A model generated the notes under the pieces. The model made no database searches, had not been told where the DNA came from, and saw nothing but the letters and a program-made list of their open reading frames with translations. Both the position numbers and the translations under genes were made by a program. From assembly GCF_000422885.1 (NCBI RefSeq), contig NZ_KE383943.1, positions 248,001 to 312,000 of the forward strand: DNA of 64,000 bases, given 5' to 3'. The DNA comes from Ottowia thiooxydans DSM 14619 (lineage in GTDB: Bacteria > Pseudomonadota > Gammaproteobacteria > Burkholderiales > Burkholderiaceae_C). How positions within the stretch are numbered: position 1 is the stretch's first letter; each line of letters opens with the position of its first letter. Positions 1-64,000 of the stretch are shown in pieces.

Positions 1-340
1 AGCCAGCGCGACGCAGGCGTACGACCGTTTCACTGTCAAAATCGAGCCGGTGATCCGCAAACAAGCGGCTGCCGTGTGCGAGCGGCATACCTTTTACGGG
101 GGCATGCAGATCCTTGATGAAATAAGGCACACCTCCCAGCGGCCCTGTCGCAGGCGCCTTGCGCGCGTCTGCCACGGCTGCTTCATCCAGGTAGGTCACC
201 GCGTTGATACGGGGATTGACCGTATGCAGCCGCTCAAGTGCAGCCTCAAGAACTTCGTTCTGGTGTAGCTCGCCGCTGCGGATGGCCTCGGCCAAGCCCA
301 AGGCATCGAAGGCTCGGTATTCATCGAAACTCAAACTCAT
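1..340 (-). CDS. Amidase, N-terminal part (cut by window edge)
   Basis: Reads leftward from an ATG at 338-340 and runs off the window. The visible 113 or so residues start MSLSFDEYRAFDALGLAEAI and contain GVPYFIKDLHAPVKG, the amidase-signature segment carrying the first catalytic Lys, followed by a GSRLFADH segment typical of the family. Such enzymes hydrolyse carboxamides with a Ser-cisSer-Lys triad; the two serines lie outside the window. Its ATG overlaps the stop of the upstream RidA-like gene by 4 nt (ATGA), so the two are probably translated in tandem. The substrate is unknown. Confidence 0.85.
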   Translation of the reverse strand, partial: MSLSFDEYRAFDALGLAEAIRSGELHQNEVLEAALERLHTVNPRINAVTYLDEAAVADARKAPATGPLGGVPYFIKDLHAPVKGMPLAHGSRLFADHRLDFDSETVVRLRRAG

Positions 341-777
341 GAGCGATCTCCTGCAACTGCCATGACTTCAATTTCCAGGCGGCCGCCCAAGGCCAAGCCG
401 TTGGCACCGAATGCGCTGCGGGCTGGGTAAGGCGGCGAGAAGAACTGGGTGTAGATCGCGTTGAAGGCTGGCCAGTCGGCCATGTCGGCGAGCATGACTG
501 TGCACTTCACCACGTGTTGCATGGAAAAGCCATGATGCTCCAGTGCTTGCTGCACGTTGCGCAGCGCCTGCTCGGATTCTGCTTCGATGCCTCCGGGCGC
601 CAGGTTCAAGCCACCCGGCAAGGTACCCATTTGGCCCGAAAGATACAGAGTGTCATCTACACGGACGATTTCAGAAAACGGCAGCCCCAGTTGGTTGAAT
701 GCAGGGGAGTTGAGGTGCTGAATACGCGGCATGTTGTCCCATTTCGCTATTTCGAGCTTTAACTCTACGCTGCTCAT
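337..777 (-). CDS. RidA/YjgF/YER057c/UK114 family protein
   Basis: A 146-residue protein if started at 777, or 131 residues from the internal ATG at 732. The shorter form fits the usual family size of about 130 and has a GGGA-like ribosome site. RidA proteins deaminate reactive enamine/imine intermediates. The body shows DDTLYLSGQMGTLPGG near the N-terminus and PARSAFGANGLALGGRLEIE near the C-terminus, matching the two family signature areas including the conserved Arg. A longer open frame to 999 overlaps the divergent LysR gene and is not credible. The gene is coupled to the downstream amidase, suggesting it removes a reactive product or acts in the same nitrogen-compound pathway (inference). 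Confidence 0.85.
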   Translation of the reverse strand: MSSVELKLEIAKWDNMPRIQHLNSPAFNQLGLPFSEIVRVDDTLYLSGQMGTLPGGLNLAPGGIEAESEQALRNVQQALEHHGFSMQHVVKCTVMLADMADWPAFNAIYTQFFSPPYPARSAFGANGLALGGRLEIEVMAVAGDRS

Positions 778-825
778 AGTGTTTGAACAAATATCATTTT
801 TTGAATCTAGCCATACAATTAAGTG

Positions 826-1731
826 ATGGATATGGATAGCCGTCGTTTGCACTATTTCGTTCGGATTGCGGATGCAGGAAGCCTGGGTCGGGCGACGCAG
901 AGCTTGCATGTGGCGCAGCCCGCCTTGTCTCGCCAAATGCAATTGCTGGAAGATGAGATTGGGGCGGCGCTTTTCGAGCGCACCGCGCGTGGCATGCAAC
1001 TGACGGCGGCGGGGCGCAGTCTTTATACGGATGCCAAACGGCTGCTAGCCGACGGCCAACAAGCACTGCGGCGTGCCCGTTTGGCGGCCAGTGGCCGCCT
1101 GGGGCACCTCAAAGTGGGGTTTTCTGAAATTTACTTGTGGCATCCGCAGGCCTTGTCGGCTTTGCGCCAATGCCGAGCGCAGCATGAAGGGGTGACCTAC
1201 ACCTTGGAGACCAAGCTTTCAGGTGCCATCACAGAACGCTTGCGCTCTGGCCATATTGATTTGGCACTGGCTTACAGCGGTCAGATAGATGAGGGATCAG
1301 AGCTGCGCCATGTGCCATGGTTCACGGATGAATATCGCTTGGCGGTGCCCGCGGATTCCCGGTTTTGCACTAACCCGCCTTCGCGGCTGGCCGAATTGGA
1401 TGGGGAAGACTTTATCCTGTTTGGCCGGGAGCAATCCCCCCGTATGCACGACATGATCATGGCCCATTTCCACGACCGAGGATTTACCCCTCGTATCGTG
1501 CAGGTGGGCACGTCCCACTACACCGTCATGGCGCTGGTGGCCGCCGGTCTGGGGTGCAGCGTGATGCCGCTTAGCGCTGCTTCGCGCGTGCCCAGAGGGG
1601 TGCGCCTTGTTGCTGTCCCAGACATGGCGCTGTACACCCCCATCCATGCCATCTGGCGGGTAGATTCAGAGACGCCTTTGCTGAAACGCTTCGTTGATTT
1701 ACTCACTTCAGAGCCCGTGCCGGAGCATTAA
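826..1731 (+). CDS. LysR family transcriptional regulator
   Basis: About 301 residues, the usual LysR size. The N-terminal winged helix-turn-helix is visible (FVRIADAGSLGRATQSLHVA, then QPALSRQMQLLEDEIGAALF), followed by a type-2 periplasmic-binding-fold effector domain. Starts at GTG 823, ATG 826 or ATG 832 are all in frame; the last gives MDSRRLHYFV, the most typical LysR beginning. It is divergent from the RidA-amidase pair with fewer than 100 bp between them, so control of that pair is the natural guess. The effector is unknown. Confidence 0.9.
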   Translation: MDMDSRRLHYFVRIADAGSLGRATQSLHVAQPALSRQMQLLEDEIGAALFERTARGMQLTAAGRSLYTDAKRLLADGQQALRRARLAASGRLGHLKVGFSEIYLWHPQALSALRQCRAQHEGVTYTLETKLSGAITERLRSGHIDLALAYSGQIDEGSELRHVPWFTDEYRLAVPADSRFCTNPPSRLAELDGEDFILFGREQSPRMHDMIMAHFHDRGFTPRIVQVGTSHYTVMALVAAGLGCSVMPLSAASRVPRGVRLVAVPDMALYTPIHAIWRVDSETPLLKRFVDLLTSEPVPEH

Positions 1732-1786
1732 ACCTTCGGTTGAGTGCCCGGCGCGAGGAGGCGTTGGACTGGATCCCCCTGAATGG

Positions 1787-2524
1787 TCAGAATGCGTGTG
1801 CCGAACGCAGCGATTTCAGTACCTGCACGCGCAGTTCTGCCAGTGCAATGTCCGTTCTATCCCTCGGCCGAGCCAGATCGATATCCAGAATTTCATGGAT
1901 CCTTCCAGGCCCGGCCCCCATGATCAAGGTCTGGTCAGCCAGAAACAAGGCTTCATCGATATCGTGCGTGACCACCATGACTGCGATGCGATGCTGCTGG
2001 GTTAAGGTGAGTGCCAGTTCTTGCAACGCAATGCGGGTGAATGCATCTACTGCACTGAACGGCTCATCCATCAGCAAAATTCGAGGTTTCGAATAGAGAC
2101 CGCGTGCGATAGCGACCCGTTGTGCCATGCCACCCGACAACTGCTTCGGCAAGGCATGCCCCCAATCTTTCAAGCCCACCTCTTCCAGCAACTGGCCTAT
2201 CAAGGCTTGGTCTGCATTGGCGCCATCGCGAAATCCCACATTCTGGGCCACCGTGAGCCACGGCATCAGGCGTGGCTCCTGAAAGACGATAGCGATGTCT
2301 TCTCGCGTTAGCGCATGTGACTCCGGATACTGGACGGTACCTTGAAAGTCCTTGTCCAACCCCGCAGCGATGCGAAGCAAAGTGCTTTTTCCGCAGCCAC
2401 TTGGGCCAAGCAAAGTTACCACCTGGTTTTCGTGCAACGCCACATCGACCGAGTCTAGGATGACGTGGGCACCGAACGCCTTGCGCTGAACATGGATGTG
2501 CATTAGAGGATCTGTCATGTACAT
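1787..2524 (-). CDS. ABC transporter ATP-binding protein (SsuB/TauB/NrtD type)
   Basis: 245 residues with every motif of an importer ATPase: Walker A GPSGCGKST at about 40-48, Q-loop Gln at about 82, signature LSGGMAQR near 129-136, Walker B ILLMDEP near 149-155, and the switch His in VVTHD near 187. It powers uptake by the permease and binding protein encoded upstream. The three genes are packed with 2- and 6-nt gaps, a single operon. By family resemblance the cargo is an alkanesulfonate, taurine or similar small organic compound; this is not proven by sequence. Confidence 0.93.
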   Translation of the reverse strand: MYMTDPLMHIHVQRKAFGAHVILDSVDVALHENQVVTLLGPSGCGKSTLLRIAAGLDKDFQGTVQYPESHALTREDIAIVFQEPRLMPWLTVAQNVGFRDGANADQALIGQLLEEVGLKDWGHALPKQLSGGMAQRVAIARGLYSKPRILLMDEPFSAVDAFTRIALQELALTLTQQHRIAVMVVTHDIDEALFLADQTLIMGAGPGRIHEILDIDLARPRDRTDIALAELRVQVLKSLRSAHAF

Positions 2525-2530
2525 ACCTCT

Positions 2531-3373
2531 TCAAGCGTTGTCGCCAGCGAAAGCATCACGCCAATGCAAAGTACGTTGCTCCACGTACTTGAGCGCCGTG
2601 TCACTGACCTTGCCCATCACCGCAAGCGTAATGATGGCGACCAGCACCAGATCCGGACGCGACACCTCCCGACCATCAGTCAGCAGGTAGCCGATGCCCT
2701 GGGTGGCCGCAAGCAACTCCGCGGCTACAACGCACAGCCAGGACATCGACAGTCCATTGCGAAGCCCTGTAAACAAGTGCGGTTGCGCCGCCGGCAAGAA
2801 GATCCTTCGAGCTCGCTCCAAGCTCGGTAAGTTGTACATCTCTCCCACTTCGACCAGCTTTCGATCCACGTTGCGGATGCCCGCTACAAGGCTCATGTAA
2901 ACCGGGAAAAACGCTCCTATAGCGATGAGCACCACCTTGGATGTCTCGTCAATTCCCAGCCACATCAGCAACAGTGGCACCCAGGCAAGACTGGGAATAG
3001 CCCGCAATGCCTGAAAAGTGGGCTCCAGGTAGTCTTCTGCACGCTTGTTGAGGCCAACCAATGCACCCACAAGCAGTGCCGCAGTGGCTCCTATACCGAA
3101 GCCCAGCAACACCCTCGTGGAGCTGGCCAACACGTGCTTCCACAATGCGCCTTGCGCCAGATGCTCAAACGTTGCCAGCAATTCGCTGGGTGCTGGCATG
3201 AGGTGAGAGGCAATCAAGCCGGTTCGCACCACGATCTCGAGGATGGCGATGATCATCAGTGGTACCACCAGCCCGCGCAAACGTGCGCCGCGCCGCTTGG
3301 TGACGGAAGTGTCGGCCGGCTCCGCTTGGTCAGGTGAATCGGCCGCGACCAGACCCTTCACGGTGGATGCCAC
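2531..3373 (-). CDS. ABC transporter permease (SsuC/TauC type)
   Basis: 280 residues of a BPD-type inner-membrane permease. A basic N-terminal stretch precedes about six hydrophobic segments. A cytoplasmic EAA-like loop (EVGEMYNLPSLERARRIFLPA region) contacts the ATPase. The start lies 2 nt after the stop of the binding-protein gene and the stop lies 6 nt before the ATPase start. The family imports sulfonates, taurine, nitrate or pyrimidine precursors; the adjacent amidase at 4609 hints at an amide-containing substrate, which is only an inference. Confidence 0.92.
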   Translation of the reverse strand: MASTVKGLVAADSPDQAEPADTSVTKRRGARLRGLVVPLMIIAILEIVVRTGLIASHLMPAPSELLATFEHLAQGALWKHVLASSTRVLLGFGIGATAALLVGALVGLNKRAEDYLEPTFQALRAIPSLAWVPLLLMWLGIDETSKVVLIAIGAFFPVYMSLVAGIRNVDRKLVEVGEMYNLPSLERARRIFLPAAQPHLFTGLRNGLSMSWLCVVAAELLAATQGIGYLLTDGREVSRPDLVLVAIITLAVMGKVSDTALKYVEQRTLHWRDAFAGDNA

Positions 3374-3375
3374 GG

Positions 3376-4365
3376 CTATCGCTTTGCCGTGACTTCGAGG
3401 GCCAGCGCGGGTTCAATCAAGCTGCCAAGAGCCTTCTGCGCATCTGCGCCAGGCTTCAGAATTCCCTCTTGCAAAAGCAACGGAATGATGGAGCCCACGG
3501 CATCGCGGTGCGCAGCGCCGGGCACCGGGTCCGTGAAGTCATAGCGCCCCAGTTGGAGACTGACGACGTCCACAGGCAGTTTGGTTTCAGCGGCCAGAAT
3601 CGCAGCGGCTTCTTTCGGATTTGCGAGTATCCACACACGTGCACGTTCATAGGTTTTCAACACATCGCGTACAGCATCAGGATGCTCTTTCAAAAAGCGC
3701 TCTGTGGTGTTGAGAAAGTTGGCATCCCTGAATGCCTTATTGCGGTAGACAAAACGTGCACCGGCTGCCTCTGCGGCCGCGAGGTGAGGATCCAAACCGG
3801 CCCACACATCTACACGCCCCTGCTCCAGCGCGGTACGACCGTCAGGATGCTGCAAGTGGACAATTTCGATATCCGAAACTTTCAACTGATTGGCATCGAG
3901 CGAGCGCAGCAGGAAGAAGTAGGGGTTCGTTCCTTTTGTTGCCGCGACCTTCTTGCCCTTGATGTCCGCCGGGGTTTTGATGTTGGAGTCTTTGGATACG
4001 ACCAGCGCACTGGTCTCGGACCAGAGGTAGTTGTAGATGGCCTTGATGGGTTGGCCGTTTGCGCGACTGACCAGCGCCGAGATGGCCGCACTCACCGCGA
4101 ACTGGGTCGCACCGCTGTTGATGAATTCCAGAGAGTTGTTGCTGCCGCGTGAGAACACCCACTTGATGGTGGTGCCCTGAGGCTTGAAGGTTTCTTCCAA
4201 CCACCCCTTATTCTTGATGATCACACTTTCGGGCGCCCAATACGCATAGTCGAGCCCGATCTCCTTTGGTGCCTGAGCGTGCGCTGCTGAAGAAAACGTC
4301 AGGGTAGCGGCAAGCCCCGCGACAACGTAGATGGACTTCAGCAAGTTAGGCAGCGGTAATTTCAT
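3376..4365 (-). CDS. ABC transporter substrate-binding protein (SsuA/TauA-like)
   Basis: 329 residues with a clear signal peptide (MKLPLPNLLK, then a hydrophobic run ending AHA-QA near residue 30). The mature part has the NMT1/SsuA-type layout, with WVFSRGSNNSLEFINSGATQ near the front and GRVDVWAGLDPH in the middle. It captures the solute in the periplasm for the permease encoded 2 nt downstream. It is the first gene of the operon, and its promoter must lie in the 243-bp interval shared with the divergent amidase (4366-4608). Confidence 0.92.
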   Translation of the reverse strand: MKLPLPNLLKSIYVVAGLAATLTFSSAAHAQAPKEIGLDYAYWAPESVIIKNKGWLEETFKPQGTTIKWVFSRGSNNSLEFINSGATQFAVSAAISALVSRANGQPIKAIYNYLWSETSALVVSKDSNIKTPADIKGKKVAATKGTNPYFFLLRSLDANQLKVSDIEIVHLQHPDGRTALEQGRVDVWAGLDPHLAAAEAAGARFVYRNKAFRDANFLNTTERFLKEHPDAVRDVLKTYERARVWILANPKEAAAILAAETKLPVDVVSLQLGRYDFTDPVPGAAHRDAVGSIIPLLLQEGILKPGADAQKALGSLIEPALALEVTAKR

Positions 4366-4608
4366 GGTTCAGAGCCCGTTCGAGGGCTGTTCATTAGAGG
4401 GGGTGAGCTTGGTACGAGGCGCCTCGTATCCCAAGGTGCCAGCGTCAGAGGATTCAGATGCAGATGCGAAATTCGCTTGCATCAATCCTTCAGGAAAGAT
4501 GAGTTTTAAGTTTAGGTGGCACCTGCGCGATCCTTCGGAACCGTTTCGAATATGCAAGCGCGTTTTTCGGTTTTCAGTTGTGCAGCGCGGCGTATCGTCG
4601 CCAATACA

Positions 4609-5808
4609 ATGAACTTCATGTTGTTGGCTCAAGATCATGCGCATGCCTTCATGCCCTATCCGGCGGTGCCACTCACACACCAGGACCACGGCACCATGGC
4701 AGGCTTTACCTTCGCTGTGAAAGATCTGTTCGATGTGGGCGGCTATCCCACTAGTGCTGGGAGCCCATTGATGCTTGCCGCTTCTGGCATCAAGAGTCGC
4801 ACTGCGCTGCCTGTGCTGCAGTTGCTGCAGGCTGGGGCCAGGTTCGTCGGCAAGACCATCACGGATGAACTCGCTTATTCTCTGAATGGGCGCAACATTC
4901 ACTTCGGCACGCCGCGCAATGGCGCGGCGCCCGACCGCATTCCTGGTGGCTCATCGTCCGGTTCTGCATCGGCCGTGTCGCATGGACTTTGCGACATTGC
5001 GCTGGGCACCGACACAGGCGGCTCAGTCCGAGCCCCCGCGAGCCACTGCGGTCTTTTCGGTTTGCGGCCCACCCACGGTCGGATATCGCTTTCGGATTGC
5101 GTGGCATTGGCGCCAAGCCTCGACACCGGCGGCGTCTTTGCGCGTGATGCCACGCACCTTCGCATCGCTTCCAAAGTGCTGTTGGGATCGGATCCGAAAC
5201 CCCTCAAGGGCGTACGGCTGCTGCGTGCAGTAGACACGTTCGCCTTGCTCTCGCCCAGTGCCGAGCAAGCCTTGCTACCGAGTGTGGTGAGATTGCAGGC
5301 CACCCATGGCCCCATACAGGATGTTTTTCTGGGCGAGCCATCGCTGGATGCATTGCACTGGGCGTTTCGGCGCATACAGGCCGATGAGGCTTGGCAAACA
5401 CACCGTGATTTTTTGTCACGCCACCGCCCTCCCATCGAATCAGGCGCTGCGGAACGCTTCGCATGGGGAGCGACTTTGGATGCCGAGCAACTCTCTGCGG
5501 ATCGCCGCCTTCGCCAGAGGTTCCGTGCCCAACTGGGCGATCTCCTGGGCGACGACGGCGTGATCATTCTTCCGACGATGCCGGATGTAGCTCCATTGCT
5601 TTCGGCCGACGGGCCCGAACTGGAGTCTTATCGCTATCGCGCTGTGCAACTGCTCTGCATTGCGGGGCTCGCAGGCTTTCCGCAGGTGACCTTACCCGCG
5701 GGACGTGTGAACGGCGCTCCACTTGGTTTGTCGCTCATGGGACCTGCGGGGTCTGACCTGGGCTTGGTGGAATTGGTCGAGGATGAGGGCTTGATCAATC
5801 TCCTGTGA
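4609..5808 (+). CDS. Amidase signature family protein
   Basis: 399 residues when started at ATG 4609 (MNFMLLAQDH); frames beginning further upstream at 4516 lack support. The triad is visible: Lys in TFAVKDLFDV (about 38), the glycine-serine segment GGSSSGSA (about 113-120) with the cis-Ser, and the nucleophile Ser in GTDTGGSVRAPAS (about 139). It hydrolyses an unidentified amide in the cytoplasm. It is divergent from the SsuABC-like importer and probably processes what that importer brings in. No clear Shine-Dalgarno precedes the ATG, so the start is less certain than the identity. Confidence 0.88.
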   Translation: MNFMLLAQDHAHAFMPYPAVPLTHQDHGTMAGFTFAVKDLFDVGGYPTSAGSPLMLAASGIKSRTALPVLQLLQAGARFVGKTITDELAYSLNGRNIHFGTPRNGAAPDRIPGGSSSGSASAVSHGLCDIALGTDTGGSVRAPASHCGLFGLRPTHGRISLSDCVALAPSLDTGGVFARDATHLRIASKVLLGSDPKPLKGVRLLRAVDTFALLSPSAEQALLPSVVRLQATHGPIQDVFLGEPSLDALHWAFRRIQADEAWQTHRDFLSRHRPPIESGAAERFAWGATLDAEQLSADRRLRQRFRAQLGDLLGDDGVIILPTMPDVAPLLSADGPELESYRYRAVQLLCIAGLAGFPQVTLPAGRVNGAPLGLSLMGPAGSDLGLVELVEDEGLINLL

Positions 5809-5969
5809 GGCCGGATGGCTTTCGGTAATCGATACCGAGGGCTAGACCTAGACGTGGCGGGCTGAACATCGTGGCGGGCGTGACTTTCTGTACGTATGCT
5901 TGTTCCTTGGAGCCGGTTCAGTGATCTATTCGTGGTCACTCCTTGTGCGCAAGCCATAATGTTTGGATC

Positions 5970-6728
5970 GTGAAATCCAATCAATCAGCGGCCTCCAGTG
6001 AGGTCAATCTCTCCGAGTGCGATGGCATTCGGTATCTGCACTTGGGCACCGAGTGGATCCAGGGGTCTATGCGCATCGCAGCCCCCTACGACCTCGATCT
6101 TGAGTATGTACAGCGCATGATGGCCTGGCTGCTATTTATGCCCCCAGAATCTGTTAAAGGGCGTCACGCCATGCAACTGGGCTTGGGGGCTGGCGCTATT
6201 TCCAAGTTTTGCTACAAGAAATTGAGCATGACTTGTACGGCGATTGAAATCAATGGACGCGTCGCGGATGTCTGTCGTGCGTGGTTGCGTTTGCCACCAG
6301 AAAGTGAACGATTTCGTGTGGTCATTGCGGATGCCGGGCACGAAATCCAGAGTGATGAGTGGCAGGGCACTGTGGATGCGCTGGCGGTTGACTTATACGA
6401 CGAAGACGCTGCAGCGCCTATGCTCGATAGTGCGGACTTCTACGCTGACTGCCGCCGCTTGCTCACGGAAGACGGCAGCATGACGGTGAATTTGTTCGGC
6501 CGCTCTGCCAGCTTCGAGCGCAGCCTGGCACGCATCTCCGAGGCTTTCGGCGCAGATGCCGTGTGGGCGTTCAAACCTACGCGGGAAGGTAATACCGTGG
6601 TGCTTGCTCAACGCACGCCTATGCGGCCCAAGCGGGATGTGCTTACCCTGCGCGCGGAAGCGATCGAGGCACGGTGGCAATTGCCGGCACGCAAGTGGTT
6701 GAAGGTTTTCAAGGCTCTGGAAAAATGA
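5970..6728 (+). CDS. Spermidine synthase-like methyltransferase-fold protein
   Basis: About 252 residues from a GTG start at 5970; an upstream TTG at 5943 is possible. The fold is that of SpeE: QLGLGAGAISKFCYK (SAM/dcSAM-binding loop, GLGAG replacing the usual GGGDG), then AIEINGRV with the acidic ribose-binding residue, then a DLYDEDAAAP stretch where SpeE has its catalytic acid. The SpeE N-terminal beta-domain looks short. Whether it makes polyamine is uncertain; many bacterial SpeE-like proteins of this size have no assigned reaction. It is followed 39 nt later by the GspE-like ATPase in the same direction. Confidence 0.75.
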   Translation: MKSNQSAASSEVNLSECDGIRYLHLGTEWIQGSMRIAAPYDLDLEYVQRMMAWLLFMPPESVKGRHAMQLGLGAGAISKFCYKKLSMTCTAIEINGRVADVCRAWLRLPPESERFRVVIADAGHEIQSDEWQGTVDALAVDLYDEDAAAPMLDSADFYADCRRLLTEDGSMTVNLFGRSASFERSLARISEAFGADAVWAFKPTREGNTVVLAQRTPMRPKRDVLTLRAEAIEARWQLPARKWLKVFKALEK

Positions 6729-6767
6729 TCTCTCCCTTGTGCTTGCTTGTTTTCTCCGGAGGGTTCT

Positions 6768-8534
6768 ATGGCTGAACAGCGCTATCGTGGTTTTGTGCAG
6801 TGGCGTCATCTGGTGGAGTGGATGCAGGAAGATGGGGTGATCACTGCAGCCGTGGCGGAGCAGACCATCGCGCGGTGTTCCCAGGCAGAGAGCGCGCAGC
6901 CCGCCTTAGTGCGGCTTGCGGCAGTGGGGATAGAGTCCGCTGCAGACGGCAGGCCGCTGGAGGTGGAGCAGCTCACGCAATACCTGGCGCGCAGAGCCGG
7001 CCTTGAGTATTTGCGTATCGATCCGCTGAAGGTGGATGCTGGCAAGGTGGCTGATGCCATGAGTGCGGTCTACGCGGAGCGCCACAAGATCTTGCCGGTG
7101 CAATTGTCGCCAGGAGAAGTGGTGGTGGCCACCAGCGAGCCATTCATTGATGACTGGGTTGCGGAGGTGGAGCGTCAGGCTAAGCGCCCCGTGCGCCGTG
7201 TGGTGGCCAATCCGGCTGAGATCAAACGCTACACGGCGGAGTTTTTCGCGCTCGCAAAGTCGGTACGAGCAGCGCAAAAAAATGGTGGATCCGCGGTCAC
7301 TGCCAGCTTTGAACAGTTGGTGGAGTTGGGGAAAACTGGCCGGCAACTGGATGCGAACGATCAAGGCGTGATCCAGGTGGTGGATTGGCTCTGGCAGTAC
7401 GCGTTCGATCAGCGGGCCAGCGATATCCACCTGGAGCCGCGGCGCGAGCAAGGTGTGATTCGTTTTCGCATCGATGGTGTGCTGCACCCGGTTTATCAGG
7501 TGCCACCCGGGGTGATGAACGCCATCACTGCACGCATCAAACTGCTGGGGCGCATGGACGTCGTCGAAAAGCGCCGTCCACAGGATGGCCGCATCAAGAC
7601 GCGCAACCCGCGTGGAGATGAGATCGAGATGCGCCTATCGACCCTGCCCACCGCTTTTGGGGAAAAGCTGGTGATGCGTATCTTCGATCCCGACACCGCA
7701 GTCAAAGACTTGTCAGCGCTTGGCTTCACTGAGCACGATGCAGTGCGTTGGCAAGCGTTGGTGGAGCGTCCCTACGGAATCATCTTGGTGACGGGGCCTA
7801 CGGGGTCAGGAAAAACCACAACCTTGTATTCCACGCTGCGACGTGTGGCCACAGAGGAAGTGAACGTCAGCACCATCGAAGACCCGATCGAAAACATCGA
7901 CTCGCGCCTGAATCAGACCCAGGTGCAACCACAGCTGAATTTTGGATTTGCTGAAGGGGTGCGTGCCTTGATGCGGCAAGATCCGGACATCATCATGATC
8001 GGTGAAATTCGCGATCTGGAAACCGCTGAGATGGCTGTGCAAGCCGCTCTTACAGGGCACCTTGTGTTCACCACTCTGCATACGAACGACGCGCCTTCCG
8101 CGCTCACGCGATTGATGGAGTTGGGTGTTCCGTCCTACCTGCTGAGCGCCACAGTGCTGGGCGTGCTGGCGCAACGCCTGGTGCGCGTGCTCTGCAAGGA
8201 GTGTCGTGCAGCAGATGAGAACGCTTCAGCGGACATCCTGTCGGAAGCCATCAAGCCCTGGAAGCCCAATCAAGGCAGCTACAAACCCTTTAAGCCCGTG
8301 GGCTGCGTGGAGTGCCGCATGACGGGCTTCAGAGGGCGAATGGGCATCTATGAGTTGCTCACGGTGAGTGAAGCTTTCAAGTCGCAACTGCAGGAATCAG
8401 TGAGCCTTTCGCAGTTGCGCAAGCAAGCGATCGCTGATGGCATGCGCCCTCTGCGACTGGCCGGCGCTCGCCGCGCTGCCGAAGGGTTCACCACGCTGGA
8501 AGAAGTCATCTCGGCGACACCGCCTTTGGTGTGA
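6768..8534 (+). CDS. GspE/PulE/PilB family type II secretion / type IV pilus assembly ATPase
   Basis: 588 residues from ATG 6768, preceded by a GGAGGG ribosome site; a TTG 21 nt upstream is not needed. The N-terminal GspE/MshEN-type domain is followed by the ATPase core: Walker A GPTGSGKTT, Asp box IEDPIEN, Walker B DPDIIMIGEIRD and His box GHLVFTTLHTND. A C-terminal four-Cys zinc site is present (CKEC and CVEC, about 45 residues apart). It drives pseudopilus or pilus assembly from the cytoplasmic face. No other gsp or pil genes are adjacent, so it is an orphan here. Confidence 0.93.
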   Translation: MAEQRYRGFVQWRHLVEWMQEDGVITAAVAEQTIARCSQAESAQPALVRLAAVGIESAADGRPLEVEQLTQYLARRAGLEYLRIDPLKVDAGKVADAMSAVYAERHKILPVQLSPGEVVVATSEPFIDDWVAEVERQAKRPVRRVVANPAEIKRYTAEFFALAKSVRAAQKNGGSAVTASFEQLVELGKTGRQLDANDQGVIQVVDWLWQYAFDQRASDIHLEPRREQGVIRFRIDGVLHPVYQVPPGVMNAITARIKLLGRMDVVEKRRPQDGRIKTRNPRGDEIEMRLSTLPTAFGEKLVMRIFDPDTAVKDLSALGFTEHDAVRWQALVERPYGIILVTGPTGSGKTTTLYSTLRRVATEEVNVSTIEDPIENIDSRLNQTQVQPQLNFGFAEGVRALMRQDPDIIMIGEIRDLETAEMAVQAALTGHLVFTTLHTNDAPSALTRLMELGVPSYLLSATVLGVLAQRLVRVLCKECRAADENASADILSEAIKPWKPNQGSYKPFKPVGCVECRMTGFRGRMGIYELLTVSEAFKSQLQESVSLSQLRKQAIADGMRPLRLAGARRAAEGFTTLEEVISATPPLV

Positions 8535-8667
8535 TTTTTTCTGCCCGCTGCAACGCTTGCCAAGCTTCGCGTCGCCCGTGCGGGAGCTCAATGTCTCTCT
8601 GTTTCCTGTCCCATAGTTGTTACTGGCGCAGCGTCAATCACATCGACCCCTAGGGAAACCCCGGGGG

Positions 8668-8690
8668 CCATGTAGGTGAAACCCACATGG
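8668..8690. promoter_or_regulatory. Inverted repeat in tctB leader
   Basis: CCATGT-a-GGT, then gaa, then ACC-c-ACATGG: arms of ten bases with one internal mismatch and a 3-base loop. It follows another short G/C palindromic stretch (CCCC...GGGG, 8647-8666). The centre is about 70 bp before the tctB GTG. It could be an operator or a leader hairpin; there is no U-tract, so it is not a classical terminator. The rest of the 216-bp gap after the ATPase gene shows nothing else recognisable. Confidence 0.4.
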
Positions 8691-8750
8691 TTACGGGCGT
8701 TTCGAGTCGTCACAATGCGGCTTCGTGCAACCTAATAGGGGAGACGACTC

Positions 8751-9239
8751 GTGAGCATTAAGAGTCAGAAAGATTTTTTCTCAGGGCTTCTGTACATGGT
8801 GATTGGCATAGCCTTCGCCTGGGGAGCTACCAACTACACCATCGGTGACGGTGCCCGCATGGGCCCAGGTTACTTTCCACTTCTTCTTGGTTGTGTGCTG
8901 ACCGTCATTGGCGCCGCCGTAGCCTTCAAGGCTCTGGTGGTGGAAACGGCGGACGGCGAACGCATCGGGAAGTTTGCCTGGAAGCCATTGTTTTTCATCA
9001 TCGGGGCCAACTTGTTGTTCGGCATCTTGCTGGGCGGCATGCCAAGTCTGGGTATCCCGGCCATGGGCATGATTGCAGCCATCTACGTGCTCACGATCGT
9101 GGCTGCCATGGCGAGCAAGGAGTTCAAGTGGGTTGAGGTCTTGATCCTCGGCACAGTTTTGGCGATCGGTAGCTGGTTCGCATTCGTATGGGGCCTGAAG
9201 CTTCAGTTCCAGGTTTGGCCGAGCTTCATCGGCGGTTGA
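8751..9239 (+). CDS. tctB: Tripartite tricarboxylate transporter, small membrane subunit TctB
   Basis: 162 residues with four hydrophobic segments (about 10-28, 40-58, 78-112 and 128-150), the TctB layout. GTG start at 8751 with a GGGGAG ribosome site 8 nt upstream. Together with TctA (13 nt downstream) it forms the membrane part of a secondary, cation-driven importer for carboxylates, which needs a periplasmic TctC/Bug receptor. No receptor gene is next to it; the five Bug genes elsewhere in the window lie in other operons. Confidence 0.9.
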   Translation: MSIKSQKDFFSGLLYMVIGIAFAWGATNYTIGDGARMGPGYFPLLLGCVLTVIGAAVAFKALVVETADGERIGKFAWKPLFFIIGANLLFGILLGGMPSLGIPAMGMIAAIYVLTIVAAMASKEFKWVEVLILGTVLAIGSWFAFVWGLKLQFQVWPSFIGG

Positions 9240-9252
9240 AAGGATCAACGAA

Positions 9253-10767
9253 ATGGCGGAACTTTTTGAACATCTATCACTGGGTTTCAGCGTGGCATTC
9301 ACGCTGCAAAACTTACTCTACTGCTTCATCGGCTGTGTTCTCGGTACGCTGATTGGCGTGCTCCCCGGTGTGGGCCCCGTAGCCACCATCGCCATGTTGC
9401 TGCCTGCAACGTACGCCTTGCCACCAGTGGCTGCGCTGATCATGTTGGCGGGTATCTACTACGGCGCTCAGTACGGCGGCTCCACCACTGCTATTTTGGT
9501 GAACTTGCCAGGCGAATCGTCATCCGTGGTAACGGTGATTGATGGCTACCAGATGGCCCGCAAGGGTCGGGCGGGGCCAGCACTGGCTGCAGCCGGTATC
9601 GGTTCGTTCTTCGCAGGCTGCGTAGGCACGCTGATTCTGGCTGGGTTTGCCATTCCACTGACTGAAGTCGCATTCAAGTTCGGCCCAGCCGAATACTTCT
9701 CGCTCATGATCTTGGGCTTGATTGGCGCTGTGGTGTTGGCTTCTGGCTCACTGATCAAAGCGATTGGCATGATCGTGTTGGGTCTGCTGCTGGGCTTGGT
9801 GGGTACTGACGTGAACTCCGGCGTGGCCCGCTTCTCGTTTGATATCCCTGAACTGACTGACGGCATCGGCTTCATCGTCATCGCCATGGGTGTGTTTGGA
9901 TACGGAGAGATCATTTCCAACTTGTCCATGCCTGATGAGCATCGTGAGGTGTTCACTGGCAAGGTGAAGCATCTGTATCCCAGCAAAGAAGACTGGAAAC
10001 GCATGATTCCGGCCATTCTTCGTGGAACCGTGATCGGCTCGACGCTCGGCATCTTGCCAGGCGGTGGTGCTCTGCTGTCAGCCTTTGCTGCCTACACGCT
10101 GGAGAAAAAGACCAAGCTCAAGCCCGGTGAAGTGCCGTTTGGCAAGGGTAACATTCGCGGCGTTGCAGCCCCTGAATCGGCCAACAACGCAGGTTCACAA
10201 ACCTCGTTTATTCCTCTGCTGACCCTGGGTATTCCACCTAACGCCGTGATGGCGCTGATGGTTGGTGCCATGACCATCCACAACATCCAGCCTGGCCCTC
10301 AGGTGATGACAAGCAACCCGGAACTGTTCTGGGGCCTGATTGCTTCCATGTGGATCGGCAACGCCATGCTGATTATCTTGAACCTGCCGCTCATCGGTAT
10401 GTGGATCAAGCTGCTCACAGTGCCTTACCGTTGGTTGTTCCCCGCCATTGTGCTGTTCTGCGCGATCGGCGTGTACTCTACTAACAACAACACCTGGGAT
10501 GTGTGGATGGTGGGCTGGTTCGGCATCATCGGCTACATCTTTATCAAACTCGGAATGGAACCGGCTCCCTTGCTGCTAGGCTTCATTTTGGGCCCGATGA
10601 TGGAAGAGAACTTGCGGCGAGCGCTGTTGCTATCGCGCGGCGATTGGAGTGTGCTGGTCACCAGACCTCTGTCTGCAAGCTTGCTCGCCGTGGCCGCATT
10701 GCTCTTGATCATCGTGTTGCTACCAGCGGTGAAATCCAAGCGCGAAGAAGCCTTCGTCGAGGATTGA
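9253..10767 (+). CDS. tctA: Tripartite tricarboxylate transporter, large permease TctA
   Basis: 504 residues with about twelve hydrophobic segments. The family hallmarks GVLPGVGPVATIAMLLP near residues 36-52, YYGAQYGGSTTAIL near 73-86 and the mirrored ILPGGGALLSAFAAY near 263-277 are all present. It moves a carboxylate across the inner membrane in concert with TctB and a Bug-type receptor. A strong intrinsic terminator ends the transcript 14 nt after the stop. Confidence 0.95.
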   Translation: MAELFEHLSLGFSVAFTLQNLLYCFIGCVLGTLIGVLPGVGPVATIAMLLPATYALPPVAALIMLAGIYYGAQYGGSTTAILVNLPGESSSVVTVIDGYQMARKGRAGPALAAAGIGSFFAGCVGTLILAGFAIPLTEVAFKFGPAEYFSLMILGLIGAVVLASGSLIKAIGMIVLGLLLGLVGTDVNSGVARFSFDIPELTDGIGFIVIAMGVFGYGEIISNLSMPDEHREVFTGKVKHLYPSKEDWKRMIPAILRGTVIGSTLGILPGGGALLSAFAAYTLEKKTKLKPGEVPFGKGNIRGVAAPESANNAGSQTSFIPLLTLGIPPNAVMALMVGAMTIHNIQPGPQVMTSNPELFWGLIASMWIGNAMLIILNLPLIGMWIKLLTVPYRWLFPAIVLFCAIGVYSTNNNTWDVWMVGWFGIIGYIFIKLGMEPAPLLLGFILGPMMEENLRRALLLSRGDWSVLVTRPLSASLLAVAALLLIIVLLPAVKSKREEAFVED

Positions 10768-10780
10768 CGAGGCTTACCTC

Positions 10781-10813
10781 AAAAAAATGGCACCTTCGGG
10801 TGCCATTTTTTTT
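10781..10813 (+). terminator. Rho-independent terminator after tctA
   Basis: AAAATGGCACC, then a TTCG loop, then GGTGCCATTTTTTTT: a ten-base-pair stem closed by a UUCG-type tetraloop and followed by eight T. It begins 14 nt after the tctA stop and separates the tctBA operon from the DMT exporter gene. Confidence 0.92.
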
Positions 10814-11001
10814 GCCTTCTCCTATCGTGCCGTCCCTCCACGCAAAAGGTCACCGCCGGGAGCGGCCTTCGCTGCGCAAATCCGCGGACAATCTACTGCA
10901 CACGGCGTTGCAGTGACTCGCCAAACGGCTGGATATTGCTGCCCTTTGCCCTTTGCCCTTTTCTCTGAGCTCGAAGGCATCTCTTTTACGTTTGCCATGG
11001 A

Positions 11002-11916
11002 ATGACTGCTTTGAAAAATGATGCGTACGCTCGAGCTGGCCTGATGACGGGCTTGATATTGGCGGCCGTTGGCGCCATTGGGTTCGCCGGCAAGGCCATC
11101 ATCGTCAAGCTGGCCTATCGCTATGGTGTCGATCCGGTCACACTCATCATGTACCGCATGTTGTTTGCCCTGCCGTTTTTTATCATCATGGTCTGGTGGG
11201 CTGGGCGTGGCAAAGAGCCATTGAGCCGCCGTGATTGGCTGGGAGTCTACGGACTCGGTTTTTTCGGCTATTACTTGTCGAGCATGCTTGATTTTCTGGG
11301 GCTGCAATACATTACGGCCAGTCTGGAACGCCTGATTCTGTATCTCACTCCCACCATGGTGATTGCACTCAACTGGATACTGAAAGGTAGGCGCGTCAAA
11401 TTGCCAGAGATCCTGGCCGCATCGGTAAGCTATGCCGGTGCGTTGCTGGTGTTTGGGGTGGAGCTGCGCTTGGTGCCGGGAACCGGCACCGCGTTGGGGG
11501 CGTTCCTGGTGTTTCTCTCCACCTGCACCTATGCGATCTATCTTTTTTACAGCGGTGAGTTTGTTAAACGCCTGGGTGCTTTGCGTTTGGTGGGGTTGGC
11601 GACGACAGTGGCATGCATCTGTTGTATCGTGCAATTTTTTCTGCTTCGACCCCTGTCCGCAGCGGTGGTAGCACCCGAGGTACTCTGGCTTTCCTTCCTC
11701 AACGGCACGCTTTGTACGGCAGTGCCTGTGCTGCTGATGATGATGGGCGTCGAGCGGCTCGGGCCTGATCTGGCTTCGCAAGTTGGCATGATCGGTCCTT
11801 TGGCTACCATTGGCATGGGAATCGTTTTTCTAGGCGAGCCTTTCACGCCTTCGTTGGCTGCCGGCACGGTTCTCGTGATGGTGGGCATTTACATGTTCAC
11901 CCGGACACGCCGGTGA
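11002..11916 (+). CDS. DMT superfamily (EamA) transporter
   Basis: 304 residues with ten hydrophobic segments in two EamA repeats (about 14-140 and 155-300). These proteins export or exchange small metabolites across the inner membrane; substrate prediction is not possible from sequence. The ATG at 11002 lies after a 235-bp gap that contains the tctA terminator. The SDR gene follows 36 nt downstream and may be co-transcribed. Confidence 0.88.
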   Translation: MTALKNDAYARAGLMTGLILAAVGAIGFAGKAIIVKLAYRYGVDPVTLIMYRMLFALPFFIIMVWWAGRGKEPLSRRDWLGVYGLGFFGYYLSSMLDFLGLQYITASLERLILYLTPTMVIALNWILKGRRVKLPEILAASVSYAGALLVFGVELRLVPGTGTALGAFLVFLSTCTYAIYLFYSGEFVKRLGALRLVGLATTVACICCIVQFFLLRPLSAAVVAPEVLWLSFLNGTLCTAVPVLLMMMGVERLGPDLASQVGMIGPLATIGMGIVFLGEPFTPSLAAGTVLVMVGIYMFTRTRR

Positions 11917-11952
11917 AGGTTTTCCATCAATTTTTTGAGAAGGAGTGCTCAA

Positions 11953-12750
11953 ATGGATCTGGGTATTGCGAATAAATGGGCGCTGGTATGTGGCGCTAGC
12001 AAGGGACTTGGCCTGGGTTGCGCTGCGGCGCTGGTGGGTGAGGGTGTCAACGTGGTAATGGTGGCTCGTGGCCAAGAGGCGCTAGATGCCGCAGCTGCGC
12101 GATTGAGGGCGGGCGCTGTGGGCGGCAAGCCGATAGAGATCATCACGGTGCCAGCTGACATCACTACAGTTGAAGGCCGAGCTGCCGTATTCGCTGTGCG
12201 TCAAGATTTCGATATCGTGGTCACCAATGCAGGCGGCCCACCTTCAGGGGATTTTCGGGATTGGGATCGTGAGGCTTGGATCAAGGCCGTTGATGCCAAT
12301 ATGCTGACCCCTATTGAGTTGATCAAGGCGGTGGTTGACGGTATGGCCGCACGCGGGTTCGGCCGAATCGTCAATATCACCTCTAGCGCGGTGAAGGCGC
12401 CTATTGATATCCTGGGTTTGTCCAATGGTGCGCGTTCGGGTCTGACGGGTTTTGTGGCCGGTGTGGCACGCAATCCGCAATTAGCTTCCAAGGGCGTCAC
12501 CATCAACAACCTTCTGCCAGGCAAATTCGATACGGATCGTCTTGCGAGCATCTATCAGGCTTCTGCAGAGAAAACGAGTCAGTCGATCGACGCGGTCCGT
12601 GCCGTAGCGCAGAAACAGGTCCCCGCGCAACGCTTCGGTACACCGCAAGAGTTCGGTGCGATTTGCGCGTTCCTGTGCAGCCAGCAAGCAGGCTACCTGA
12701 CAGGGCAGAACATCATGCCGGACGGCGGTTTGTACCCCGGGGCGTTTTAG
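11953..12750 (+). CDS. SDR family oxidoreductase with altered catalytic motif
   Basis: 265 residues from ATG 11953, with an AAGGAG ribosome site. The Rossmann entry CGASKGLGLG and the NAGGPPSG segment are typical of FabG-like reductases. The active-site Ser is in NITSSAV. Where YxxxK should follow, the sequence reads LGLSNGARSG, i.e. SxxxR, so the canonical Tyr and Lys are both missing. It may work through another acid/base or have a non-classical role. The same substitution occurs in a subgroup of FabG-like SDRs as far as I recall, so this is probably not a sequencing error. Confidence 0.85.
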   Translation: MDLGIANKWALVCGASKGLGLGCAAALVGEGVNVVMVARGQEALDAAAARLRAGAVGGKPIEIITVPADITTVEGRAAVFAVRQDFDIVVTNAGGPPSGDFRDWDREAWIKAVDANMLTPIELIKAVVDGMAARGFGRIVNITSSAVKAPIDILGLSNGARSGLTGFVAGVARNPQLASKGVTINNLLPGKFDTDRLASIYQASAEKTSQSIDAVRAVAQKQVPAQRFGTPQEFGAICAFLCSQQAGYLTGQNIMPDGGLYPGAF

Positions 12751-12780
12751 AACGTCACGATCGATTTGCGGCTAATCGAT

Positions 12781-12825
12781 ATAAACCGTTCCCACGCTTG
12801 TCAGCCTGAACGGTTTATTTTTTTG
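12781..12825 (+). terminator. Rho-independent terminator after SDR gene
   Basis: ATAAACCGTTC and GAACGGTTTAT form an eleven-base-pair stem around a 16-base loop, followed by a run of T (7 within 8 bases). It lies 30 nt after the SDR stop and just before the MITE-like element. Confidence 0.85.
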
Positions 12826-12839
12826 CAAGCAAATTGGTC

Positions 12840-13005
12840 CTAGTGTCGTGAATTGGAAGTTCGCTGAACAAATCCGTCGAGAATCGGCGCCATGCGGCGT
12901 CACAACTCCTCGCGATACCACTCGGTATCACTGCGGTTTGTTCCTTGCCTGACACCGATTTCGACAGATTTGTTTTTTCAACGAACTTCCAACTCACGAC
13001 ACTAG
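12840..13005. mobile_element. 166-bp MITE-like element with about 55-bp imperfect terminal inverted repeats
   Basis: The outer ends read CTAGTGTCGTGA and, on the other strand from the right, CTAGTGTCGTGA. The match continues inward: TTGGAAGTTCG, TGAA, CAAATC, GTCGA and ATCGG are shared in order with few substitutions and one 4-base indel. The centre carries a small hairpin, GATACC-actc-GGTATC, at 12914-12929. There is no coding capacity. A TA flanks both ends (12841-12842 and 13003-13004), consistent with a TA target duplication of the IS630/Tc1-mariner type (inference). It lies exactly between two convergent genes. Confidence 0.8.
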
Positions 13006-14078
13006 TAAGGATTTTCGGAACGAGCGCCCGCTTCGACCGGTGGGCAGAACTTCCGCCAGATCTCGGGCCGGTCAACCTGTTCTGCATAGCTTTGAAGTTG
13101 ATCTGCGGCCAAGCCGGTTAGTTGTTTCGCACTGATGCCTTGGGCGTCGAGGTAATCGCTCAGCTCTTCTACGCATTGGGTCAGCGCCGAATAGCCGCGC
13201 ATGAGCACAAGCGAAGCCAGCTCAACTGCGTAGGCCCCAGAAAGCAAGAACCGTGCAACATCCAAGCCACTTCGGGCGCCGTTGGTTGCAAGAATCGGGA
13301 ATTGCGGGCCCAGGCGTTTTCTGGCCAAGGCCACGCAGCGTGCGGTGAGTGGCAGTGCCCACGCTCCGCCCAAGGCTGCCGAAGTGTTCAAAAGCGGCTT
13401 GTGGGTCTCAAGGTCAGGCAGGAAGCCCATGAAACGGCCCATGAGCACGACCGCGTCAGCGCCACTGTTCCTCGCGGCGTCCGCCAGCAAAGCGGGGTTC
13501 TCGCTTTGCCCCGTGAGTTTGATCCAAAGGGGTATGCTCACGGCCTCTCGCAGGCGCTTGACGATAGTTTCGATCCGGCTGGCATCGCGCTCTAGAACGA
13601 TGGCGCCTTTGGCCGCTTCGTCTCCGTGCGGCGCGCCGATGTTGACCTCCAATACCCTGAAGCCCATTTTCTGAACCACCTGGGCATAGGCTACGCACTG
13701 ATCCAGGTCGCTCAATATCAGGCTCGGTATGACGTAGCAGTCTGCGACGGCGGCTTCTCGGTCGAGGAAGATCAGCTCTTGCATCCAGTCCTCGAAGGAT
13801 TTTTGTATTAGTCCGGAGCGACAGAAGATAGAGGCATCCTGGGGAGCATTGAAATCCCATGGGACTGGTTTCCAGTCGGTTCCAACCATCCGGTAGTCGG
13901 TTTTGTCCAGCTGTGATTTAGCCGCCAAGGATTCATTGACGGACTTGGCCACCACAGCGCCAACGCCGCTGGCAATGGCGGCACGAATTCCTTCGGCTGT
14001 CATGGTGTGCTCGCCCGAGCTACAGATGACGGGGTTTTTCAATTCCAGGCCGGAAATGTGAATGCGGAGGTCTGCCAC
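13002..14078 (-). CDS. Dihydroorotate dehydrogenase-like FMN oxidoreductase
   Basis: About 358 residues from a GTG at 14078 (VADLRIHISG) with a GGA ribosome site; an ATG at 14105 would add 9 residues. A single TIM-barrel FMN domain resembles DHODH and the PreA half of dihydropyrimidine dehydrogenase: ISGLELKNPVICSSGE at the front, EVNIGAPHGDEA in the middle, the flavin-phosphate end ATNGARSGLDVARFLLSGA. No ferredoxin-type Cys cluster is attached. It is the last gene of a seven-gene minus-strand operon and more likely acts on that pathway's substrate than in pyrimidine synthesis. Its TAG stop lies at the junction with the MITE-like element. Confidence 0.82.
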   Translation of the reverse strand: MADLRIHISGLELKNPVICSSGEHTMTAEGIRAAIASGVGAVVAKSVNESLAAKSQLDKTDYRMVGTDWKPVPWDFNAPQDASIFCRSGLIQKSFEDWMQELIFLDREAAVADCYVIPSLILSDLDQCVAYAQVVQKMGFRVLEVNIGAPHGDEAAKGAIVLERDASRIETIVKRLREAVSIPLWIKLTGQSENPALLADAARNSGADAVVLMGRFMGFLPDLETHKPLLNTSAALGGAWALPLTARCVALARKRLGPQFPILATNGARSGLDVARFLLSGAYAVELASLVLMRGYSALTQCVEELSDYLDAQGISAKQLTGLAADQLQSYAEQVDRPEIWRKFCPPVEAGARSENPY

Positions 14079-14198
14079 GGTGATGTTTCCTTGCTTTGAA
14101 CACACTCTGAGAACGGCGATGTGGGCGCTGAACTATGCATCGCCGCCACAAGTCGCCACGATGCTCCCGTAGGGCATCGTGATATCTGCACCGATCTC

Positions 14199-15287
14199 TT
14201 AGTCCAGCTTCACACCAGCGTCTTTGATGCGCTGCTGGGAAACCACTCGATCGCGCTCCAGGAATTTTGCGAATTCCTCAGGCGTTTCTCCGAGCACGTC
14301 ATAACCATTGGGCTGCACGTACTTTGCGACATAGGCTTTGTCGTTGCTGATCTGTTTGATCGCTTTACTGAGGGTATCGATGACCGCCCTTGGCGTGCCC
14401 TTGGGTACGGAGACACCCATGTAAAAGCCTGCGTTCAGATCCGGATAACCAAGCTCTTTGAAGGTCGGAACATCCGGCAAGGCAGCGATCCTGCTTTGGC
14501 CGGAGATGGCCAAAACTTTGAGCTTCCCACTGCTCACATAAGGCGTGGCTGCAGTCACCCCCGCAAACATGGCATCAATGTTTCCTGCCAGCAGATCCTG
14601 CAATGCTGGGCCAATCCCTTTGTAAGGGATGTTCTTGACGTCAAATCCGCCCGCCTTTTTCAGCGCTTCAAATGAGAGGTGGGTCGTGCTGCCTGGGCTT
14701 GAAGATCCGTAGTTGTGCTTGCTGCTATCTTTTTTCATAAGAGCTATGAACTCTTTCAGATTGGAGACAGGAAGCCCTCCTTTGACAATCAACGCCATGT
14801 TGACGTCTACGATGCGAGAGACCGGAATCAGGTCGCGATAGGGGTCGTAGGGCAGCTTCGAATACAGAAAGGGGTTGAGCGATAACGACGCATCTGTGGC
14901 AAGGAGTGCGGTATAGCCATCTGGCTGAGCTTTGGAGACTGCATCTGCTCCAATGATTTCGTTGGCGCCGCCTTTGTTGTCGATGATCACCGGTTGTCCG
15001 AGCGTGGCGCCAAGGCGCTCGCCGAACGCCCGGGCCAGTGCATCAATAGGCCCGCCTGGTGGGTAAGGCACCACGATTTTGATAGGGCGCACTGGATACG
15101 ACTGCGCATGGAGTGCCGGCGACATGCCCCCTGCTGCCAACGCAATGGCCACACCCAGTGTGCGAACAACGGCGCGCCGCCGGGGCGCCGCCGAGGCACT
15201 GCTGAGAGAGCTTGTGCTGTCATGTTTGGCTGAAACTTGAGAATCAGCTTCAGAGTTCGTTGGCAGAAAGTGGCCAGATGTTTTCAT
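14199..15287 (-). CDS. Bug/TctC family tripartite tricarboxylate transporter substrate-binding protein
   Basis: 362 residues with a long N-terminus containing RRR-A-V-V, a Tat-like twin arginine, then a hydrophobic stretch ending ALHAQS near residue 62. The mature protein shows the Bug signature IKIVVPYPPGGPIDALAR and the second-lobe segments PDGYTALLAT and NYGSSSPGSTTHLSFE. It is a periplasmic carboxylate-type solute receptor. It lies 23 nt after the IclR regulator and 120 nt before the FMN enzyme. It resembles the other receptor gene at the head of this operon closely, so the operon carries two. Confidence 0.93.
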   Translation of the reverse strand: MKTSGHFLPTNSEADSQVSAKHDSTSSLSSASAAPRRRAVVRTLGVAIALAAGGMSPALHAQSYPVRPIKIVVPYPPGGPIDALARAFGERLGATLGQPVIIDNKGGANEIIGADAVSKAQPDGYTALLATDASLSLNPFLYSKLPYDPYRDLIPVSRIVDVNMALIVKGGLPVSNLKEFIALMKKDSSKHNYGSSSPGSTTHLSFEALKKAGGFDVKNIPYKGIGPALQDLLAGNIDAMFAGVTAATPYVSSGKLKVLAISGQSRIAALPDVPTFKELGYPDLNAGFYMGVSVPKGTPRAVIDTLSKAIKQISNDKAYVAKYVQPNGYDVLGETPEEFAKFLERDRVVSQQRIKDAGVKLD

Positions 15288-15310
15288 TTCGTTGTCTTTC
15301 GAGGGATGGG

Positions 15311-16186
15311 TTATGGGTCTTGTCGGTTCTGGCTTTCGAGGGTTGGTCTCGAGGACTTACCACGTGCCAGTTGTCTCACCGCTTTGGGCATTTCGAATCC
15401 GTTGTCTGCATAAATGGAGCATCCGAATTGCTCAGACAGTGCGGCGGCGCACCCCCTCAGAAGGCTCGATACCTCACCTGCCGATGAGGCGGCAGGCAGG
15501 TGCTGTATCGAACCCACGATGGAGATGATGCCGATCAGCTCGTCGGGGGATCTGAGAATGGGTGCTGCCACGGTATTGATACCTGTCAGCACTTCGTCTG
15601 GCGCTTCCTCTATCAGCTGCTTGCGAATAAGCGCCAGCCGTTCTTGAATCACGCCGACATCGGTCAAAGAGGCTGGGGTAGGCTTGGCCAAGGCACCGCC
15701 TAACAACCGCGTTCTCTGGGCTGCGCTGGCATAGGCTAGTGCAATCCGGCCTTGCGCCGAGCAATGCGCGAGCGGCCGGTTCCCGGGTTTGACCGTGATG
15801 CTGACGCTGCTTTCATTGTCCACAGCATCAATCACAAGTGCTTCGCCGTTCAAGGGTATGGAAAGCAGTGCGCTTTGGCCCGTGGTTGAACGCAGCAGGT
15901 GTAGGTACGGAGCCGCAATCGCACGGATATTGAACTGCACTCCGGCCCGTTCACCCAGGTGGAACAGTTTCCAGCCCAGGCGGTATTTCTCCGATTTCTG
16001 CTCCTGATCCACGAATCCGAATTGCCGCAGCGATGTCAGATTGCGGTGGACACGCGCCTTGGTTTGGCCGAGGAGCCTGGAGAGCTCCGTGACTCCGAGC
16101 GGACCAGAAGCGGCCCCCAACTCGTCCAGCAAATTGGCAATAAGTGCGACTGAATCAAGTGGAGCTGGGCCTTCGGAGTCTGTCAT
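15311..16186 (-). CDS. IclR family transcriptional regulator
   Basis: 291 residues: N-terminal winged helix (GVTELSRLLGQTKARVHRNL at about 30-50), then the IclR effector GAF-like domain with GRIALAYAS and IGIISIVGSIQHL. It lies inside the operon, 15 nt after the DUF6282 gene and 23 nt before a Bug receptor gene, so it is expressed with the pathway it presumably controls. Its likely target is the promoter upstream of 19310. The effector would be the operon substrate or an intermediate (inference). Confidence 0.92.
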   Translation of the reverse strand: MTDSEGPAPLDSVALIANLLDELGAASGPLGVTELSRLLGQTKARVHRNLTSLRQFGFVDQEQKSEKYRLGWKLFHLGERAGVQFNIRAIAAPYLHLLRSTTGQSALLSIPLNGEALVIDAVDNESSVSITVKPGNRPLAHCSAQGRIALAYASAAQRTRLLGGALAKPTPASLTDVGVIQERLALIRKQLIEEAPDEVLTGINTVAAPILRSPDELIGIISIVGSIQHLPAASSAGEVSSLLRGCAAALSEQFGCSIYADNGFEMPKAVRQLARGKSSRPTLESQNRQDP

Positions 16187-16201
16187 TTTGGTGCTGTGAA
16201 T

Positions 16202-17155
16202 TTAGGTTGATAGGTTGAGGCCAACGAGCGAAGCGGCGTTGGTAGACACCATCTTGCGCACATCGGCTTCCCCATAGCCTAAATCCAGACAGGTTTCGAT
16301 GACATTTCGGAAACCATCGACTAGGCGGGGGTTTCCCAATTGACCGAGGTCTGAGCCCAGAATGGTCCGGTCAACGGTACCCGCCACGATCATCGCTTGC
16401 AGCTCGACCGGGTCGTAGAACTTGAACTTGGACCCAGGGACAAACATGCACATGGAATGCTCGACATACACCCCCATGCCAACCAGACGCTTGATGTCGT
16501 CCAGTGTGGCGTCGATCACGTACGTGGGGTGATTGCAAAGCAAGCGAGTCACGCCCCGGCGCTTGGCTTCTTCGAACAACGGCCAGATCTCGGAGATATG
16601 AAGGTGCCCGGACGACAGGACGATGTCGTTTTCGGCAATCATGTCCAGGATGGGCAGCACCTCAGGCAAGAGCTTGCCTTGATCGTCCAGGACGGTCAGT
16701 GGGGTGGGCTCAAGCATCGCCTTTTTTGTCTGAGGAAACTTGTCTTTGAATTCCTCGTCTTTTTTGTGGTGATCGAGGTGGTTCTTGGATGAAAAGGTGG
16801 GCATCCAAACGAGCTTGGCACCTAGTTTGATCCCATGCTCGACCGCATAGATGTTCAAGCCACCCGTGGTGTTATTGAGGGGAACACCCGAGAGCAGCGT
16901 GACTTTAAGGTGGGCAAACCGCTTGTTCAGCAGTTCCGTCACGGGAGTTGCGGAGTAGTAATGGTCCTTAATTAGCAAGGCTCGCATACCGACCGAGCTG
17001 GCCTCTTCCATGGCGTCGCAATGATCGAAGTAGCGAGGCATGACGGAGGGGCCGCTGTGACAATGAAGATCTACCGCCCCTTCAAGCAAGCGGTTTGGCA
17101 GCCCAGGGTCAGTCTCGCGCCACTGTTTGTTGGCTTCGGAAATGATGTTTGACAT
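16202..17155 (-). CDS. DUF6282-type amidohydrolase-like metalloenzyme
   Basis: 317 residues. Candidate metal ligands of an amidohydrolase-type TIM barrel are visible: DLHCHSGPS near 28-36 (HxH), a Lys in LLIKDHYYS near 62, HLH in SSGHLHISE near 188, a His in LCNHPTYV and an Asp in LGSDLGQLGNP near 273. This matches the family I know as DUF6282, whose reaction is unassigned. The gene lies between the cupin (18 nt) and IclR (15 nt), so it likely hydrolyses a pathway intermediate such as a lactone, imide or amide (inference). Confidence 0.8.
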   Translation of the reverse strand: MSNIISEANKQWRETDPGLPNRLLEGAVDLHCHSGPSVMPRYFDHCDAMEEASSVGMRALLIKDHYYSATPVTELLNKRFAHLKVTLLSGVPLNNTTGGLNIYAVEHGIKLGAKLVWMPTFSSKNHLDHHKKDEEFKDKFPQTKKAMLEPTPLTVLDDQGKLLPEVLPILDMIAENDIVLSSGHLHISEIWPLFEEAKRRGVTRLLCNHPTYVIDATLDDIKRLVGMGVYVEHSMCMFVPGSKFKFYDPVELQAMIVAGTVDRTILGSDLGQLGNPRLVDGFRNVIETCLDLGYGEADVRKMVSTNAASLVGLNLST

Positions 17156-17173
17156 GTTTGGTACTCCCGAAAA

Positions 17174-17539
17174 TTAATCTTTGAACTCTGCTGCCTGATA
17201 CTCGACCAGATGGCGGTAGTCATCCCGGATGGGAGAGAAGACGTCGAGATTGAGCGCGACCTCATCGCCAATGGGTTCGACGTAGTGCATGGTGTGCGCA
17301 GGAACGCGAACAATGCAGCCTGGGGTCATTTCGAACACCTCGTCGCCAACGTGATAGTTCATGCGCCCCTGCACGCAGATGGCGATCTGCTCAAAGTCAT
17401 GCTTGTGCGGACGGACCTGGATTCTGGGTTGTACCCAGTTCATCACCATGATCACGTTTTCACCGCGGAAGCCGCAGCGCTCAATGCCTTCGCGAACGAA
17501 CTCACGAGGCAAGGTATTCCAATCAATCATTTGAGTCAT
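17174..17539 (-). CDS. Small cupin-domain protein
   Basis: 121 residues, one cupin barrel. Motif 1 RPHKHDFEQIAICVQGRMNY supplies HxH and an acidic/Gln ligand, and motif 2 PGCIVRVPAHTMHYVEP supplies the last His. Such proteins bind one metal and can be isomerases, dioxygenases or decarboxylases, or only bind a ligand. It is located between the aldolase (27 nt) and the DUF6282 gene (18 nt) in the operon. Confidence 0.85.
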   Translation of the reverse strand: MTQMIDWNTLPREFVREGIERCGFRGENVIMVMNWVQPRIQVRPHKHDFEQIAICVQGRMNYHVGDEVFEMTPGCIVRVPAHTMHYVEPIGDEVALNLDVFSPIRDDYRHLVEYQAAEFKD

Positions 17540-17566
17540 AGCTGCATTCCTGGTGAAAATTGAAGA

Positions 17567-18331
17567 TCAGTGGGTAGCAATTAATTGAGATTGCACGGAG
17601 GCAGCCTGCGCGCGAAGGTACGATTGGTCGGACCCGATCAAGAACAGGCTCACACCTGACTCCTTCCAACGCGAAATTTCGCGTGCGTCCGGTAGGAAAA
17701 TGCCAACCGGTTTTTTCGCCGCATCACATGCTCGGCAGATGCGCTCGGTTGCCGCGCTCACGGCAGGGTGAGCAATGTCGCCCACCCCCAAGGAAACAGC
17801 GAGGTCAGCGCGACCTATAAGGAAGCCGTCCGCTCCCTCCACGTTGACCAGGCTCTCAAGGCAGTCGAGCGCAGAGGCGTCTTCGATCTGAAAGATCAAT
17901 GTGGTTTCACGGTCTGCTTCGGCGATCAATTCACCCATCCCGATAAGTCCGTAAGCGCCAGCACGAGGCGAATTGGAGAAACCGCGTGTGCCGTTTCTGT
18001 AATGCGCACTACGGACAACTTCGCTCATCCCTTGTGGGTTCACAGCGTGAGGAATGATCAATCCGGTAGCGCCCATATCGAGAACGCGCAGTACGGTGGA
18101 GGAATGGCTGTCAGGAATGCGAACCAGGGCGGGCTTCTGATTCGCCCTGGCTGCGAGCATGCAAACGTCCAATGCCTGGGCATCGAAAGGCGCGTGTTCC
18201 GCGTCGAGCACCAAGTAGTCGAGTGGCGTGGATGCCAGGACTTCGACCACTTGATGGCTTGGCGTCTTGACGAACGTGCCGACCAAGGCTTGCCGCGCCT
18301 GAAGCGCTGCGCGAAACGAAGGCTTAGTCAA
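17567..18331 (-). CDS. HpcH/HpaI family aldolase
   Basis: 254 residues of the class II HpcH/HpaI TIM barrel. The catalytic His is in LDAEHAPFDAQ, the substrate Arg in ALVRIPDSH, the metal Glu in IFQIEDASALDCLE, and GFLIGRADLAVSLG holds the metal Asp. It splits 2-keto-4-hydroxy acids into pyruvate or a related keto acid plus an aldehyde. The start is a TTG (18329-18331) that overlaps the end of the upstream receptor gene by 8 nt; a GGGGAT ribosome site lies within that gene, implying translational coupling. Confidence 0.92.
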   Translation of the reverse strand: MTKPSFRAALQARQALVGTFVKTPSHQVVEVLASTPLDYLVLDAEHAPFDAQALDVCMLAARANQKPALVRIPDSHSSTVLRVLDMGATGLIIPHAVNPQGMSEVVRSAHYRNGTRGFSNSPRAGAYGLIGMGELIAEADRETTLIFQIEDASALDCLESLVNVEGADGFLIGRADLAVSLGVGDIAHPAVSAATERICRACDAAKKPVGIFLPDAREISRWKESGVSLFLIGSDQSYLRAQAASVQSQLIATH

Positions 18332-19310
18332 GTTTGATCCCCAGCTCTTTGATGCGCCGCCCAGAGACTTCCTTGTCTTGCTTCATATAGGCAAGAAATT
18401 GCTCCGGCGTATCGCCAATCGTTTCGTAGCCGTACGGTTCGACGTTCTTTTCAAGGAAAGCTTTGTCGGCAAGCGCCTTGCGTATATCGGCTGCAATCTT
18501 GTCAACCACGGGCTTTGGGGTGCCTGCAGGGGCAGCCAGGCCCAGATAGAGATTGGCGACGACTTTGGGGTAGCCTGCTTCTGCGAACGTGGGGACATCG
18601 GGGAGTGATTTCGCCCGCTTGGTCCCTGCGATCGCCAGAACCTTGACTTTGCCTGTGGGCATTTGGGAAATCGCTGCAGTGGCTCCCGCAATCATGGCGT
18701 CGATGGAGTTGCCCAGCATGTCCTGCATGGCCGGTGCTATGCCTTTGTACGGCACATGCAGCATGTCAAATCCAGCCTCCTTTTTAATGCTCTCCATAGC
18801 AAGGTGGGTAGTTCCTCCCGCGCCAGCGGATCCGTAGCTGTGTTTGTTGCCTTCCTTCTTCATCAGGGACACGAAGTCCTTCAGCGTGGGCGTGCCCAGC
18901 GCGCTGCGAGTGATGAGGACCATATTGAAGTAGACGGCACGTGTGACTGGAGCCAGATCCTTGTCCGCGTCGTACGGCATCTTGGAGTAAAGGAAAGCGT
19001 TCTGCGTGAACGCCGCTTCCGAGCCAAGTAGCAAGGTGTAGCCGTCTGCGGGAGATTTGGTGACCGCCTGAGCCGCAATGATCTCGTTGGCGCCCGGCCG
19101 GTTGTCGATGATGACCGGCTGCTTCCAGATGGCGCCCAGTGTCTCGCCAAGGCCGCGGGCAAAGTTATCGACAGGCGCCCCGGCAGGGTAGGGAACCATG
19201 ATTCGCACAGGCTTGTTCGGAAAGGTCTGCGCGCTTGAATTCGTGATGCTCAAGATGCCAAAAGCCGCGACGAGCGCGCATTTCAACATGCCGTTGACTT
19301 GTCCCCACAT
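18324..19310 (-). CDS. Bug/TctC family substrate-binding protein, first gene of catabolic operon
   Basis: 328 residues from ATG 19310 with an exact GGAG ribosome site; the longer frame to 19529 is not supported. Signal peptide MWGQVNGMLKCALVAAFGIL ending near NSSAQTF. Bug signature VRIMVPYPAGAPVDNFAR, then PADGYTLLLGS and YGSAGAGGTTHLAME. It delivers an organic acid or similar solute to a TctAB-type permease. It heads the seven-gene operon that runs down to 13002; the promoter lies in the non-coding stretch above 19310. Confidence 0.93.
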   Translation of the reverse strand: MWGQVNGMLKCALVAAFGILSITNSSAQTFPNKPVRIMVPYPAGAPVDNFARGLGETLGAIWKQPVIIDNRPGANEIIAAQAVTKSPADGYTLLLGSEAAFTQNAFLYSKMPYDADKDLAPVTRAVYFNMVLITRSALGTPTLKDFVSLMKKEGNKHSYGSAGAGGTTHLAMESIKKEAGFDMLHVPYKGIAPAMQDMLGNSIDAMIAGATAAISQMPTGKVKVLAIAGTKRAKSLPDVPTFAEAGYPKVVANLYLGLAAPAGTPKPVVDKIAADIRKALADKAFLEKNVEPYGYETIGDTPEQFLAYMKQDKEVSGRRIKELGIKLD

Positions 19311-19761
19311 GAATTGTCTCCTTGTATTCGTCTCGTTGACAGGGATAGTGTATCGCTGATTGGAACAAGATGGCAATGATTTTTGTGATGACTCCGCTTG
19401 CCTGATAGCAAATCCTGATGGGGGGCAGCGTGCGGTGTGTGCTTGTAAGAGGCTCGGCCCGCTCTGTTCAGGGCGTTTTCTGAAGAGCCTTGGTCCTTTT
19501 TTAGGGCGCGCTGCTCCGCCATCGCTCAAAGCTTTACTGGGGCAGTGAGGATCTATCGGGCGTGAACCGGGTACAGGTTTCGGCGCGCATTTACTTTTCC
19601 GTCATCCGGAGATGGCCGGCCACGCGCGCAGGCGGGGTATTCATACACCGCACCCAGATCTCCGCATGCGCGCTATCTCGCTCCTACCGAGGCGTTCTCA
19701 GCGTTAGGAGGTCACTCCGTGGGAACGGGAGAAGGTGAATGCTGCTCAGGCACTCAAGCCT
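19311..19761. other. Non-coding stretch, 451 bp
   Basis: No credible gene on either strand. It should hold the promoter of the 19310-13002 operon and the 3' end of the DMT gene at 19762. I see the ribosome site at about 19315-19320 but no convincing terminator or strong inverted repeat. Short open frames here lack ribosome sites and family resemblance. Confidence 0.6.
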
Positions 19762-20691
19762 TCACTTCCGGGATGACACCACGATCCCCGCCACAATCAG
19801 CAAGAAGGCTATGGCGTGATATGCGCGAGGCGCTTCACCCAGGACCAGGGCCGAAAGTACCGCAGCAAATATGGGCGTGAGATTCGAGAAGAAACCTGCC
19901 ACCACGGGGCCGGCCTGTTGTACGGCCATACCCCACCAGCGATAAGCCAGTACCGCGGGGCCAATCGAAACGAACAGCAGTACTCCCAATAAAGGCAATC
20001 CCCAGTCCACCTTCACGTCTGTCAATCCGAACTCGCCAGCAGCCAGCAGTCCGGACCAGCCGACGCCGAAAACCAGTTGAGCCAGCAGGAACGCAGAGCT
20101 ATCTCCTCGAATGTCTTTGGGTTCTGTTCCCCTGGCCAGGAGCCACGAGTACCAAGCCCAGGAGATGGTGGCCATCAACATGTACAGATCGCCGGGCACC
20201 AACTGAAGCGAAGTCAGTTGACTCAGACTACCCCGTGCCAGGATGGTGGCTACGCCGGCAATAGACAACCCGGCTCCCACCATCTGCCAGCGGTTCACCT
20301 TCATACCGAAGAAGAAGTGACCCAACGCCAACGACCACAATGGTCCGCTGGAGCCGACGAGCGTGACGTTGAGCGGCGTTGACGTATGCAAGGCCAGATA
20401 TTGCAGTGCGTTGTACAAGCCCGTGCCCACAAGTCCGAGCAAGGCAAACCGTCGCCAGTGCTGCCAAAGCCCGCTGTTGGATCGCAAGACCCAACTTGCC
20501 AGGGGAAGCAGAATGAGAAACGCGATGGTCCAGCGAAAGAAATTGAGTAGCAGGGGGGGAATCAGCGGTACCGCCAGGCGTCCAGCAACTGCATTGCCTG
20601 CCCAAAGCAAGGGCGAGAGAACCAGGAGGGAAACTGTCAGGGGGGTAAGTCGTTCGAACTTGTGCACCCCTCTATCCTGCCACGCCTGCAT
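19762..20691 (-). CDS. DMT superfamily (EamA) transporter
   Basis: About 309 residues when started at ATG 20691 (MQAWQDRGVH); the open frame continues upstream over the divergent quinone-oxidoreductase gene and should not be used. Ten hydrophobic segments in two EamA repeats (about 18-145 and 155-300), with SSGPLWSLALGHFFFGMKV in the middle. Probable inner-membrane metabolite exporter, substrate unknown. It is divergent from the gene at 20762. Confidence 0.88.
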   Translation of the reverse strand: MQAWQDRGVHKFERLTPLTVSLLVLSPLLWAGNAVAGRLAVPLIPPLLLNFFRWTIAFLILLPLASWVLRSNSGLWQHWRRFALLGLVGTGLYNALQYLALHTSTPLNVTLVGSSGPLWSLALGHFFFGMKVNRWQMVGAGLSIAGVATILARGSLSQLTSLQLVPGDLYMLMATISWAWYSWLLARGTEPKDIRGDSSAFLLAQLVFGVGWSGLLAAGEFGLTDVKVDWGLPLLGVLLFVSIGPAVLAYRWWGMAVQQAGPVVAGFFSNLTPIFAAVLSALVLGEAPRAYHAIAFLLIVAGIVVSSRK

Positions 20692-20761
20692 CCCCTCGGC
20701 TGCGTGGCTTGGCAAAGCATGGCAATATTCCTGCTTTTCTGCCCTTGGGAGTAGCGTAGTC

Positions 20762-21742
20762 ATGCCGTTAACCGTACAGATCAGCCAACCCGGCGGTCCT
20801 GAAGAAATGCGTTTGGTTGATTTGCCGGTGGGTGAACCGGGTCCCGGGCAGATCCGGATTCGCCACAAGGCCATTGGCCTTAACTTCATTGATGTCTATC
20901 AGCGCACTGGCTTATACAGCCTGCCGATGCCCCTGTCCCTGGGCATGGAAGGCTCTGGCATCATAGAAGCGGTGGGTGAGGGCGTAAGCCATCTGCAGGT
21001 GGGCGACCGTGCGGCCTATGCCGGGCATCCGCCAGGCAGTTACAGTGAAGCGCGCGTCATGCCCGCCTTGCCGGTGTGCAAGCTACCTGATGGCATCAGC
21101 TTCGAAACCGGTGCGGCCATGATGCTCAAAGGTCTCACAGCCCAGTATCTGTTGCGCAAGACGCTTCCTTCAGAGGGCCTTCAAGCAGGGGATCATGTGC
21201 TGTGGCACGCCGCCGCAGGTGGCGTTGGCTTGATTGCCTGCCAGTGGGCCAAATCGCTCGGCTACCAACTCATCGCCACTGCCGGGTCAGAAGAGAAGTG
21301 CCAGCTTGCCCTGGCCAATGGCGCGGCACACGCGATCAACTACAGAACTGAAGATTTTGCAGCGCGTGTGAAGGAAATCACCGGAGGCAAGGGCGTGAAG
21401 GTGGTCTACGACTCGGTGGGCAAAGACACCTGGGAGAAATCTCTCGAATGCCTTCGCCCATTTGGTCTCATGGCCAGCTTCGGCAACGCGAGTGGTCCGG
21501 TGCCGCCGTTCTCGCCAGCCGTTTTGGTCGCCAAATCCTTGTATGTGACACGCGCCGGGTTGTTTACCCACATTGCGACACGTGAAGGTTGTCAAAAAAT
21601 GGCGGACGATTTGTTTGATGTGGTGGGCTCCGGCAAGGTGAAGATTCACATCGATCAGCGCTTTCCTCTCGCGCAGGTGCAGGACGCGCACCGTGCACTG
21701 GAAGCAAGGAAAACGACAGGGTCCACTATTCTGACGGTGTAG
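20762..21742 (+). CDS. NADPH:quinone oxidoreductase (zinc-free MDR family)
   Basis: 326 residues from ATG 20762; upstream in-frame starts fall in the divergent DMT gene. The quinone-reductase signature HKAIGLNFIDVYQRTGLY is near residue 38-55, the NADPH-binding AAAGGVGLIACQWAKSLG near 155-172, and the MDR C-terminal half ends GSTILTV. No zinc ligands are evident. It catalyses NADPH-dependent reduction of quinones or enones in the cytosol. It stands alone; the next gene is 527 bp away. Confidence 0.93.
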   Translation: MPLTVQISQPGGPEEMRLVDLPVGEPGPGQIRIRHKAIGLNFIDVYQRTGLYSLPMPLSLGMEGSGIIEAVGEGVSHLQVGDRAAYAGHPPGSYSEARVMPALPVCKLPDGISFETGAAMMLKGLTAQYLLRKTLPSEGLQAGDHVLWHAAAGGVGLIACQWAKSLGYQLIATAGSEEKCQLALANGAAHAINYRTEDFAARVKEITGGKGVKVVYDSVGKDTWEKSLECLRPFGLMASFGNASGPVPPFSPAVLVAKSLYVTRAGLFTHIATREGCQKMADDLFDVVGSGKVKIHIDQRFPLAQVQDAHRALEARKTTGSTILTV

Positions 21743-22269
21743 GCGTTCGCTTGCGAGGGGTCGCGGATCTCATTACCCTGCGACACCCATCGCCTTTGAA
21801 GGATTGATCGCTTCTTCGCTAGGCCATCTTCATGGTTTCCAGTTTGCAATACCTCCTCGCCTGGGCCTGGCGCTCCCGGCGCATCCGCGTACCTGAGCAT
21901 CCGAGCATCTGAGCGCTTGCAAGAGGAGATGCTCGTCTGCGGAGGTCCAACGCTGTGCGAAGCCGTAACACCTCCTTTGCGGAACTTGCACAACACCGGA
22001 AAGTAACCCGCTCCTATACTCATTCGAGACTTTAGGCAACGCTGAACAGGTTCTCGAAAGTGCGGCAGCTCTGGGCTCCGGCGGTTGGAGGAGTGCCCGG
22101 TTTTAACCGGGAAAGCTCTCGCGATACGTTCCGGCATTCCTTCGAATTTCGCTCCAGCATTCCGGCATGCTCGCGTCTGCGAGAACCCATTTGGCACCAC
22201 CCTGAGAAAGCGTTTGCGCGTCTGCACCGGAGATCCGCGAATTCAACAATTAAAGAATCGGAGACATCA
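21743..22269. other. Non-coding stretch, 527 bp
   Basis: No credible gene. The second half is the probable promoter and leader of the 22270-26951 operon and holds the palindrome at 22096-22111. The first half has clustered GAGCATC/GATGCTC repeats at about 21895-21940 that could pair into a hairpin. No known riboswitch is recognised. Confidence 0.55.
22096..22111. promoter_or_regulatory. Perfect palindrome upstream of catabolic operon
   Basis: CCCGGTT-TT-AACCGGG: seven-base arms with a two-base centre, about 160 bp before the Bug receptor gene at 22270. Its symmetry and size suit a dimeric repressor operator. No T-tract follows, so it is not a terminator. The cognate regulator is not identified; the only nearby regulator is the LysR gene at 27018. 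Confidence 0.45.
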
Positions 22270-23253
22270 ATGAAAATATGTTCAGGCTTGGCTGGCTTGG
22301 CACTTCTTGCCACCGCGTTCACCTCGTTTACCGCATCTGCGCAGAGCCCATCGAGTCTGTCCGCGCAACCCATCAAGATCGTTGTAGCGTTTGCTCCAGG
22401 GGGCGGAACTGATCTTTACGCCCGCCTGATCTCCAACGAATTGGCCAAGCGCGGCACCTCGATCGTCGTCGAGAACAAGCCCGGCGGAAGTGGCGTGATC
22501 GCTGCGAGCACCGTGGCTCGCGCCAAGCCCGATGGCCATACGCTTCTTTTCTCCTCTCTCGGACTCCTGGTCAGCAACACCGTATTGGTGGACAAGCTCC
22601 CATACGATCCGCAGAAAGAGTTGAGAGGTGTGACCCATATTGGCTCGCAACCCACGATCATCGTCGCGCGCAGCGACGCCCCTTTCAAGGACATTCGCGG
22701 CCTGGTGGCTTACGCCAAGGAGCATCCTGAAAAAGTCAATCGTGGATCTCCAGGGGCGGCAATCATTACCAACCTGGCACCCGTCGCCTTCGAATCCAAG
22801 TACGGATTCAAGACCACTCACGTGCCCTTCAACGGCGATACCCCTGGCCTGACGGCACTCTTGGGTGGACAGATTGATATCGTAGGTACAGGCCCTTCCG
22901 GACCCATGCCCTATATACGTGAGGGCCGTATGAAATTGCTCGGGGTCATGGGGGACAAGCGGCTTTCTCAATTCCCTGAAGTCGAGACGTTTAAGGAACA
23001 AGGCTACGAATTTGACGGGAGCATCTGGTATGGATTGTCTGCTCCCGCAGGCACGCCAAACGAGATAGTCAAGGAGCTGAACAAGATTTTCAACGACGTG
23101 CTGAACGACCCCGCTTTTCGTACAAGAGCGGCGGAAATGGGCATAGAGGCCAAAGGCGGCACGCCCGCAGAGTACGACGCCTATGTCCGCTCCGAAGCGG
23201 ATAGGTGGGTACCTCAGTTGCGCAAGATCCAGCAGGCGGTGTCGGTTCGATGA
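22270..23253 (+). CDS. Bug/TctC family tripartite tricarboxylate transporter substrate-binding protein
   Basis: 327 residues from ATG 22270 (MKICSGLAGLALLATAF), with a signal peptide ending near ASAQS. Bug signature IKIVVAFAPGGGTDLYAR, then NKPGGSGVIAAS, PDGHTLLFSS and VNRGSPGAAIITN. Periplasmic solute receptor. It heads a plus-strand operon; the SDR gene begins 23 nt after its stop. The open frame extends further upstream without a ribosome site or a better signal peptide. Confidence 0.93.
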   Translation: MKICSGLAGLALLATAFTSFTASAQSPSSLSAQPIKIVVAFAPGGGTDLYARLISNELAKRGTSIVVENKPGGSGVIAASTVARAKPDGHTLLFSSLGLLVSNTVLVDKLPYDPQKELRGVTHIGSQPTIIVARSDAPFKDIRGLVAYAKEHPEKVNRGSPGAAIITNLAPVAFESKYGFKTTHVPFNGDTPGLTALLGGQIDIVGTGPSGPMPYIREGRMKLLGVMGDKRLSQFPEVETFKEQGYEFDGSIWYGLSAPAGTPNEIVKELNKIFNDVLNDPAFRTRAAEMGIEAKGGTPAEYDAYVRSEADRWVPQLRKIQQAVSVR

Positions 23254-23276
23254 GCTGGGCTGAAAAAGGAGGGCTC

Positions 23277-24026
23277 ATGTTTGACGACACCATTGCCCTG
23301 GTGAGCGGTGCAAGCCAAGGGATAGGGCTGGCTTGCGTGAAAAGGCTCCTCCAAGCCGGCTGCCGCGTAGCCATGGCAGACATCGCGCTTGCGTCCGCTC
23401 AAGCGGCGATAGATCAAATGGAGATCGCCCCAGACCGTTGCCGTGCTTTTCAACTCGATGTCCGTGACGCCGCCCAATGCGCCAGTGTCGTAGCGCAGGT
23501 GCGAGCGATCTGGGGGCCACTGGGAATTCTTGTCAACAATGCGGGAGTCAGTGGTCGAAAGGACTGCATGGAGGGGGAGGCGCTTTCAGCCGAGGTGGAT
23601 CGGCTCATGGACGTCAACGTCAAGGGCGTGCTGAACCTTTCCATGGCCAGTGCTGATGACCTCAAGGCCACTCGTGGCGCCATTGTCAACGTCGCTTCGC
23701 TCACCTCCTTTGTCGCCACGCGGGCCCACATCGCGTATGGCGCATCCAAGGGCGCAGTGGCTCAACTGACCAAGTTTCTGGCACGTGACTTGGGGCCTTT
23801 TGGTGTCCGCGTCAATGCGGTCGCTCCAGGTTTGGTCATGACCCCGCTTACCCAGCATATTGCAAGCAATCCGGAACACCTGCGGAATATGGTTGAGCGG
23901 ACTTTCCTGAAGGTGCCTGCGCAACCAGACGATATTGCCGGGCCCGTGGTGTTCTTGGCCTCAGCTATGGCGGCACATGTCACGGGCGTTGTCTTGCCCG
24001 TGGATGGTGGTTATCTTGCCAATTAA
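23277..24026 (+). CDS. SDR family oxidoreductase (FabG-like)
   Basis: 249 residues with a strong AAAGGAGG ribosome site before ATG 23277. Classical SDR: nucleotide-binding SGASQGIG near 10-17, NNAG near 85, catalytic Ser in NVASLTSF and YGASK near 155. It ends with VTGVVLPVDGGYLAN, the usual FabG tail. It oxidises or reduces a hydroxyl/keto group of the pathway substrate using NAD(P). It lies 23 nt after the receptor gene and 20 nt before the AroE-like gene. Confidence 0.93.
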   Translation: MFDDTIALVSGASQGIGLACVKRLLQAGCRVAMADIALASAQAAIDQMEIAPDRCRAFQLDVRDAAQCASVVAQVRAIWGPLGILVNNAGVSGRKDCMEGEALSAEVDRLMDVNVKGVLNLSMASADDLKATRGAIVNVASLTSFVATRAHIAYGASKGAVAQLTKFLARDLGPFGVRVNAVAPGLVMTPLTQHIASNPEHLRNMVERTFLKVPAQPDDIAGPVVFLASAMAAHVTGVVLPVDGGYLAN

Positions 24027-24046
24027 CCGACAGGACTGATTGCGAG

Positions 24047-24889
24047 ATGGCTATGAAGATCACGGGAACAACGCGCATTCGGTTCATTCTTGGCGACCCG
24101 GTGCAGCAGATCATTGCATCGCACAACTCCAACCTGCGCTATGAAGCAGATGGCTTGGACGTGGCGGTGTGCCCGCTCCACGTGAGAGCCGAGGATCTTG
24201 AAACAGTCGTTCAAAGTATCCGATGCATGCATAACGTCATTGGCTTTGGGATCACCATTCCGCACAAGATCGCCATCTTGCCCTTGCTGGATTCTCTGAC
24301 TGAGCGCGCCGCGCTGATCGGTTCCGTCAATACAATTGCCCGCCGCCCTGATGGCAGTCTTCTCGGGGATAACGTTGATGGTCAGGGATATCTTGATGGC
24401 TTGACCCGGGACGGTGTCGATGTCCGTGGCCTGCGGGTCCTGCAGTTCGGCGCGGGTGGAGCGGGCCGTGCCGTGGCGTTTTCCCTCGCATCTGCAGGGG
24501 CGGCAGAACTCGTGATTCGAAATCGGAACATGGAGCGTGCGATTGCACTTGCTCAAGATGTTGCCAGAGCCTATCCCGCATGCATGGTACGCGCGAGCGA
24601 CCTGGTGGCTGAAGACGATGTTCGCCAAGCGGAGATCATTGTCAACACGACGTCCCAAGGCATGCACGCCGAAGACGCGTGCCTTTTTGACTACTCAGTG
24701 CTGGCTGCTCATCAGGTGGTCTCCGACATCATCATGGTGCCCGAACTCACGCCCTTGCTGAAAGCTGGCAAGGATGCCGGATGTCTCGTGGCCTACGGAA
24801 AGCGAATGACCGAGGCCCAGTACCCGTTGGTCTGCGCCTTGCTTGGGATCGACAGACCTCATCAGGTCCACGGAGGTGCTGAGGTGTGA
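24047..24889 (+). CDS. Shikimate/quinate dehydrogenase-like protein (AroE family)
   Basis: 280 residues with the AroE two-domain order. Catalytic Lys is present in GITIPHKIAILP and the Asp in GDNVDGQGY. The NADP-binding loop is QFGAGGAGRAV and the C-terminal half holds NTTSQGM. The shikimate-binding N-terminal motif, normally containing SxSPxxHN, here reads IASHNSNLRYEADGL, so the hydroxyl-recognition serines are changed. That and the catabolic setting suggest a substrate other than shikimate. Lies 20 nt after the SDR gene. Confidence 0.87.
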   Translation: MAMKITGTTRIRFILGDPVQQIIASHNSNLRYEADGLDVAVCPLHVRAEDLETVVQSIRCMHNVIGFGITIPHKIAILPLLDSLTERAALIGSVNTIARRPDGSLLGDNVDGQGYLDGLTRDGVDVRGLRVLQFGAGGAGRAVAFSLASAGAAELVIRNRNMERAIALAQDVARAYPACMVRASDLVAEDDVRQAEIIVNTTSQGMHAEDACLFDYSVLAAHQVVSDIIMVPELTPLLKAGKDAGCLVAYGKRMTEAQYPLVCALLGIDRPHQVHGGAEV

Positions 24890-25051
24890 CGAGCAGCGAA
24901 TACAGAGCTTTCTTGCCTTACTGATGCGATAGCCGCACTGCGACCCAGCACGCTGAAATCCGCGAGGCTGGGAGTGCAGCGACATACGGCCTTGCTTATC
25001 GACGTTTCTATTCCCATCGGCTTAGCCGAGGCTATTTCCTGGAGATTTGAC

Positions 25052-26116
25052 ATGGAATTTGGAGTTTTCACCCTAGCGCAGCAGCGCGGCTATCACCAGA
25101 CCTCCGCGGAGGTCATCCACAACTCAATTGAACAGACGGTGGCCGCTGAAAAAGCGGGATTTGACGCAGCCTGGTACGCGGAGCATCACTTCAACAACTA
25201 TTCGTTGTCACCATCACCGCTGATGACCATAGCGCATGCGGCCGGCAAGACATCCACGATTCGGCTCGGAACCGCTGTCTGCATTCTGCCTCTCTATCAT
25301 CCCGCCCGATTCCTCGCGGAAGTCGGTTTCGTCGATACGGTGTCGGGCGGACGGCTGGAGCTGGGTGTGGGTTCGGGCTATCAGCAGTTTGAGTTTGAGC
25401 GTTTTGGAACAAACCTGGAAGACGCCCCCGCGATCTACAACGAGTTTCTCGATCTATTACCCAAGGCGCTTTCCCAGAGCATTTTTTCCTATTCCGGGAA
25501 GCATCTCCATATTCCGCCAAGTGCCATCGCCGTTCGTTGCGTTCAAAAGCCCATGCCTCCGCTTTGGGTCACTTCCGGAAATCCCGTCACGCTCGGACGT
25601 GCCGTGCGCGAGGGGCACAACCTGTTTGTGACTGCGTTACTGGGAGGCGCGGATGCGCTGGCCAATTTGCGAGGCCGGCTGGAGAAGATTGCGGAAGACA
25701 ATGGCAAGGACTTGGACCGTGACGTGAAATTCGGGCTCCTGCGTTGTGGCTACGCTTCAGACAATCCCGCGGAGATCAACTCCTATCTGGAAAATGCACG
25801 GTTCCAGCGCCGTCTTTCGGAGAGCCTGAAGTACCGGAGGCAGCAATCCGATGATGGCTACCTGATTCAGGAGGTTCCTTCCGAAACGGATCTCAGCCTG
25901 GAACAGATGCGGGAAAACTTGCCGGTCGGCTCGGTCAATGAAGTGATCGACAAGTTGCTCGCCGAGATCAGTATCTTGCGGCCCAAGCACATTGCCTGGC
26001 AGACCCAACTGGGTGACTTTGATCAGAAAACCATGCTCAAGCAGATCGATCTCTGGGGGGAGCGGATCATTCCTGTGGTCCGCAAGGAAGTCGAGCGCAT
26101 GGCTGCCACCGCATAA
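25052..26116 (+). CDS. LLM class (luciferase-like) flavin-dependent monooxygenase
   Basis: 354 residues from ATG 25052 with GGAG upstream. Starts MEFGVFTLAQQRGYHQTSAE and carries AWYAEHHFNNYSLSPSP near 45-60, the bacterial-luciferase-like active-site segment, then RLELGVGSGYQQFEFERFG. It uses reduced FMN and O2 to oxygenate an organic substrate. It is paired with a flavin reductase gene 34 nt downstream, the expected two-component arrangement. A 162-nt gap separates it from the AroE-like gene, so an internal promoter is possible. Confidence 0.92.
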   Translation: MEFGVFTLAQQRGYHQTSAEVIHNSIEQTVAAEKAGFDAAWYAEHHFNNYSLSPSPLMTIAHAAGKTSTIRLGTAVCILPLYHPARFLAEVGFVDTVSGGRLELGVGSGYQQFEFERFGTNLEDAPAIYNEFLDLLPKALSQSIFSYSGKHLHIPPSAIAVRCVQKPMPPLWVTSGNPVTLGRAVREGHNLFVTALLGGADALANLRGRLEKIAEDNGKDLDRDVKFGLLRCGYASDNPAEINSYLENARFQRRLSESLKYRRQQSDDGYLIQEVPSETDLSLEQMRENLPVGSVNEVIDKLLAEISILRPKHIAWQTQLGDFDQKTMLKQIDLWGERIIPVVRKEVERMAATA

Positions 26117-26150
26117 ACAGGGATCTTGACCAGATCAAAGGAGAGTAAGC

Positions 26151-26951
26151 ATGCGTGTTCACCTGACCAATTCGGGCAATGTGGTGCTCCGTGAGGCGTT
26201 GGATGCAGACCGGCTGGATGTTCTGATCGATAAGCAATCAGAACAGAGGTTGACCCGCACCATCGCCAAGATAGGTCGCCGCGAGGATGAGCATCACCTC
26301 TTGCTCGCACCCGCGGTCGTACGCTTTGTCAGTGGTCTGGCGGGAGATCCAGCCTGGGAGGCTGGTTTTGAGAAAGTGCTCTCAAAGGCCGTATTGGCGG
26401 GTCAACTGACGGCCGAAGGCTATCTGCGTGTGCGATTCGATATGAGGATCGCAACGGAGGAAGTGACGATTGACGAGTTTCGTGCGGCGATGAGATCTCT
26501 ACCCGGAGGGATCAGCATTGTCACCACAGGGGCCGGAGAGGAAGCCTCGGGCATCGTGGTGTCGAGTCTGACCTCCATATCCGCAGAGCCGCCCCTGATT
26601 TGCTTTTTTATCAACCAGGAGTCCTCGTGCTATCCGACCTTGGTCAAGAGTGGCTACTTTGCCGCCAATGTGCTGGGTCAAGGGCATTCAGATGTCATGG
26701 ACGCATTTCTCCGGCGACCGCAAGGCAGGGAGCGCTTCACGGTAGGACGATGGCGTGAAGGTCATGAACGGGTCCTCGTGCTTGAAGACGCGCTGGCCAG
26801 CATGGAGTGCGATACCGTATTTACGCAGCAGATAGGAACGCACCGTATGGTCGTCGGAAAAATTCGGAGGACACGGTGCGAATCCTCAGTTCCACTGGTG
26901 CATTTCAATTCTCATACGCACCTTCTTGCCGGTGCTCACATGCCAAACTGA
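26151..26951 (+). CDS. Flavin reductase with an N-terminal extension
   Basis: 266 residues. Residues about 105-262 form the flavin-reductase-like FMN domain: FRAAMRSLPGGISIVTTGAG, GIVVSSLTSISAEPPLICFF, NVLGQGHSDV and PLVHFNSHTHLL. It supplies reduced flavin to the adjacent LLM monooxygenase. The first 100 residues are extra compared with the usual size of about 160-170 and look helical with charged repeats (DRLDVLIDKQSEQRLTR); I do not recognise them. The ribosome site GGAGAG precedes ATG 26151. Last gene of the operon, convergent with the LysR gene at 27018. Confidence 0.88.
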   Translation: MRVHLTNSGNVVLREALDADRLDVLIDKQSEQRLTRTIAKIGRREDEHHLLLAPAVVRFVSGLAGDPAWEAGFEKVLSKAVLAGQLTAEGYLRVRFDMRIATEEVTIDEFRAAMRSLPGGISIVTTGAGEEASGIVVSSLTSISAEPPLICFFINQESSCYPTLVKSGYFAANVLGQGHSDVMDAFLRRPQGRERFTVGRWREGHERVLVLEDALASMECDTVFTQQIGTHRMVVGKIRRTRCESSVPLVHFNSHTHLLAGAHMPN

Positions 26952-27017
26952 GGGTTTGAAGATGAGGGTCTCGCCTGGCCGGCGCCTACCGTTCTCTTCG
27001 GTAAGCCCTGAGCCGTA

Positions 27018-27929
27018 TTACATGCCCTCCGTGGCTCTCAGCTCCTCGGAGATGAAGTCGATGAACGCCCTGACTTTCATGGGTAAGGCATCGCTGCGAC
27101 GAAATACCGCGTAGATGCCGTTGGCAATTGAAGTCACCACGAAGCGGTATTCCGGTAGCAGGCGTACAAGACTGCCGTCAACAATGGATGAGCGCACGGT
27201 TGCCCCGAACAGCAAGGCTACTCCGGCGCCCCCGATAGCAGCCACGCGAAGTACTTCGCCGCTATTGGAGCTGATGACGCCTTTCACGGGGAGTTCACGG
27301 GAGACCCCCATCTCATCAAAATAGTGCCAGGGGACGACCCCGGAATCGCGCTGGTAGGTGAGGCAGCGCACGTTCATCAAGTCAGAGGGATGCTGAATAT
27401 GAGCGTGTGCTTGCGCGAACGCGGGGCTCGCCACGAGTATCTCGTCGCTGCTGGCCAGACGCTTGATGATGAAGTTCGAATCATCGGAAACGCCGGTCCG
27501 GATATCAATGTCGAAACCGTGTTCGACCAGGTTCACCGGGTGCTCAGACAGTTCATGCTCGATCTGCAGACCGGGATAACGTTCCACGAACTTAGGTAAC
27601 AAGGGCGCGATCAGCCTCAGCCCGGTTTGAGTCCTCGAATGAATCCGCAGGCGTCCTTCTGGCATGTCGGTAGCTTCTTTCGCCACTGCCTTCGCTTCAT
27701 CTATGGCTTCAATGGCGCGCTGAGCGTGGCGAAGAAACTTGCTGCCGGCTTCGGTCGCCTTGAGAGTGCGGCTGGTGCGATCCAGGAGTTGCACACCCAA
27801 CTCAGCCTCCAGCGCACTGATTCGGCGCGATATGGTCGCCGGCGACAGCCCAAGTGCCCGAGCCGCTTCCGACAAGCTCTTCTTGCGCATGGCCAGGGCA
27901 AAGATCTTGAGCGTTTGGAATTCTTTCAT
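27018..27929 (-). CDS. LysR family transcriptional regulator
   Basis: 303 residues from ATG 27929 (MKEFQTLKIF); an upstream ATG at 28016 is less likely. N-terminal HTH: KKSLSEAARALGLSPATISR at about 16-35, then the LysR effector domain with the LASPAFAQ-type loop. Belongs to the CrgA-like subgroup judging from GRLRIHSRTQTGLRLIAPLL. It is convergent with the monooxygenase operon and transcribed in line with the 30699-28140 operon, so either could be its target. No perfect operator is obvious in the 210-bp gap above it. Confidence 0.92.
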   Translation of the reverse strand: MKEFQTLKIFALAMRKKSLSEAARALGLSPATISRRISALEAELGVQLLDRTSRTLKATEAGSKFLRHAQRAIEAIDEAKAVAKEATDMPEGRLRIHSRTQTGLRLIAPLLPKFVERYPGLQIEHELSEHPVNLVEHGFDIDIRTGVSDDSNFIIKRLASSDEILVASPAFAQAHAHIQHPSDLMNVRCLTYQRDSGVVPWHYFDEMGVSRELPVKGVISSNSGEVLRVAAIGGAGVALLFGATVRSSIVDGSLVRLLPEYRFVVTSIANGIYAVFRRSDALPMKVRAFIDFISEELRATEGM

Positions 27930-28139
27930 CGCGTTCGCTGCAAAGGAGGTGTTCCAAAAATGAATGGACTTGCGCTCTTGGGCACTGATACTATTTCTTG
28001 CGCACCGACTGTGCAACTAACGGAAGGGGACATCAAGTGGGTGCGTCTTGCGCGTCTGGTGCGAGCGGTATGGCGATATTGTCTGGTTTCCGTCAAGACT
28101 GAATGTCTGAATAATTTGGTGTGGGATGCATGCCGATTT

Positions 28140-29312
28140 TCAATTTTCGTGACCTTGAGACATACGCACGAGGTTTTGCGGACCGAGTGCTGCGCACGAG
28201 GCCACGCCCAGCAGCGCCAGATCTCGATCTATCTCGGCCTTCAGGAGAGAAATGGCATGTCGCACGCCATCTTCACCTGCCACGGCTGCCGCATAGTTGA
28301 ACGGCCTTCCAACCAACACCATTCTGGCCCCCAGGGAAAGAGCCTTGAGTATGTCGGTTCCTCGTCTGAACCCACCGTCTACAAGGATGGGGTATTGAGA
28401 GCCCACGGCCGCAACTACTTGCTCCAATACGGCAAGTGCAGGCACAGCGCCGTCAAGTTGCCTGCCACCATGGTTAGACAGGATCACGGCGTCCACACCA
28501 AGGGCCTGCGCCTGGAGAGCGTCGTCCACGTGCAAGACGCCTTTAATGACTAACCGGCCACGCCAGCGCTGGCGAATGCGATCTATGTGGGACCAACTGA
28601 AACGCTCACGGCTTGCCAGGTCTCGTACCGCCTTTGAGGAAATGAGCGAAGCACCGCGCACAGGATGTGTGTTCTCGAAATGTGGCACTCCGTGAAACAG
28701 CAATGTGCGAAGGAACGTACCCCAGAGCCATCGAGGCCGGCTCAAACCTTGCCAGGCCAGGCGCGCACTCGGCCTGAGCGGTGCAGTGAATCCTGCACGG
28801 ACATTGTTTTCCCGATTGGCCGGAACGGGAACATCCACTGTGATCATCAGTACTTCGAAGCCGGCGCCTTCTATGCGGTCCAACATGGCATCAATGCGCG
28901 CGTCCTCTGCGGGTAGATACGCCTGAAACCAGGTGCCAGGGCATTGCCGACCCACCTCTTCCAACGCGATCAAGGAGGCGCTGCTCATCACAGAGACGAT
29001 GCCGGCTTCCATGGCGGCCCTGGCCAGCACCAGATCTCCACGGTAAGCCGAGAGCGCGTTGATCCCCATCGGTGCGATGCCAAAGGCGCTAGCGTAGGTT
29101 TTTCCAAAGAGCTCGACCTGCTGTGAGCGCGTCGGCATATCGCGCAGCACGCGGGTGACAAACCCATATTCATTCAGGATGGTGCGGTTGGAGTGGAACG
29201 ACCGGCCTTCCTCTGACGCACCAGAGACGTAGCCAAAGACTGGTCTCGGTAGATGGCGTTTGGCGGCAGCTTCGAAATCACCAAGCGCTAGAAAGCGCCC
29301 TAAACGGCTCAT
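28140..29312 (-). CDS. FMN-dependent alpha-hydroxy-acid dehydrogenase/oxidase
   Basis: 390 residues of the lactate/mandelate dehydrogenase and glycolate oxidase family. FYVSGA-type N-terminus (FGYVSGASEEG), FGIAPMGINALS flavin loop, SSASLIALEEV, catalytic Lys in LVIKGVLHVDDA, catalytic His in LSNHGGRQLDGAVP and phosphate-binding DGGFRRGTDILKALSLGA. It oxidises an L-2-hydroxy acid to the 2-keto acid. The start overlaps the SnoaL-like gene by 4 nt. It is the last of three coupled genes. Confidence 0.93.
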   Translation of the reverse strand: MSRLGRFLALGDFEAAAKRHLPRPVFGYVSGASEEGRSFHSNRTILNEYGFVTRVLRDMPTRSQQVELFGKTYASAFGIAPMGINALSAYRGDLVLARAAMEAGIVSVMSSASLIALEEVGRQCPGTWFQAYLPAEDARIDAMLDRIEGAGFEVLMITVDVPVPANRENNVRAGFTAPLRPSARLAWQGLSRPRWLWGTFLRTLLFHGVPHFENTHPVRGASLISSKAVRDLASRERFSWSHIDRIRQRWRGRLVIKGVLHVDDALQAQALGVDAVILSNHGGRQLDGAVPALAVLEQVVAAVGSQYPILVDGGFRRGTDILKALSLGARMVLVGRPFNYAAAVAGEDGVRHAISLLKAEIDRDLALLGVASCAALGPQNLVRMSQGHEN

Positions 29313-29743
29313 GCGCTGCTTCGTGAGAAAAGGGTGCTACTTTGCTTTTTGAGCAAGACCCATTCCCCATTATTTCCCCGCTGGAGCAGGTCCTGGACAG
29401 ACGTGATGGCCAACATGCTTCCTTCCATTGGCGAGGCAGCGGCAAGCGCGTTTTCAGAGTCTGCATCATGACGAAAGACCTGAAGCAAGTATCTTGCTTT
29501 GATCTGTGACTCTTCGCCAGCATCGAAATGGAGGTTGCTGATCAGGTGTGCTGACCGCCGTCCAACTGGTCGTTGGGCCAGCGCAGCGTTCACTGCATCA
29601 GGTCCTCTCAGTTCGGCACCTTGCCGATGCCATACGCCATCCGCCGCAAACATGGCACCTACCGAGCCGGAGTCGATGCCGTCCAATAGAGCGTAGAAGC
29701 GGGAAATGGTTTGTGCGCACCCCTGAAAGGCTTCAATGCTCAT
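29309..29743 (-). CDS. SnoaL/NTF2-like protein
   Basis: 144 residues with the cone-like NTF2/SnoaL pattern: N-terminal helices (ISRFYALLDGIDSGSVGAMF), the DGVWHRQGAELRGPDAVNAA segment and beta strands containing HLISNLHFDAG. Members act as isomerases, cyclases or dehydratases, or as the small subunit of ring-hydroxylating enzymes. It is coupled on both sides by 4-nt ATGA overlaps, between a TauD dioxygenase and a hydroxyacid dehydrogenase. Its function is unknown. Confidence 0.85.
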   Translation of the reverse strand: MSIEAFQGCAQTISRFYALLDGIDSGSVGAMFAADGVWHRQGAELRGPDAVNAALAQRPVGRRSAHLISNLHFDAGEESQIKARYLLQVFRHDADSENALAAASPMEGSMLAITSVQDLLQRGNNGEWVLLKKQSSTLFSRSSA

Positions 29744-30699
29744 GATTGGGCAGACACAGTTGCAGTGGCGCCAAGCACGTCGCGCACAAACGCCTGGTCG
29801 AACACCTTATCAGCCATCACCTGGCAACGCTTGATCAGCCGGTGCTCATGGGGTCCGTAGTCCGCTACCGCGTTGTGCAGTGTTGAAATGTGATCCCACA
29901 TCAGGATATCGCCTTTTGTCCAGCGATGGGTGTAGACATATTTTTCCTGTAGCTGATGGCGAAAGAGTTCGTCCAGCAATTCATCGCTTTCTTTTTCGGG
30001 AAGCTCGTTGATTCGAATCGCGTACCCCGGGTTGCAATACAACACCTTTCGGCCAGTGATGGGGTGCGTCAGGAATATGGGGTGCACTGAGGGTGGGCGC
30101 TTGGCGCGTTCCTGAGGGGTGAGCGGAGCCCGCGCGCTTCCGGGCCGACGGCGCATTTCTTCCCAGAATTTGTTGAAATCGTGGGTTGCAGTCAGCCCCT
30201 CTAGCCGCTGCTTCAAGTCATTGGAGAGATCGTCGTATGCCGCGTACATGTTGGCAAACAGGGTATCGCCCAGCGCCTTGCCGTCGCGATGTGGCACTTC
30301 CAGGGCATACAGCACATTGGTAAACCCGACCAACTGGTTGTAGGACATGTCGGTGTGCCAATCCTGCCCGGCATCACCTATGCCGATAGGAACTCCATCG
30401 CGGACGATGTTCGAGAGAATGCTGACTTCCGGGACGCCTGGTTCATACGGGCCTTTCTCAGATAAGCCCTTTTGCAGCATGCCAAAACGGGCCGAGAAGT
30501 CACGCAGATCGGCGGGTGTGATTGATTGAGTCGGAAAGCGTAGCAGGCTGTGCTCGCCCAGTGCTGTGAACAATGTTGAAAAATCTTTATCGGACAGGGG
30601 GCGAGACAAATCGAGGCCTATAACGTCTGCGCCAGTCCCTCCAGCATTTCTTCTGATATCCAACATGCGTATGTTCCATAGTGATTGCGAATGAGGCAA
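29740..30699 (-). CDS. TauD/TfdA family Fe(II)/2-oxoglutarate dioxygenase
   Basis: 319 residues; a start at ATG 30666 (MLDIRRNAGG) is equally possible, giving 308 residues. Iron ligands are visible as HTD in GQDWHTDMSY near 115 and the distal His in STLHNAVADYG near 273, and the 2-oxoglutarate Arg in HEHRLIKRCQV. It hydroxylates a substrate with release of succinate and CO2, often opening a C-S, C-O or C-N bond. It heads a three-gene operon with overlapping starts, divergent from the SDR at 30906. Confidence 0.92.
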   Translation of the reverse strand: MPHSQSLWNIRMLDIRRNAGGTGADVIGLDLSRPLSDKDFSTLFTALGEHSLLRFPTQSITPADLRDFSARFGMLQKGLSEKGPYEPGVPEVSILSNIVRDGVPIGIGDAGQDWHTDMSYNQLVGFTNVLYALEVPHRDGKALGDTLFANMYAAYDDLSNDLKQRLEGLTATHDFNKFWEEMRRRPGSARAPLTPQERAKRPPSVHPIFLTHPITGRKVLYCNPGYAIRINELPEKESDELLDELFRHQLQEKYVYTHRWTKGDILMWDHISTLHNAVADYGPHEHRLIKRCQVMADKVFDQAFVRDVLGATATVSAQS

Positions 30700-30905
30700 A
30701 TGCTATGGGCCGCACACGGTTGCGGATTACCTGCCTCGGCAATCTCACGTTTCCACTCCGGAAATGAAAACCCCAAATGCGGCGATATTTGGAGGGTTTG
30801 GTTTCCTATCGAGAAACCTCATATTCCCGATCGAGGTGATTCGCTCGTGTGAATCGTTTTTAGACTCAGGCTTGACGTTAAAGGCTTTGAATTCAAGGAA
30901 GTGCA

Positions 30906-31685
30906 ATGGCAGAAGGAAAATTGGCGGTAATTCTGGGCGGCGGCAACGGCATTGGTGCAGCGACGGCTCGTCTGATGAAGTCGCGCGGGTGGCGGGTGGC
31001 TGTGGCCGACCTTTCACTGCCTGATGCGCAAAAGCTTGCCAATGAGTTGGACAGCCCTGCCTACGGCATTGATGTGAGCGATCTGCAAGGGGTCGAAGCA
31101 CTGGCTTCCGAAATTGAGGAGCACCACGGGCCTGTGCAATCTCTCGTGGTTTGCGCGGCGATGTTTCAGGAAAGGTATGCCCCTGATGCCTTCCCCATGG
31201 ATGTCTTTAGCAAGATCTTGCGAGTCAATATTGAAGGCACCTTCTTTGCAAATCGTGTGTTTGGAACCCGCATGGCCAAACGCGGAAGCGGCAGCATCGT
31301 GAATGTGGCTTCTGTGAATGGCCTTAAGTCGTCTCCCACGCATGCGTACGGGCCCTCCAAGGCCGCTGTCATCAACATCACGCGTAACCTCGCAGGGCAA
31401 TGGGGGCGATCTGGGGTTCGGGTGAATTCGGTATCACCGGGCGCTACCCTGGTTGCCAGGGTGCTGGCGCGGCCTCCTGGCCGCTATAGCGCAGATATTG
31501 AAAACCAACTGGCCCTCGGACGCCGTATTCAACCCGAAGAGGTGGCTGAAGGCATTGAATTCCTGGCTTCTGACCGGGCATCTGCCATTACCGGCATAGA
31601 TCTTCCCATCGATGCCGGCTCGCTGACCGCAAGTGGTTGGACGCTTTATGGCGGTGTGCCACCTTCAATTGCCGAGGTGGGCTGA
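30906..31685 (+). CDS. SDR family oxidoreductase
   Basis: 259 residues. Nucleotide loop ILGGGNGIGAATA near 9-21, NVASVNGLKSS with the catalytic Ser, YGPSK near 150, and the usual NSVSPGAT. Note GGGNGIG in place of TGxxxGIG. It oxidises or reduces an alcohol/ketone with NAD(P). The TGA stop overlaps the ATG of the next gene (TGATG), so translation is coupled. The 206-bp divergent interval to the TauD gene must hold both promoters. Confidence 0.92.
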   Translation: MAEGKLAVILGGGNGIGAATARLMKSRGWRVAVADLSLPDAQKLANELDSPAYGIDVSDLQGVEALASEIEEHHGPVQSLVVCAAMFQERYAPDAFPMDVFSKILRVNIEGTFFANRVFGTRMAKRGSGSIVNVASVNGLKSSPTHAYGPSKAAVINITRNLAGQWGRSGVRVNSVSPGATLVARVLARPPGRYSADIENQLALGRRIQPEEVAEGIEFLASDRASAITGIDLPIDAGSLTASGWTLYGGVPPSIAEVG

Positions 31686-32686
31686 TGCACGTTCTTGTGA
31701 CCGCCGGTTTCGCACACCATCATGCCGATGCGGTGCGCAAGATCGTCAAGGATCCATGCGACTTGGTCGTCTTCGATCCGCTGACCAATGTGATTCCCCC
31801 GGATCTGGAGCGCGTGGAGGTCGCGTTCTTATCACTGGATTTGATGGGAGGGCGAGACGCTGAAGGTGGCCATCCTAGATTGCGTGCGTTCTCCCGAGTG
31901 GCCAATCAGACATCTGCCTTGCGATGGATCCACACACAAGCCGCCGGTGCAGACCGAGAGGTGCTCCAGAACGCCATGAAACGTGGTGCGGTGGTCTCCA
32001 CTTCTTCTGGTGCAAGTTCGCAGGCCGTCGCGCACACAGCCATAGCAGGGATGCTGGCACTTGCGCGAAATGTGCCGCACTGGGTTCGCTCTCAAGACGG
32101 AAAAGTCTGGGGAACTCCACATCGGGATCACTGGTCGCCGGATATCGACGGAACCCAGGCTCTGATTGTGGGAACAGGTCCTATTGGACAAGCTATCGCC
32201 CGCATCACCAATGCCATGGGCATGAAGGTCGCTGGCGTTCGCCGAAGCGCACAGCCGCTACCAGCGTTTCATGAGATGTTCGAGTTCAGCCAGATCGAGG
32301 ATGTGTTGCCTCGCACGGACTGGTTGTTCCTTGCCTGTCCGCTGACTGCTCAAACCCATTCGCTGGTCGACGCTTCCTTTCTGGAGCGTCTTCCAACGGG
32401 CGCACACATCGTTAACGTGGCTAGAGGCGAGGTGATCGTAGAGGATGCGGTACGCGCCGCCCTGGTCAACGGGCAGTTAGCGGGCTACTACAGCGACGTC
32501 TTCATTGGTGAGCCTGTGCCTGCTAGCTCGGACTGGTGGGACACCCCCGGAGTCTTGATGTCACCCCATCTTGGTGCGACCTCTACAGGCTATGGGCCAA
32601 GAACAGTGGAGATCTTCCTCGACAACCTCCGCCGATACGTTGCCGGAACAGAGCTACGCAACGTGGTCAAGCCGCCCAAGGTGTGA
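31685..32686 (+). CDS. D-2-hydroxyacid dehydrogenase (NAD(P)-dependent)
   Basis: 333 residues from ATG 31685. Rossmann loop VGTGPIGQAIARI near 160, catalytic Arg in NVARGEVIVED, catalytic Glu in the YYSDVFIGEPVP region and catalytic His in SPHLGATSTG. Reduces 2-keto acids or oxidises D-2-hydroxy acids. With the FMN L-hydroxyacid enzyme across the divergent promoter, the cluster handles hydroxy/keto acids of both configurations (inference). Followed after 147 bp by a Bug receptor gene. Confidence 0.93.
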   Translation: MHVLVTAGFAHHHADAVRKIVKDPCDLVVFDPLTNVIPPDLERVEVAFLSLDLMGGRDAEGGHPRLRAFSRVANQTSALRWIHTQAAGADREVLQNAMKRGAVVSTSSGASSQAVAHTAIAGMLALARNVPHWVRSQDGKVWGTPHRDHWSPDIDGTQALIVGTGPIGQAIARITNAMGMKVAGVRRSAQPLPAFHEMFEFSQIEDVLPRTDWLFLACPLTAQTHSLVDASFLERLPTGAHIVNVARGEVIVEDAVRAALVNGQLAGYYSDVFIGEPVPASSDWWDTPGVLMSPHLGATSTGYGPRTVEIFLDNLRRYVAGTELRNVVKPPKV

Positions 32687-32833
32687 TCCTGTAGGGCACG
32701 GCGAGGCTGTGCAAACCCGGGATGAGCGCGGAGACGGCTGCCACGCTGCTCATCACTGACAAAGTCGATAAGGCCATTGATTTCATATCTTGATTCTCTG
32801 AACCTAGTCCTATTTACCCACAAAGGAGACAAT

Positions 32834-33823
32834 ATGCGTAGAACTTTCCTCAAAGCCATTCCTGCTGCCATGTGCGCATCCATCGTTGCACCCAGTCTGC
32901 TGACAAGCCGAATGGCCAATGCCAATGAAGCTGCATGGCCCACCAAGCCCATTCGGTTGATGGTGCCTGCTGCACCCGGAGCTGGCCCGGATTCGACCGC
33001 ACGCATCATTGCTCACACGGTCTCTGAACGACTGGGCCAGCCCATCATCGTGGAGAACAAGCCCGGCGGATCGGGAACAGTCGCGGCCAGTCTTGGCATG
33101 CTGGCGCCAGCTGACGGCTACACCTTTATCTACTGCATTCCTTCGACTCAAATCATGCCGCCGAAGTCGGTTCGTTACGATCCAGTCAACGACCTGATCC
33201 CCGTGAGCCTGGCCGTCACCGCATCGTTCATCCTCGTGGTGAACCCCACACTGCCCTATAAGAGCGTCCGGGAGCTGATAGACGCTGCGCGCGCCAATCC
33301 AGGAAAGATCAATTTCGGTAGCTCGGGTACTGGAACCTTCGGGCATTTGCTCGGTGCTTCGTTTGGCTTGTCGACCGATATTGACCTCATGCATGTGCCG
33401 TTCACCAGTGAGCCACCGGTCACTAACGCCATCATTGGAGGGGAAATCCAGATGGCTTTCATCAGCTCTGGGGTTTCCTTGCCGCTCATCCAATCTGGAA
33501 AGCTGCGCGCACTTGGAGTTTCATCAGGCAAACGGATGCCGGGTATGCCTGACAACATTCCTCTCATCGCCGAAACCGTTCCTGGCTACGACATGGTGAC
33601 GTACAACTACCTCGCAGCCAAGGCGGGCACTCCACGCCACATTGTGGAGAAAATGAACAAAGCCATCAACACGACCATGTCAGACCCTGCGGTGCGGGAA
33701 CGCTTTACGTCCCGAGGCCTTAATCCGGGGGGTGGATCTCCGGAAGATATGGGGAAGATCATTGCCGCGCAGCGTGTCAAGTTGAGTGAGCTTCTACAAA
33801 GAGCCAACATCGTGCTCTCCTGA
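32834..33823 (+). CDS. Bug/TctC family tripartite tricarboxylate transporter substrate-binding protein
   Basis: 329 residues from ATG 32834, with an AAAGGAG ribosome site. The N-terminus MRRTFLKAIPAAMCASIVAP is a twin-arginine-like signal (RRTFLKA), with cleavage near ANANEA. Bug signature IRLMVPAAPGAGPDSTAR, then NKPGGSGTVAAS and NFGSSGTGTFGHLLGA. It is the solute receptor of the SDR/hydroxyacid dehydrogenase module and is convergent with a LysR gene 12 nt away. Confidence 0.93.
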   Translation: MRRTFLKAIPAAMCASIVAPSLLTSRMANANEAAWPTKPIRLMVPAAPGAGPDSTARIIAHTVSERLGQPIIVENKPGGSGTVAASLGMLAPADGYTFIYCIPSTQIMPPKSVRYDPVNDLIPVSLAVTASFILVVNPTLPYKSVRELIDAARANPGKINFGSSGTGTFGHLLGASFGLSTDIDLMHVPFTSEPPVTNAIIGGEIQMAFISSGVSLPLIQSGKLRALGVSSGKRMPGMPDNIPLIAETVPGYDMVTYNYLAAKAGTPRHIVEKMNKAINTTMSDPAVRERFTSRGLNPGGGSPEDMGKIIAAQRVKLSELLQRANIVLS

Positions 33824-33835
33824 TCCAGGCGTTCT

Positions 33836-34753
33836 TCAGGCTTGCCCCGTCCAGGACCGTGTGGCGGGGCTGTGCGCCCATTCCTTGAGGAAATCCAGCA
33901 GGCAGCGCACACGCAGCGGCAGATTGCGGCGTGTCGAATACAGGGCGTAGATCGCTGCCTTGGCTTGGGGTGTGCATTCGGGCAAGACCACCTCCAGTAA
34001 GCCGGTCTCAATTTCGCGAGACACCATATAAATGGGATGCATGGAGATGCCGCAGCCCAAGATGGCGGCTTGCTTGAGGGCATCTCCCATGTTGGACTTC
34101 AGAGATCCTCGCACGCGTACTGATTGAGGCGGATCTCCATTGAAGTTCCAGATGCTGCTCTGGGCTTTGAGGGTGTGCACCAAGCAGTTGTGCCGTTCGA
34201 GATGGCGCACATCGCGCGGTCGGCCATAGCGCTTCAGATAGGCAGGGGATGCGACCAGAACCTGCGGGCTGGACATCAGGGGCAAAGCTACGCTACTGGT
34301 GTCTTCCAGCGAAGGCAGAATTCGGATGGACAGATCCAGCGACTCTGAGACACTGGAGGTTCTTTCATCGTCAAACATGACGATGACCTCTATCTCGGGA
34401 TACCGCTCGGTAAAACGCGTGACTGCCGGGATCAGATGGTAAGTGCCAAACGATGGTGGCGTGCCAATCCGGATGATGCCTTTGGGAGAGCGTGTCGACT
34501 CCCTCACCTCAGAAGTCATCGACTCATAGGACTCCAGCAGGTTGGTCGACGCCTCAAGTACACGGCGGCCTGCTTCGGTCATGGTGACCTGCTTGGCCGA
34601 CCGGTTAAGCAATTGGGCGCCCATGGTCGCTTCAAGCCAGGCGACCTGTTTCGTGACCGTGCTTTTGGCCACCGAGAGCTTCATGGCGGCACGCGCAAAA
34701 CTACCCGCGTTGGCAACTTCCAGAAAAACCTGCAAACAAGCTAAGCGGTCCAT
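33836..34753 (-). CDS. LysR family transcriptional regulator
   Basis: 305 residues: HTH region GSFARAAMKLSVAKSTVTKQ at about 17-36 and a LysR effector domain with ASPAYLKRYGRP. CrgA-like subgroup (IIRIGTPPSFGTYHLIPAV). It is convergent with the Bug receptor gene at 32834. Its start lies 43 bp from the end of lspA, so its promoter overlaps that region. It probably controls the 30906-33823 module or the divergent TauD operon (inference). Confidence 0.92.
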   Translation of the reverse strand: MDRLACLQVFLEVANAGSFARAAMKLSVAKSTVTKQVAWLEATMGAQLLNRSAKQVTMTEAGRRVLEASTNLLESYESMTSEVRESTRSPKGIIRIGTPPSFGTYHLIPAVTRFTERYPEIEVIVMFDDERTSSVSESLDLSIRILPSLEDTSSVALPLMSSPQVLVASPAYLKRYGRPRDVRHLERHNCLVHTLKAQSSIWNFNGDPPQSVRVRGSLKSNMGDALKQAAILGCGISMHPIYMVSREIETGLLEVVLPECTPQAKAAIYALYSTRRNLPLRVRCLLDFLKEWAHSPATRSWTGQA

Positions 34754-34796
34754 AGGGTGTTCTCGATTGAGGCGCTCCGTTGGCGATGCGCGAAGC

Positions 34797-35312
34797 CTAG
34801 CTGCTTTTTTTCACCCGCCGCAACTCATCCACGATCAAGCCAATGGCGCCCACGGTGATCGCTGCATCTGCCACGTTGAAGGCTGGAAAGTGCCCGCGAT
34901 AGAAGAGAGGGCTCAGAAACGACCAGTGAAAATCAAGGAAGTCCACCACGTAGCCGTGGAGTAGTCGGTCTATGACGTTCCCAACCGCGCCGCCCAAGAT
35001 CATGCTGAGGCTGAAGGAGAACAGCTTTTGCCCCGGATGGGAGCGCAGCAACCACAAAATGAACAGCACTGCCACGGTGGCAAGGCCAACGAAGAACCAG
35101 CGTTGCCAGCCGCTTGCGCCGGCCAGGAAGGAAAACGCTGCACCCGTGTTGTGGGCACGTACGACGTTGAAGAATGTGGTCACATAGGTGCTGTCTCCGA
35201 GCTGGTAGTTGCCCAGGATCAGTTGCTTGGTGAACTGATCCAGAATCGCTATCACCGCAGCCAGCGCCAACCATAGCGCAAGCGAAACACCATTTGTTTT
35301 GATCCGCGCCAT
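34797..35312 (-). CDS. lspA: Lipoprotein signal peptidase (signal peptidase II)
   Basis: 171 residues with four membrane segments. Both catalytic aspartates are seen: [20 protein letters not shown] (first Asp, near 123) and [11 protein letters not shown] (second Asp, near 146). It removes signal peptides from prolipoproteins at the lipobox Cys in the inner membrane. It is the last gene of the ribF-ileS-lspA group, 63 nt after ileS. Confidence 0.96.
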
Positions 35313-35375
35313 ATCAGTGATGCCTTACTACTAGTAGGCTAATGGACCTGATGCTCGATTGAGCCATGAATTTGT

Positions 35376-38210
35376 TCATGCCACCGTCCTGCTTTCTCCA
35401 GCGCCGAACAGGTTGGTGATGCAACGCCCACACAGTGCCGGGTGCTCGGCATGCTGGCCGACATCAGGAACGTAGTGCCAGCAGCGGTCGCACTTGGCAT
35501 CTTTCGAGACAGTGGCCGCCACCGAAAGCGCGTCTCCTGATGCCAATGTGACGGCTGACGTGATGAACACAAACTTGAGGTCGTCTCCCAGGCTTGCGAG
35601 CAGCGCGTGGTCGTCGGCTGCTGCTGTGATCACCACGTTCGCCTGCAATGAGGAGCCCACCGTACCCTGAGTGCGCAGTGTTTCGATGTCCTTGTTCACC
35701 AGTTCGCGGATCTGCCGAATGCGCGCCCACTTGCCGAGCAACGCAGCCTCAGGGTCATTGAACTTCCAGAACTCCTCCAGAAAAACTGAGTCGCTAGCGC
35801 CGACCAGTTTCCAGGTTTCCTCTGCGGTGAAGCTGAGGAAGGGAGCCATCCAACGCACCATGGCTTGAGTGAGTTGCCACAGTGTCGTTTGCGCGCTGCG
35901 GCGAGCTAGCGAGCCGGGTGCAGTGGTGTAGAGGCGGTCTTTCAACACGTCGAGGTAGAAGCCGCCCAGGTCTTCTGAGCAGAAAAGCTGCAGCTTCGCG
36001 ACGACAGGGTGGAACTCATACACCTCGTAATGCCCCAGCACTTCCTGTTGGAACTCAGCGGCGCGCCCCAGCATCCAGCGGTCGATCTCCAGGAGTTGAT
36101 CAGCCGGTACGCTGTCCTTGGTTGCGTCGAAATCGTTGGTATTGGCCAACAAAAAGCGCAGGGTGTTGCGGATACGGCGATAGGCGTCAATCACGCGCGC
36201 CATGATCTTGTCGTCGCCTGCGATATCGCCAGAGTAATCGCTCGCAGCTACCCACAGGCGGAGGATCTCGGCGCCCCATTTTTTGTTGGCTTCTTGCAGA
36301 TTGATGCCGTTGCCGAGCGATTTGCTCATCTTGCGGCCTTGCGCATCAACCGTGAAGCCGTGCGTTAGCAAGCTGCGGTAAGGCGCGCGGCCCCGGATCG
36401 CCGAAGCCAGCAGCAGCGAAGAATGGAACCAGCCGCGATGCTGGTCATGGCCTTCGAGGTACATGTCTGCCTCGGGTCCACTCGTATGGTGCTCGTTCGG
36501 GTGCGTACCGCACAGTACGTGGTCAAAGGTGGAGCCAGAGTCGAACCATACCTCCAGGATGTCGTTGCCCTTGGTATAAAGCTTGGCGTCTTCGTCTCCC
36601 AGGATTTCCTCGGCGGTGACGCGGCTCCAGGCCTCAATGCCGCCCTGATCGATGATGTCGGCCGCTTGATCCAGGATTTCCATCGTGCGCGGGTGCAACT
36701 CGTCGGTTTCCTTGTGCAGGAAGAACGCAATCGGCACGCCCCAGGCGCGCTGGCGGCTGATCACCCAGTCTGGACGGCCGGAGATCATGTCGCGCAGGCG
36801 AGTCTTTCCTGACGGCGGGAAGAACGTGGTCTCTTCAATGGCACGCAGTGCCGTGGTGCGCAGGGTTTCTGGCGCCTTGTCCTTGGTGAACACGCCTTCG
36901 CCTTCATCCATGCGTACGAACCATTGGGAGGCCGCTCGGTAGATGACAGGAGATTTGTGGCGCCAGCAATGCGGGTAGCTGTGCATGATGGTGCTGGTGG
37001 CGAACAAGCGGCCAGCCTCATCCAGGGTCTTGATGATGACGGGCACAGCCTTCCAGATGTCCAGGCCGCCGAAGAGCGGGAAGTCGCTCGCGTAGCTGCC
37101 TCCACCTTGCACGGGATTGAGGATGTCCGCATGGGCCAGGCCATGGGCGACGCAGGAGTTGAAATCCTCAATACCGTAGGCAGGTGCCGAGTGCACGATA
37201 CCTGTACCGTCGGTATCGGTGGCGTAATCGGCCAGGTACACAGGCGCAAGGCGCTTGTAGCCTTCATTCACGTCGTACAGGGGGTGCTTGAATTCAAGGC
37301 CGCCGAGTTTGTCGCCCATCGCCTTGGCAATGATGTGACCTTCCAGCCCAAAGCGCTTCAGGCTGTCTTCGACGCGGGCCGTGGCCAGCACCAACAGACC
37401 TTTGGGTGTGTCCACCAGCGCATATTCGAGGTGCGGGCCCAGATTGAGGGCCTGGTTGGCGGGGATGGTCCAGGCGGTGGTGGTCCAGATGACGATGAAG
37501 GCAGGCTTGTCCAGCTGCTTCAGGCCAAAGGCGCCAGCAAGCTTGGCGGGGTCTGCGGCCTCAAACGCCACATCGACCGTGTTGCTCTTCTTGTCCTGGT
37601 ATTCGATTTCAGCTTCTGCCAGGGCCGAAGCGCAGTCAAAGCACCAGTACACGGGCTTCAGGCCCCGGTAAACAAAACCGCGTTCGATGAGACGCTTGAA
37701 CACGCGCAGCTCGCCCGCTTCGTTCGCCTTGTTCATCGTCTTGTAAGGGTTGTCCCACTCGCCCAAGACCCCCACGCGTTTGAAATCCTCCATTTGCAGG
37801 CCAATCTGCTCGGTGGCGTAGGCGCGGCCTTTGGCCTGCATCTCATCGCGCGAGAGCTTGCGGCCATAGAGCTTTTCGATCTGGTTTTCGATCGGCAGGC
37901 CATGGCAATCCCAACCTGGAACGTAATGCGCATCCATCCCATTGAGCTGGCGCGTTTTGACGATCATGTCTTTCAGGATCTTGTTGACCGCGTGCCCTGC
38001 ATGCAACTGACCATTGGCGTAGGGTGGACCGTCATGAAGGATGAACTTTTCTCTTCCGGCGCGGGCTTGGCGCAGCCGCTTGTAAAGCCCCATGTCCTCC
38101 CATTCCTTGAGCCACCCTGGCTCGCGTTTGGGAAGATCACCTCGCATGGGGAACGGGGTGTCGGGCAGATTGAGAGTCTTGCGGTAGTCGGTCTTGGTCT
38201 CGGTGTTCAT
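35376..38210 (-). CDS. ileS: Isoleucine-tRNA ligase
   Basis: 944 residues, the full bacterial length. The HIGH-type motif is [15 protein letters not shown] near 67-81, the KMSKS loop is [11 protein letters not shown] near 607, and the editing insertion lies between. The C-terminal zinc finger (CDRCWHY and CGRCITN near 902-932) has all four Cys. It charges tRNA-Ile with isoleucine in the cytosol. It sits between ribF and lspA, the arrangement common in proteobacteria. Confidence 0.97.
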
Positions 38211-38386
38211 TGTGCGAAAACCTCGGGAAAAATTGGGAGAGGATCAGGCGTTTGGAAGCGGCTGACCCGAATACTTGAAGTCGAGCCACTGCGCGGATGG
38301 AGCGTGTGCAGTGGGCTGTTGAATGTGAAGCGGGTGTGGAGCGGGGCGTTGGAGCGGACTAGGCAGTGGGGGCGTCCGCCGCCCCT

Positions 38387-39409
38387 TCAAATTCGTGATG
38401 GGGGCGCCGCCAGCCAGGCACGCGCGTCAGCGCAATCGCGTGCTATACCCTCAGTCAGGGCCGCGAGGCTGTGATAGCGCAATTCGTCGTGCAGTTTGTG
38501 CAGCAAGTCCACACGGATGATTTTACCGTAGGCCCCCTCCGCTCCCAGATGGGCGGGCCAGTCCAGCACATGTGTTTCCAGCAATACCCTGCCGCCGTTC
38601 ACGTCGTTGGGGTCCAGGGAGGGGCGCACGCCGAGGTTGGCCACGCCGGCCAGCGGCTTGGCGTCCAGGCCATGCACCTCCACGACGAAGATGCCGCTGG
38701 CCGCTGGATTCCAGGCGTGGGCGCGGCGGGAAAAGCGCAGGTTTAGCGTGCGAAAGCCATCGGCGCGGCCGGGTGCCGTTTCAGCCAGGGCCCGGCCGAG
38801 CTTGCGTCCGTGGACCACATGGCCGCTGATGGAGTAGGGGCGCCCCAGTAGCCCGGCGGCGTCATCCAGATTGCCTGCGGCCAGGGCTTCACGAACTTCT
38901 GATGAAGACACGCGCAGGCCATGCACCTCATAGCTCATCATGCGCGCCACATCGAAGCCATGGCGCCGCCCGGCCGCGTCAAGCATGGCGTAGTCGCCTG
39001 CTCGCTTGGCACCAAAGCGGAAATCGTCACCCACCAGCACGTAGCGTACGCCCAGGCCAGCCAGTAGAACTTCTTCGATGAATTTTTCCGGTGTTTGGCT
39101 CGCCAGCGCGGCATTGAACGGCAGAACCAAGGTCTGATCGACGCCGCAGCGCGCAAGTTCGGTCAGTTTGTCGCGCAGCGTGGCGATGCGCGGTGGTGCG
39201 AGATCGGGCTGATTCAGGGCTGCGGCGAAATAATCTCTCGGATGCGGCTCGAAGGTCATCACGCAACTGGGTACACCACGATGCGCAGCCTCGTTCTTCA
39301 ACAAAGCCAGCATGGCCTGATGACCTCGGTGTACGCCATCGAAGTTGCCAATCGTGAGGGCGCATCCCGGTGCGATGCCGGGGTGGCGCAGGCCGCGGTA
39401 GATTTTCAT
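38387..39409 (-). CDS. ribF: Bifunctional riboflavin kinase / FAD synthetase
   Basis: 340 residues from ATG 39409 (MKIYRGLRHP); a longer frame to 39565 has no support. FAD synthetase part: TIGNFDGVHRGHQAML near 22-37 and SSEVREALAAGN near 170. Riboflavin kinase part from about 190: ISGHVVHGRKLGR, then GVANLGVRPSLD. It makes FMN and then FAD from riboflavin and ATP. It is first of the ribF-ileS-lspA group. A G/C hairpin (38369-38385) directly follows its stop within the 176-bp gap before ileS. Confidence 0.96.
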   Translation of the reverse strand: MKIYRGLRHPGIAPGCALTIGNFDGVHRGHQAMLALLKNEAAHRGVPSCVMTFEPHPRDYFAAALNQPDLAPPRIATLRDKLTELARCGVDQTLVLPFNAALASQTPEKFIEEVLLAGLGVRYVLVGDDFRFGAKRAGDYAMLDAAGRRHGFDVARMMSYEVHGLRVSSSEVREALAAGNLDDAAGLLGRPYSISGHVVHGRKLGRALAETAPGRADGFRTLNLRFSRRAHAWNPAASGIFVVEVHGLDAKPLAGVANLGVRPSLDPNDVNGGRVLLETHVLDWPAHLGAEGAYGKIIRVDLLHKLHDELRYHSLAALTEGIARDCADARAWLAAPPSRI

Positions 39410-39608
39410 CGGAGGAACATCGGGAGAAATATGCTTTTGATAGCGTGCTGAGCAACACCCATGCAGACCAGACGCGAAAACGTCATGAGAACTAGCGTAT
39501 ATTGTGACCTGAATGCCAGAGGCAAGTGGTTGAATGCAAATGTCAACGATCTGCGACTGGCTCACGCTGTCGGTTCATTGGCTCATTTGCTGGTTGAAGG
39601 AGGCGTTA

Positions 39609-40166
39609 GTGAAGGTCTTGAAGCTTTCTGCCCAGGGCTTGCCGCAATCCTGGATCTCGCTTGAACAAGCGGTGATCCACTATGCTGCGGAAGAGGTGCG
39701 TTGGGAGGCCGGGGCGAGAGTGGCTGTTTTTCATGGCGGCCACAATGCGGTCACCGGAGAGCAGTCGATCATCACAGTCAACAGCATCATAGGCACGCGC
39801 GGCGTGCCCACCATCAACCCTTTCGATTTACGCCCAGGCCTCACCAACAGCAAGCTGTTTGCGCGCGACCGCAGCATCTGCGCTTATTGCGGGGACCATT
39901 TGTCTGAGCCTGATCTCACGCGCGAACACATCATTCCTTTGGCCCAGAAAGGTTTGGACATCTGGATGAACGTGGTCACCGCCTGCCGTGCCTGCAATCA
40001 TCGCAAAAGCAACCGAACGCCAGAACAGGCACGCATGCCTTTGCTCTACACCCCGTATGTGCCCAGCCTTTGGGAAGATTTCATTTTGCGAAACCGCCGA
40101 ATTCTGGCGGATCAGATGGAATTCCTGATGGCTCACCTACCCAAGAGTTCGCGATTACACGGGTGA
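39609..40166 (+). CDS. HNH endonuclease family protein
   Basis: About 185 residues from a GTG at 39609 (VKVLKLSAQGLPQSW); an ATG at 39534 would add 25. The HNH zinc-binding nuclease motif is complete: CAYCGDHL, then EHIIPLAQKG with the catalytic His, then NVVTACRACNHRKSNRTP with the second Cys pair and Asn/His. It likely cuts DNA, target unknown. It stands alone, divergent from ribF. No phage or restriction genes are adjacent, so it looks like a chromosomal house gene and not a homing element. Confidence 0.88.
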   Translation: MKVLKLSAQGLPQSWISLEQAVIHYAAEEVRWEAGARVAVFHGGHNAVTGEQSIITVNSIIGTRGVPTINPFDLRPGLTNSKLFARDRSICAYCGDHLSEPDLTREHIIPLAQKGLDIWMNVVTACRACNHRKSNRTPEQARMPLLYTPYVPSLWEDFILRNRRILADQMEFLMAHLPKSSRLHG

Positions 40167-40215
40167 GCACCTTCTAAGGGCAGTGCCACTTAGTGTCACT
40201 TCTGGGTGTGTTCAG

Positions 40216-40240
40216 GATCTATTCGGGTTCCGAATAGATC
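40216..40240. repeat. Perfect 11-bp inverted repeat between convergent genes
   Basis: GATCTATTCGG-GTT-CCGAATAGATC, perfect arms and a three-base centre, 16 bp before the stop of the Bug receptor gene (40257) and 50 bp after the HNH gene. No T-run follows on either strand, so it is not a textbook terminator, although its position between two 3' ends suggests a role in transcript ending. Confidence 0.6.
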
Positions 40241-40256
40241 AAAACCCCATAGCGGC

Positions 40257-41231
40257 TTACTGATTGATCTCTTTCAGGAGTTGGGGCGTCAATACCGATT
40301 TGTATCTCTCAATGTCTTTCAAGATGTAGTCTTTAAACTCGGTGGTCGGTACATCGCGCTCAACGGCGCCATCTTTTCGAATCACAGACTGAACATTCGG
40401 GGCAGCCAAGGCCATGCTCAGATGGCGCGATAGTGTTTTGATCACATCGGGCGGTGTGCGTGCGGGTGCAACCAGCCCATACCACTGCTCAACTTCTACA
40501 TTCACCCCAGACTCCAAAAATGTGGGCACTTCCGGAAGGGCTGGGTTTCGCTTAGGGCTGCCAATCGCGAGCAATCGCAGCTGTTTCTGCCGGACCTGGC
40601 CAATGAGAGGGGAGGCGGTTGTGAGGAAGGAGTCCACAGAGCCTCCCATCATGTCTGTGATCGCTGGGCCAGATCCACGATACGGCACGTGAAGCAACTC
40701 CACTTTGGCGGCTTGCTTGACCATTTCCATATCCAGGTGACCTGCACCGCCGGTTCCCGTGGAGGCGTAGGTCATGGGTTTGCTTTTCGCCGCTGTAAGC
40801 AACTCCTGAATGGTTTTATGTGGTGAGCTGTGCGCTACAAAAACACCGATAGGGGATTCAAGAATCAGCCCGACAGGCTCGAAGTCCTGAGGTACTTTGT
40901 ATGACAACGATGTGCCACGGACTGCCTGGGCCACTGCAAAGTTTCCGCTCATAGCCAAAAGAAGCGTGTAGCCGTCTGGCCGTGATTTGGCCACCACATC
41001 TGCGGCGATATTTCCGCCCGCACCCGCCCGGTTTTCCACGACCACCGTCTGACCTAGGCTTTTGCTCATCTCTTGCGCTATCAGCCGCCCATAGAGATCT
41101 CCGCCCCCGCCTGGAGGAAATCCAACGACGAGTTTAATGGGCTGTTCTGGATATGCGGCCAAGGCAGCGCCTGTGACCATAATGCATGCAGCAAAAAATG
41201 TTCCGAATCTGAATTTTTTTATAGTTGGCAT
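40257..41231 (-). CDS. Bug/TctC family tripartite tricarboxylate transporter substrate-binding protein
   Basis: 324 residues from ATG 41231 with CAGGAG upstream. Signal peptide MPTIKKFRFGTFFAACIMVT ending near LAAYPEQ. Bug signature IKLVVGFPPGGGGDLYGR, then NRAGAGGNIAAD, PDGYTLLLAMSGNFA and YASTGTGGAGHLDME. It follows the ArgE-like gene by 60 nt in the same direction, so it probably delivers the N-acyl compound that enzyme cleaves (inference). Confidence 0.93.
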   Translation of the reverse strand: MPTIKKFRFGTFFAACIMVTGAALAAYPEQPIKLVVGFPPGGGGDLYGRLIAQEMSKSLGQTVVVENRAGAGGNIAADVVAKSRPDGYTLLLAMSGNFAVAQAVRGTSLSYKVPQDFEPVGLILESPIGVFVAHSSPHKTIQELLTAAKSKPMTYASTGTGGAGHLDMEMVKQAAKVELLHVPYRGSGPAITDMMGGSVDSFLTTASPLIGQVRQKQLRLLAIGSPKRNPALPEVPTFLESGVNVEVEQWYGLVAPARTPPDVIKTLSRHLSMALAAPNVQSVIRKDGAVERDVPTTEFKDYILKDIERYKSVLTPQLLKEINQ

Positions 41232-41291
41232 CTATCTATCTCCTGAATTAACTGGTTGTCGCTGGTTTTAAGAATGGTCGGATTTTTATAT

Positions 41292-42446
41292 TCAACTGGA
41301 GTGGTGTTGAAATAGATCGGCTAAAAAGTCAGTGCACAGCGACATTTGAGAGAGTTCAAGAAACTCGTCCGGTTTATGAGCCTGCTCGATGCTCCCAGGC
41401 CCACAGATAACCGTGGTTATCCCGGCCTGTTGATAAATTCCGCCTTCTGTCATGAAACCAACGTGTGGCCCAATCCCTTGAGCGCCTCGGCGATGAGAAA
41501 GGAGGGCGGCAAACTCTGAATTGCTTTGCGCATGAAGGGCCGGGTTGTCGCTCAATTTTTCAAACTGCAGATCCGTATCCTGGGATTTCGCGCGCATGCG
41601 CGGCAATACGGAGTTGGTTCCGAAATCTTCAATTTGAGAGAAAATTTTGTCTGGGTCGCTTTGCGGGAGGTAGCGGTACCCAAAGGTGAAGTTGCATTGG
41701 CTTGGCACAATGTTTCGTGCCATACCGCCCTCAATCAGGCTCGTTTGAAGCATGTCGTAGGGGGTGTCGTAGCCTGTTTCTGGAAACTTCTGGGTTTGCA
41801 GGGTATCGGCCAACTCTTCAATTTTGCTTATGACAGACGCGGCATAGTGAATGGCATTGACACCCTCATTAGCCATAGAGGCATGGGCGGCCTTTCCTTT
41901 TACGCAGCATCTATAGTTGCGACTGCCTTTATGAGATTGCACGATCCGCATGCTGGTGGGCTCTCCCACGACACACATGGCAGGGGTCAAGTCTCGTTCT
42001 TTCATCGCAGTCAGGAGGGTTCGGACGCCCTTGCAACCGACTTCCTCGTCATATGTGAACGCCAGGTGTATGGGTTTTTTCAATGCCTTTATGTCCAGGT
42101 TTTCAACACAGAACATCGTTGCAGCGATAAACCCCTTCATATCGCATGAGCCACGGCCGTACAGCTTTCCATCCCGAATGCTGGCCTGAAACGGATCGCT
42201 CGCCCAGATTTGACCATCCACGGGAACGACGTCCGTATGGCCAGATATCAGCAGTCCGCCCTTCGTTTCAGGTCCGATGGTGGCGAACAGATTCGCTTTT
42301 GTCTTCGTATCATCAAAACTCAGCCAAGACTCTATGCCCTTATCGGATAAGCGTTCCTGGAGCCAATAGATGAGGGGAAGATTGGTATTGCGGGAGATCG
42401 TTGGAAACGCGATCAGTCGCGACAGAATATCTATGCTTTCTCTCAT
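41292..42446 (-). CDS. argE: Acetylornithine deacetylase (ArgE)/M20 family metallopeptidase
   Basis: 384 residues of the M20 family. Metal and catalytic residues: GGLLISGHTDVVPVDGQIW near 64-82 (His-Asp), YGRGSCDMKGF near 95-105 (bridging Asp), TYDEEVGCKG near 130 (catalytic Glu and metal Glu), VGEPTSM near 158, and a late His in IEQAHKPDEF. It hydrolyses an N-acyl amino acid; the ArgE substrate is N-acetylornithine. The operon context (LysR above, Bug receptor below) suggests catabolic use of an N-acyl amino acid, so the argE symbol is by family only. Confidence 0.85.
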   Translation of the reverse strand: MRESIDILSRLIAFPTISRNTNLPLIYWLQERLSDKGIESWLSFDDTKTKANLFATIGPETKGGLLISGHTDVVPVDGQIWASDPFQASIRDGKLYGRGSCDMKGFIAATMFCVENLDIKALKKPIHLAFTYDEEVGCKGVRTLLTAMKERDLTPAMCVVGEPTSMRIVQSHKGSRNYRCCVKGKAAHASMANEGVNAIHYAASVISKIEELADTLQTQKFPETGYDTPYDMLQTSLIEGGMARNIVPSQCNFTFGYRYLPQSDPDKIFSQIEDFGTNSVLPRMRAKSQDTDLQFEKLSDNPALHAQSNSEFAALLSHRRGAQGIGPHVGFMTEGGIYQQAGITTVICGPGSIEQAHKPDEFLELSQMSLCTDFLADLFQHHSS

Positions 42447-42510
42447 TAATCCCCCACAGCAACCACTGCGCTTAATCCAACAATAGTTTTATGCTAGCTC
42501 TTCCTGAGCC

Positions 42511-42533
42511 GTGCAACAATTTAAAAGTTGCAC
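42511..42533. promoter_or_regulatory. LysR-type inverted-repeat operator candidate
   Basis: GTGCAAC-N9-GTTGCAC, perfect seven-base arms, contains a T-N11-A core as expected for LysR sites. It is centred about 75 bp upstream of the ArgE-like gene, at the usual activator position, in the 198-bp gap below the LysR gene at 42645. It is AT-rich between the arms. Binding by that LysR protein is an inference. Confidence 0.6.
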
Positions 42534-42644
42534 CATATGCATAAAAATCGCTAATGTTTTCGTGGGAACGAGAGGGGTTGTCCGCGCCGCACAGCGGTCA
42601 GCACCTCCTGGAGGAGGGCGCTTATGCTCTTGCCTTGCTAGAAA

Positions 42645-43511
42645 CTAGAAACGCCCCGCAGTGGGATGCAGCCAACCGCGCAGGTGCTCGAACGCGTGTC
42701 GAGTGAGGGGGCTCACCACGTTGCTGCGAACGTACAGCCGATAAATCAGGTCCGGCAGAGGGGGCAGGCCATCCGCTGTTCCCAGAACGCGAAGGGTCGA
42801 GTCCAGTTGCTCGACACCACGGCATGTGACCCCGAGCCCTGCGCGCAAAGCTGCACGTATGCCTACCAAGCTGGTGGAGTTGGATCTTGGAGTCCATGCC
42901 ACTCCCGCAGCGTCGAGCGCGTCTTGTCCCATTTTCCGAAAGATGCTGGGGCCGTCGGCCTCAATCAGGGGGATTGGCTTGGCGGCGTCGTGTATGTAAG
43001 ACGTGCCACATAGCCATACCGTTGGCGTATTGCGTAGCACGATGCCTTCAAACTCGGATTCAGTCCGGTTGCTGATGGTCATGTCGAGCTCGCTGCGCTT
43101 GAGCGCCTCCATGAGGAACGGGCTGCGGCCTATCTGGATCTCAAGCTGAAGATTCGGCAAATTGCGTGAAACCTCGGCCAACAGCGGTGGCAGCATGGTG
43201 TCAGCCATATCGTGAGGAGCGCCGATTCGCAGCACGCCCTCCACATTTCCGCGCCGCAAACTCTGCATCGCCTCGTCGTTGACCGCGAGCATGTGGCGTG
43301 CGTATGTCAGTAAGCGCTCGCCCTGCTGTGTGAGGCGTTTCTGGCGCCCATGCTTCAGGAAAAGAGGATGCCCAATTTGTTCCTCGAGCCTTTGCATTTG
43401 CTGCGTGATGGCAGACTGCGTGCGCCCTAGCTGGACGGCGGCGGCGGCAAAGCTGCCGTGCGCAACGATTGCAACGAGCGAGCGAAGCAGTTCAAGGTCA
43501 AAGGTAGACAT
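42645..43511 (-). CDS. LysR family transcriptional regulator
   Basis: 288 residues with HTH HGSFAAAAVQLGRTQSAITQ near 18-37 and a LysR effector domain (GVLRIGAPHDMADTMLPPLL). It is upstream of and parallel to the ArgE-Bug pair. The palindrome at 42511-42533 lies in the gap, so it likely controls that pair. Its start is about 100 bp from the divergent cysteine-dioxygenase gene, which could share its promoter region. Confidence 0.92.
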   Translation of the reverse strand: MSTFDLELLRSLVAIVAHGSFAAAAVQLGRTQSAITQQMQRLEEQIGHPLFLKHGRQKRLTQQGERLLTYARHMLAVNDEAMQSLRRGNVEGVLRIGAPHDMADTMLPPLLAEVSRNLPNLQLEIQIGRSPFLMEALKRSELDMTISNRTESEFEGIVLRNTPTVWLCGTSYIHDAAKPIPLIEADGPSIFRKMGQDALDAAGVAWTPRSNSTSLVGIRAALRAGLGVTCRGVEQLDSTLRVLGTADGLPPLPDLIYRLYVRSNVVSPLTRHAFEHLRGWLHPTAGRF

Positions 43512-43612
43512 CCATTAATTGTATTGAAGTATTTTTCTGGATATCTAAATTGCTTGTGTGGGATGGCGCGAATATATTCAGTGAGGATTTCGTCAATAAG
43601 GAGTAATGGATC

Positions 43613-44203
43613 GTGCCCACTTTGTCAGAACAACGCCACCAGGCAGTAGTTGCCTCGATTTCCGAGATGAAGCGTGCAGTGGAAGGGCGAGATGCCACAC
43701 GCGAAAATCTGGTGCCGGTGCTGACTGCGCTGGAGAATCTGGCTTCCGAGAAAGCGCTTTGGGACGAAGAAACGTTTCCCGCACCCGAGGAAGGCGAACA
43801 TCAAGCTCGCTACCTGATCGCCGAGGACGCTGACAAGAGCTTTGCTCTCTACCTCAACGTGATGCGGCCAGGCAAGAAAATCGTTCCGCACAATCACACG
43901 ACCTGGGCCTGTATTGCGGCAGTCGATGGGACTGAGGTCAATCGCGTCTACGACCGAACCGACGACCGTAGCGTTGCGGGGGTAGGCACTTTGAAGGAAA
44001 CCGCTTTGGTCGTGGTCGCTCCTGGCGTCGGGATCGCGTTGATGCCGGAGGACATCCATTCGGTAGAGATCGTGGGCGATCAGGTCATTCGCCACTTGCA
44101 CATGTATGGGCGGGCGTTGGAGACGCTCAATTCGCGGACTGGCTATGACCTGGCGGCCGGCACATATCAAACCATGGGAATCGGGGTCCAGACCCGTCGC
44201 TAG
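43613..44203 (+). CDS. Cysteine dioxygenase family cupin protein
   Basis: 196 residues from GTG 43613 with AAGGAG 9 nt before it. Iron ligands fit the thiol-dioxygenase pattern: HxH in [15 protein letters not shown] near 93-95 and a late His in [13 protein letters not shown] near 148. It oxidises a thiol such as cysteine or 3-mercaptopropionate to the sulfinate with O2. Next genes are a rhodanese remnant and a MetC-like lyase, so sulfur amino-acid breakdown is the likely theme. The exact thiol is not determined. Confidence 0.88.
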
Positions 44204-44319
44204 GAGCGTGCTCGGCCCAAAACGCCGTCAACCGACCTTTCCTTTAGCCTTGGCTCACTAGTCCGCCCGTTGTTCATCGTCTGCACTACTGCCCTCAAAT
44301 CGACCGTGATTGCCATTTC

Positions 44320-44520
44320 ATGACATCTTTTCTAAGCCCTTGCACTTTGAAATCGTGGCTGCATGACGGGGAAGAGATAGCGTTGCTCGATGTGAGGGAA
44401 CATGATCTCGCTTGGGAAACGTGTTTGGTCGCTCAACTAGATGATTTGGAGCGTCAGGCTTTTCGCTTGCCGCTAATCGAGGCATCGCACGGCCGAGGGT
44501 CGACGCGAGCCTTCTTTTAA
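44320..44520 (+). pseudogene. Rhodanese-like protein, truncated remnant
   Basis: 66 residues. The first 28 (LSPCTLKSWLHDGEEIALLD continuing VREHD) match the beginning of a single-domain rhodanese, then similarity ends. The remaining residues to FRLPLIEASHGRGSTRAFF carry no rhodanese motif and no active-site Cys loop. A full rhodanese domain needs about 100 residues or more. I interpret this as a gene broken by deletion, lying between a cysteine dioxygenase gene and a metC-like gene with 17 nt before the latter. Not likely to be active as a sulfurtransferase. Confidence 0.7.
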
Positions 44521-44537
44521 AGCGGGAGTTGGTTTTT

Positions 44538-45719
44538 ATGGCGAAATCTTCATCGTTGCAAACTCGTTTGCTACACGCGGGAAAATCCGCTGCCTTTTCA
44601 GGCGGAACTGCAGTCAATCCGCCGCTGGTGAGAGCCAGCACCGTACTCTTTTCCAGTGCCGCCGAGCAACGCGATATGCGCTCGCGTCGCGGCAGTGAGA
44701 GGATTTTCAGCTATGGCGCGCGCGGCACGCCCACGACTTTTGCGCTGGAAGATGTCATCAGCGAACTGGAAGGCGCGTGGCGCACGCGGTTGTTCCCTAC
44801 CGGACTGGCGGCTATCGGGATGGCACTACTGTCCTATCTGAAACCGGGGGATCATTTTCTAATGGCCGACAGCGTGTACGAGCCGGCTCGCGCGTTGGCG
44901 CAGGGCTTTCTCAAGCGCTATGGGATTGCCTGTACTTTCTTCGCGGCAGATGGCAAAGATCTGCAAGAGAAATGGCAGGAGAACACCCGGCTGGTCTATG
45001 TGGAATGTCCTGGGTCGCTGGTTTACGAAATGTGTGACTTGCCGGCTCTGGCCGCTTACGCTCACGCACGTGGTGCATTGGTCGCCGCAGACAACACATG
45101 GGGATCTGGCGTGCAGTATCAGCCACTCTCGCTCGGCGCGGACATCTCCATCATGGCCGCCACCAAGTATTTGTCAGGTCATTCTGATGTGATGATGGGC
45201 AGCGTAGCCACCACACAGGATGCCTGGGCTGCGCTGGCTGATTGCTGCGACGCTTTCGGCATGACTGTGAGTCCGGACGACGCTTGGCTCGTGATGAGAG
45301 GCGTGCGAACTATGGCTGCCCGGCTTCAGATGCACGAACGCCACGCCCTGCAGATCGCACACTGGTTGCAGGCCAGGCCCGAAGTGGCCACTGTATTTTG
45401 CCCGGCGCTGCCGGAGCATCCAGGGCACGATCTTTGGAAGCGAGATTGTTCAGGAACCAATGGGCTGATTTCCTTTGAGCTGAATCGAGGAACAGATAGC
45501 GCCGCCGTTGATCGACTCATAGATGGTTTGAAGCTTTTCGGAATCGGTGCTTCCTGGGGAGGCTACGAAAGCCTGGTCGCTATCTCTAACATGAACAAGG
45601 CGCGCACGGTGACGGACTGGAGCATGCGTGGGCCTGTGATTCGTCTGCATATCGGCCTGGAAGATCCTGCAGAACTCATTGCAGATCTCGAAGCGGGTTT
45701 CGCAGCCATCCAAACCTAA
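44538..45719 (+). CDS. metC: Cystathionine beta-lyase / Cys-Met metabolism PLP enzyme
   Basis: 393 residues from ATG 44538, with GGGAG 11 nt upstream. Fold-type I PLP enzyme of the Cys/Met family: Tyr and Arg in RIFSYGARGTPT near 55, LFPTGLAAIGMALL, the Asp in AADNTWGSG near 185, and the PLP Lys in AATKYLSGHSDVMMG near 210. It cleaves cystathionine or other cysteine S-conjugates to a thiol, pyruvate and ammonia. Direct neighbour of the cysteine dioxygenase-like gene. A weak terminator follows at 45720. Confidence 0.92.
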   Translation: MAKSSSLQTRLLHAGKSAAFSGGTAVNPPLVRASTVLFSSAAEQRDMRSRRGSERIFSYGARGTPTTFALEDVISELEGAWRTRLFPTGLAAIGMALLSYLKPGDHFLMADSVYEPARALAQGFLKRYGIACTFFAADGKDLQEKWQENTRLVYVECPGSLVYEMCDLPALAAYAHARGALVAADNTWGSGVQYQPLSLGADISIMAATKYLSGHSDVMMGSVATTQDAWAALADCCDAFGMTVSPDDAWLVMRGVRTMAARLQMHERHALQIAHWLQARPEVATVFCPALPEHPGHDLWKRDCSGTNGLISFELNRGTDSAAVDRLIDGLKLFGIGASWGGYESLVAISNMNKARTVTDWSMRGPVIRLHIGLEDPAELIADLEAGFAAIQT

Positions 45720-45764
45720 GCGGGCTTCACTCTGATCGTGTTGATCTCAGCCCGCGTGGTTTTT
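45720..45764 (+). terminator. Terminator candidate after metC
   Basis: GCGGGCT and AGCCCGC pair as a perfect seven-base stem around a 22-base loop, followed by GTGGTTTTT. The loop is large, so strength is uncertain. It separates metC from the convergent MFS gene. Confidence 0.55.
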
Positions 45765-45778
45765 AGTGTGAACACGCC

Positions 45779-47203
45779 CTAGCTTGGCTCGCCTGCGTCG
45801 TGCGCAGGTGTTGCCGGCTTACCGGTTTCATCGCTCAGTTGCCAGAAGATCCAGGCGGTCCATGCAGTGATGAGGCCGATGCAGGCGAAAGTGGCGCGAA
45901 ACGCGTTCAGTGCTTCGCGCGGGTCAGGGGTGCCGAACCAACCTTGAAACAGTGCCAGCAGTGCAGCAGCTACGGTCACGCCCAGACTCATGGAGAGCAT
46001 TTGCACCATGGAAAGCATGCCGTTTCCACTGCTGGCGCGCGCGGCATCCAGGTCTTTCAAGGTCACGGTGTTCATGGCTGTGAACTGCATCGAATTGACG
46101 GCTCCGAAGCACGCCATTTGCAGCACGCGTAGCCACAGCGGCTGTTCGGGCGACATCAGTGCGAAGCTGGCCATGAGCGCTCCCAGCAACAGGGTGTTTC
46201 CGGCTAACACCTTCCGATAGCCGAATCGTTTGATGATGCGAGTGGTGGAGCGCTTCATGACCATGCTCGCCATCGCCACTGGCAGCATCAACATCCCGGC
46301 TTGTGCCGGGCTGTAGCCCATACTCAGTTGCATGGTGAGTGGAATCAGGTAGGGCATGGCACTGGAGCCGATGCGCGCGAACAAGTTACCCAGCAACCCA
46401 ACGCGAAAGCTCTGCATTTCAAACAGACGCGGCGAAAACAGCGGCGCTGGGTGCTTGAGTGCATGTAACCAGTAGGCGGCCAACGCGGCGAGACCTCCCA
46501 GCAGGAGCACCAGCACAGTGACTTGGCGTAAACCCAGGCTGGACAGGCCATCCATCGAAATTGAAATAGCCAGCATGGAGCCGGTCAGCAGGAGGTAGCC
46601 CGAGAGGTCAAACCGTTGCAGATCGCTGCCGCGCAGATTGGGCATCCAGCGCAGAGTAGCCAGTGCGCCAATGATGCCGACCGGAAGATTGATGAGAAAT
46701 ATCCAGTGCCAGGAAAGCGTTTCAACAATCCAGCCACCCAGTGTGGGCCCGATCAAGGGGCCGATCAATCCGGGGATGGCGACGAAGCTCATGGCATCCA
46801 GAAATTTTTCCCGGGGAATGGCGCGTAGAACGGTTAATCGCCCTACGGGCAACAGCATGGCACCACCCGCGCCTTGTAATACGCGGGCCGCCACCAATTG
46901 ATCCAGTTGTGTCGACGCCGCACACGCCGCTGAACCGAGAGTGAAAAGCACGATGGCGCCAAAAAAGACCCGCTGCGTGCCAAACCGATCGGACAGCCAA
47001 CCGGAGGCCGGAATCAGCGCCGCCATGGTCAGGGCGTAAGCCACTACCACCATTTGCATGCGCAGGGGGCTTTCGCCCAGATTCCGCGCCATGCTGGGCA
47101 AGGCCGTGTTGACGATGGTTCCATCCAGCGTCTGCATAAAAAACCCTATGGCGACCAGCCAAAGCAGGACGCGGGGGGAATGGGTTGGGGCAGAGATGGG
47201 CAT
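45779..47203 (-). CDS. MFS multidrug transporter, DHA2 (EmrB/QacA-like) family
   Basis: 474 residues with about fourteen hydrophobic segments. Motif A GWLSDRFGTQRVFF near 68-81, motif C-like PGLIGPLIGPTLGGWIVE near 144-161, and the D in FMQTLDGTIVNTALPSMA near 22-40. Resembles MdtD. Proton-driven exporter of drugs or small metabolites in the inner membrane. No adaptor (EmrA-like) gene is next to it. Convergent with metC. Confidence 0.9.
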   Translation of the reverse strand: MPISAPTHSPRVLLWLVAIGFFMQTLDGTIVNTALPSMARNLGESPLRMQMVVVAYALTMAALIPASGWLSDRFGTQRVFFGAIVLFTLGSAACAASTQLDQLVAARVLQGAGGAMLLPVGRLTVLRAIPREKFLDAMSFVAIPGLIGPLIGPTLGGWIVETLSWHWIFLINLPVGIIGALATLRWMPNLRGSDLQRFDLSGYLLLTGSMLAISISMDGLSSLGLRQVTVLVLLLGGLAALAAYWLHALKHPAPLFSPRLFEMQSFRVGLLGNLFARIGSSAMPYLIPLTMQLSMGYSPAQAGMLMLPVAMASMVMKRSTTRIIKRFGYRKVLAGNTLLLGALMASFALMSPEQPLWLRVLQMACFGAVNSMQFTAMNTVTLKDLDAARASSGNGMLSMVQMLSMSLGVTVAAALLALFQGWFGTPDPREALNAFRATFACIGLITAWTAWIFWQLSDETGKPATPAHDAGEPS

Positions 47204-47553
47204 GAGCAGGCCGCAAAGAGGGCAGCTGTTGATGATAGCCAGGGCTTGCGCGTTGTTTGCAGCTTGTGAGCCTGAACGACAGCTTTTACGCTTTCGCTGT
47301 CTTTCACTGTGCGCTTCCGGAACTTTTTAAGTTCCCGATATTTTGTTTCCTAAATGGAAAAAGTCTTGTTCCAAGCTGGGGGTTTTAAACACCCCTCTCT
47401 GAGCGCAAACTACGTCTTACGGAGCCGGCCACAAGCCTTCCAGGTGAAAGCCCTCTCCGCGGTGAGACCGGAAAATTGAATCGGACTCAGCGAAGAGTAG
47501 GTCGCCAGATCGGCGACCTCGCTAAACGAAGATTGAACTCAAAGGAAAGAATC
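47204..47553. other. Non-coding stretch, 350 bp, with a leader hairpin
   Basis: No credible gene. It holds the divergent promoters of the MFS gene and the DUF4148-like gene. A perfect hairpin, AGGTCGCC-agatc-GGCGACCT, is at 47499-47519, about 35 bp before the start of the latter gene and so probably in its mRNA leader. No known riboswitch is recognised. Confidence 0.55.
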
Positions 47554-47871
47554 ATGCAAATCAAAAATATCGCCATCGCCACTTTGCTGACCGCCGTTTT
47601 CGCTGGCAACGCTTTCGCAGCACAGCCAGCTTCGGGTGAAGGGCCGCTGTTTTTGAATGAAGGGGTGAGCACCAGCACACTGACACGTGAGGCTGTTCGT
47701 CAGGAAGCCATTGCCAACCCACCAGCCACTGATGGCTACACAGCTGTAGCTTACACAGGCGTTGCCCGCAAGGCTGCTCCTGCCAGCGCACTTACCCGTT
47801 CAGAAGTGCGTGAGAACACCCGCGAAGCGATTGCCCATGGCTTCCGCGTGAAAAGCGGCGAAATGAGCTGA
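47554..47871 (+). CDS. Small exported DUF4148-like protein
   Basis: 105 residues from ATG 47554 with AAAGGAAAG upstream. Signal peptide MQIKNIAIATLLTAVFAGNA ending near AFA-AQP. The mature part has two related segments, STLTREAVRQEA and SALTRSEVRENTREA, the LTRxxVR repeats seen in the Burkholderiales DUF4148 group. The function of that group is unknown. Likely a periplasmic protein, made abundantly judging by its leader hairpin, strong ribosome site and strong terminator (inference). Confidence 0.75.
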   Translation: MQIKNIAIATLLTAVFAGNAFAAQPASGEGPLFLNEGVSTSTLTREAVRQEAIANPPATDGYTAVAYTGVARKAAPASALTRSEVRENTREAIAHGFRVKSGEMS

Positions 47872-47953
47872 GCTCCTGGAGCGTTCTTTTAGGAGGTTGT
47901 CCAGGCGCTTGTAGCCGGGCTCCTCCTAGCGACCAGAGGTAGGTCGCGCAAAC

Positions 47954-47983
47954 AAAAACGAGATGCTCATGCATCTCGTTTTT
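47954..47983. terminator. Bidirectional intrinsic terminator
   Basis: AAAAACGAGATGC-tcat-GCATCTCGTTTTT: a thirteen-base stem with A-tract and T-tract at either end, so it can work on both strands. It lies between the convergent DUF4148-like gene and the acyl-CoA dehydrogenase pair. Confidence 0.92.
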
Positions 47984-48009
47984 GCGTTATGGCCTAGCTT
48001 TTGGCCTGA

Positions 48010-49125
48010 TCAGGCAAACACGCCTGCCGTAGCGACCATGCGTGTCGACACTTCGCCCAAGTGATGCATCGTGTCGCCGTAGGTCATTTCAAGTTGTGTG
48101 AGTTTCTTGAAATAATGGCTGCCGATGTATTCGTCGGTCACGCCGATGCCGCCATGCAACTGTACCGACTGCTGGCTGACAAATCGCATGGATTGTCCCA
48201 ACTGTACTTTTGCGCGTGAGAGTGCTTGCCTCCGTTCGGTAGCAGCCGCGCCCAGCTTCAGGCTGGCGTAATAGCTCATGCTTCGGGCTAACTCGAGCTG
48301 CATTTTCATATCAGCTACTCGATGACGCAGAGCCTGGAAGCTGGCAATCGTGACGCCGAACTGCTTGCGCTGGTTCATGTAGTCAACGGTAAGCGCGAGC
48401 GTTTTCTCCATGGCGCCCACGCCTTCAGCACAAACGCTGGCGATGCCCACATCGACCGCATGCGCGAGCGCCACCAAACCGTCGGTAGTGATGAGTTGAG
48501 CTGGCGCATTGTCCAGTTTCACGTCGGCTGCGCGTGCCTCATCTTGAGCCGGGTAGCCGCGCGTGTTCACGCCCTGGGCTGTGCGCTCCACCAGGAAAAG
48601 AGCGAGCTTTCCGTCCAGCACCGCGGGCACCAGGAAGGCATCCGCGTGATCCCCCACTGGTACGATATTTTTCAGGCCGGTGATGGCGTAACCTGAGCCA
48701 GTTTTACTGGCGTGGGCTTCGCAAACATCGAGCCGGTAGCGCGCCTTGCGCTCCTGATGGGCAAGCACTACCAGCGCCTCACCACTGGCAATCCGAGGTA
48801 GCCATTGCTCCTTCAAGTCAGCAGGGCCATAAGCCTGGATAACGGCACTGGCGACAAACGCCTGAGCCAGTGGCTCGCAAACTATGCCGCGCCCCAGCTC
48901 TTCCATCACCACCATGGCCTCTACAGGGCCCATGCCCAGGCCACCGTGCTCTTCGCTGACGTAGATGCCGGCGAGGCCTAGTTCGGCCAGCTCGGTGTAC
49001 ACCTTGCGGTCGAAACCGCCTGCCTTTACAACCTTGCCGCGTTGTTCGAAGTCGTAGCTTTTCTCGACCCATTTAGCAACGGCGTCTCGAAGGGCTTGTT
49101 GGTCGTCGGAGAAATCGAAGTCCAT
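48010..49125 (-). CDS. Acyl-CoA dehydrogenase family protein (second of a pair)
   Basis: 371 residues. The N-terminal helical, middle beta and C-terminal helical domains are recognisable (MDFDFSDDQQALRDAV; GIYVSEEHGGLGMGPVEAMV; QLHGGIGVTDEY). The C-terminal YGG(S/T)NE-type catalytic segment of the family is replaced by TYGDTMHHLGEVS. It may therefore be the partner half of a heteromeric enzyme with the dehydrogenase encoded just upstream, 40 nt away. Substrate unknown. Confidence 0.88.
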   Translation of the reverse strand: MDFDFSDDQQALRDAVAKWVEKSYDFEQRGKVVKAGGFDRKVYTELAELGLAGIYVSEEHGGLGMGPVEAMVVMEELGRGIVCEPLAQAFVASAVIQAYGPADLKEQWLPRIASGEALVVLAHQERKARYRLDVCEAHASKTGSGYAITGLKNIVPVGDHADAFLVPAVLDGKLALFLVERTAQGVNTRGYPAQDEARAADVKLDNAPAQLITTDGLVALAHAVDVGIASVCAEGVGAMEKTLALTVDYMNQRKQFGVTIASFQALRHRVADMKMQLELARSMSYYASLKLGAAATERRQALSRAKVQLGQSMRFVSQQSVQLHGGIGVTDEYIGSHYFKKLTQLEMTYGDTMHHLGEVSTRMVATAGVFA

Positions 49126-49165
49126 GTTTCTCTGCCTTTGATCTGTTTCAGTATGTCAAGCGGCT

Positions 49166-50374
49166 TCAGCCGAGAACCGTTTGCGCAACGATGTTGCGTT
49201 GCACTTCGTTGGATCCACCGTAGATGGTGGTCTTGCGGTAGTTGAAGTAGTTTGGTGCCAGAGGCGCATTGGCCACGTCGCCGCCGGGAAAGCCCTGCAG
49301 GCCAGCGGCGGCGGATTGGTCTCCTTGCCAACCAGCTTCCATGGCTTCAAAGATGAAGGGCAGGCTGTAGGGGCCTGCGGCAAGCATCATCAGTTCCGTG
49401 TAGCGCTGCTGGATCTCGCTGCCCTTAATTTTGAGCAAGCCAGCGATATCAAGTGAATTTTTGCCTGACTTTTCAGCTGACAGTACCCGCAGCACCAGCA
49501 TCTCCAGCGCAACCACGTCGACTTCGAGCAGCGCGATCTGATCTCTAAAGCACTGGTCTTCGTACACGCCTTCGGCTTGCGCGATGTGCTTCAAACGCTC
49601 CAATTCACGCTTGGCGCGGTTCACATCTGCAATATTGGTGCGTTCATGGCTGAGCAAGTGCTTGGCGTAGGTCCAGCCCTTGTTTTCCTCGCCAATCAGG
49701 TTTTCCACTGGCACCTCGACGTTGTCAAAAAACACGTCGTTCACCTCGCATTCGCCATCGAGCAGCTTGATCGGCCGCACGCTGACGCCGGGAGATTTCA
49801 TGTCAATCAGCAGGAAGGAAATACCTGTTTGCGGCTTGCCTTCAGTGCTGGTGCGCACCAGATTGAACATCCATTCGCCGTATTGGCCGAGGGTTGTCCA
49901 GGTCTTTTGCCCGTTCACGATGTATTTGTCACCTTGGCGTTCGGCCTTGGTGCGCACGGAAGCCAGGTCAGAGCCAGAGCCTGGCTCGCTGTAACCCTGG
50001 CTCCACCACACCTCGCCGCTGGCGATACCGGGCAGGAAACGTTCCTGCTGGGCTTTGTTGCCGAAAGCCATGATGACGGGCGCCACCATCACCGGGCCAA
50101 ACGGCACGATGCGCGGTGCACCGGCCATGGCCAGTTCTTCCTCGAACAGGTGTTTTTGAACGGCGTTCCAGCCCGGACCACCGAACTGCGCAGGCCAGCC
50201 ATAGCCGAGCCAGCCTTTTTTGCCAAGAATCTTGGCCCATCGCTGCAGGTCATCGCGAGTTAGACGCAGGGCGTTGTGCACCTTGTCCGAAATCTCTTTC
50301 GGCAGGGCCTCTTTGACCCAGGCGCGAATTTCTTCGCGAAATCGTTGTTCTTCAGGGGTAAATGCGAGATCCAT
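49166..50374 (-). CDS. Acyl-CoA dehydrogenase family protein (first of a pair)
   Basis: 402 residues with the whole acyl-CoA dehydrogenase layout: [20 protein letters not shown] front, YSEPGSGSDLASVRTKAE flavin/substrate loop, GQKTWTTLGQYGEWMF and the C-terminal IYGGSNEVQRNIVAQTVLG. It introduces a double bond at C2-C3 of an acyl-CoA. The ATG overlaps the yceH stop by one base. With the next gene it probably forms a two-gene dehydrogenase pair of the kind used on branched, cyclic or steroid side-chain acyl-CoAs (inference). Confidence 0.92.
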   Translation of the reverse strand: MDLAFTPEEQRFREEIRAWVKEALPKEISDKVHNALRLTRDDLQRWAKILGKKGWLGYGWPAQFGGPGWNAVQKHLFEEELAMAGAPRIVPFGPVMVAPVIMAFGNKAQQERFLPGIASGEVWWSQGYSEPGSGSDLASVRTKAERQGDKYIVNGQKTWTTLGQYGEWMFNLVRTSTEGKPQTGISFLLIDMKSPGVSVRPIKLLDGECEVNDVFFDNVEVPVENLIGEENKGWTYAKHLLSHERTNIADVNRAKRELERLKHIAQAEGVYEDQCFRDQIALLEVDVVALEMLVLRVLSAEKSGKNSLDIAGLLKIKGSEIQQRYTELMMLAAGPYSLPFIFEAMEAGWQGDQSAAAGLQGFPGGDVANAPLAPNYFNYRKTTIYGGSNEVQRNIVAQTVLG

Positions 50375-51072
50375 CAGTTTGTCTCCGTGTGGTCTTCGTT
50401 TGTAGCATGAGTCGGTGATGGGGGCGTCAAGCCAAGTTCTGCATACAGGCCTGCCACCATGGTCTTGAGCGCAGAAACCTCTGCTTCCAAGGCTGAAACT
50501 CGTTCATTCATGCCACTGGCTGCTACGCCAGCGCTTACTCTTGCATAGCCAGGCACTTCTTCGTTGACGGGCCCGCAAAGAAGATGCGCCCAGCGATCCT
50601 CGCGCGTGCCGGGTGCGCGGGGCAGCCTCACTACAAGCGGCCCGCCTTTTTCCTCCGAGCGTTCTCGCAACTCGTCGAGAAAGCCCTCCACTGAGGAGAT
50701 ATCGGCAAATCGATACCAGCGGTCGGAGTTGATGCGCAATTCTCCCGCCGTTTGCGGCCCCCGCAGCATCAGCAGCCCCAGCAACACGGCAGATTGCTCG
50801 GGCACTCCCACGCCGCGCTGGAAGTTGTGTTCATGGCGTGCCACCCGCCCGCCGCTGGCTTCACGTACCAGGCCGAGCGTGCGCAGGTCATCCAGCGCCT
50901 CCTGGGCTTCACCCTCGCTGACATTCATCACCGGCTCGCGGCTGGTTTTCTGATTGCAGCCCGTCACCACACCGTTTAGCGACAGTGGATAGGTGTCCGG
51001 GACGGTGCGCGCTTTTTCCATCAAAGTGGCCAGCACGCGCGCTTCTATGGGGGTCAGATGGCGAAGGCTCAT
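50374..51072 (-). CDS. yceH: YceH family protein (DUF480)
   Basis: 232 residues from ATG 51072 ([20 protein letters not shown]), the family's characteristic beginning; the longer frame overlaps purN and is rejected. Two winged-helix halves are visible: [21 protein letters not shown] and [20 protein letters not shown]. The tail has a predicted coiled coil ([20 protein letters not shown]). Function not established. TGATG overlap with the first dehydrogenase gene suggests coupling. Confidence 0.93.
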
Positions 51073-51103
51073 TCGACAAGCATAATCGCCCGGCAAAGAC
51101 TCC

Positions 51104-51685
51104 ATGAAAAACATCGTCATTCTGATATCTGGCACAGGCTCCAACATGGCTGCCATCGTGCGTGCTGCTGAACACGAGCGCTGGTCTGAGCGCCTGGGCG
51201 TTCGTGTGGCGGCTGTGATCAGCAACCGGCCAGACGCCATGGGCCTTCGAATGGCCAGCGACTCAGGCATTGCAACAGCAGTAGTTGATCACAAAGCCTA
51301 TGAGGGGCGAGAAGCGTTCGATGCGGCTCTGCGTGCCACAATTGATGCTTATGACCCTGCATTGCTGGTGTTGGCCGGTTTCATGCGCATTCTTACTCCG
51401 GCGTTCGTAGCTCAGTATGCGGGACGCATCGTCAACATTCATCCTTCGCTGCTGCCGGCCTTCCCAGGGCTGCACACGCACCAGCGCGCTATAGATGCAG
51501 GCTGCCGCGTGGCGGGCGTCAGCGTGCATCTGGTCACGGCGGAACTCGATCACGGGCCTATCTTGGCGCAGGCTGCAGTGCCTGTGCTAACCGGCGATAC
51601 CGCTGATACGCTGGCGGCTCGAGTATTGAGTCAGGAGCATTTGATTTACCCGCGCGCGGTGGCTGATTTGCTGCAAACCTTATAA
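51104..51685 (+). CDS. purN: Phosphoribosylglycinamide formyltransferase
   Basis: 193 residues. [14 protein letters not shown] near 8-21 binds the phosphoribosyl group. Catalytic residues are seen as Asn and His in [20 protein letters not shown] near 105-124 and Asp in [13 protein letters not shown] near 144. It transfers a formyl group from 10-formyl-THF to GAR in purine synthesis. It is divergent from yceH with 31 bp between starts. Confidence 0.97.
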
Positions 51686-51713
51686 ATACTTTTTAAAAGA
51701 ATTAAAAAGTATT
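51685..51713. repeat. AT-rich perfect inverted repeat between purN and rsmB
   Basis: AATACTTTTT, 9 bases, AAAAAGTATT: perfect ten-base arms with only two G/C pairs in total, beginning at the purN stop. The region is unusually A/T-rich for the window. It may end purN transcripts or mark the rsmB promoter. Thermal stability is low, so terminator function is uncertain. Confidence 0.5.
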
Positions 51714-51765
51714 CACAAATGGACGTATTTTGAATGCGATCCATGCATTAAAGAGTTATTGACGA

Positions 51766-53049
51766 ATGTCTCCCAAGGTTCTCCTTTCCTCTACCACCGA
51801 GCTATTGCGGCTGGCGCTGACGTTCGCGCACCCGTTCGACGCCGTGGTGCAGCGTTTCTTTCGTGAGCAGCGCACCCTTGGTCCGCGCGAGCGAGCGGTG
51901 GTGGCTGACGCCGCTTATGCCGTGCTGCGCCGCAAGCGCTGGTTTGATCACTTGGCAAACAGCGGCAAGGGACCGCGCGAGCGGCGTCTGGCGCTTCTGG
52001 CCCTTGCGCTGCAAGAGCCGGAGGATGCCAGTCGGTGGGCCTCCCTTCTGGAGGGCGATGAGCCCGATTGGTTAGTGCGCGCCGTACAGGCTGCAAAAGC
52101 GCCTCTGTCTGAGTGGCCCGCGGAGTGCCGCCACAATCTGCCTGATTGGCTGGTGGAGCGTTTGCAAGCTCAGGTGGGTGAAGAGTTCCTGCCTCTGGCC
52201 GATGCTTTACTGACGACCGCGCCGCTTGACTTGCGCGTCAACGTCCTGAAGGAAAAGCGCCCTCAGGTCATAGCGGAGCTGGCGGACCAGGCCATTGAAT
52301 GCATGCCCACCGCCTATTCGCCCTGGGGCTTGCGTTTGCAAGGTAAGCCTTCGCTTGCCAAGCTGGATGCATACCAGCGAGGCGCTATTGAAGTCCAGGA
52401 CGAAGGCTCTCAACTGCTGGCGCTGCTGCTCGATGCGCGCCGTGGCGAGATGGTCGCAGATTTTTGCGCCGGTGCCGGGGGCAAAACCCTCGCCATTGGT
52501 GTCGCTATGCGAAATACCGGAAGGCTATATGCCTTCGACACTTCGGCCCATCGGCTGCAGGCGCTTCAGCCGCGTCTGGCCAAGAGCGGGCTGGATATTG
52601 TTTATCCCAGCGCCATTGCCCATGAGCGAGATGAGCGTCTTGCTCGCCTGGCTGGCAAGATGGACCGCGTACTGGTGGATGCGCCGTGCTCGGGCCTTGG
52701 CACGCTTCGTCGAAGCCCGGACCTGAAGTGGCGCACGTCCCTGGCTGAGGTGCAAGCGCTGCAGCAGCGTCAACTCGTCATCCTTTCGGCGGCGGCGCGC
52801 CTTCTCAAGCCTGGTGGCAGGCTGATTTATGCCACTTGCAGCCTTCTTGAGGAAGAGAACGAAGCTTTGGCGCTGTCGTTTGGCGCGGCCAACAGAGGCT
52901 TCTCGCCGCTGGGCGTGGCTGAAGTCCTGAACGGCTTGCGAGTTTCTCAGGCCGAAAACCTTTGCTCCTCAGATGGCCAATACCTTCGCTTGTGGCCCCA
53001 CCGGCATGGCACGGATGGTTTTTTTGCGGCCGCCTGGACTCGTCATTAA
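51766..53049 (+). CDS. rsmB: 16S rRNA m5C methyltransferase RsmB (RsmB/NOP family)
   Basis: 427 residues: an N-terminal NusB-like helical domain, then the SAM-dependent core. FCAGAGGKTLAIGVAM near 238 is the SAM loop, VLVDAPCSGLGTLRRSPDLKW near 303-323 supplies the first Cys (PCSG), and YATCSLLEEENEAL near 352 the catalytic TCS Cys. It methylates a cytosine of 16S rRNA (C967 in E. coli). The member could also be a related NOP-family paralogue. It follows purN by 80 bp. Confidence 0.88.
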   Translation: MSPKVLLSSTTELLRLALTFAHPFDAVVQRFFREQRTLGPRERAVVADAAYAVLRRKRWFDHLANSGKGPRERRLALLALALQEPEDASRWASLLEGDEPDWLVRAVQAAKAPLSEWPAECRHNLPDWLVERLQAQVGEEFLPLADALLTTAPLDLRVNVLKEKRPQVIAELADQAIECMPTAYSPWGLRLQGKPSLAKLDAYQRGAIEVQDEGSQLLALLLDARRGEMVADFCAGAGGKTLAIGVAMRNTGRLYAFDTSAHRLQALQPRLAKSGLDIVYPSAIAHERDERLARLAGKMDRVLVDAPCSGLGTLRRSPDLKWRTSLAEVQALQQRQLVILSAAARLLKPGGRLIYATCSLLEEENEALALSFGAANRGFSPLGVAEVLNGLRVSQAENLCSSDGQYLRLWPHRHGTDGFFAAAWTRH

Positions 53050-53297
53050 TTGCGTACGTTCGTGCTTTTCATTGATTTTTCTCATCAAATGCTGCAAATC
53101 TGATGTAAATGCGGGAGCAAAGTCTTCTTCTGGTCATGGAATAGGTTTATTCCCGAGAGATAAACTTATAAAATAGAACTTTTCTGGCAGGCATTGCTCC
53201 AAACGCGGGAATGCAGATTTTTATGTCAGCCCGCGCCGGTGGCGTACCTTGATCCTCGCTGGCGGCGAGAATCGTTTTGTAAAGACCCCCTTTTTTT

Positions 53298-54518
53298 ATG
53301 ACGCTTCTTTTCGACTCTCCGTTGGTGAATGGCGCTCTGGACGTGCTGGCTAACGGCGTACTTGATTTTTCCTGGTGGCAAGTGCTGCTGGTTGGGCTGC
53401 TGTTCACGCACATCACCATTGCCAGCGTGACCATCTATTTGCACAGGCATTCTGCGCACCGCTCACTGGATCTGCATCCTGCAGTCCAACATTTCTTCCG
53501 CTTCTGGCTGTGGATGACCACAGGCATGACCACCAAGGCGTGGACAGCGATTCACCGCAAGCACCACGCAAAGTGCGAGCAGGAGGAGGATCCCCACAGT
53601 CCGCAGATTTACGGCCTGAAGAAAGTCATGTGGGAAGGTGCGGAACTCTACCGGGCTGAGTCCAAGAACCAAGATACCCTGAACCGGTATGGTCATGGGA
53701 CGCCAGACGATTGGCTCGAACGCAATGTCTACCTCAAGCACTCGGTGGTGGGCATTAGCCTGATGATGATCATTAACGTGACACTCTTCGGTGCTCTGGG
53801 CGCTGCGGTGTGGGCTATGCAGATGGCATGGATTCCGTTCTGGGCCGCTGGTGTGGTCAACGGCATCGGTCACTTTTGGGGTTATCGCAACTTCGAGGCG
53901 CAAGACGCCAGCACCAATTTGACCCCCTGGGGCATCATCATCGGTGGTGAAGAGTTGCATAACAATCACCATACCTATCCCACTTCGGCCAAGTTTTCGG
54001 TCAAGCCTTATGAGTTTGATGTGGGCTGGCTCTATATCACCTTGCTCTCCAGTGTAGGTTTGGCTAAAGCCAAGAAAACCGCACCTCGCCTGGCTTACGG
54101 TGAAGTGCGTCCTGTGGCTGATGAGAAAACGCTGGAAGCCGTTATTGCACATCGCTACGAAGTGATGGCAGGGTACGCTCGCCAGATGCGCGATCAGCTT
54201 GCCAAAGAAGTGGCCGCACTGAAAGCCGGTGCCGTGGATGCCCAAATCGTTAAGGCTGCCACGCGCTGGCTGCACCGCGACGCAGAAAAAGTGCCTGCAG
54301 CTGCTGCAGAGAAGCTCACACAAGCTCGTGCCGCCTGGCCGGTGCTGGACAAAATGGTCACCATGCGCGAGGAACTGCGCCAGATCTGGTTGAACACTGG
54401 TCGCAATCGCGAGCAGCTCACGGGTGATCTGCAAGCTTGGTGCAAGCGCGCTGAGGAAAGCGGTATTGCGGAGTTGCGTGAGTTCTCCATGAAGCTGCGA
54501 GCAGTTCGCGTGGCCTGA
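53298..54518 (+). CDS. Acyl-lipid/acyl-CoA fatty acid desaturase
   Basis: 406 residues. The three His boxes of the membrane di-iron desaturases are clear: HRHSAHR near 50, HRKHHAKCE near 86 and EELHNNHH near 221, with four hydrophobic segments around them. It introduces a cis double bond (probably delta-9) into a membrane fatty acid. The last 130 residues are a charged helical extension (about 275-406) beyond the usual desaturase. A strong terminator follows. No clear ribosome site is seen before ATG 53298; the 248-bp leader has an AT-rich inverted repeat (GTTTAT/ATAAAC at about 53145-53165). Confidence 0.93.
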   Translation: MTLLFDSPLVNGALDVLANGVLDFSWWQVLLVGLLFTHITIASVTIYLHRHSAHRSLDLHPAVQHFFRFWLWMTTGMTTKAWTAIHRKHHAKCEQEEDPHSPQIYGLKKVMWEGAELYRAESKNQDTLNRYGHGTPDDWLERNVYLKHSVVGISLMMIINVTLFGALGAAVWAMQMAWIPFWAAGVVNGIGHFWGYRNFEAQDASTNLTPWGIIIGGEELHNNHHTYPTSAKFSVKPYEFDVGWLYITLLSSVGLAKAKKTAPRLAYGEVRPVADEKTLEAVIAHRYEVMAGYARQMRDQLAKEVAALKAGAVDAQIVKAATRWLHRDAEKVPAAAAEKLTQARAAWPVLDKMVTMREELRQIWLNTGRNREQLTGDLQAWCKRAEESGIAELREFSMKLRAVRVA

Positions 54519-54547
54519 TTCACGCCCTCGCAAAGCGTTGACGTTCT

Positions 54548-54579
54548 CAAAAGCCCGGCTTGCCGGGCTTTTGTTTTTT
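54548..54579 (+). terminator. Rho-independent terminator after desaturase
   Basis: AAAAGCCCGGC-ttg-CCGGGCTTTT followed by G and six T: a ten-base stem with a tight loop. It starts 30 nt after the desaturase stop and 28 nt before the FAD oxidoreductase start. Confidence 0.92.
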
Positions 54580-54606
54580 CCGGCATTGGCATGCCAGAAT
54601 CTCAGG

Positions 54607-55737
54607 ATGAATAGCTTTGACATTGTCATCATCGGCGCAGGTATGGCGGGGGCTTCGCTTGCGTGGCGATTGGCGGGACGGGGATCGTCCGTGCTCCTGC
54701 TTGAGCGCGAAGCGCAGCCGGGCTATCACAGCACGGGTCGGTCTGCGGCTTTGTTCATGGAGAGTTATGGCCCGCCTCAAGTGCGCGCATTGACACGCGC
54801 CAGCAGAAGCTTTTTTCTCCACCCCCCGCTGGGGTTTACCGATGCGCAGCTGATGCACCCTCGTGGGGCGATGCATGTGGCCATGCATGGTCAGGAAGCC
54901 GCGCTGGCGGCGCTGCATGATGAGCTGATTGGTGCTTGCCCCGATCTTCAAACGCTAGATGCTGCGCAAATCCTGGAACGTGTTCCGGTACTGCGCCCGG
55001 ATCTTGTGGCCAGCGCTTTGTACGACCCTCACGCCCAGGACATGGACGTAGATGCCATTCATCAAGGGTTTTTGCGCGGTGCTCGGGCAGGGGGAGTGAT
55101 CTTGCAGACCGGCAGGGCTCCAGTGCGAGCTGTGTACGAGAGAGGGCTCTGGTCCATACAGTTTGAAACTGGAGAGCCAGTTCAAGCGGCTCGCGTGGTC
55201 AACGCCGCTGGCGCCTGGGCCGATGAGGTAGCGAGCTTGTTTGGCGCCGCCCCCATCAATATAGAACCTCGCCGGCGCAGTGCTTTCACCTTCAGTCCAC
55301 CAGAAGGTGTCAATGCGTCTACCTGGCCTGCGGTGATCAGTGTGAGTGATGGTTGGTATCTCAAGCCCGATGCCGGACAGATACTGGGGTCTCCAGGCAA
55401 TGCTGACCCAGTAGCGCCACATGACGTGCAGCCTGAGGAGCTGGACATTGCAATAGGCATCTATAGCATTGAGGAGGCGACCTCACTCACTATTCGCCGG
55501 CCCGCCAGCACTTGGGCCGGGCTGCGCAGTTTCGTAGCTGATGGCGAGATGGTGATTGGCTTCGATGACGTTTGTCCTGGATTTTTCTGGCTAGCCGCGC
55601 AGGGCGGGTACGGCATTCAGAGCGCTGCGGGTGCGAGCCAGTTGGCTGCGGCGCTGCTTGAGGAACGTGAACTGCCTCGGGAGCTGGTGGAGCAGGGTGT
55701 CGATCCTGCTGCGGTATCGGTCTTGCGCATGCGCTAG
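54607..55737 (+). CDS. FAD-dependent oxidoreductase (DAO / D-arginine dehydrogenase-like)
   Basis: 376 residues from ATG 54607. FAD-binding DIVIIGAGMAGASLAWRL near 4-21, then RSAALFMESYGPPQVRAL, middle VNAAGAWADEVASL near 200, and C-terminal GGYGIQSAAGASQLAA. Resembles DadA/DauA type amine and amino-acid dehydrogenases. It oxidises an amino acid or amine to the imine with FAD. The last 230 bases occur a second time, diverged and with a stop codon, at 61674-61906. This is the intact copy. Confidence 0.92.
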   Translation: MNSFDIVIIGAGMAGASLAWRLAGRGSSVLLLEREAQPGYHSTGRSAALFMESYGPPQVRALTRASRSFFLHPPLGFTDAQLMHPRGAMHVAMHGQEAALAALHDELIGACPDLQTLDAAQILERVPVLRPDLVASALYDPHAQDMDVDAIHQGFLRGARAGGVILQTGRAPVRAVYERGLWSIQFETGEPVQAARVVNAAGAWADEVASLFGAAPINIEPRRRSAFTFSPPEGVNASTWPAVISVSDGWYLKPDAGQILGSPGNADPVAPHDVQPEELDIAIGIYSIEEATSLTIRRPASTWAGLRSFVADGEMVIGFDDVCPGFFWLAAQGGYGIQSAAGASQLAAALLEERELPRELVEQGVDPAAVSVLRMR

Positions 55738-55867
55738 AGATGATCAGAGACCGGCCAGCGCGCGCAACCCATTCAGGTCCAAAAGATCCAATATACGCCC
55801 CGAACCGCTGATGAGTTGACGCTCACGCAAGTGGCGCAGCACCCGAGAAAGTGTTTCAGGGGCAATT
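55506..55867. repeat. Left copy of a diverged long direct repeat
   Basis: Covers the last 230 bases of the FAD oxidoreductase gene and then about 125 bases matching the 3' end of crp. The same order and orientation recurs at 61674-62127. I count about 28 differences in the first 230 bases. The two copies bracket the 1806-residue protein gene. The right copy has an extra 89-bp palindromic insert between the two parts. Confidence 0.88.
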
Positions 55868-55995
55868 TCCGGCGTTAGCCAGTGGGTCGAGTTCTAGCAC
55901 TGCGCAACTGGCTTGGAGCCACGAAGGCCCCTCCACCATACCCATGCGATGAGTCGGTCATCGCCCTCCACCATGCCGAGTGCAACTCGTCCGGC
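55743..55995 (-). pseudogene. Crp/Fnr regulator remnant
   Basis: Minus-strand fragment matching the intact gene at 62003-62632. 55743-55867 matches its 3' end (62003-62127), then an internal deletion of about 270 bases, then 55868-55990 matches the middle and N-terminal part (about 62399-62521). Several indels (for example a GGCAATTTCC change) break the frame. Derived from a diverged copy, not from the adjacent intact gene directly. No function expected. Confidence 0.82.
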
Positions 55996-56149
55996 ATATC
56001 AAATTAAGGAGTGTTCAGACCAGTTGCTGGAGCCGCATCAAGGGGCTCGCCCAGATCCCTATACCAAGTTTCGGCCTATCCCGCAATGCGCCGATTGGGG
56101 GTTGCGTGTGTTAACGAAGTCTCCAAGAATGTGTTCAAAAATACATTTA

Positions 56150-56184
56150 TTGACTAAGAGGCGTCTTCGCAAAACGATGACCAT
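56150..56184 (+). promoter_or_regulatory. Possible promoter of the giant-protein gene
   Basis: TTGACT at 56150-56155 is a good -35 box, but 17 bases later the -10 position reads AACGAT, a poor match. It lies in an AT-richer leader (56105-56165) between the crp remnant and the start codon at 56225. Low confidence. Confidence 0.25.
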
Positions 56185-56224
56185 GTTTTGGAGCGGCTCG
56201 CGCTCGTTGCCCGTGGGGACTCTT

Positions 56225-59200
56225 ATGCTTATGCGACTTCTGAACCGTGCCAAACCCTTCAGCACGCTGCTGGCAGGTGCGCTGATCTGGATGGCATCAT
56301 GCACGTGGGCATGGGCTGCAGTGGTCAGCTACGACATCTTGCTGGACACCGATGCCAATTCGGCCACTGGGTGTACGGTCTCCACGCCGAAAGGAAATTT
56401 TCAGGGCGTCGAGCAGATCTTCTCCACGCAGGTCATCACCAGCACCACGGGTGCCAGCGTCACTGGAGTGACGCGTAGCGCCTGCGCCAGCGGTACATTC
56501 AGTGCGCCCCAGACCGTTGATGTTGGCGGCTGGCCAGTAGGCTTCGGTCTTGGTGTCGATGGCGTGGCTATCATCGAGACTTATGCTCCCCTGGCCTTGC
56601 TAGGCACCAGCGGCAACGTGCGCGCCGGCGTCGTTTCCCGCAGTGGGGATGATAGCGACGCCATCCTGGGGGTGGAACTCACGCTGGGCTCCGGCATCGG
56701 TACCGTTCCCATCCCCACCATCACACCACCCGTGCTGCTGCTGCTGGCCGCCGCCATCGCTTGGCTGGCTGGGCGCATGGTACGCCGGCGCGGGCTGGCT
56801 TCGGTGCTCATGCTGGGGTTCGTGCTCGCGGGGTCGGCCGGTGTCGTCTGGGCCGCCACCATCGCGCTCGATGGTTTGGCTGGAGATTGGGCTGGCCAGC
56901 AACCGCGAGCGACCGCGCCCAAGGGCGATGCACCTGTCAACGTAGACCTCACTGCTTTGTGGTTCACAAAAGATGGCACGCGGGCGTACTTCCGCATTGA
57001 TGCCGATGTAGTGGTTGCAGCACCCGCCCTGACACTGGGTCCCTTGCCCGACCGCAGCATTCCGGCGGGCCAGCCTTGGTCACTGCGGCTGGCGGCTGAT
57101 GCAACCGACCCCACCGCCAGCCTGAACTACCAGATCACACAAGGCCCGGCCGGCGCGCAATTGGCGCCCGAGCCCATGCTGCGCTGGACGCCCACCCCGG
57201 GCCAGGCTGGCACGGTGCACTCCTTCACCGTGGCCGCCACGGATGGCACGCGCACCGCGCAGGCCACCTTCAACGTCACGGTCACCGCGCCGGTCAACCA
57301 ACCCCCCGCGATCGACGATCAGGTCGATGAAGAAATCCCCGTGGGCAGTCAGTTCCAGCGTGCCATCAGCGCCAGCGACCCGGAGGGCGCCGCTGTCACT
57401 CTCACGCTGCAGAGCGGCCCGCCCGGTGCCAGCTTGAGCGGCACCACCCTGAGCTGGGGCGCCAATAGCCAACCCGATGAAACCGCCTTCGTCCTGCGGG
57501 CCAGCGATCCGCAAGGCGCCAGCAGCACGGCCCGCTTCTTCGTGCGCACACTACCGTCCGCGCCGCCCCTGGCGTTGAATGACGAATACACCGTGCGTCT
57601 GGGTCAGACGTTCACCCTCCCCGCCACAGGCGTGTTGAGCAATGATGTTGCCCCCTCTGGCGGCACGCTCACAGCAGGCAGAATCAGCAATCCCGACAAG
57701 GGCACCCTCAACGCCTTCAACGCCGACGGCAGCTTCACTTATCAGGCGCCTGCTGCGCTGCCGCCTGCACCGCCTTTCAAGATGGCGCTGGATTGGAGCG
57801 ATCCGACGACTGGCGGCCTCCATGCCGACAGTGTTGTGGTCGCTGACCTGAATGGTGACGGCGTGCCTGATATCGTTCGCGCCGATTCGGCGTTCCAAAG
57901 ACAAACGATCGCCTACAACGGGGCGAACGGATCAAAGATGTGGGAAACCGGGTGGCCTTTCTCGGGAATTGCTTCGGATTGCCAACTCTTCTTGGGTGGT
58001 AAACCGGTTCCTGTTGTCGCAGACATCGATGACAACGGCACACCGGAGGTGATGTTCCCAGTGGATTGCGGGCGTGATCACCCCACCATTAATTCAGGGG
58101 TGTTCAAGCGGGTGATCGCGCTGAACGGTGTGGATGGTACAGTGCGCTGGCTTTCTGATCAGATTGGCGATGGCACGCCTCCAGGCGATAGCGCGCTGCT
58201 CAACTACACCACATTGACGGTGAGTCGGCTAGAAGCCGGTGGCCCGGTGCTGGTGATGGGCGCGCACACCGAGTTGGATCCAAGCCCCAATACGGCCTGC
58301 CAATATATCGGCGGTGAAGTCGCACACAAGCGTTGCCGCCGCGTATTCGGGCTGGACGGGCGAGACGGCAGTCTTGTGCGCAACTGGTATGCCCCCGCCC
58401 CCGACTACACCGCCAGTTGGCCCGGGTATCGCACAACTAGCAACGGTATGTTCGAACCACCGTTCGTGTCTGATATTGATGGCGACGGGCACATCGAAAT
58501 CCTGTACGAAGGCACCCTGTGGCGCGAAAACGGCACCTTCAACGGCACACTGGTGCGCCATTTTGACGGCACCATCACCGGCACGCCACAGCGCCGCGGC
58601 AGCCAGCAGTTCGGCGTGGGTGATCTTGACGGCGACGGCCGCGCCGAAATCGTCATTGCTGATCAAAACAACAGCCTGGTGCGGGCGCAACGTCCAGATG
58701 GCAGCCTGCTGTGGGAGACGGAGGTGAGCCACTGCTCATTCAGCTGCGTCGTGAGCATCGCCGACGTCGATGGAGATGGCGCTGCCGATGTGCTACTGGC
58801 GGGCGGAGCTCGGATAACCTTGCTCGATGGACTCGGACGAGTGCGGTGGGCCAGGAGCTTTATCGCCAACTATCCCCTTCAATGGTCCTATGGTTGCGCC
58901 AACCGTCCGGCCGTCTATGACCTGGATGGCGACGGTGTGCCAGAGGTGGTCGTCCGGGTCAGCAAGTACATCCGCGCGCTGCGGGGGGACACGGGCGAAC
59001 TACTCGACGAATTGGAGATTCCTACTCCGAGTGGTAGTCTGAACCAAACCGCCTGTGGCTATTCAACGTCGGACGTCCGGGTTGTCGATCAGCGCGGTGA
59101 TGGCGCGGCGCGGCTGGTATTTCCAAGTGCGTACGGCTTTGGCTTCGCGGTGCTCAAGAGCGCCAACGATCCATGGATGCCAGTACGCAAGCGCTATGGC

Positions 59201-61645
59201 TCCTGGGTCGATCAGCCCGGTGCGGTGACCGATAGTGGCCACGTGAATGTGGCTGGCCCCGCCCCCGGCATGGGTGGCCGCCCCAACGTGTTCGGCCAGC
59301 AGGTTCAGCAGGCCACGCGGGCCGATCTGCGCAACCGCGAACGCACATCGTTCACATACGAGGCCCGTGCCGGCACCCTGGCATCTGCGCCCGCCACCGT
59401 GCGCCTGAACCTGCTGCCGTCCAACGGTAAGCCACGCATCACCTCCGTGCCGCCAATGGCCTGGCAGGCTGGGGCACCCGCCAATTTCAGCTACAACCTG
59501 GCGGCAGTCGATCCCGATGCGGGCGACACCCTGACCTGGAGCATCGTGAGCTATGAGCCCATCAGTGCTGATAATCGTTATCAGCCCGTCATCAACCCCA
59601 GCACCGGCGCGATGACCCAAAACTATGCATCGAGTGAGCAGTACCTGTACACCGTGCGCGTCACCGACAGCCAAGGGGCTTACGCGGATCAGATGTTCAG
59701 CGTCAACTTCAGTGCTGCCGCGCGGGTGGCGGTCCCGAACGTGGTCGGCCAGAGCCGGAATGCCGCCTTCGCTTCACTGGCCGCCGTAAGGTTGTTGCCC
59801 GGTACCCTGAGCGAGCAGTTCAGCGACAACGTTCCGGTCGGAACAGTGATGATCCAAACGCCCGCCAGCGGCCAGGCTTCCGTCGGCGCCGGCATCCACC
59901 TGACCTTCTCCAAAGGCCCCGAGCCGCGCCCGGTGCCCAACGTAGTCGGCTCCCGGTTGGAGGCTGCAGGTGTCCTGCTGCCCACTCCCTTCTCGCTGGG
60001 CACTGTGAACCATGTCTATAGCAGCACCGTGGAGCAGGGGCGCATCCTCTCGCAACTTCCCGCGGCTGGTGAGCAAGCCGTACCCGGCGCGGTGGCGGTC
60101 ACTGTCTCTGGCGGCACCGGCCTTTCGCTGCACCTGAACCGTGACTACAGCAGTGCCGATCTGCCGATTACCTTCACCGCGAAGGCGACCGCCCCCGATG
60201 GCAGCGCTCAATCGCTTCCATCGCCGATCAACTACAGCGTGACCGAGCTGATCACCCTGAGCGCTGGCCCGTTGCCGACCGTCAGCGGCAACCAGATCAT
60301 CTTCGGCAACTCTACGCGCGGCAGTTTCCGCTTGACCGCCAGCGGCGGCGGGCGCACCACCAGTATCAACTTTGCCGTCGGCCCGCCAGCGGCGGGCGGC
60401 GAAGCATCGCCGATGGTCGAATACGTGCAGCTGATGCAAACCCTGCAAGGTGTGTACGACCTGATGGAGCAGGCTAAGGGGCAGGACGTGCCCACCGCCC
60501 GGGCGCTGCTCACGCAGGCGGTCAACCTGTGGCGCAGCTTCGACCGCGACGCGCTGCGGCTGACTTCGCCGATGGTGATTGAGGGAGGGTTCCTGCCCAC
60601 GTTGGCTGACTTGACTGCCGCTGGCGTGGTGCCGGGGCCGCAGGATGCGCTCAATAAGCAAATGCTGCGCGAGAGCATCGCACCGCTGAAGGCGCTCACA
60701 GCCGGTTTGCGTGAAAGGAACACGCCGCTGACGCAGATCGACCTACTCGGTGCGGCCTTCGATACCAAGGCGCGGCGGGTCAGCGGCCTGGTGCCCAGCG
60801 AGTACGGCACCGTGCAGGCGGCGCCCGAATACACGCTGATCGTCTCTCACGCCATTCCTGACATGATGGATGCGTTGATGAACGACTTTGGCGAAGGGCT
60901 GGGTATCGGCCGTGAAACACGCCCGTTCCCGCTACTGAAGTCGTCGCTGGTGGAATCGTTGACCACTCTGGCGATTGACCAGGCGCTCTCCAAAGCCATG
61001 CCGCTGCTCGACAGCGCCAAGAAGTACGCCAGGGACATCCTCGGCCAAGCCGCTTATGGCGCGGCTGCAGTGGCGCTGGCCAACCATGCACGGCAGTTTC
61101 TGGGCGCACAGGAATTGATCGCGGTCGGCTCGGGTGCGTCGATGTCTATGCACGTGTTCGAATCGCCCTGGGCGTTCATCGAGGCCAGGGGGTTGGAGTG
61201 GGAATACACCGATCTCAATACGGTGGTGCTGCTCGGCCCGGATCTGTTGTCTGCCGCTTCCGACGCGGTCGACAAGATCAAGGCGGCCTGGAAAGCCACG
61301 CCGGGCAGCGCCTATACGAGTTCGAGCCAGATCAAGAAAGACATGAAGGAGTTGAAGGGCGCATTGCAGGGCGTGGTCGATGCCGCTGGTGCCGCTGCGG
61401 AAGTGGCTCAGCGCAGCTTCCAGGGCACTGACGAGGAGGCCGAAGCCTGCCTGTTCGACAGCCACCCGGATTGCACGCAACTGCTGTTCTCAGATGGCTT
61501 TGATTCGGTCTACCACTACACCGGCCCGACGGGAGGTACCGGCCTGGGCGGCCTGCCGGTGCCCATTACCTTCATCGTGCGCAACAACGTGAGCGGGCAA
61601 CTCTACATCAGCACGCCGGTGTTCCTGCCCACGCCCAAGCCTTGA
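56225..61645 (+). CDS. Giant exported mosaic protein (Ig-like, FG-GAP/VCBS-type, PASTA repeats)
   Basis: 1806 residues from ATG 56225, with GGGGA 6-10 nt before it; frames from 55913 run through the crp remnant and are rejected. Signal peptide 1-31 (ends WAWA-A). At about 162-189 an IPT motif, a hydrophobic run and RRR look like an IPTL-CTERM sorting tail placed internally; a second hydrophobic stretch follows (191-211). Then two Ig/cadherin-like domains (267-355, 357-442), a GVLSND-type cadherin-like domain (450-514) and six calcium-loop repeats of the D-x-D-x-D-G kind at 541, 600, 750, 800, 847 and 899. Another Ig-like domain is at 1068-1163 and two PASTA domains (VPNVVG) at 1168-1297. The last 400 residues are mostly helical, unrecognised, and end with an LFSDGFD motif. 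Likely a surface or secreted adhesion or scaffold protein; function unknown. Confidence 0.85.
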   Translation: MLMRLLNRAKPFSTLLAGALIWMASCTWAWAAVVSYDILLDTDANSATGCTVSTPKGNFQGVEQIFSTQVITSTTGASVTGVTRSACASGTFSAPQTVDVGGWPVGFGLGVDGVAIIETYAPLALLGTSGNVRAGVVSRSGDDSDAILGVELTLGSGIGTVPIPTITPPVLLLLAAAIAWLAGRMVRRRGLASVLMLGFVLAGSAGVVWAATIALDGLAGDWAGQQPRATAPKGDAPVNVDLTALWFTKDGTRAYFRIDADVVVAAPALTLGPLPDRSIPAGQPWSLRLAADATDPTASLNYQITQGPAGAQLAPEPMLRWTPTPGQAGTVHSFTVAATDGTRTAQATFNVTVTAPVNQPPAIDDQVDEEIPVGSQFQRAISASDPEGAAVTLTLQSGPPGASLSGTTLSWGANSQPDETAFVLRASDPQGASSTARFFVRTLPSAPPLALNDEYTVRLGQTFTLPATGVLSNDVAPSGGTLTAGRISNPDKGTLNAFNADGSFTYQAPAALPPAPPFKMALDWSDPTTGGLHADSVVVADLNGDGVPDIVRADSAFQRQTIAYNGANGSKMWETGWPFSGIASDCQLFLGGKPVPVVADIDDNGTPEVMFPVDCGRDHPTINSGVFKRVIALNGVDGTVRWLSDQIGDGTPPGDSALLNYTTLTVSRLEAGGPVLVMGAHTELDPSPNTACQYIGGEVAHKRCRRVFGLDGRDGSLVRNWYAPAPDYTASWPGYRTTSNGMFEPPFVSDIDGDGHIEILYEGTLWRENGTFNGTLVRHFDGTITGTPQRRGSQQFGVGDLDGDGRAEIVIADQNNSLVRAQRPDGSLLWETEVSHCSFSCVVSIADVDGDGAADVLLAGGARITLLDGLGRVRWARSFIANYPLQWSYGCANRPAVYDLDGDGVPEVVVRVSKYIRALRGDTGELLDELEIPTPSGSLNQTACGYSTSDVRVVDQRGDGAARLVFPSAYGFGFAVLKSANDPWMPVRKRYGSWVDQPGAVTDSGHVNVAGPAPGMGGRPNVFGQQVQQATRADLRNRERTSFTYEARAGTLASAPATVRLNLLPSNGKPRITSVPPMAWQAGAPANFSYNLAAVDPDAGDTLTWSIVSYEPISADNRYQPVINPSTGAMTQNYASSEQYLYTVRVTDSQGAYADQMFSVNFSAAARVAVPNVVGQSRNAAFASLAAVRLLPGTLSEQFSDNVPVGTVMIQTPASGQASVGAGIHLTFSKGPEPRPVPNVVGSRLEAAGVLLPTPFSLGTVNHVYSSTVEQGRILSQLPAAGEQAVPGAVAVTVSGGTGLSLHLNRDYSSADLPITFTAKATAPDGSAQSLPSPINYSVTELITLSAGPLPTVSGNQIIFGNSTRGSFRLTASGGGRTTSINFAVGPPAAGGEASPMVEYVQLMQTLQGVYDLMEQAKGQDVPTARALLTQAVNLWRSFDRDALRLTSPMVIEGGFLPTLADLTAAGVVPGPQDALNKQMLRESIAPLKALTAGLRERNTPLTQIDLLGAAFDTKARRVSGLVPSEYGTVQAAPEYTLIVSHAIPDMMDALMNDFGEGLGIGRETRPFPLLKSSLVESLTTLAIDQALSKAMPLLDSAKKYARDILGQAAYGAAAVALANHARQFLGAQELIAVGSGASMSMHVFESPWAFIEARGLEWEYTDLNTVVLLGPDLLSAASDAVDKIKAAWKATPGSAYTSSSQIKKDMKELKGALQGVVDAAGAAAEVAQRSFQGTDEEAEACLFDSHPDCTQLLFSDGFDSVYHYTGPTGGTGLGGLPVPITFIVRNNVSGQLYISTPVFLPTPKP

Positions 61646-61673
61646 TGAATTCAATGTAACCTGCACCCAATTG

Positions 61674-61906
61674 GACAGCACCTGGGCCGGGCTTCGCAGT
61701 TCCGTGCCTGATGGTGAGATCGTCATTGGTTTCGACGACGTCTGCCCAGGGTTTTTCTGACTGGCCGCGCAGGGCGGGTACGGCATTCAAAGCGCTGCGG
61801 GTGCGAGTCAGTTGGCTGCGGCGCTGCTTGAGGAGCGTGAACTCCCGCCGGAACTGGTGGAGCAGGGTGTCGATCCAGCCGCCGTCTCGGTGTTGCGCAT
61901 GCGCTA
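61674..61906 (+). pseudogene. FAD oxidoreductase 3' remnant
   Basis: 77 codons in the frame of the gene at 54607, about 88 percent identical by eye to its last 230 bases. A TGA replaces the TGG codon in the GFFW motif (61757-61759); otherwise the frame is intact to the TAG. It has no start and no promoter. It is a leftover of a second, diverged copy of the gene carried with the inserted segment. Confidence 0.88.
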
Positions 61907-61994
61907 GGAGGCTGTCGGACTTGGAGCGCCAATAGCGAAAATGGACCGCTGCGGTCCATTTGCTGCCGGCGATTTCCAAGTCCGATATTCTCCT
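61906..61994. repeat. 89-bp palindromic element (REP-like)
   Basis: AGGAG, four bases, TCGGACTTGGA at the left pairs with the same sequence read inward from the right end (AGGAGAATATCGGACTTGGA). An inner perfect palindrome AATGGACCGC-tg-CGGTCCATT lies at about 61940-61960. It has no coding capacity and is absent from the left repeat copy, so it was gained or lost after the copies separated. It may also end transcripts from crp. Confidence 0.75.
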
Positions 61995-62002
61995 GGAGAG
62001 GA

Positions 62003-62632
62003 TCAGGGACCAGCCAGCGCGCGCAACCCATTCAGGTCTAAAAGATCCAGTACACGCCCCGATCCGCTGATGAGGTGGCGCTCGCGCAGATGGCGCAATA
62101 CGCGCGAAAGCGTTTCAGGGGCAATTCCAAGTTGCGCCGCAATAGTGCACTTGCGCTGGCGTAGCAGCACGGCGAGCTTGTCGGGAGCGCCCGCAGTGGG
62201 TTCCGCATGGCGCAACAGCCATTCGGCGCAACGAGCTTCGGCGTCTTTGGCCAGGCGGCTGATGACGAGTTCAGCTTGCTGCCGATGCGCGAGTGACACA
62301 TCACGCAGCACGGTCAACGCAGCGGGGGGAAGCTCTGCCAGACCGGCTTCGAAAGATTTCAGTGGCACGCGTTGCACTTGTACGCTGGTTTCGGCCACGG
62401 CGTCAGCCATGGGCGCAAGACCGAGTACGGCGCAACTGGCATTGAGCCACGATGGCCCCTCCACCATGCCCATTCGATGCGCCAAGGCATCTCCATCCAC
62501 CATGCCCAGCGCAACGCGACCGGTAGCAAGATAGAGCACTTCCGACGTGGCGTCCGCACGTCGCATCAGCTGGGTGCCCGCCGGTAGTGTGCAGGTTTCA
62601 CCCGGCCAGTCAAAAGACCTTAGGTTCAGCAT
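62003..62632 (-). CDS. Crp/Fnr family transcriptional regulator
   Basis: 209 residues. N-terminal cyclic-nucleotide-type beta barrel (LMRRADATSEVLYLATGRVA near 22-41), dimer helix near 95-125, and the HTH with recognition helix IAPETLSRVLRHLRERHLI near 168-186. The E-x-x-S-R reading residues match those of FNR/Dnr for TTGAT half sites. There is no N-terminal Cys cluster, so it is not an oxygen-sensing FNR of the E. coli type. It is adjacent to a NarL/NarX-like pair, suggesting control of anaerobic or nitrogen-oxide respiration (inference). An exact FNR box lies 35 bp upstream. Confidence 0.9.
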   Translation of the reverse strand: MLNLRSFDWPGETCTLPAGTQLMRRADATSEVLYLATGRVALGMVDGDALAHRMGMVEGPSWLNASCAVLGLAPMADAVAETSVQVQRVPLKSFEAGLAELPPAALTVLRDVSLAHRQQAELVISRLAKDAEARCAEWLLRHAEPTAGAPDKLAVLLRQRKCTIAAQLGIAPETLSRVLRHLRERHLISGSGRVLDLLDLNGLRALAGP

Positions 62633-62666
62633 GCCCCGACTTTGACGCGCGAAGCGGTTGGCGGCA

Positions 62667-62680
62667 TTGATTCATATCAA
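62667..62680. promoter_or_regulatory. FNR/Dnr-type box
   Basis: TTGAT-TCAT-ATCAA, an exact match to the FNR/Dnr consensus TTGAT-N4-ATCAA. It is centred about 41 bp upstream of the crp/fnr start codon and 84 bp after the response-regulator stop. The nearby regulator has the matching E-x-x-S-R recognition helix, so autoregulation or control by another FNR protein is plausible. Confidence 0.8.
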
Positions 62681-62757
62681 CTCGAACAATGATGTTTGCC
62701 TTGATCCGCTGGCAAGGCTTCAAATGTGAGCGTTGAACCGACTCTTTGAACGCGTTT

Positions 62758-63402
62758 TCAGGCCAGCCCCATGCCTCGTGCCCGCAGGGCTGCTTCCGCG
62801 CGGCTGCTGATATTGAGCTTGCGGTAGATGTTCTTGACGTGATCGCCCACTGTATGCCGGGATATGCCCAGCATTTCCCCGATGTCCGCGATACGCACGC
62901 CCTGGGCCAACAATCCCAAAACCTCGCGCTCCCTGGCACTGAGTTCCTCCTCTCCGGCAACAGCAGGCTGTGCAAGAGCGTGGGGCAGCTGAAAGTGGCG
63001 CAGCAGTCGCCGCGCGATGGCCGGCGATAGTGGTGGTTGGCCCTGCACAATGCCCCTCAACTGTGAAGCCAACCAGGGGATCGGGTGGTCCTTGAGCAGA
63101 TATCCTTGCGCCCCGGCCTGCAGTGCCTGAAAAAGGTTCTCGTCATCGTCGTGAATGGTGGAGACCACGATGGCGCATGCGGGTTGGCGTTGGGCCAGCT
63201 GGAGAATGACGTCGCGGCCATGCCCATCGCCTAGAGACAAATCCACCAGTGCCAGCTCGAATGGCTGTGTCTCGATCAAAGCCAAGGCCTCGCGCACGCT
63301 GCGAGCCGTGGCGCAACGGACACCTTCAAAGGCCGTCTGAGTGGCGGCTTCGACGATGGCGAGTGCATCAGGTAAATCGTCTACGAGTAGTGCCTGCCTC
63401 AT
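62758..63402 (-). CDS. NarL/FixJ family response regulator
   Basis: 214 residues. Receiver domain: acidic pocket LVDDLPD near 6-12, phospho-acceptor Asp in LALVDLSLGDGHG near 54, switch Thr/Ser in IVVSTIHDDDE and Lys in GYLLKDHP near 103. LuxR-type HTH: LSAREREVLGLLAQGVRIAD then GISRHTVGDHVKNIYRKL near 150-198. It is activated by the kinase encoded upstream; the two overlap by 4 nt. Possibly the nitrate-type NarL, but the input domain is outside the window. Confidence 0.93.
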   Translation of the reverse strand: MRQALLVDDLPDALAIVEAATQTAFEGVRCATARSVREALALIETQPFELALVDLSLGDGHGRDVILQLAQRQPACAIVVSTIHDDDENLFQALQAGAQGYLLKDHPIPWLASQLRGIVQGQPPLSPAIARRLLRHFQLPHALAQPAVAGEEELSAREREVLGLLAQGVRIADIGEMLGISRHTVGDHVKNIYRKLNISSRAEAALRARGMGLA

Positions 63403-64000
63403 GAATGCTCCTGCGCGAGTAGCAGGGGCATCCGAACCATTAGTTCGGCCTGGCCCTGCACCGAAGTTCCAGTGTGGAGCTCACCACCATAGGCCTGCAA
63501 TCGATGGCGCATGCCCTGTAGCCCACGGCCTTCAACCCAGCGGCTTGGTTCACCTACTGCGCCGTCGTTACGCAGGGTCAGGCTCAACTCGTTCGATATC
63601 AGGGCGATGGCAATTTCAATATGGTTCGGTCGCGCGTGGCGCAATGCGTTGGTCAGTCCTTCGCGCAGTGCACGCTCAATCACTGCCTTCTGGCGCGAAG
63701 GCAGGGTAGGAAGGGCATGACCCAAATCTGCGCTCCAGATTAACGCTACCTGGGCTGCCTCACAGCGCGCGCCGGCCTCGGCGCGCCAATCGGCGATGGC
63801 ATCAGCCAGGGGCGTGTCCTGGGCATCCATGACGTGCAAAGCTGTACGCAGATCATGCATGGCGGCGCGTGCGAGCTCCGCCAATTCTGGGGACCCGGCG
63901 CGATGGATCAGCATGAGCAGGCGCGCGCCTACGTCGTCGTGCATGTCTCGCGCAATGCGGCGTCGTTCCTCGCTGGCCCCGCGCTCATAAGCGTCCCTGC
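63399..64000 (-). CDS. Sensor histidine kinase, C-terminal part (cut by window edge)
   Basis: About 200 residues visible. The HisKA_3 phospho-acceptor His is in RRRIARDMHDDVGARLL near the window edge, and the HATPase domain has the N box REGLTNALRHARPNHIEI and G boxes DGAVGEPSRWVEGRGLQGMR. The frame continues past 64000 above the internal Met at 63944, so the sensor part is missing. NarX/UhpB-type kinase, partner of the response regulator with which it overlaps by 4 nt. Confidence 0.9.
   Translation of the reverse strand, partial: RDAYERGASEERRRIARDMHDDVGARLLMLIHRAGSPELAELARAAMHDLRTALHVMDAQDTPLADAIADWRAEAGARCEAAQVALIWSADLGHALPTLPSRQKAVIERALREGLTNALRHARPNHIEIAIALISNELSLTLRNDGAVGEPSRWVEGRGLQGMRHRLQAYGGELHTGTSVQGQAELMVRMPLLLAQEHS

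Follow-up and report, generated by a model that had tools for sequence, protein, structure and literature searches.

A giant-protein gene between diverged copies of an oxidoreductase-crp junction in Ottowia thiooxydans: a probable addition of foreign DNA through homology

The 64-kb stretch of Ottowia thiooxydans DNA analysed here (referred to below as the window; the genome is G000) contains a 1806-codon gene lying between broken pieces of two genes, both of which are also present in intact form next to it. The question raised by this locus is how the giant gene came to be there. The order of the pieces is: intact FAD-oxidoreductase gene (ox), broken crp copy, giant gene, broken ox 3' end, intact crp. 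Intact ox (54604..55737, plus strand; 377 codons) encodes a FAD-dependent oxidoreductase of the DAO family, an assignment based on PF01266 (E 3e-49) and on genus relatives; its 3' end (55506..55737, plus strand) is defined by repeat alignment as repeat copy A. The crp remnant (55738..55994, minus strand) starts no more than 15 bases past the end of intact ox, on the opposite strand. It retains codons ~38-78 and 170-209 with the stop codon, lacks codons 1 to ~37, and carries a large internal deletion and a one-base offset (compared with intact crp, 2 bases stand in place of 271, and 7 bases in place of 8). A 230-base spacer (55995..56224) leads to the giant gene (56225..61645, plus strand), which is recognised by its open frame and domain matches. 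Directly behind its stop codon is the right-hand joint (61646..61675, ~28-30 bp), which is abrupt and without visible homology, followed by the ox remnant, or repeat copy B (61676..61907, plus strand). The ox remnant comprises codons 294-377 with the stop codon, and contains one internal in-frame TGA and one F-to-S change. A palindromic repeat element, MITE- or REPIN-like (61908..61998), separates it from intact crp (62003..62632, minus strand), a crp/fnr-type regulator gene of 209 codons (PF13545, E 4e-13) that is 86% identical in G004, the nearest same-genus relative. The same anatomy had been proposed in a first-pass annotation of the sequence, and it is borne out by the alignment of the repeats and by the frame beginning at 56225, which is open over all 1806 codons claimed for it.

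Four direct repeats connect the two sides of the giant gene: 55506-55737 with 61676-61907 (232 nt, 28 mismatches, where about 28 in 230 bases had been counted initially), 55734-55867 with 61993-62126 (134 nt, 87%), 55870-55951 with 62398-62479 (82 nt, 80%), and 55959-55994 with 62488-62523 (36 nt, 83%). The first three are the sole direct repeats of at least 60 nt in the whole window, and no inverted repeats of at least 60 nt were found in it. A 601-base query (55400-56000), run against the entire genome, had no match apart from itself and three segments of the right-hand copy. Because the copies are 12% apart, an assembly error is an unlikely source of them.

To find the state of the locus in other genomes, the ox protein was searched in 60 relatives, which yielded 19 same-genus loci with ox identities of 53-78% (at least 58% in 17 of them). 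Flanks of 1.5 kb were considered for most loci, and larger ones for G003, G004, G007, G008, G010, G013, and G019. An empty site, with ox and crp directly adjacent, had been named at the outset as the expected counterpart of an insertion, and such sites exist: at 9 of the 19 loci the two genes are convergent and 10-222 bp apart, with a gap of 15 bp in G004. Three further loci (G003, G007, and G019) have ~1.4-1.5 kb between ox and crp, filled by an aminotransferase-like gene. No crp was present in the flank examined at seven loci; at three of these (G018, G015, and G009) the contig ends within ~500 bp of ox. The giant gene was found at none of the 19 ox loci, and the contrary case of a relative keeping it between intact ox and crp was thus not encountered. 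Since ox and crp are adjacent at 9 of 19 loci while the giant gene occurs at none, the junction is, by this comparison, old, and the giant gene was added there. In one relative, G013, a second ox gene is present ~9 kb upstream of the other (L060:3099-4226 and 13147-14277), and ox can therefore be duplicated in the genus.

The giant gene itself stands apart from its surroundings. Its GC3 is 0.74, whereas 47 other ORFs of the window average 0.65 (sd 0.04) and only one of them is as high; the comparison of codon use with the flanks, suggested in the first-pass annotation, thus places it above 46 of the 47. A full-length relative is absent from the other 28 genus genomes searched. Matches to the protein occur in 6 of the 29 genus genomes, its own included, and in the other five they are limited to stretches at 26-40% identity. 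When the C-terminal part was searched in 200 family genomes, 9 genomes of the Comamonas badia genus, and 399 order genomes, the nearest relative was that of C. badia (73-75% identical in the C-terminal part, ~54% over the whole protein); another, in a genome of a different family (G456), is 40% identical. Full-length relatives thus appear to be rare. Neither ox nor crp lies within 10 kb of the C. badia gene, and broken flanking genes were seen neither there nor in G456, so the giant gene is not always accompanied by the scar.

The differences between the intact and broken copies were analysed by codon position, and were polarised using G004 as a single outgroup. Of the 28 mismatches between the ox copies, 25 fall at position 3 (P 1e-9). 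Nine changes are assigned to the remnant branch, eight of them at position 3 (P 1e-3 versus one third), and 13 to the intact branch, 11 of them at position 3; position 3 also accounts for all six differences left unpolarised. The TGG-to-TGA stop is among the remnant's position-3 changes, and hence seven, not eight, of the nine are silent, compared with 27% expected randomly (P 2e-3). For crp, the intact branch carries 19 changes (17 at position 3) and the remnant branch 15 (eight at position 3, alone not significant, P 0.09), with 4 of 38 differences unpolarised. When the ox and crp remnants are pooled, 16 of 24 changes are at position 3 (P 9e-4). Changes outside position 3 number eight in the remnants and four on the intact branches at the same sites. 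Position 3 differs in 25 of 77 ox codons and, in crp, 28 times among 242 compared bases; third-position divergence is therefore alike in the two genes, which fits the expectation from one split. Because the changes in the remnant are mostly at third codon positions, the simple reading is that the broken copy was functional for the greater part of the time after it separated, and then underwent a shorter period of decay. In a tree of ox ends, copies A and B are sisters (98/97) and G004 is next (97/99); the tree is otherwise weak, with 10 of 15 inner branches poorly supported. This placement is compatible both with a donor closer than any sampled genome and with an old duplication within the lineage.

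We consider it probable that homology at the ox-crp junction allowed DNA of a diverged relative to be added there. Each of the two genes is present twice, once intact and once broken, on the two sides of the giant gene, and DNA from an unsampled sister species appears to be the best account of the codon-position pattern. The donor molecule would have brought in an ox 3' end of its own together with part of crp, the spacer, and the giant gene. It would have paired with the resident ox-crp junction and undergone a single crossover there, while its other end would have been joined without homology at 61646-61675, right after the stop codon of the giant gene. The host would have retained one working copy each of ox and crp, and the spare pieces would then have decayed. 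It is quite possible that the event was a homology-facilitated illegitimate recombination (HFIR), in which a linear fragment was used and the illegitimate joint arose within the recipient chromosome; the intact ox end would then be donor DNA, and the remnant the old resident end. In the other variant, which we regard as possible, the joint would have been made first, by circularisation of the fragment, and a Campbell crossover would have followed; given a crossover close to the gene boundary, the pieces would be in the same order but the roles of the two ox ends would be swapped. An HFIR on a linear fragment and a Campbell circle would thus yield the same order and fit the locus equally well. 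A low-mismatch stretch between the ox copies, as might mark the crossover point, gave uncorrected permutation P values of 0.03 for 80 nt, 0.10 for 60 nt, and 0.38 for 40 nt, and was set aside.

The first-pass annotation had proposed a Campbell-type integration of a circular molecule. What stands of this proposal is the foreign addition at the junction, which is favoured by the empty site, by the absence of a full-length giant gene from the other 28 genus genomes searched, and by the codon positions. The circular donor fares less well: the order of pieces agrees with it, but a linear fragment with one crossover and one illegitimate joint leaves an identical order. A true circle, either a plasmid or an excised circle with a captured ox-crp stretch, has the same possible standing as the circular variant to which it belongs, the arrangement being the outcome of one crossover with a circle. 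Against it, the insert consists of one ORF with 230 and ~30 bp beside it, and no replication or mobility gene lies between the repeats. No circular donor was found in plasmid, phage, and viral-contig searches. Plasmid records match the giant protein only in Ig-type stretches, which span no more than 18% of its length (the best 15 of 24 matches), none matches the crp remnant or the spacer, and three match the ox end alone, at 67-74%. The B-type ox allele was likewise absent from the 60 relatives searched with the ox protein, the nearest being that of G004 (78%), and the search for a source of the remnants in other species, also suggested at the outset, led to no donor genome in the collections searched.

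Several histories within the host lineage, or involving mobile DNA, have to be weighed against the addition of foreign DNA. If the segment between ox codon 294 and crp codon 38 had been copied once within the genome, with the giant gene placed between the copies, the pieces would have the same order and orientation, as they do. The spare pieces would have drifted, however, and drift should spread changes over codon positions, whereas 25 of the 28 ox differences and eight of the nine changes in the ox remnant are at third positions; duplication of a fragment followed by decay was rejected on these grounds, and we regard it as most improbable. The sister relation of copies A and B, which the first-pass annotation had put forward as the sign of a simple tandem duplication, was indeed obtained. 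It does not rescue the copying of a fragment, because a copy made within the genome would decay from the start, and the codon-position pattern still speaks against a simple duplication. A different duplication accommodates both the tree and the silent pattern: the whole ox-crp pair would have been duplicated in tandem long ago, both pairs would have remained functional for long, and the giant gene would then have replaced the region from the first crp to the second ox. The second ox gene of G013 is in its favour as well. Such a history requires that the pair be duplicated, that both copies of it be maintained for long, and that an insertion be accompanied by loss on either side, and no tandem ox-crp pair was present at the 19 same-genus loci (flanks mostly 1.5 kb); we consider it unlikely. 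Insertion by a transposon, an integron, or a site-specific integrase is very improbable. While an element of a repeat family adjoins the scar, it is located between the ox remnant and crp and not at an end of the insert, and the repeats themselves are parts of two host genes. The window contains no tRNA gene. Between the repeats, the open frames consist of the giant gene and shorter, overlapping ones, without transposase or integrase, in agreement with the initial report that neither was visible, and the giant gene was not seen within a matching pair of terminal repeats in C. badia or G456. We conclude that the observation is real and beyond chance, and that a foreign addition through homology is well supported by the sequence comparisons.

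Events of this type are already known; this one stands out by its unusually readable scar and its possible recurrence. To our knowledge, additive gene gain without a mobile element has been seen mostly in laboratory transformation and at a few special loci. The present case is a natural one: neither target gene was lost, and the spare copies, judged by codon positions, come from a long-separated allele. The codon-position pattern provides a simple test of foreign addition versus local duplication, and a tally of such scars would gauge how frequent the events are. PMC5361080 proposes HFIR for Vibrio cholerae T6SS modules, where displaced old 3' parts are left behind, and PMC3240628 reports HFIR in E. 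coli conjugation at low frequency, as well as linear DNA that circularises by ligation and integrates by single crossing-over in E. coli. The locus described here resembles HFIR in having one homologous anchor (the ox-crp repeats), one putatively illegitimate joint, and a foreign gene beside a conserved one. It differs in its anchor, which consists of two convergent genes of housekeeping type, and in its spare 3' end, which bears a stop codon and is decaying. Campbell integration likewise leaves direct repeats of the target flanking the insert, but here no circular donor is known and the insert is without replication or mobility genes. In Streptococcus pneumoniae, transformation yields merodiploid duplications that are also bordered by repeats, according to passages in PMC3784515; those duplicate 100-900 kb of host DNA located between existing repeats, whereas here two gene pieces of a diverged allele are involved.

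A second site of similar anatomy is present on the same contig (C3 447708-450774; L116:15708-18774). An intact zinc-type dehydrogenase gene is followed there by a spacer of ~315 bp, a glycosyltransferase-61 gene, and, 6 bases past the stop codon of the latter, a broken dehydrogenase 3' end. The dehydrogenase copies have 43 mismatches in 235 aligned bases, 21 of them at position 3 (P 0.03, counted without polarisation), and decay is more advanced. The survey for further scars took in 1.47 million bases of the genome, which is a fifth of it and includes the window, together with 0.8 million bases from G013 and G023. Eleven repeat pairs, nine from G000 and two from G013, were compared at the protein level. 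Two weaker candidates were noted in G000, at C4 66711-66908 and C2 228063-228302, which are broken pieces of a nearby metallo-hydrolase-like and kinase-like gene, respectively, in the same orientation; these are possible further scars. The two G013 pairs gave no clear scar. Since the survey covers a fifth of G000 and the pairs compared come from G000 and G013, no excess of scars is claimed. We put forward, tentatively and as a rather doubtful proposition, that homology-anchored addition from sister species is a recurrent source of single large surface-related genes in this lineage. In each such event, equally tentatively, a working host gene would be kept and a decaying spare 3' end would be left closely behind the stop codon of the new gene (by ~28 bp at the locus studied here, by 6 bp at the second site). 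If this were true, the genome would be a readable record of such events, with their relative ages.

The product of the giant gene has an export-like N-terminus and, ~190 residues in, an IPTL-like motif followed by a hydrophobic stretch and basic residues. Beyond these are a second export-like hydrophobic stretch, Ig-type domains, FG-GAP repeats, and two PASTA domains. The C-terminal 415 residues have no Pfam match up to E 1 and no solved relative (best E 0.87), and their predicted fold, with a mean pLDDT of 40.6, is unusable. The FG-GAP part is 42% identical to that of the C. badia protein and the C-terminal part 75%, and this difference suggests a variable binding part joined to a conserved end. 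The genome encodes the exosortase XrtH (TIGR04177), which scored above cut-off in 20 of 26 genomes searched, including all three carriers of the giant gene (G000, C. badia, and G456). Given the IPTL-like motif and the presence of an XrtH gene, the host XrtH probably assists in the export and processing of the giant protein. It resembles the midcut-by-XrtH family (NF033207) in the mid-protein position of the IPTL-like motif, hydrophobic stretch, and basic residues, and in the presence of XrtH in the genome; unlike members of the family, it scores 20.7 bits, under the cut-off of 45, and the C. badia and G456 relatives do not appear among the NF033207 matches at E values up to 0.1. No paper on XrtH, or on IPTL-CTERM with exosortase, was found in the literature searched. 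A short relative (298 codons, 51%) of the N-terminal part of the giant protein is encoded on the contig that carries XrtH (C21:68104-68586; L041).

Apart from 29 nt that match an Lrp/AsnC-type gene at 93%, the spacer (55995-56224) is unique in the genome. Within the spacer, 56019-56049 encodes TSCWSRIKGL, which is similar to the DNA-binding helix of Lrp/AsnC-type regulators (E 9e-4 in 400 bp), and this scrap is perhaps a third broken gene. The palindromic element between the ox remnant and intact crp is ~85-90 bp long and gave 80 matching rows in the genome, corresponding to ~40 distinct places as counted by eye; some copies have a longer form of ~166 bp, consisting of two parts. No Rfam match was obtained in 55000-64000, and a promoter scan returned one site, near chance. 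Upstream of ox, the fatty-acid desaturase gene at 53298-54515 is 93% identical in G004, and the C-terminal part of its product matches the Pfam family DDE_Tnp_ISL3 (30.8 bits, cut-off 23).
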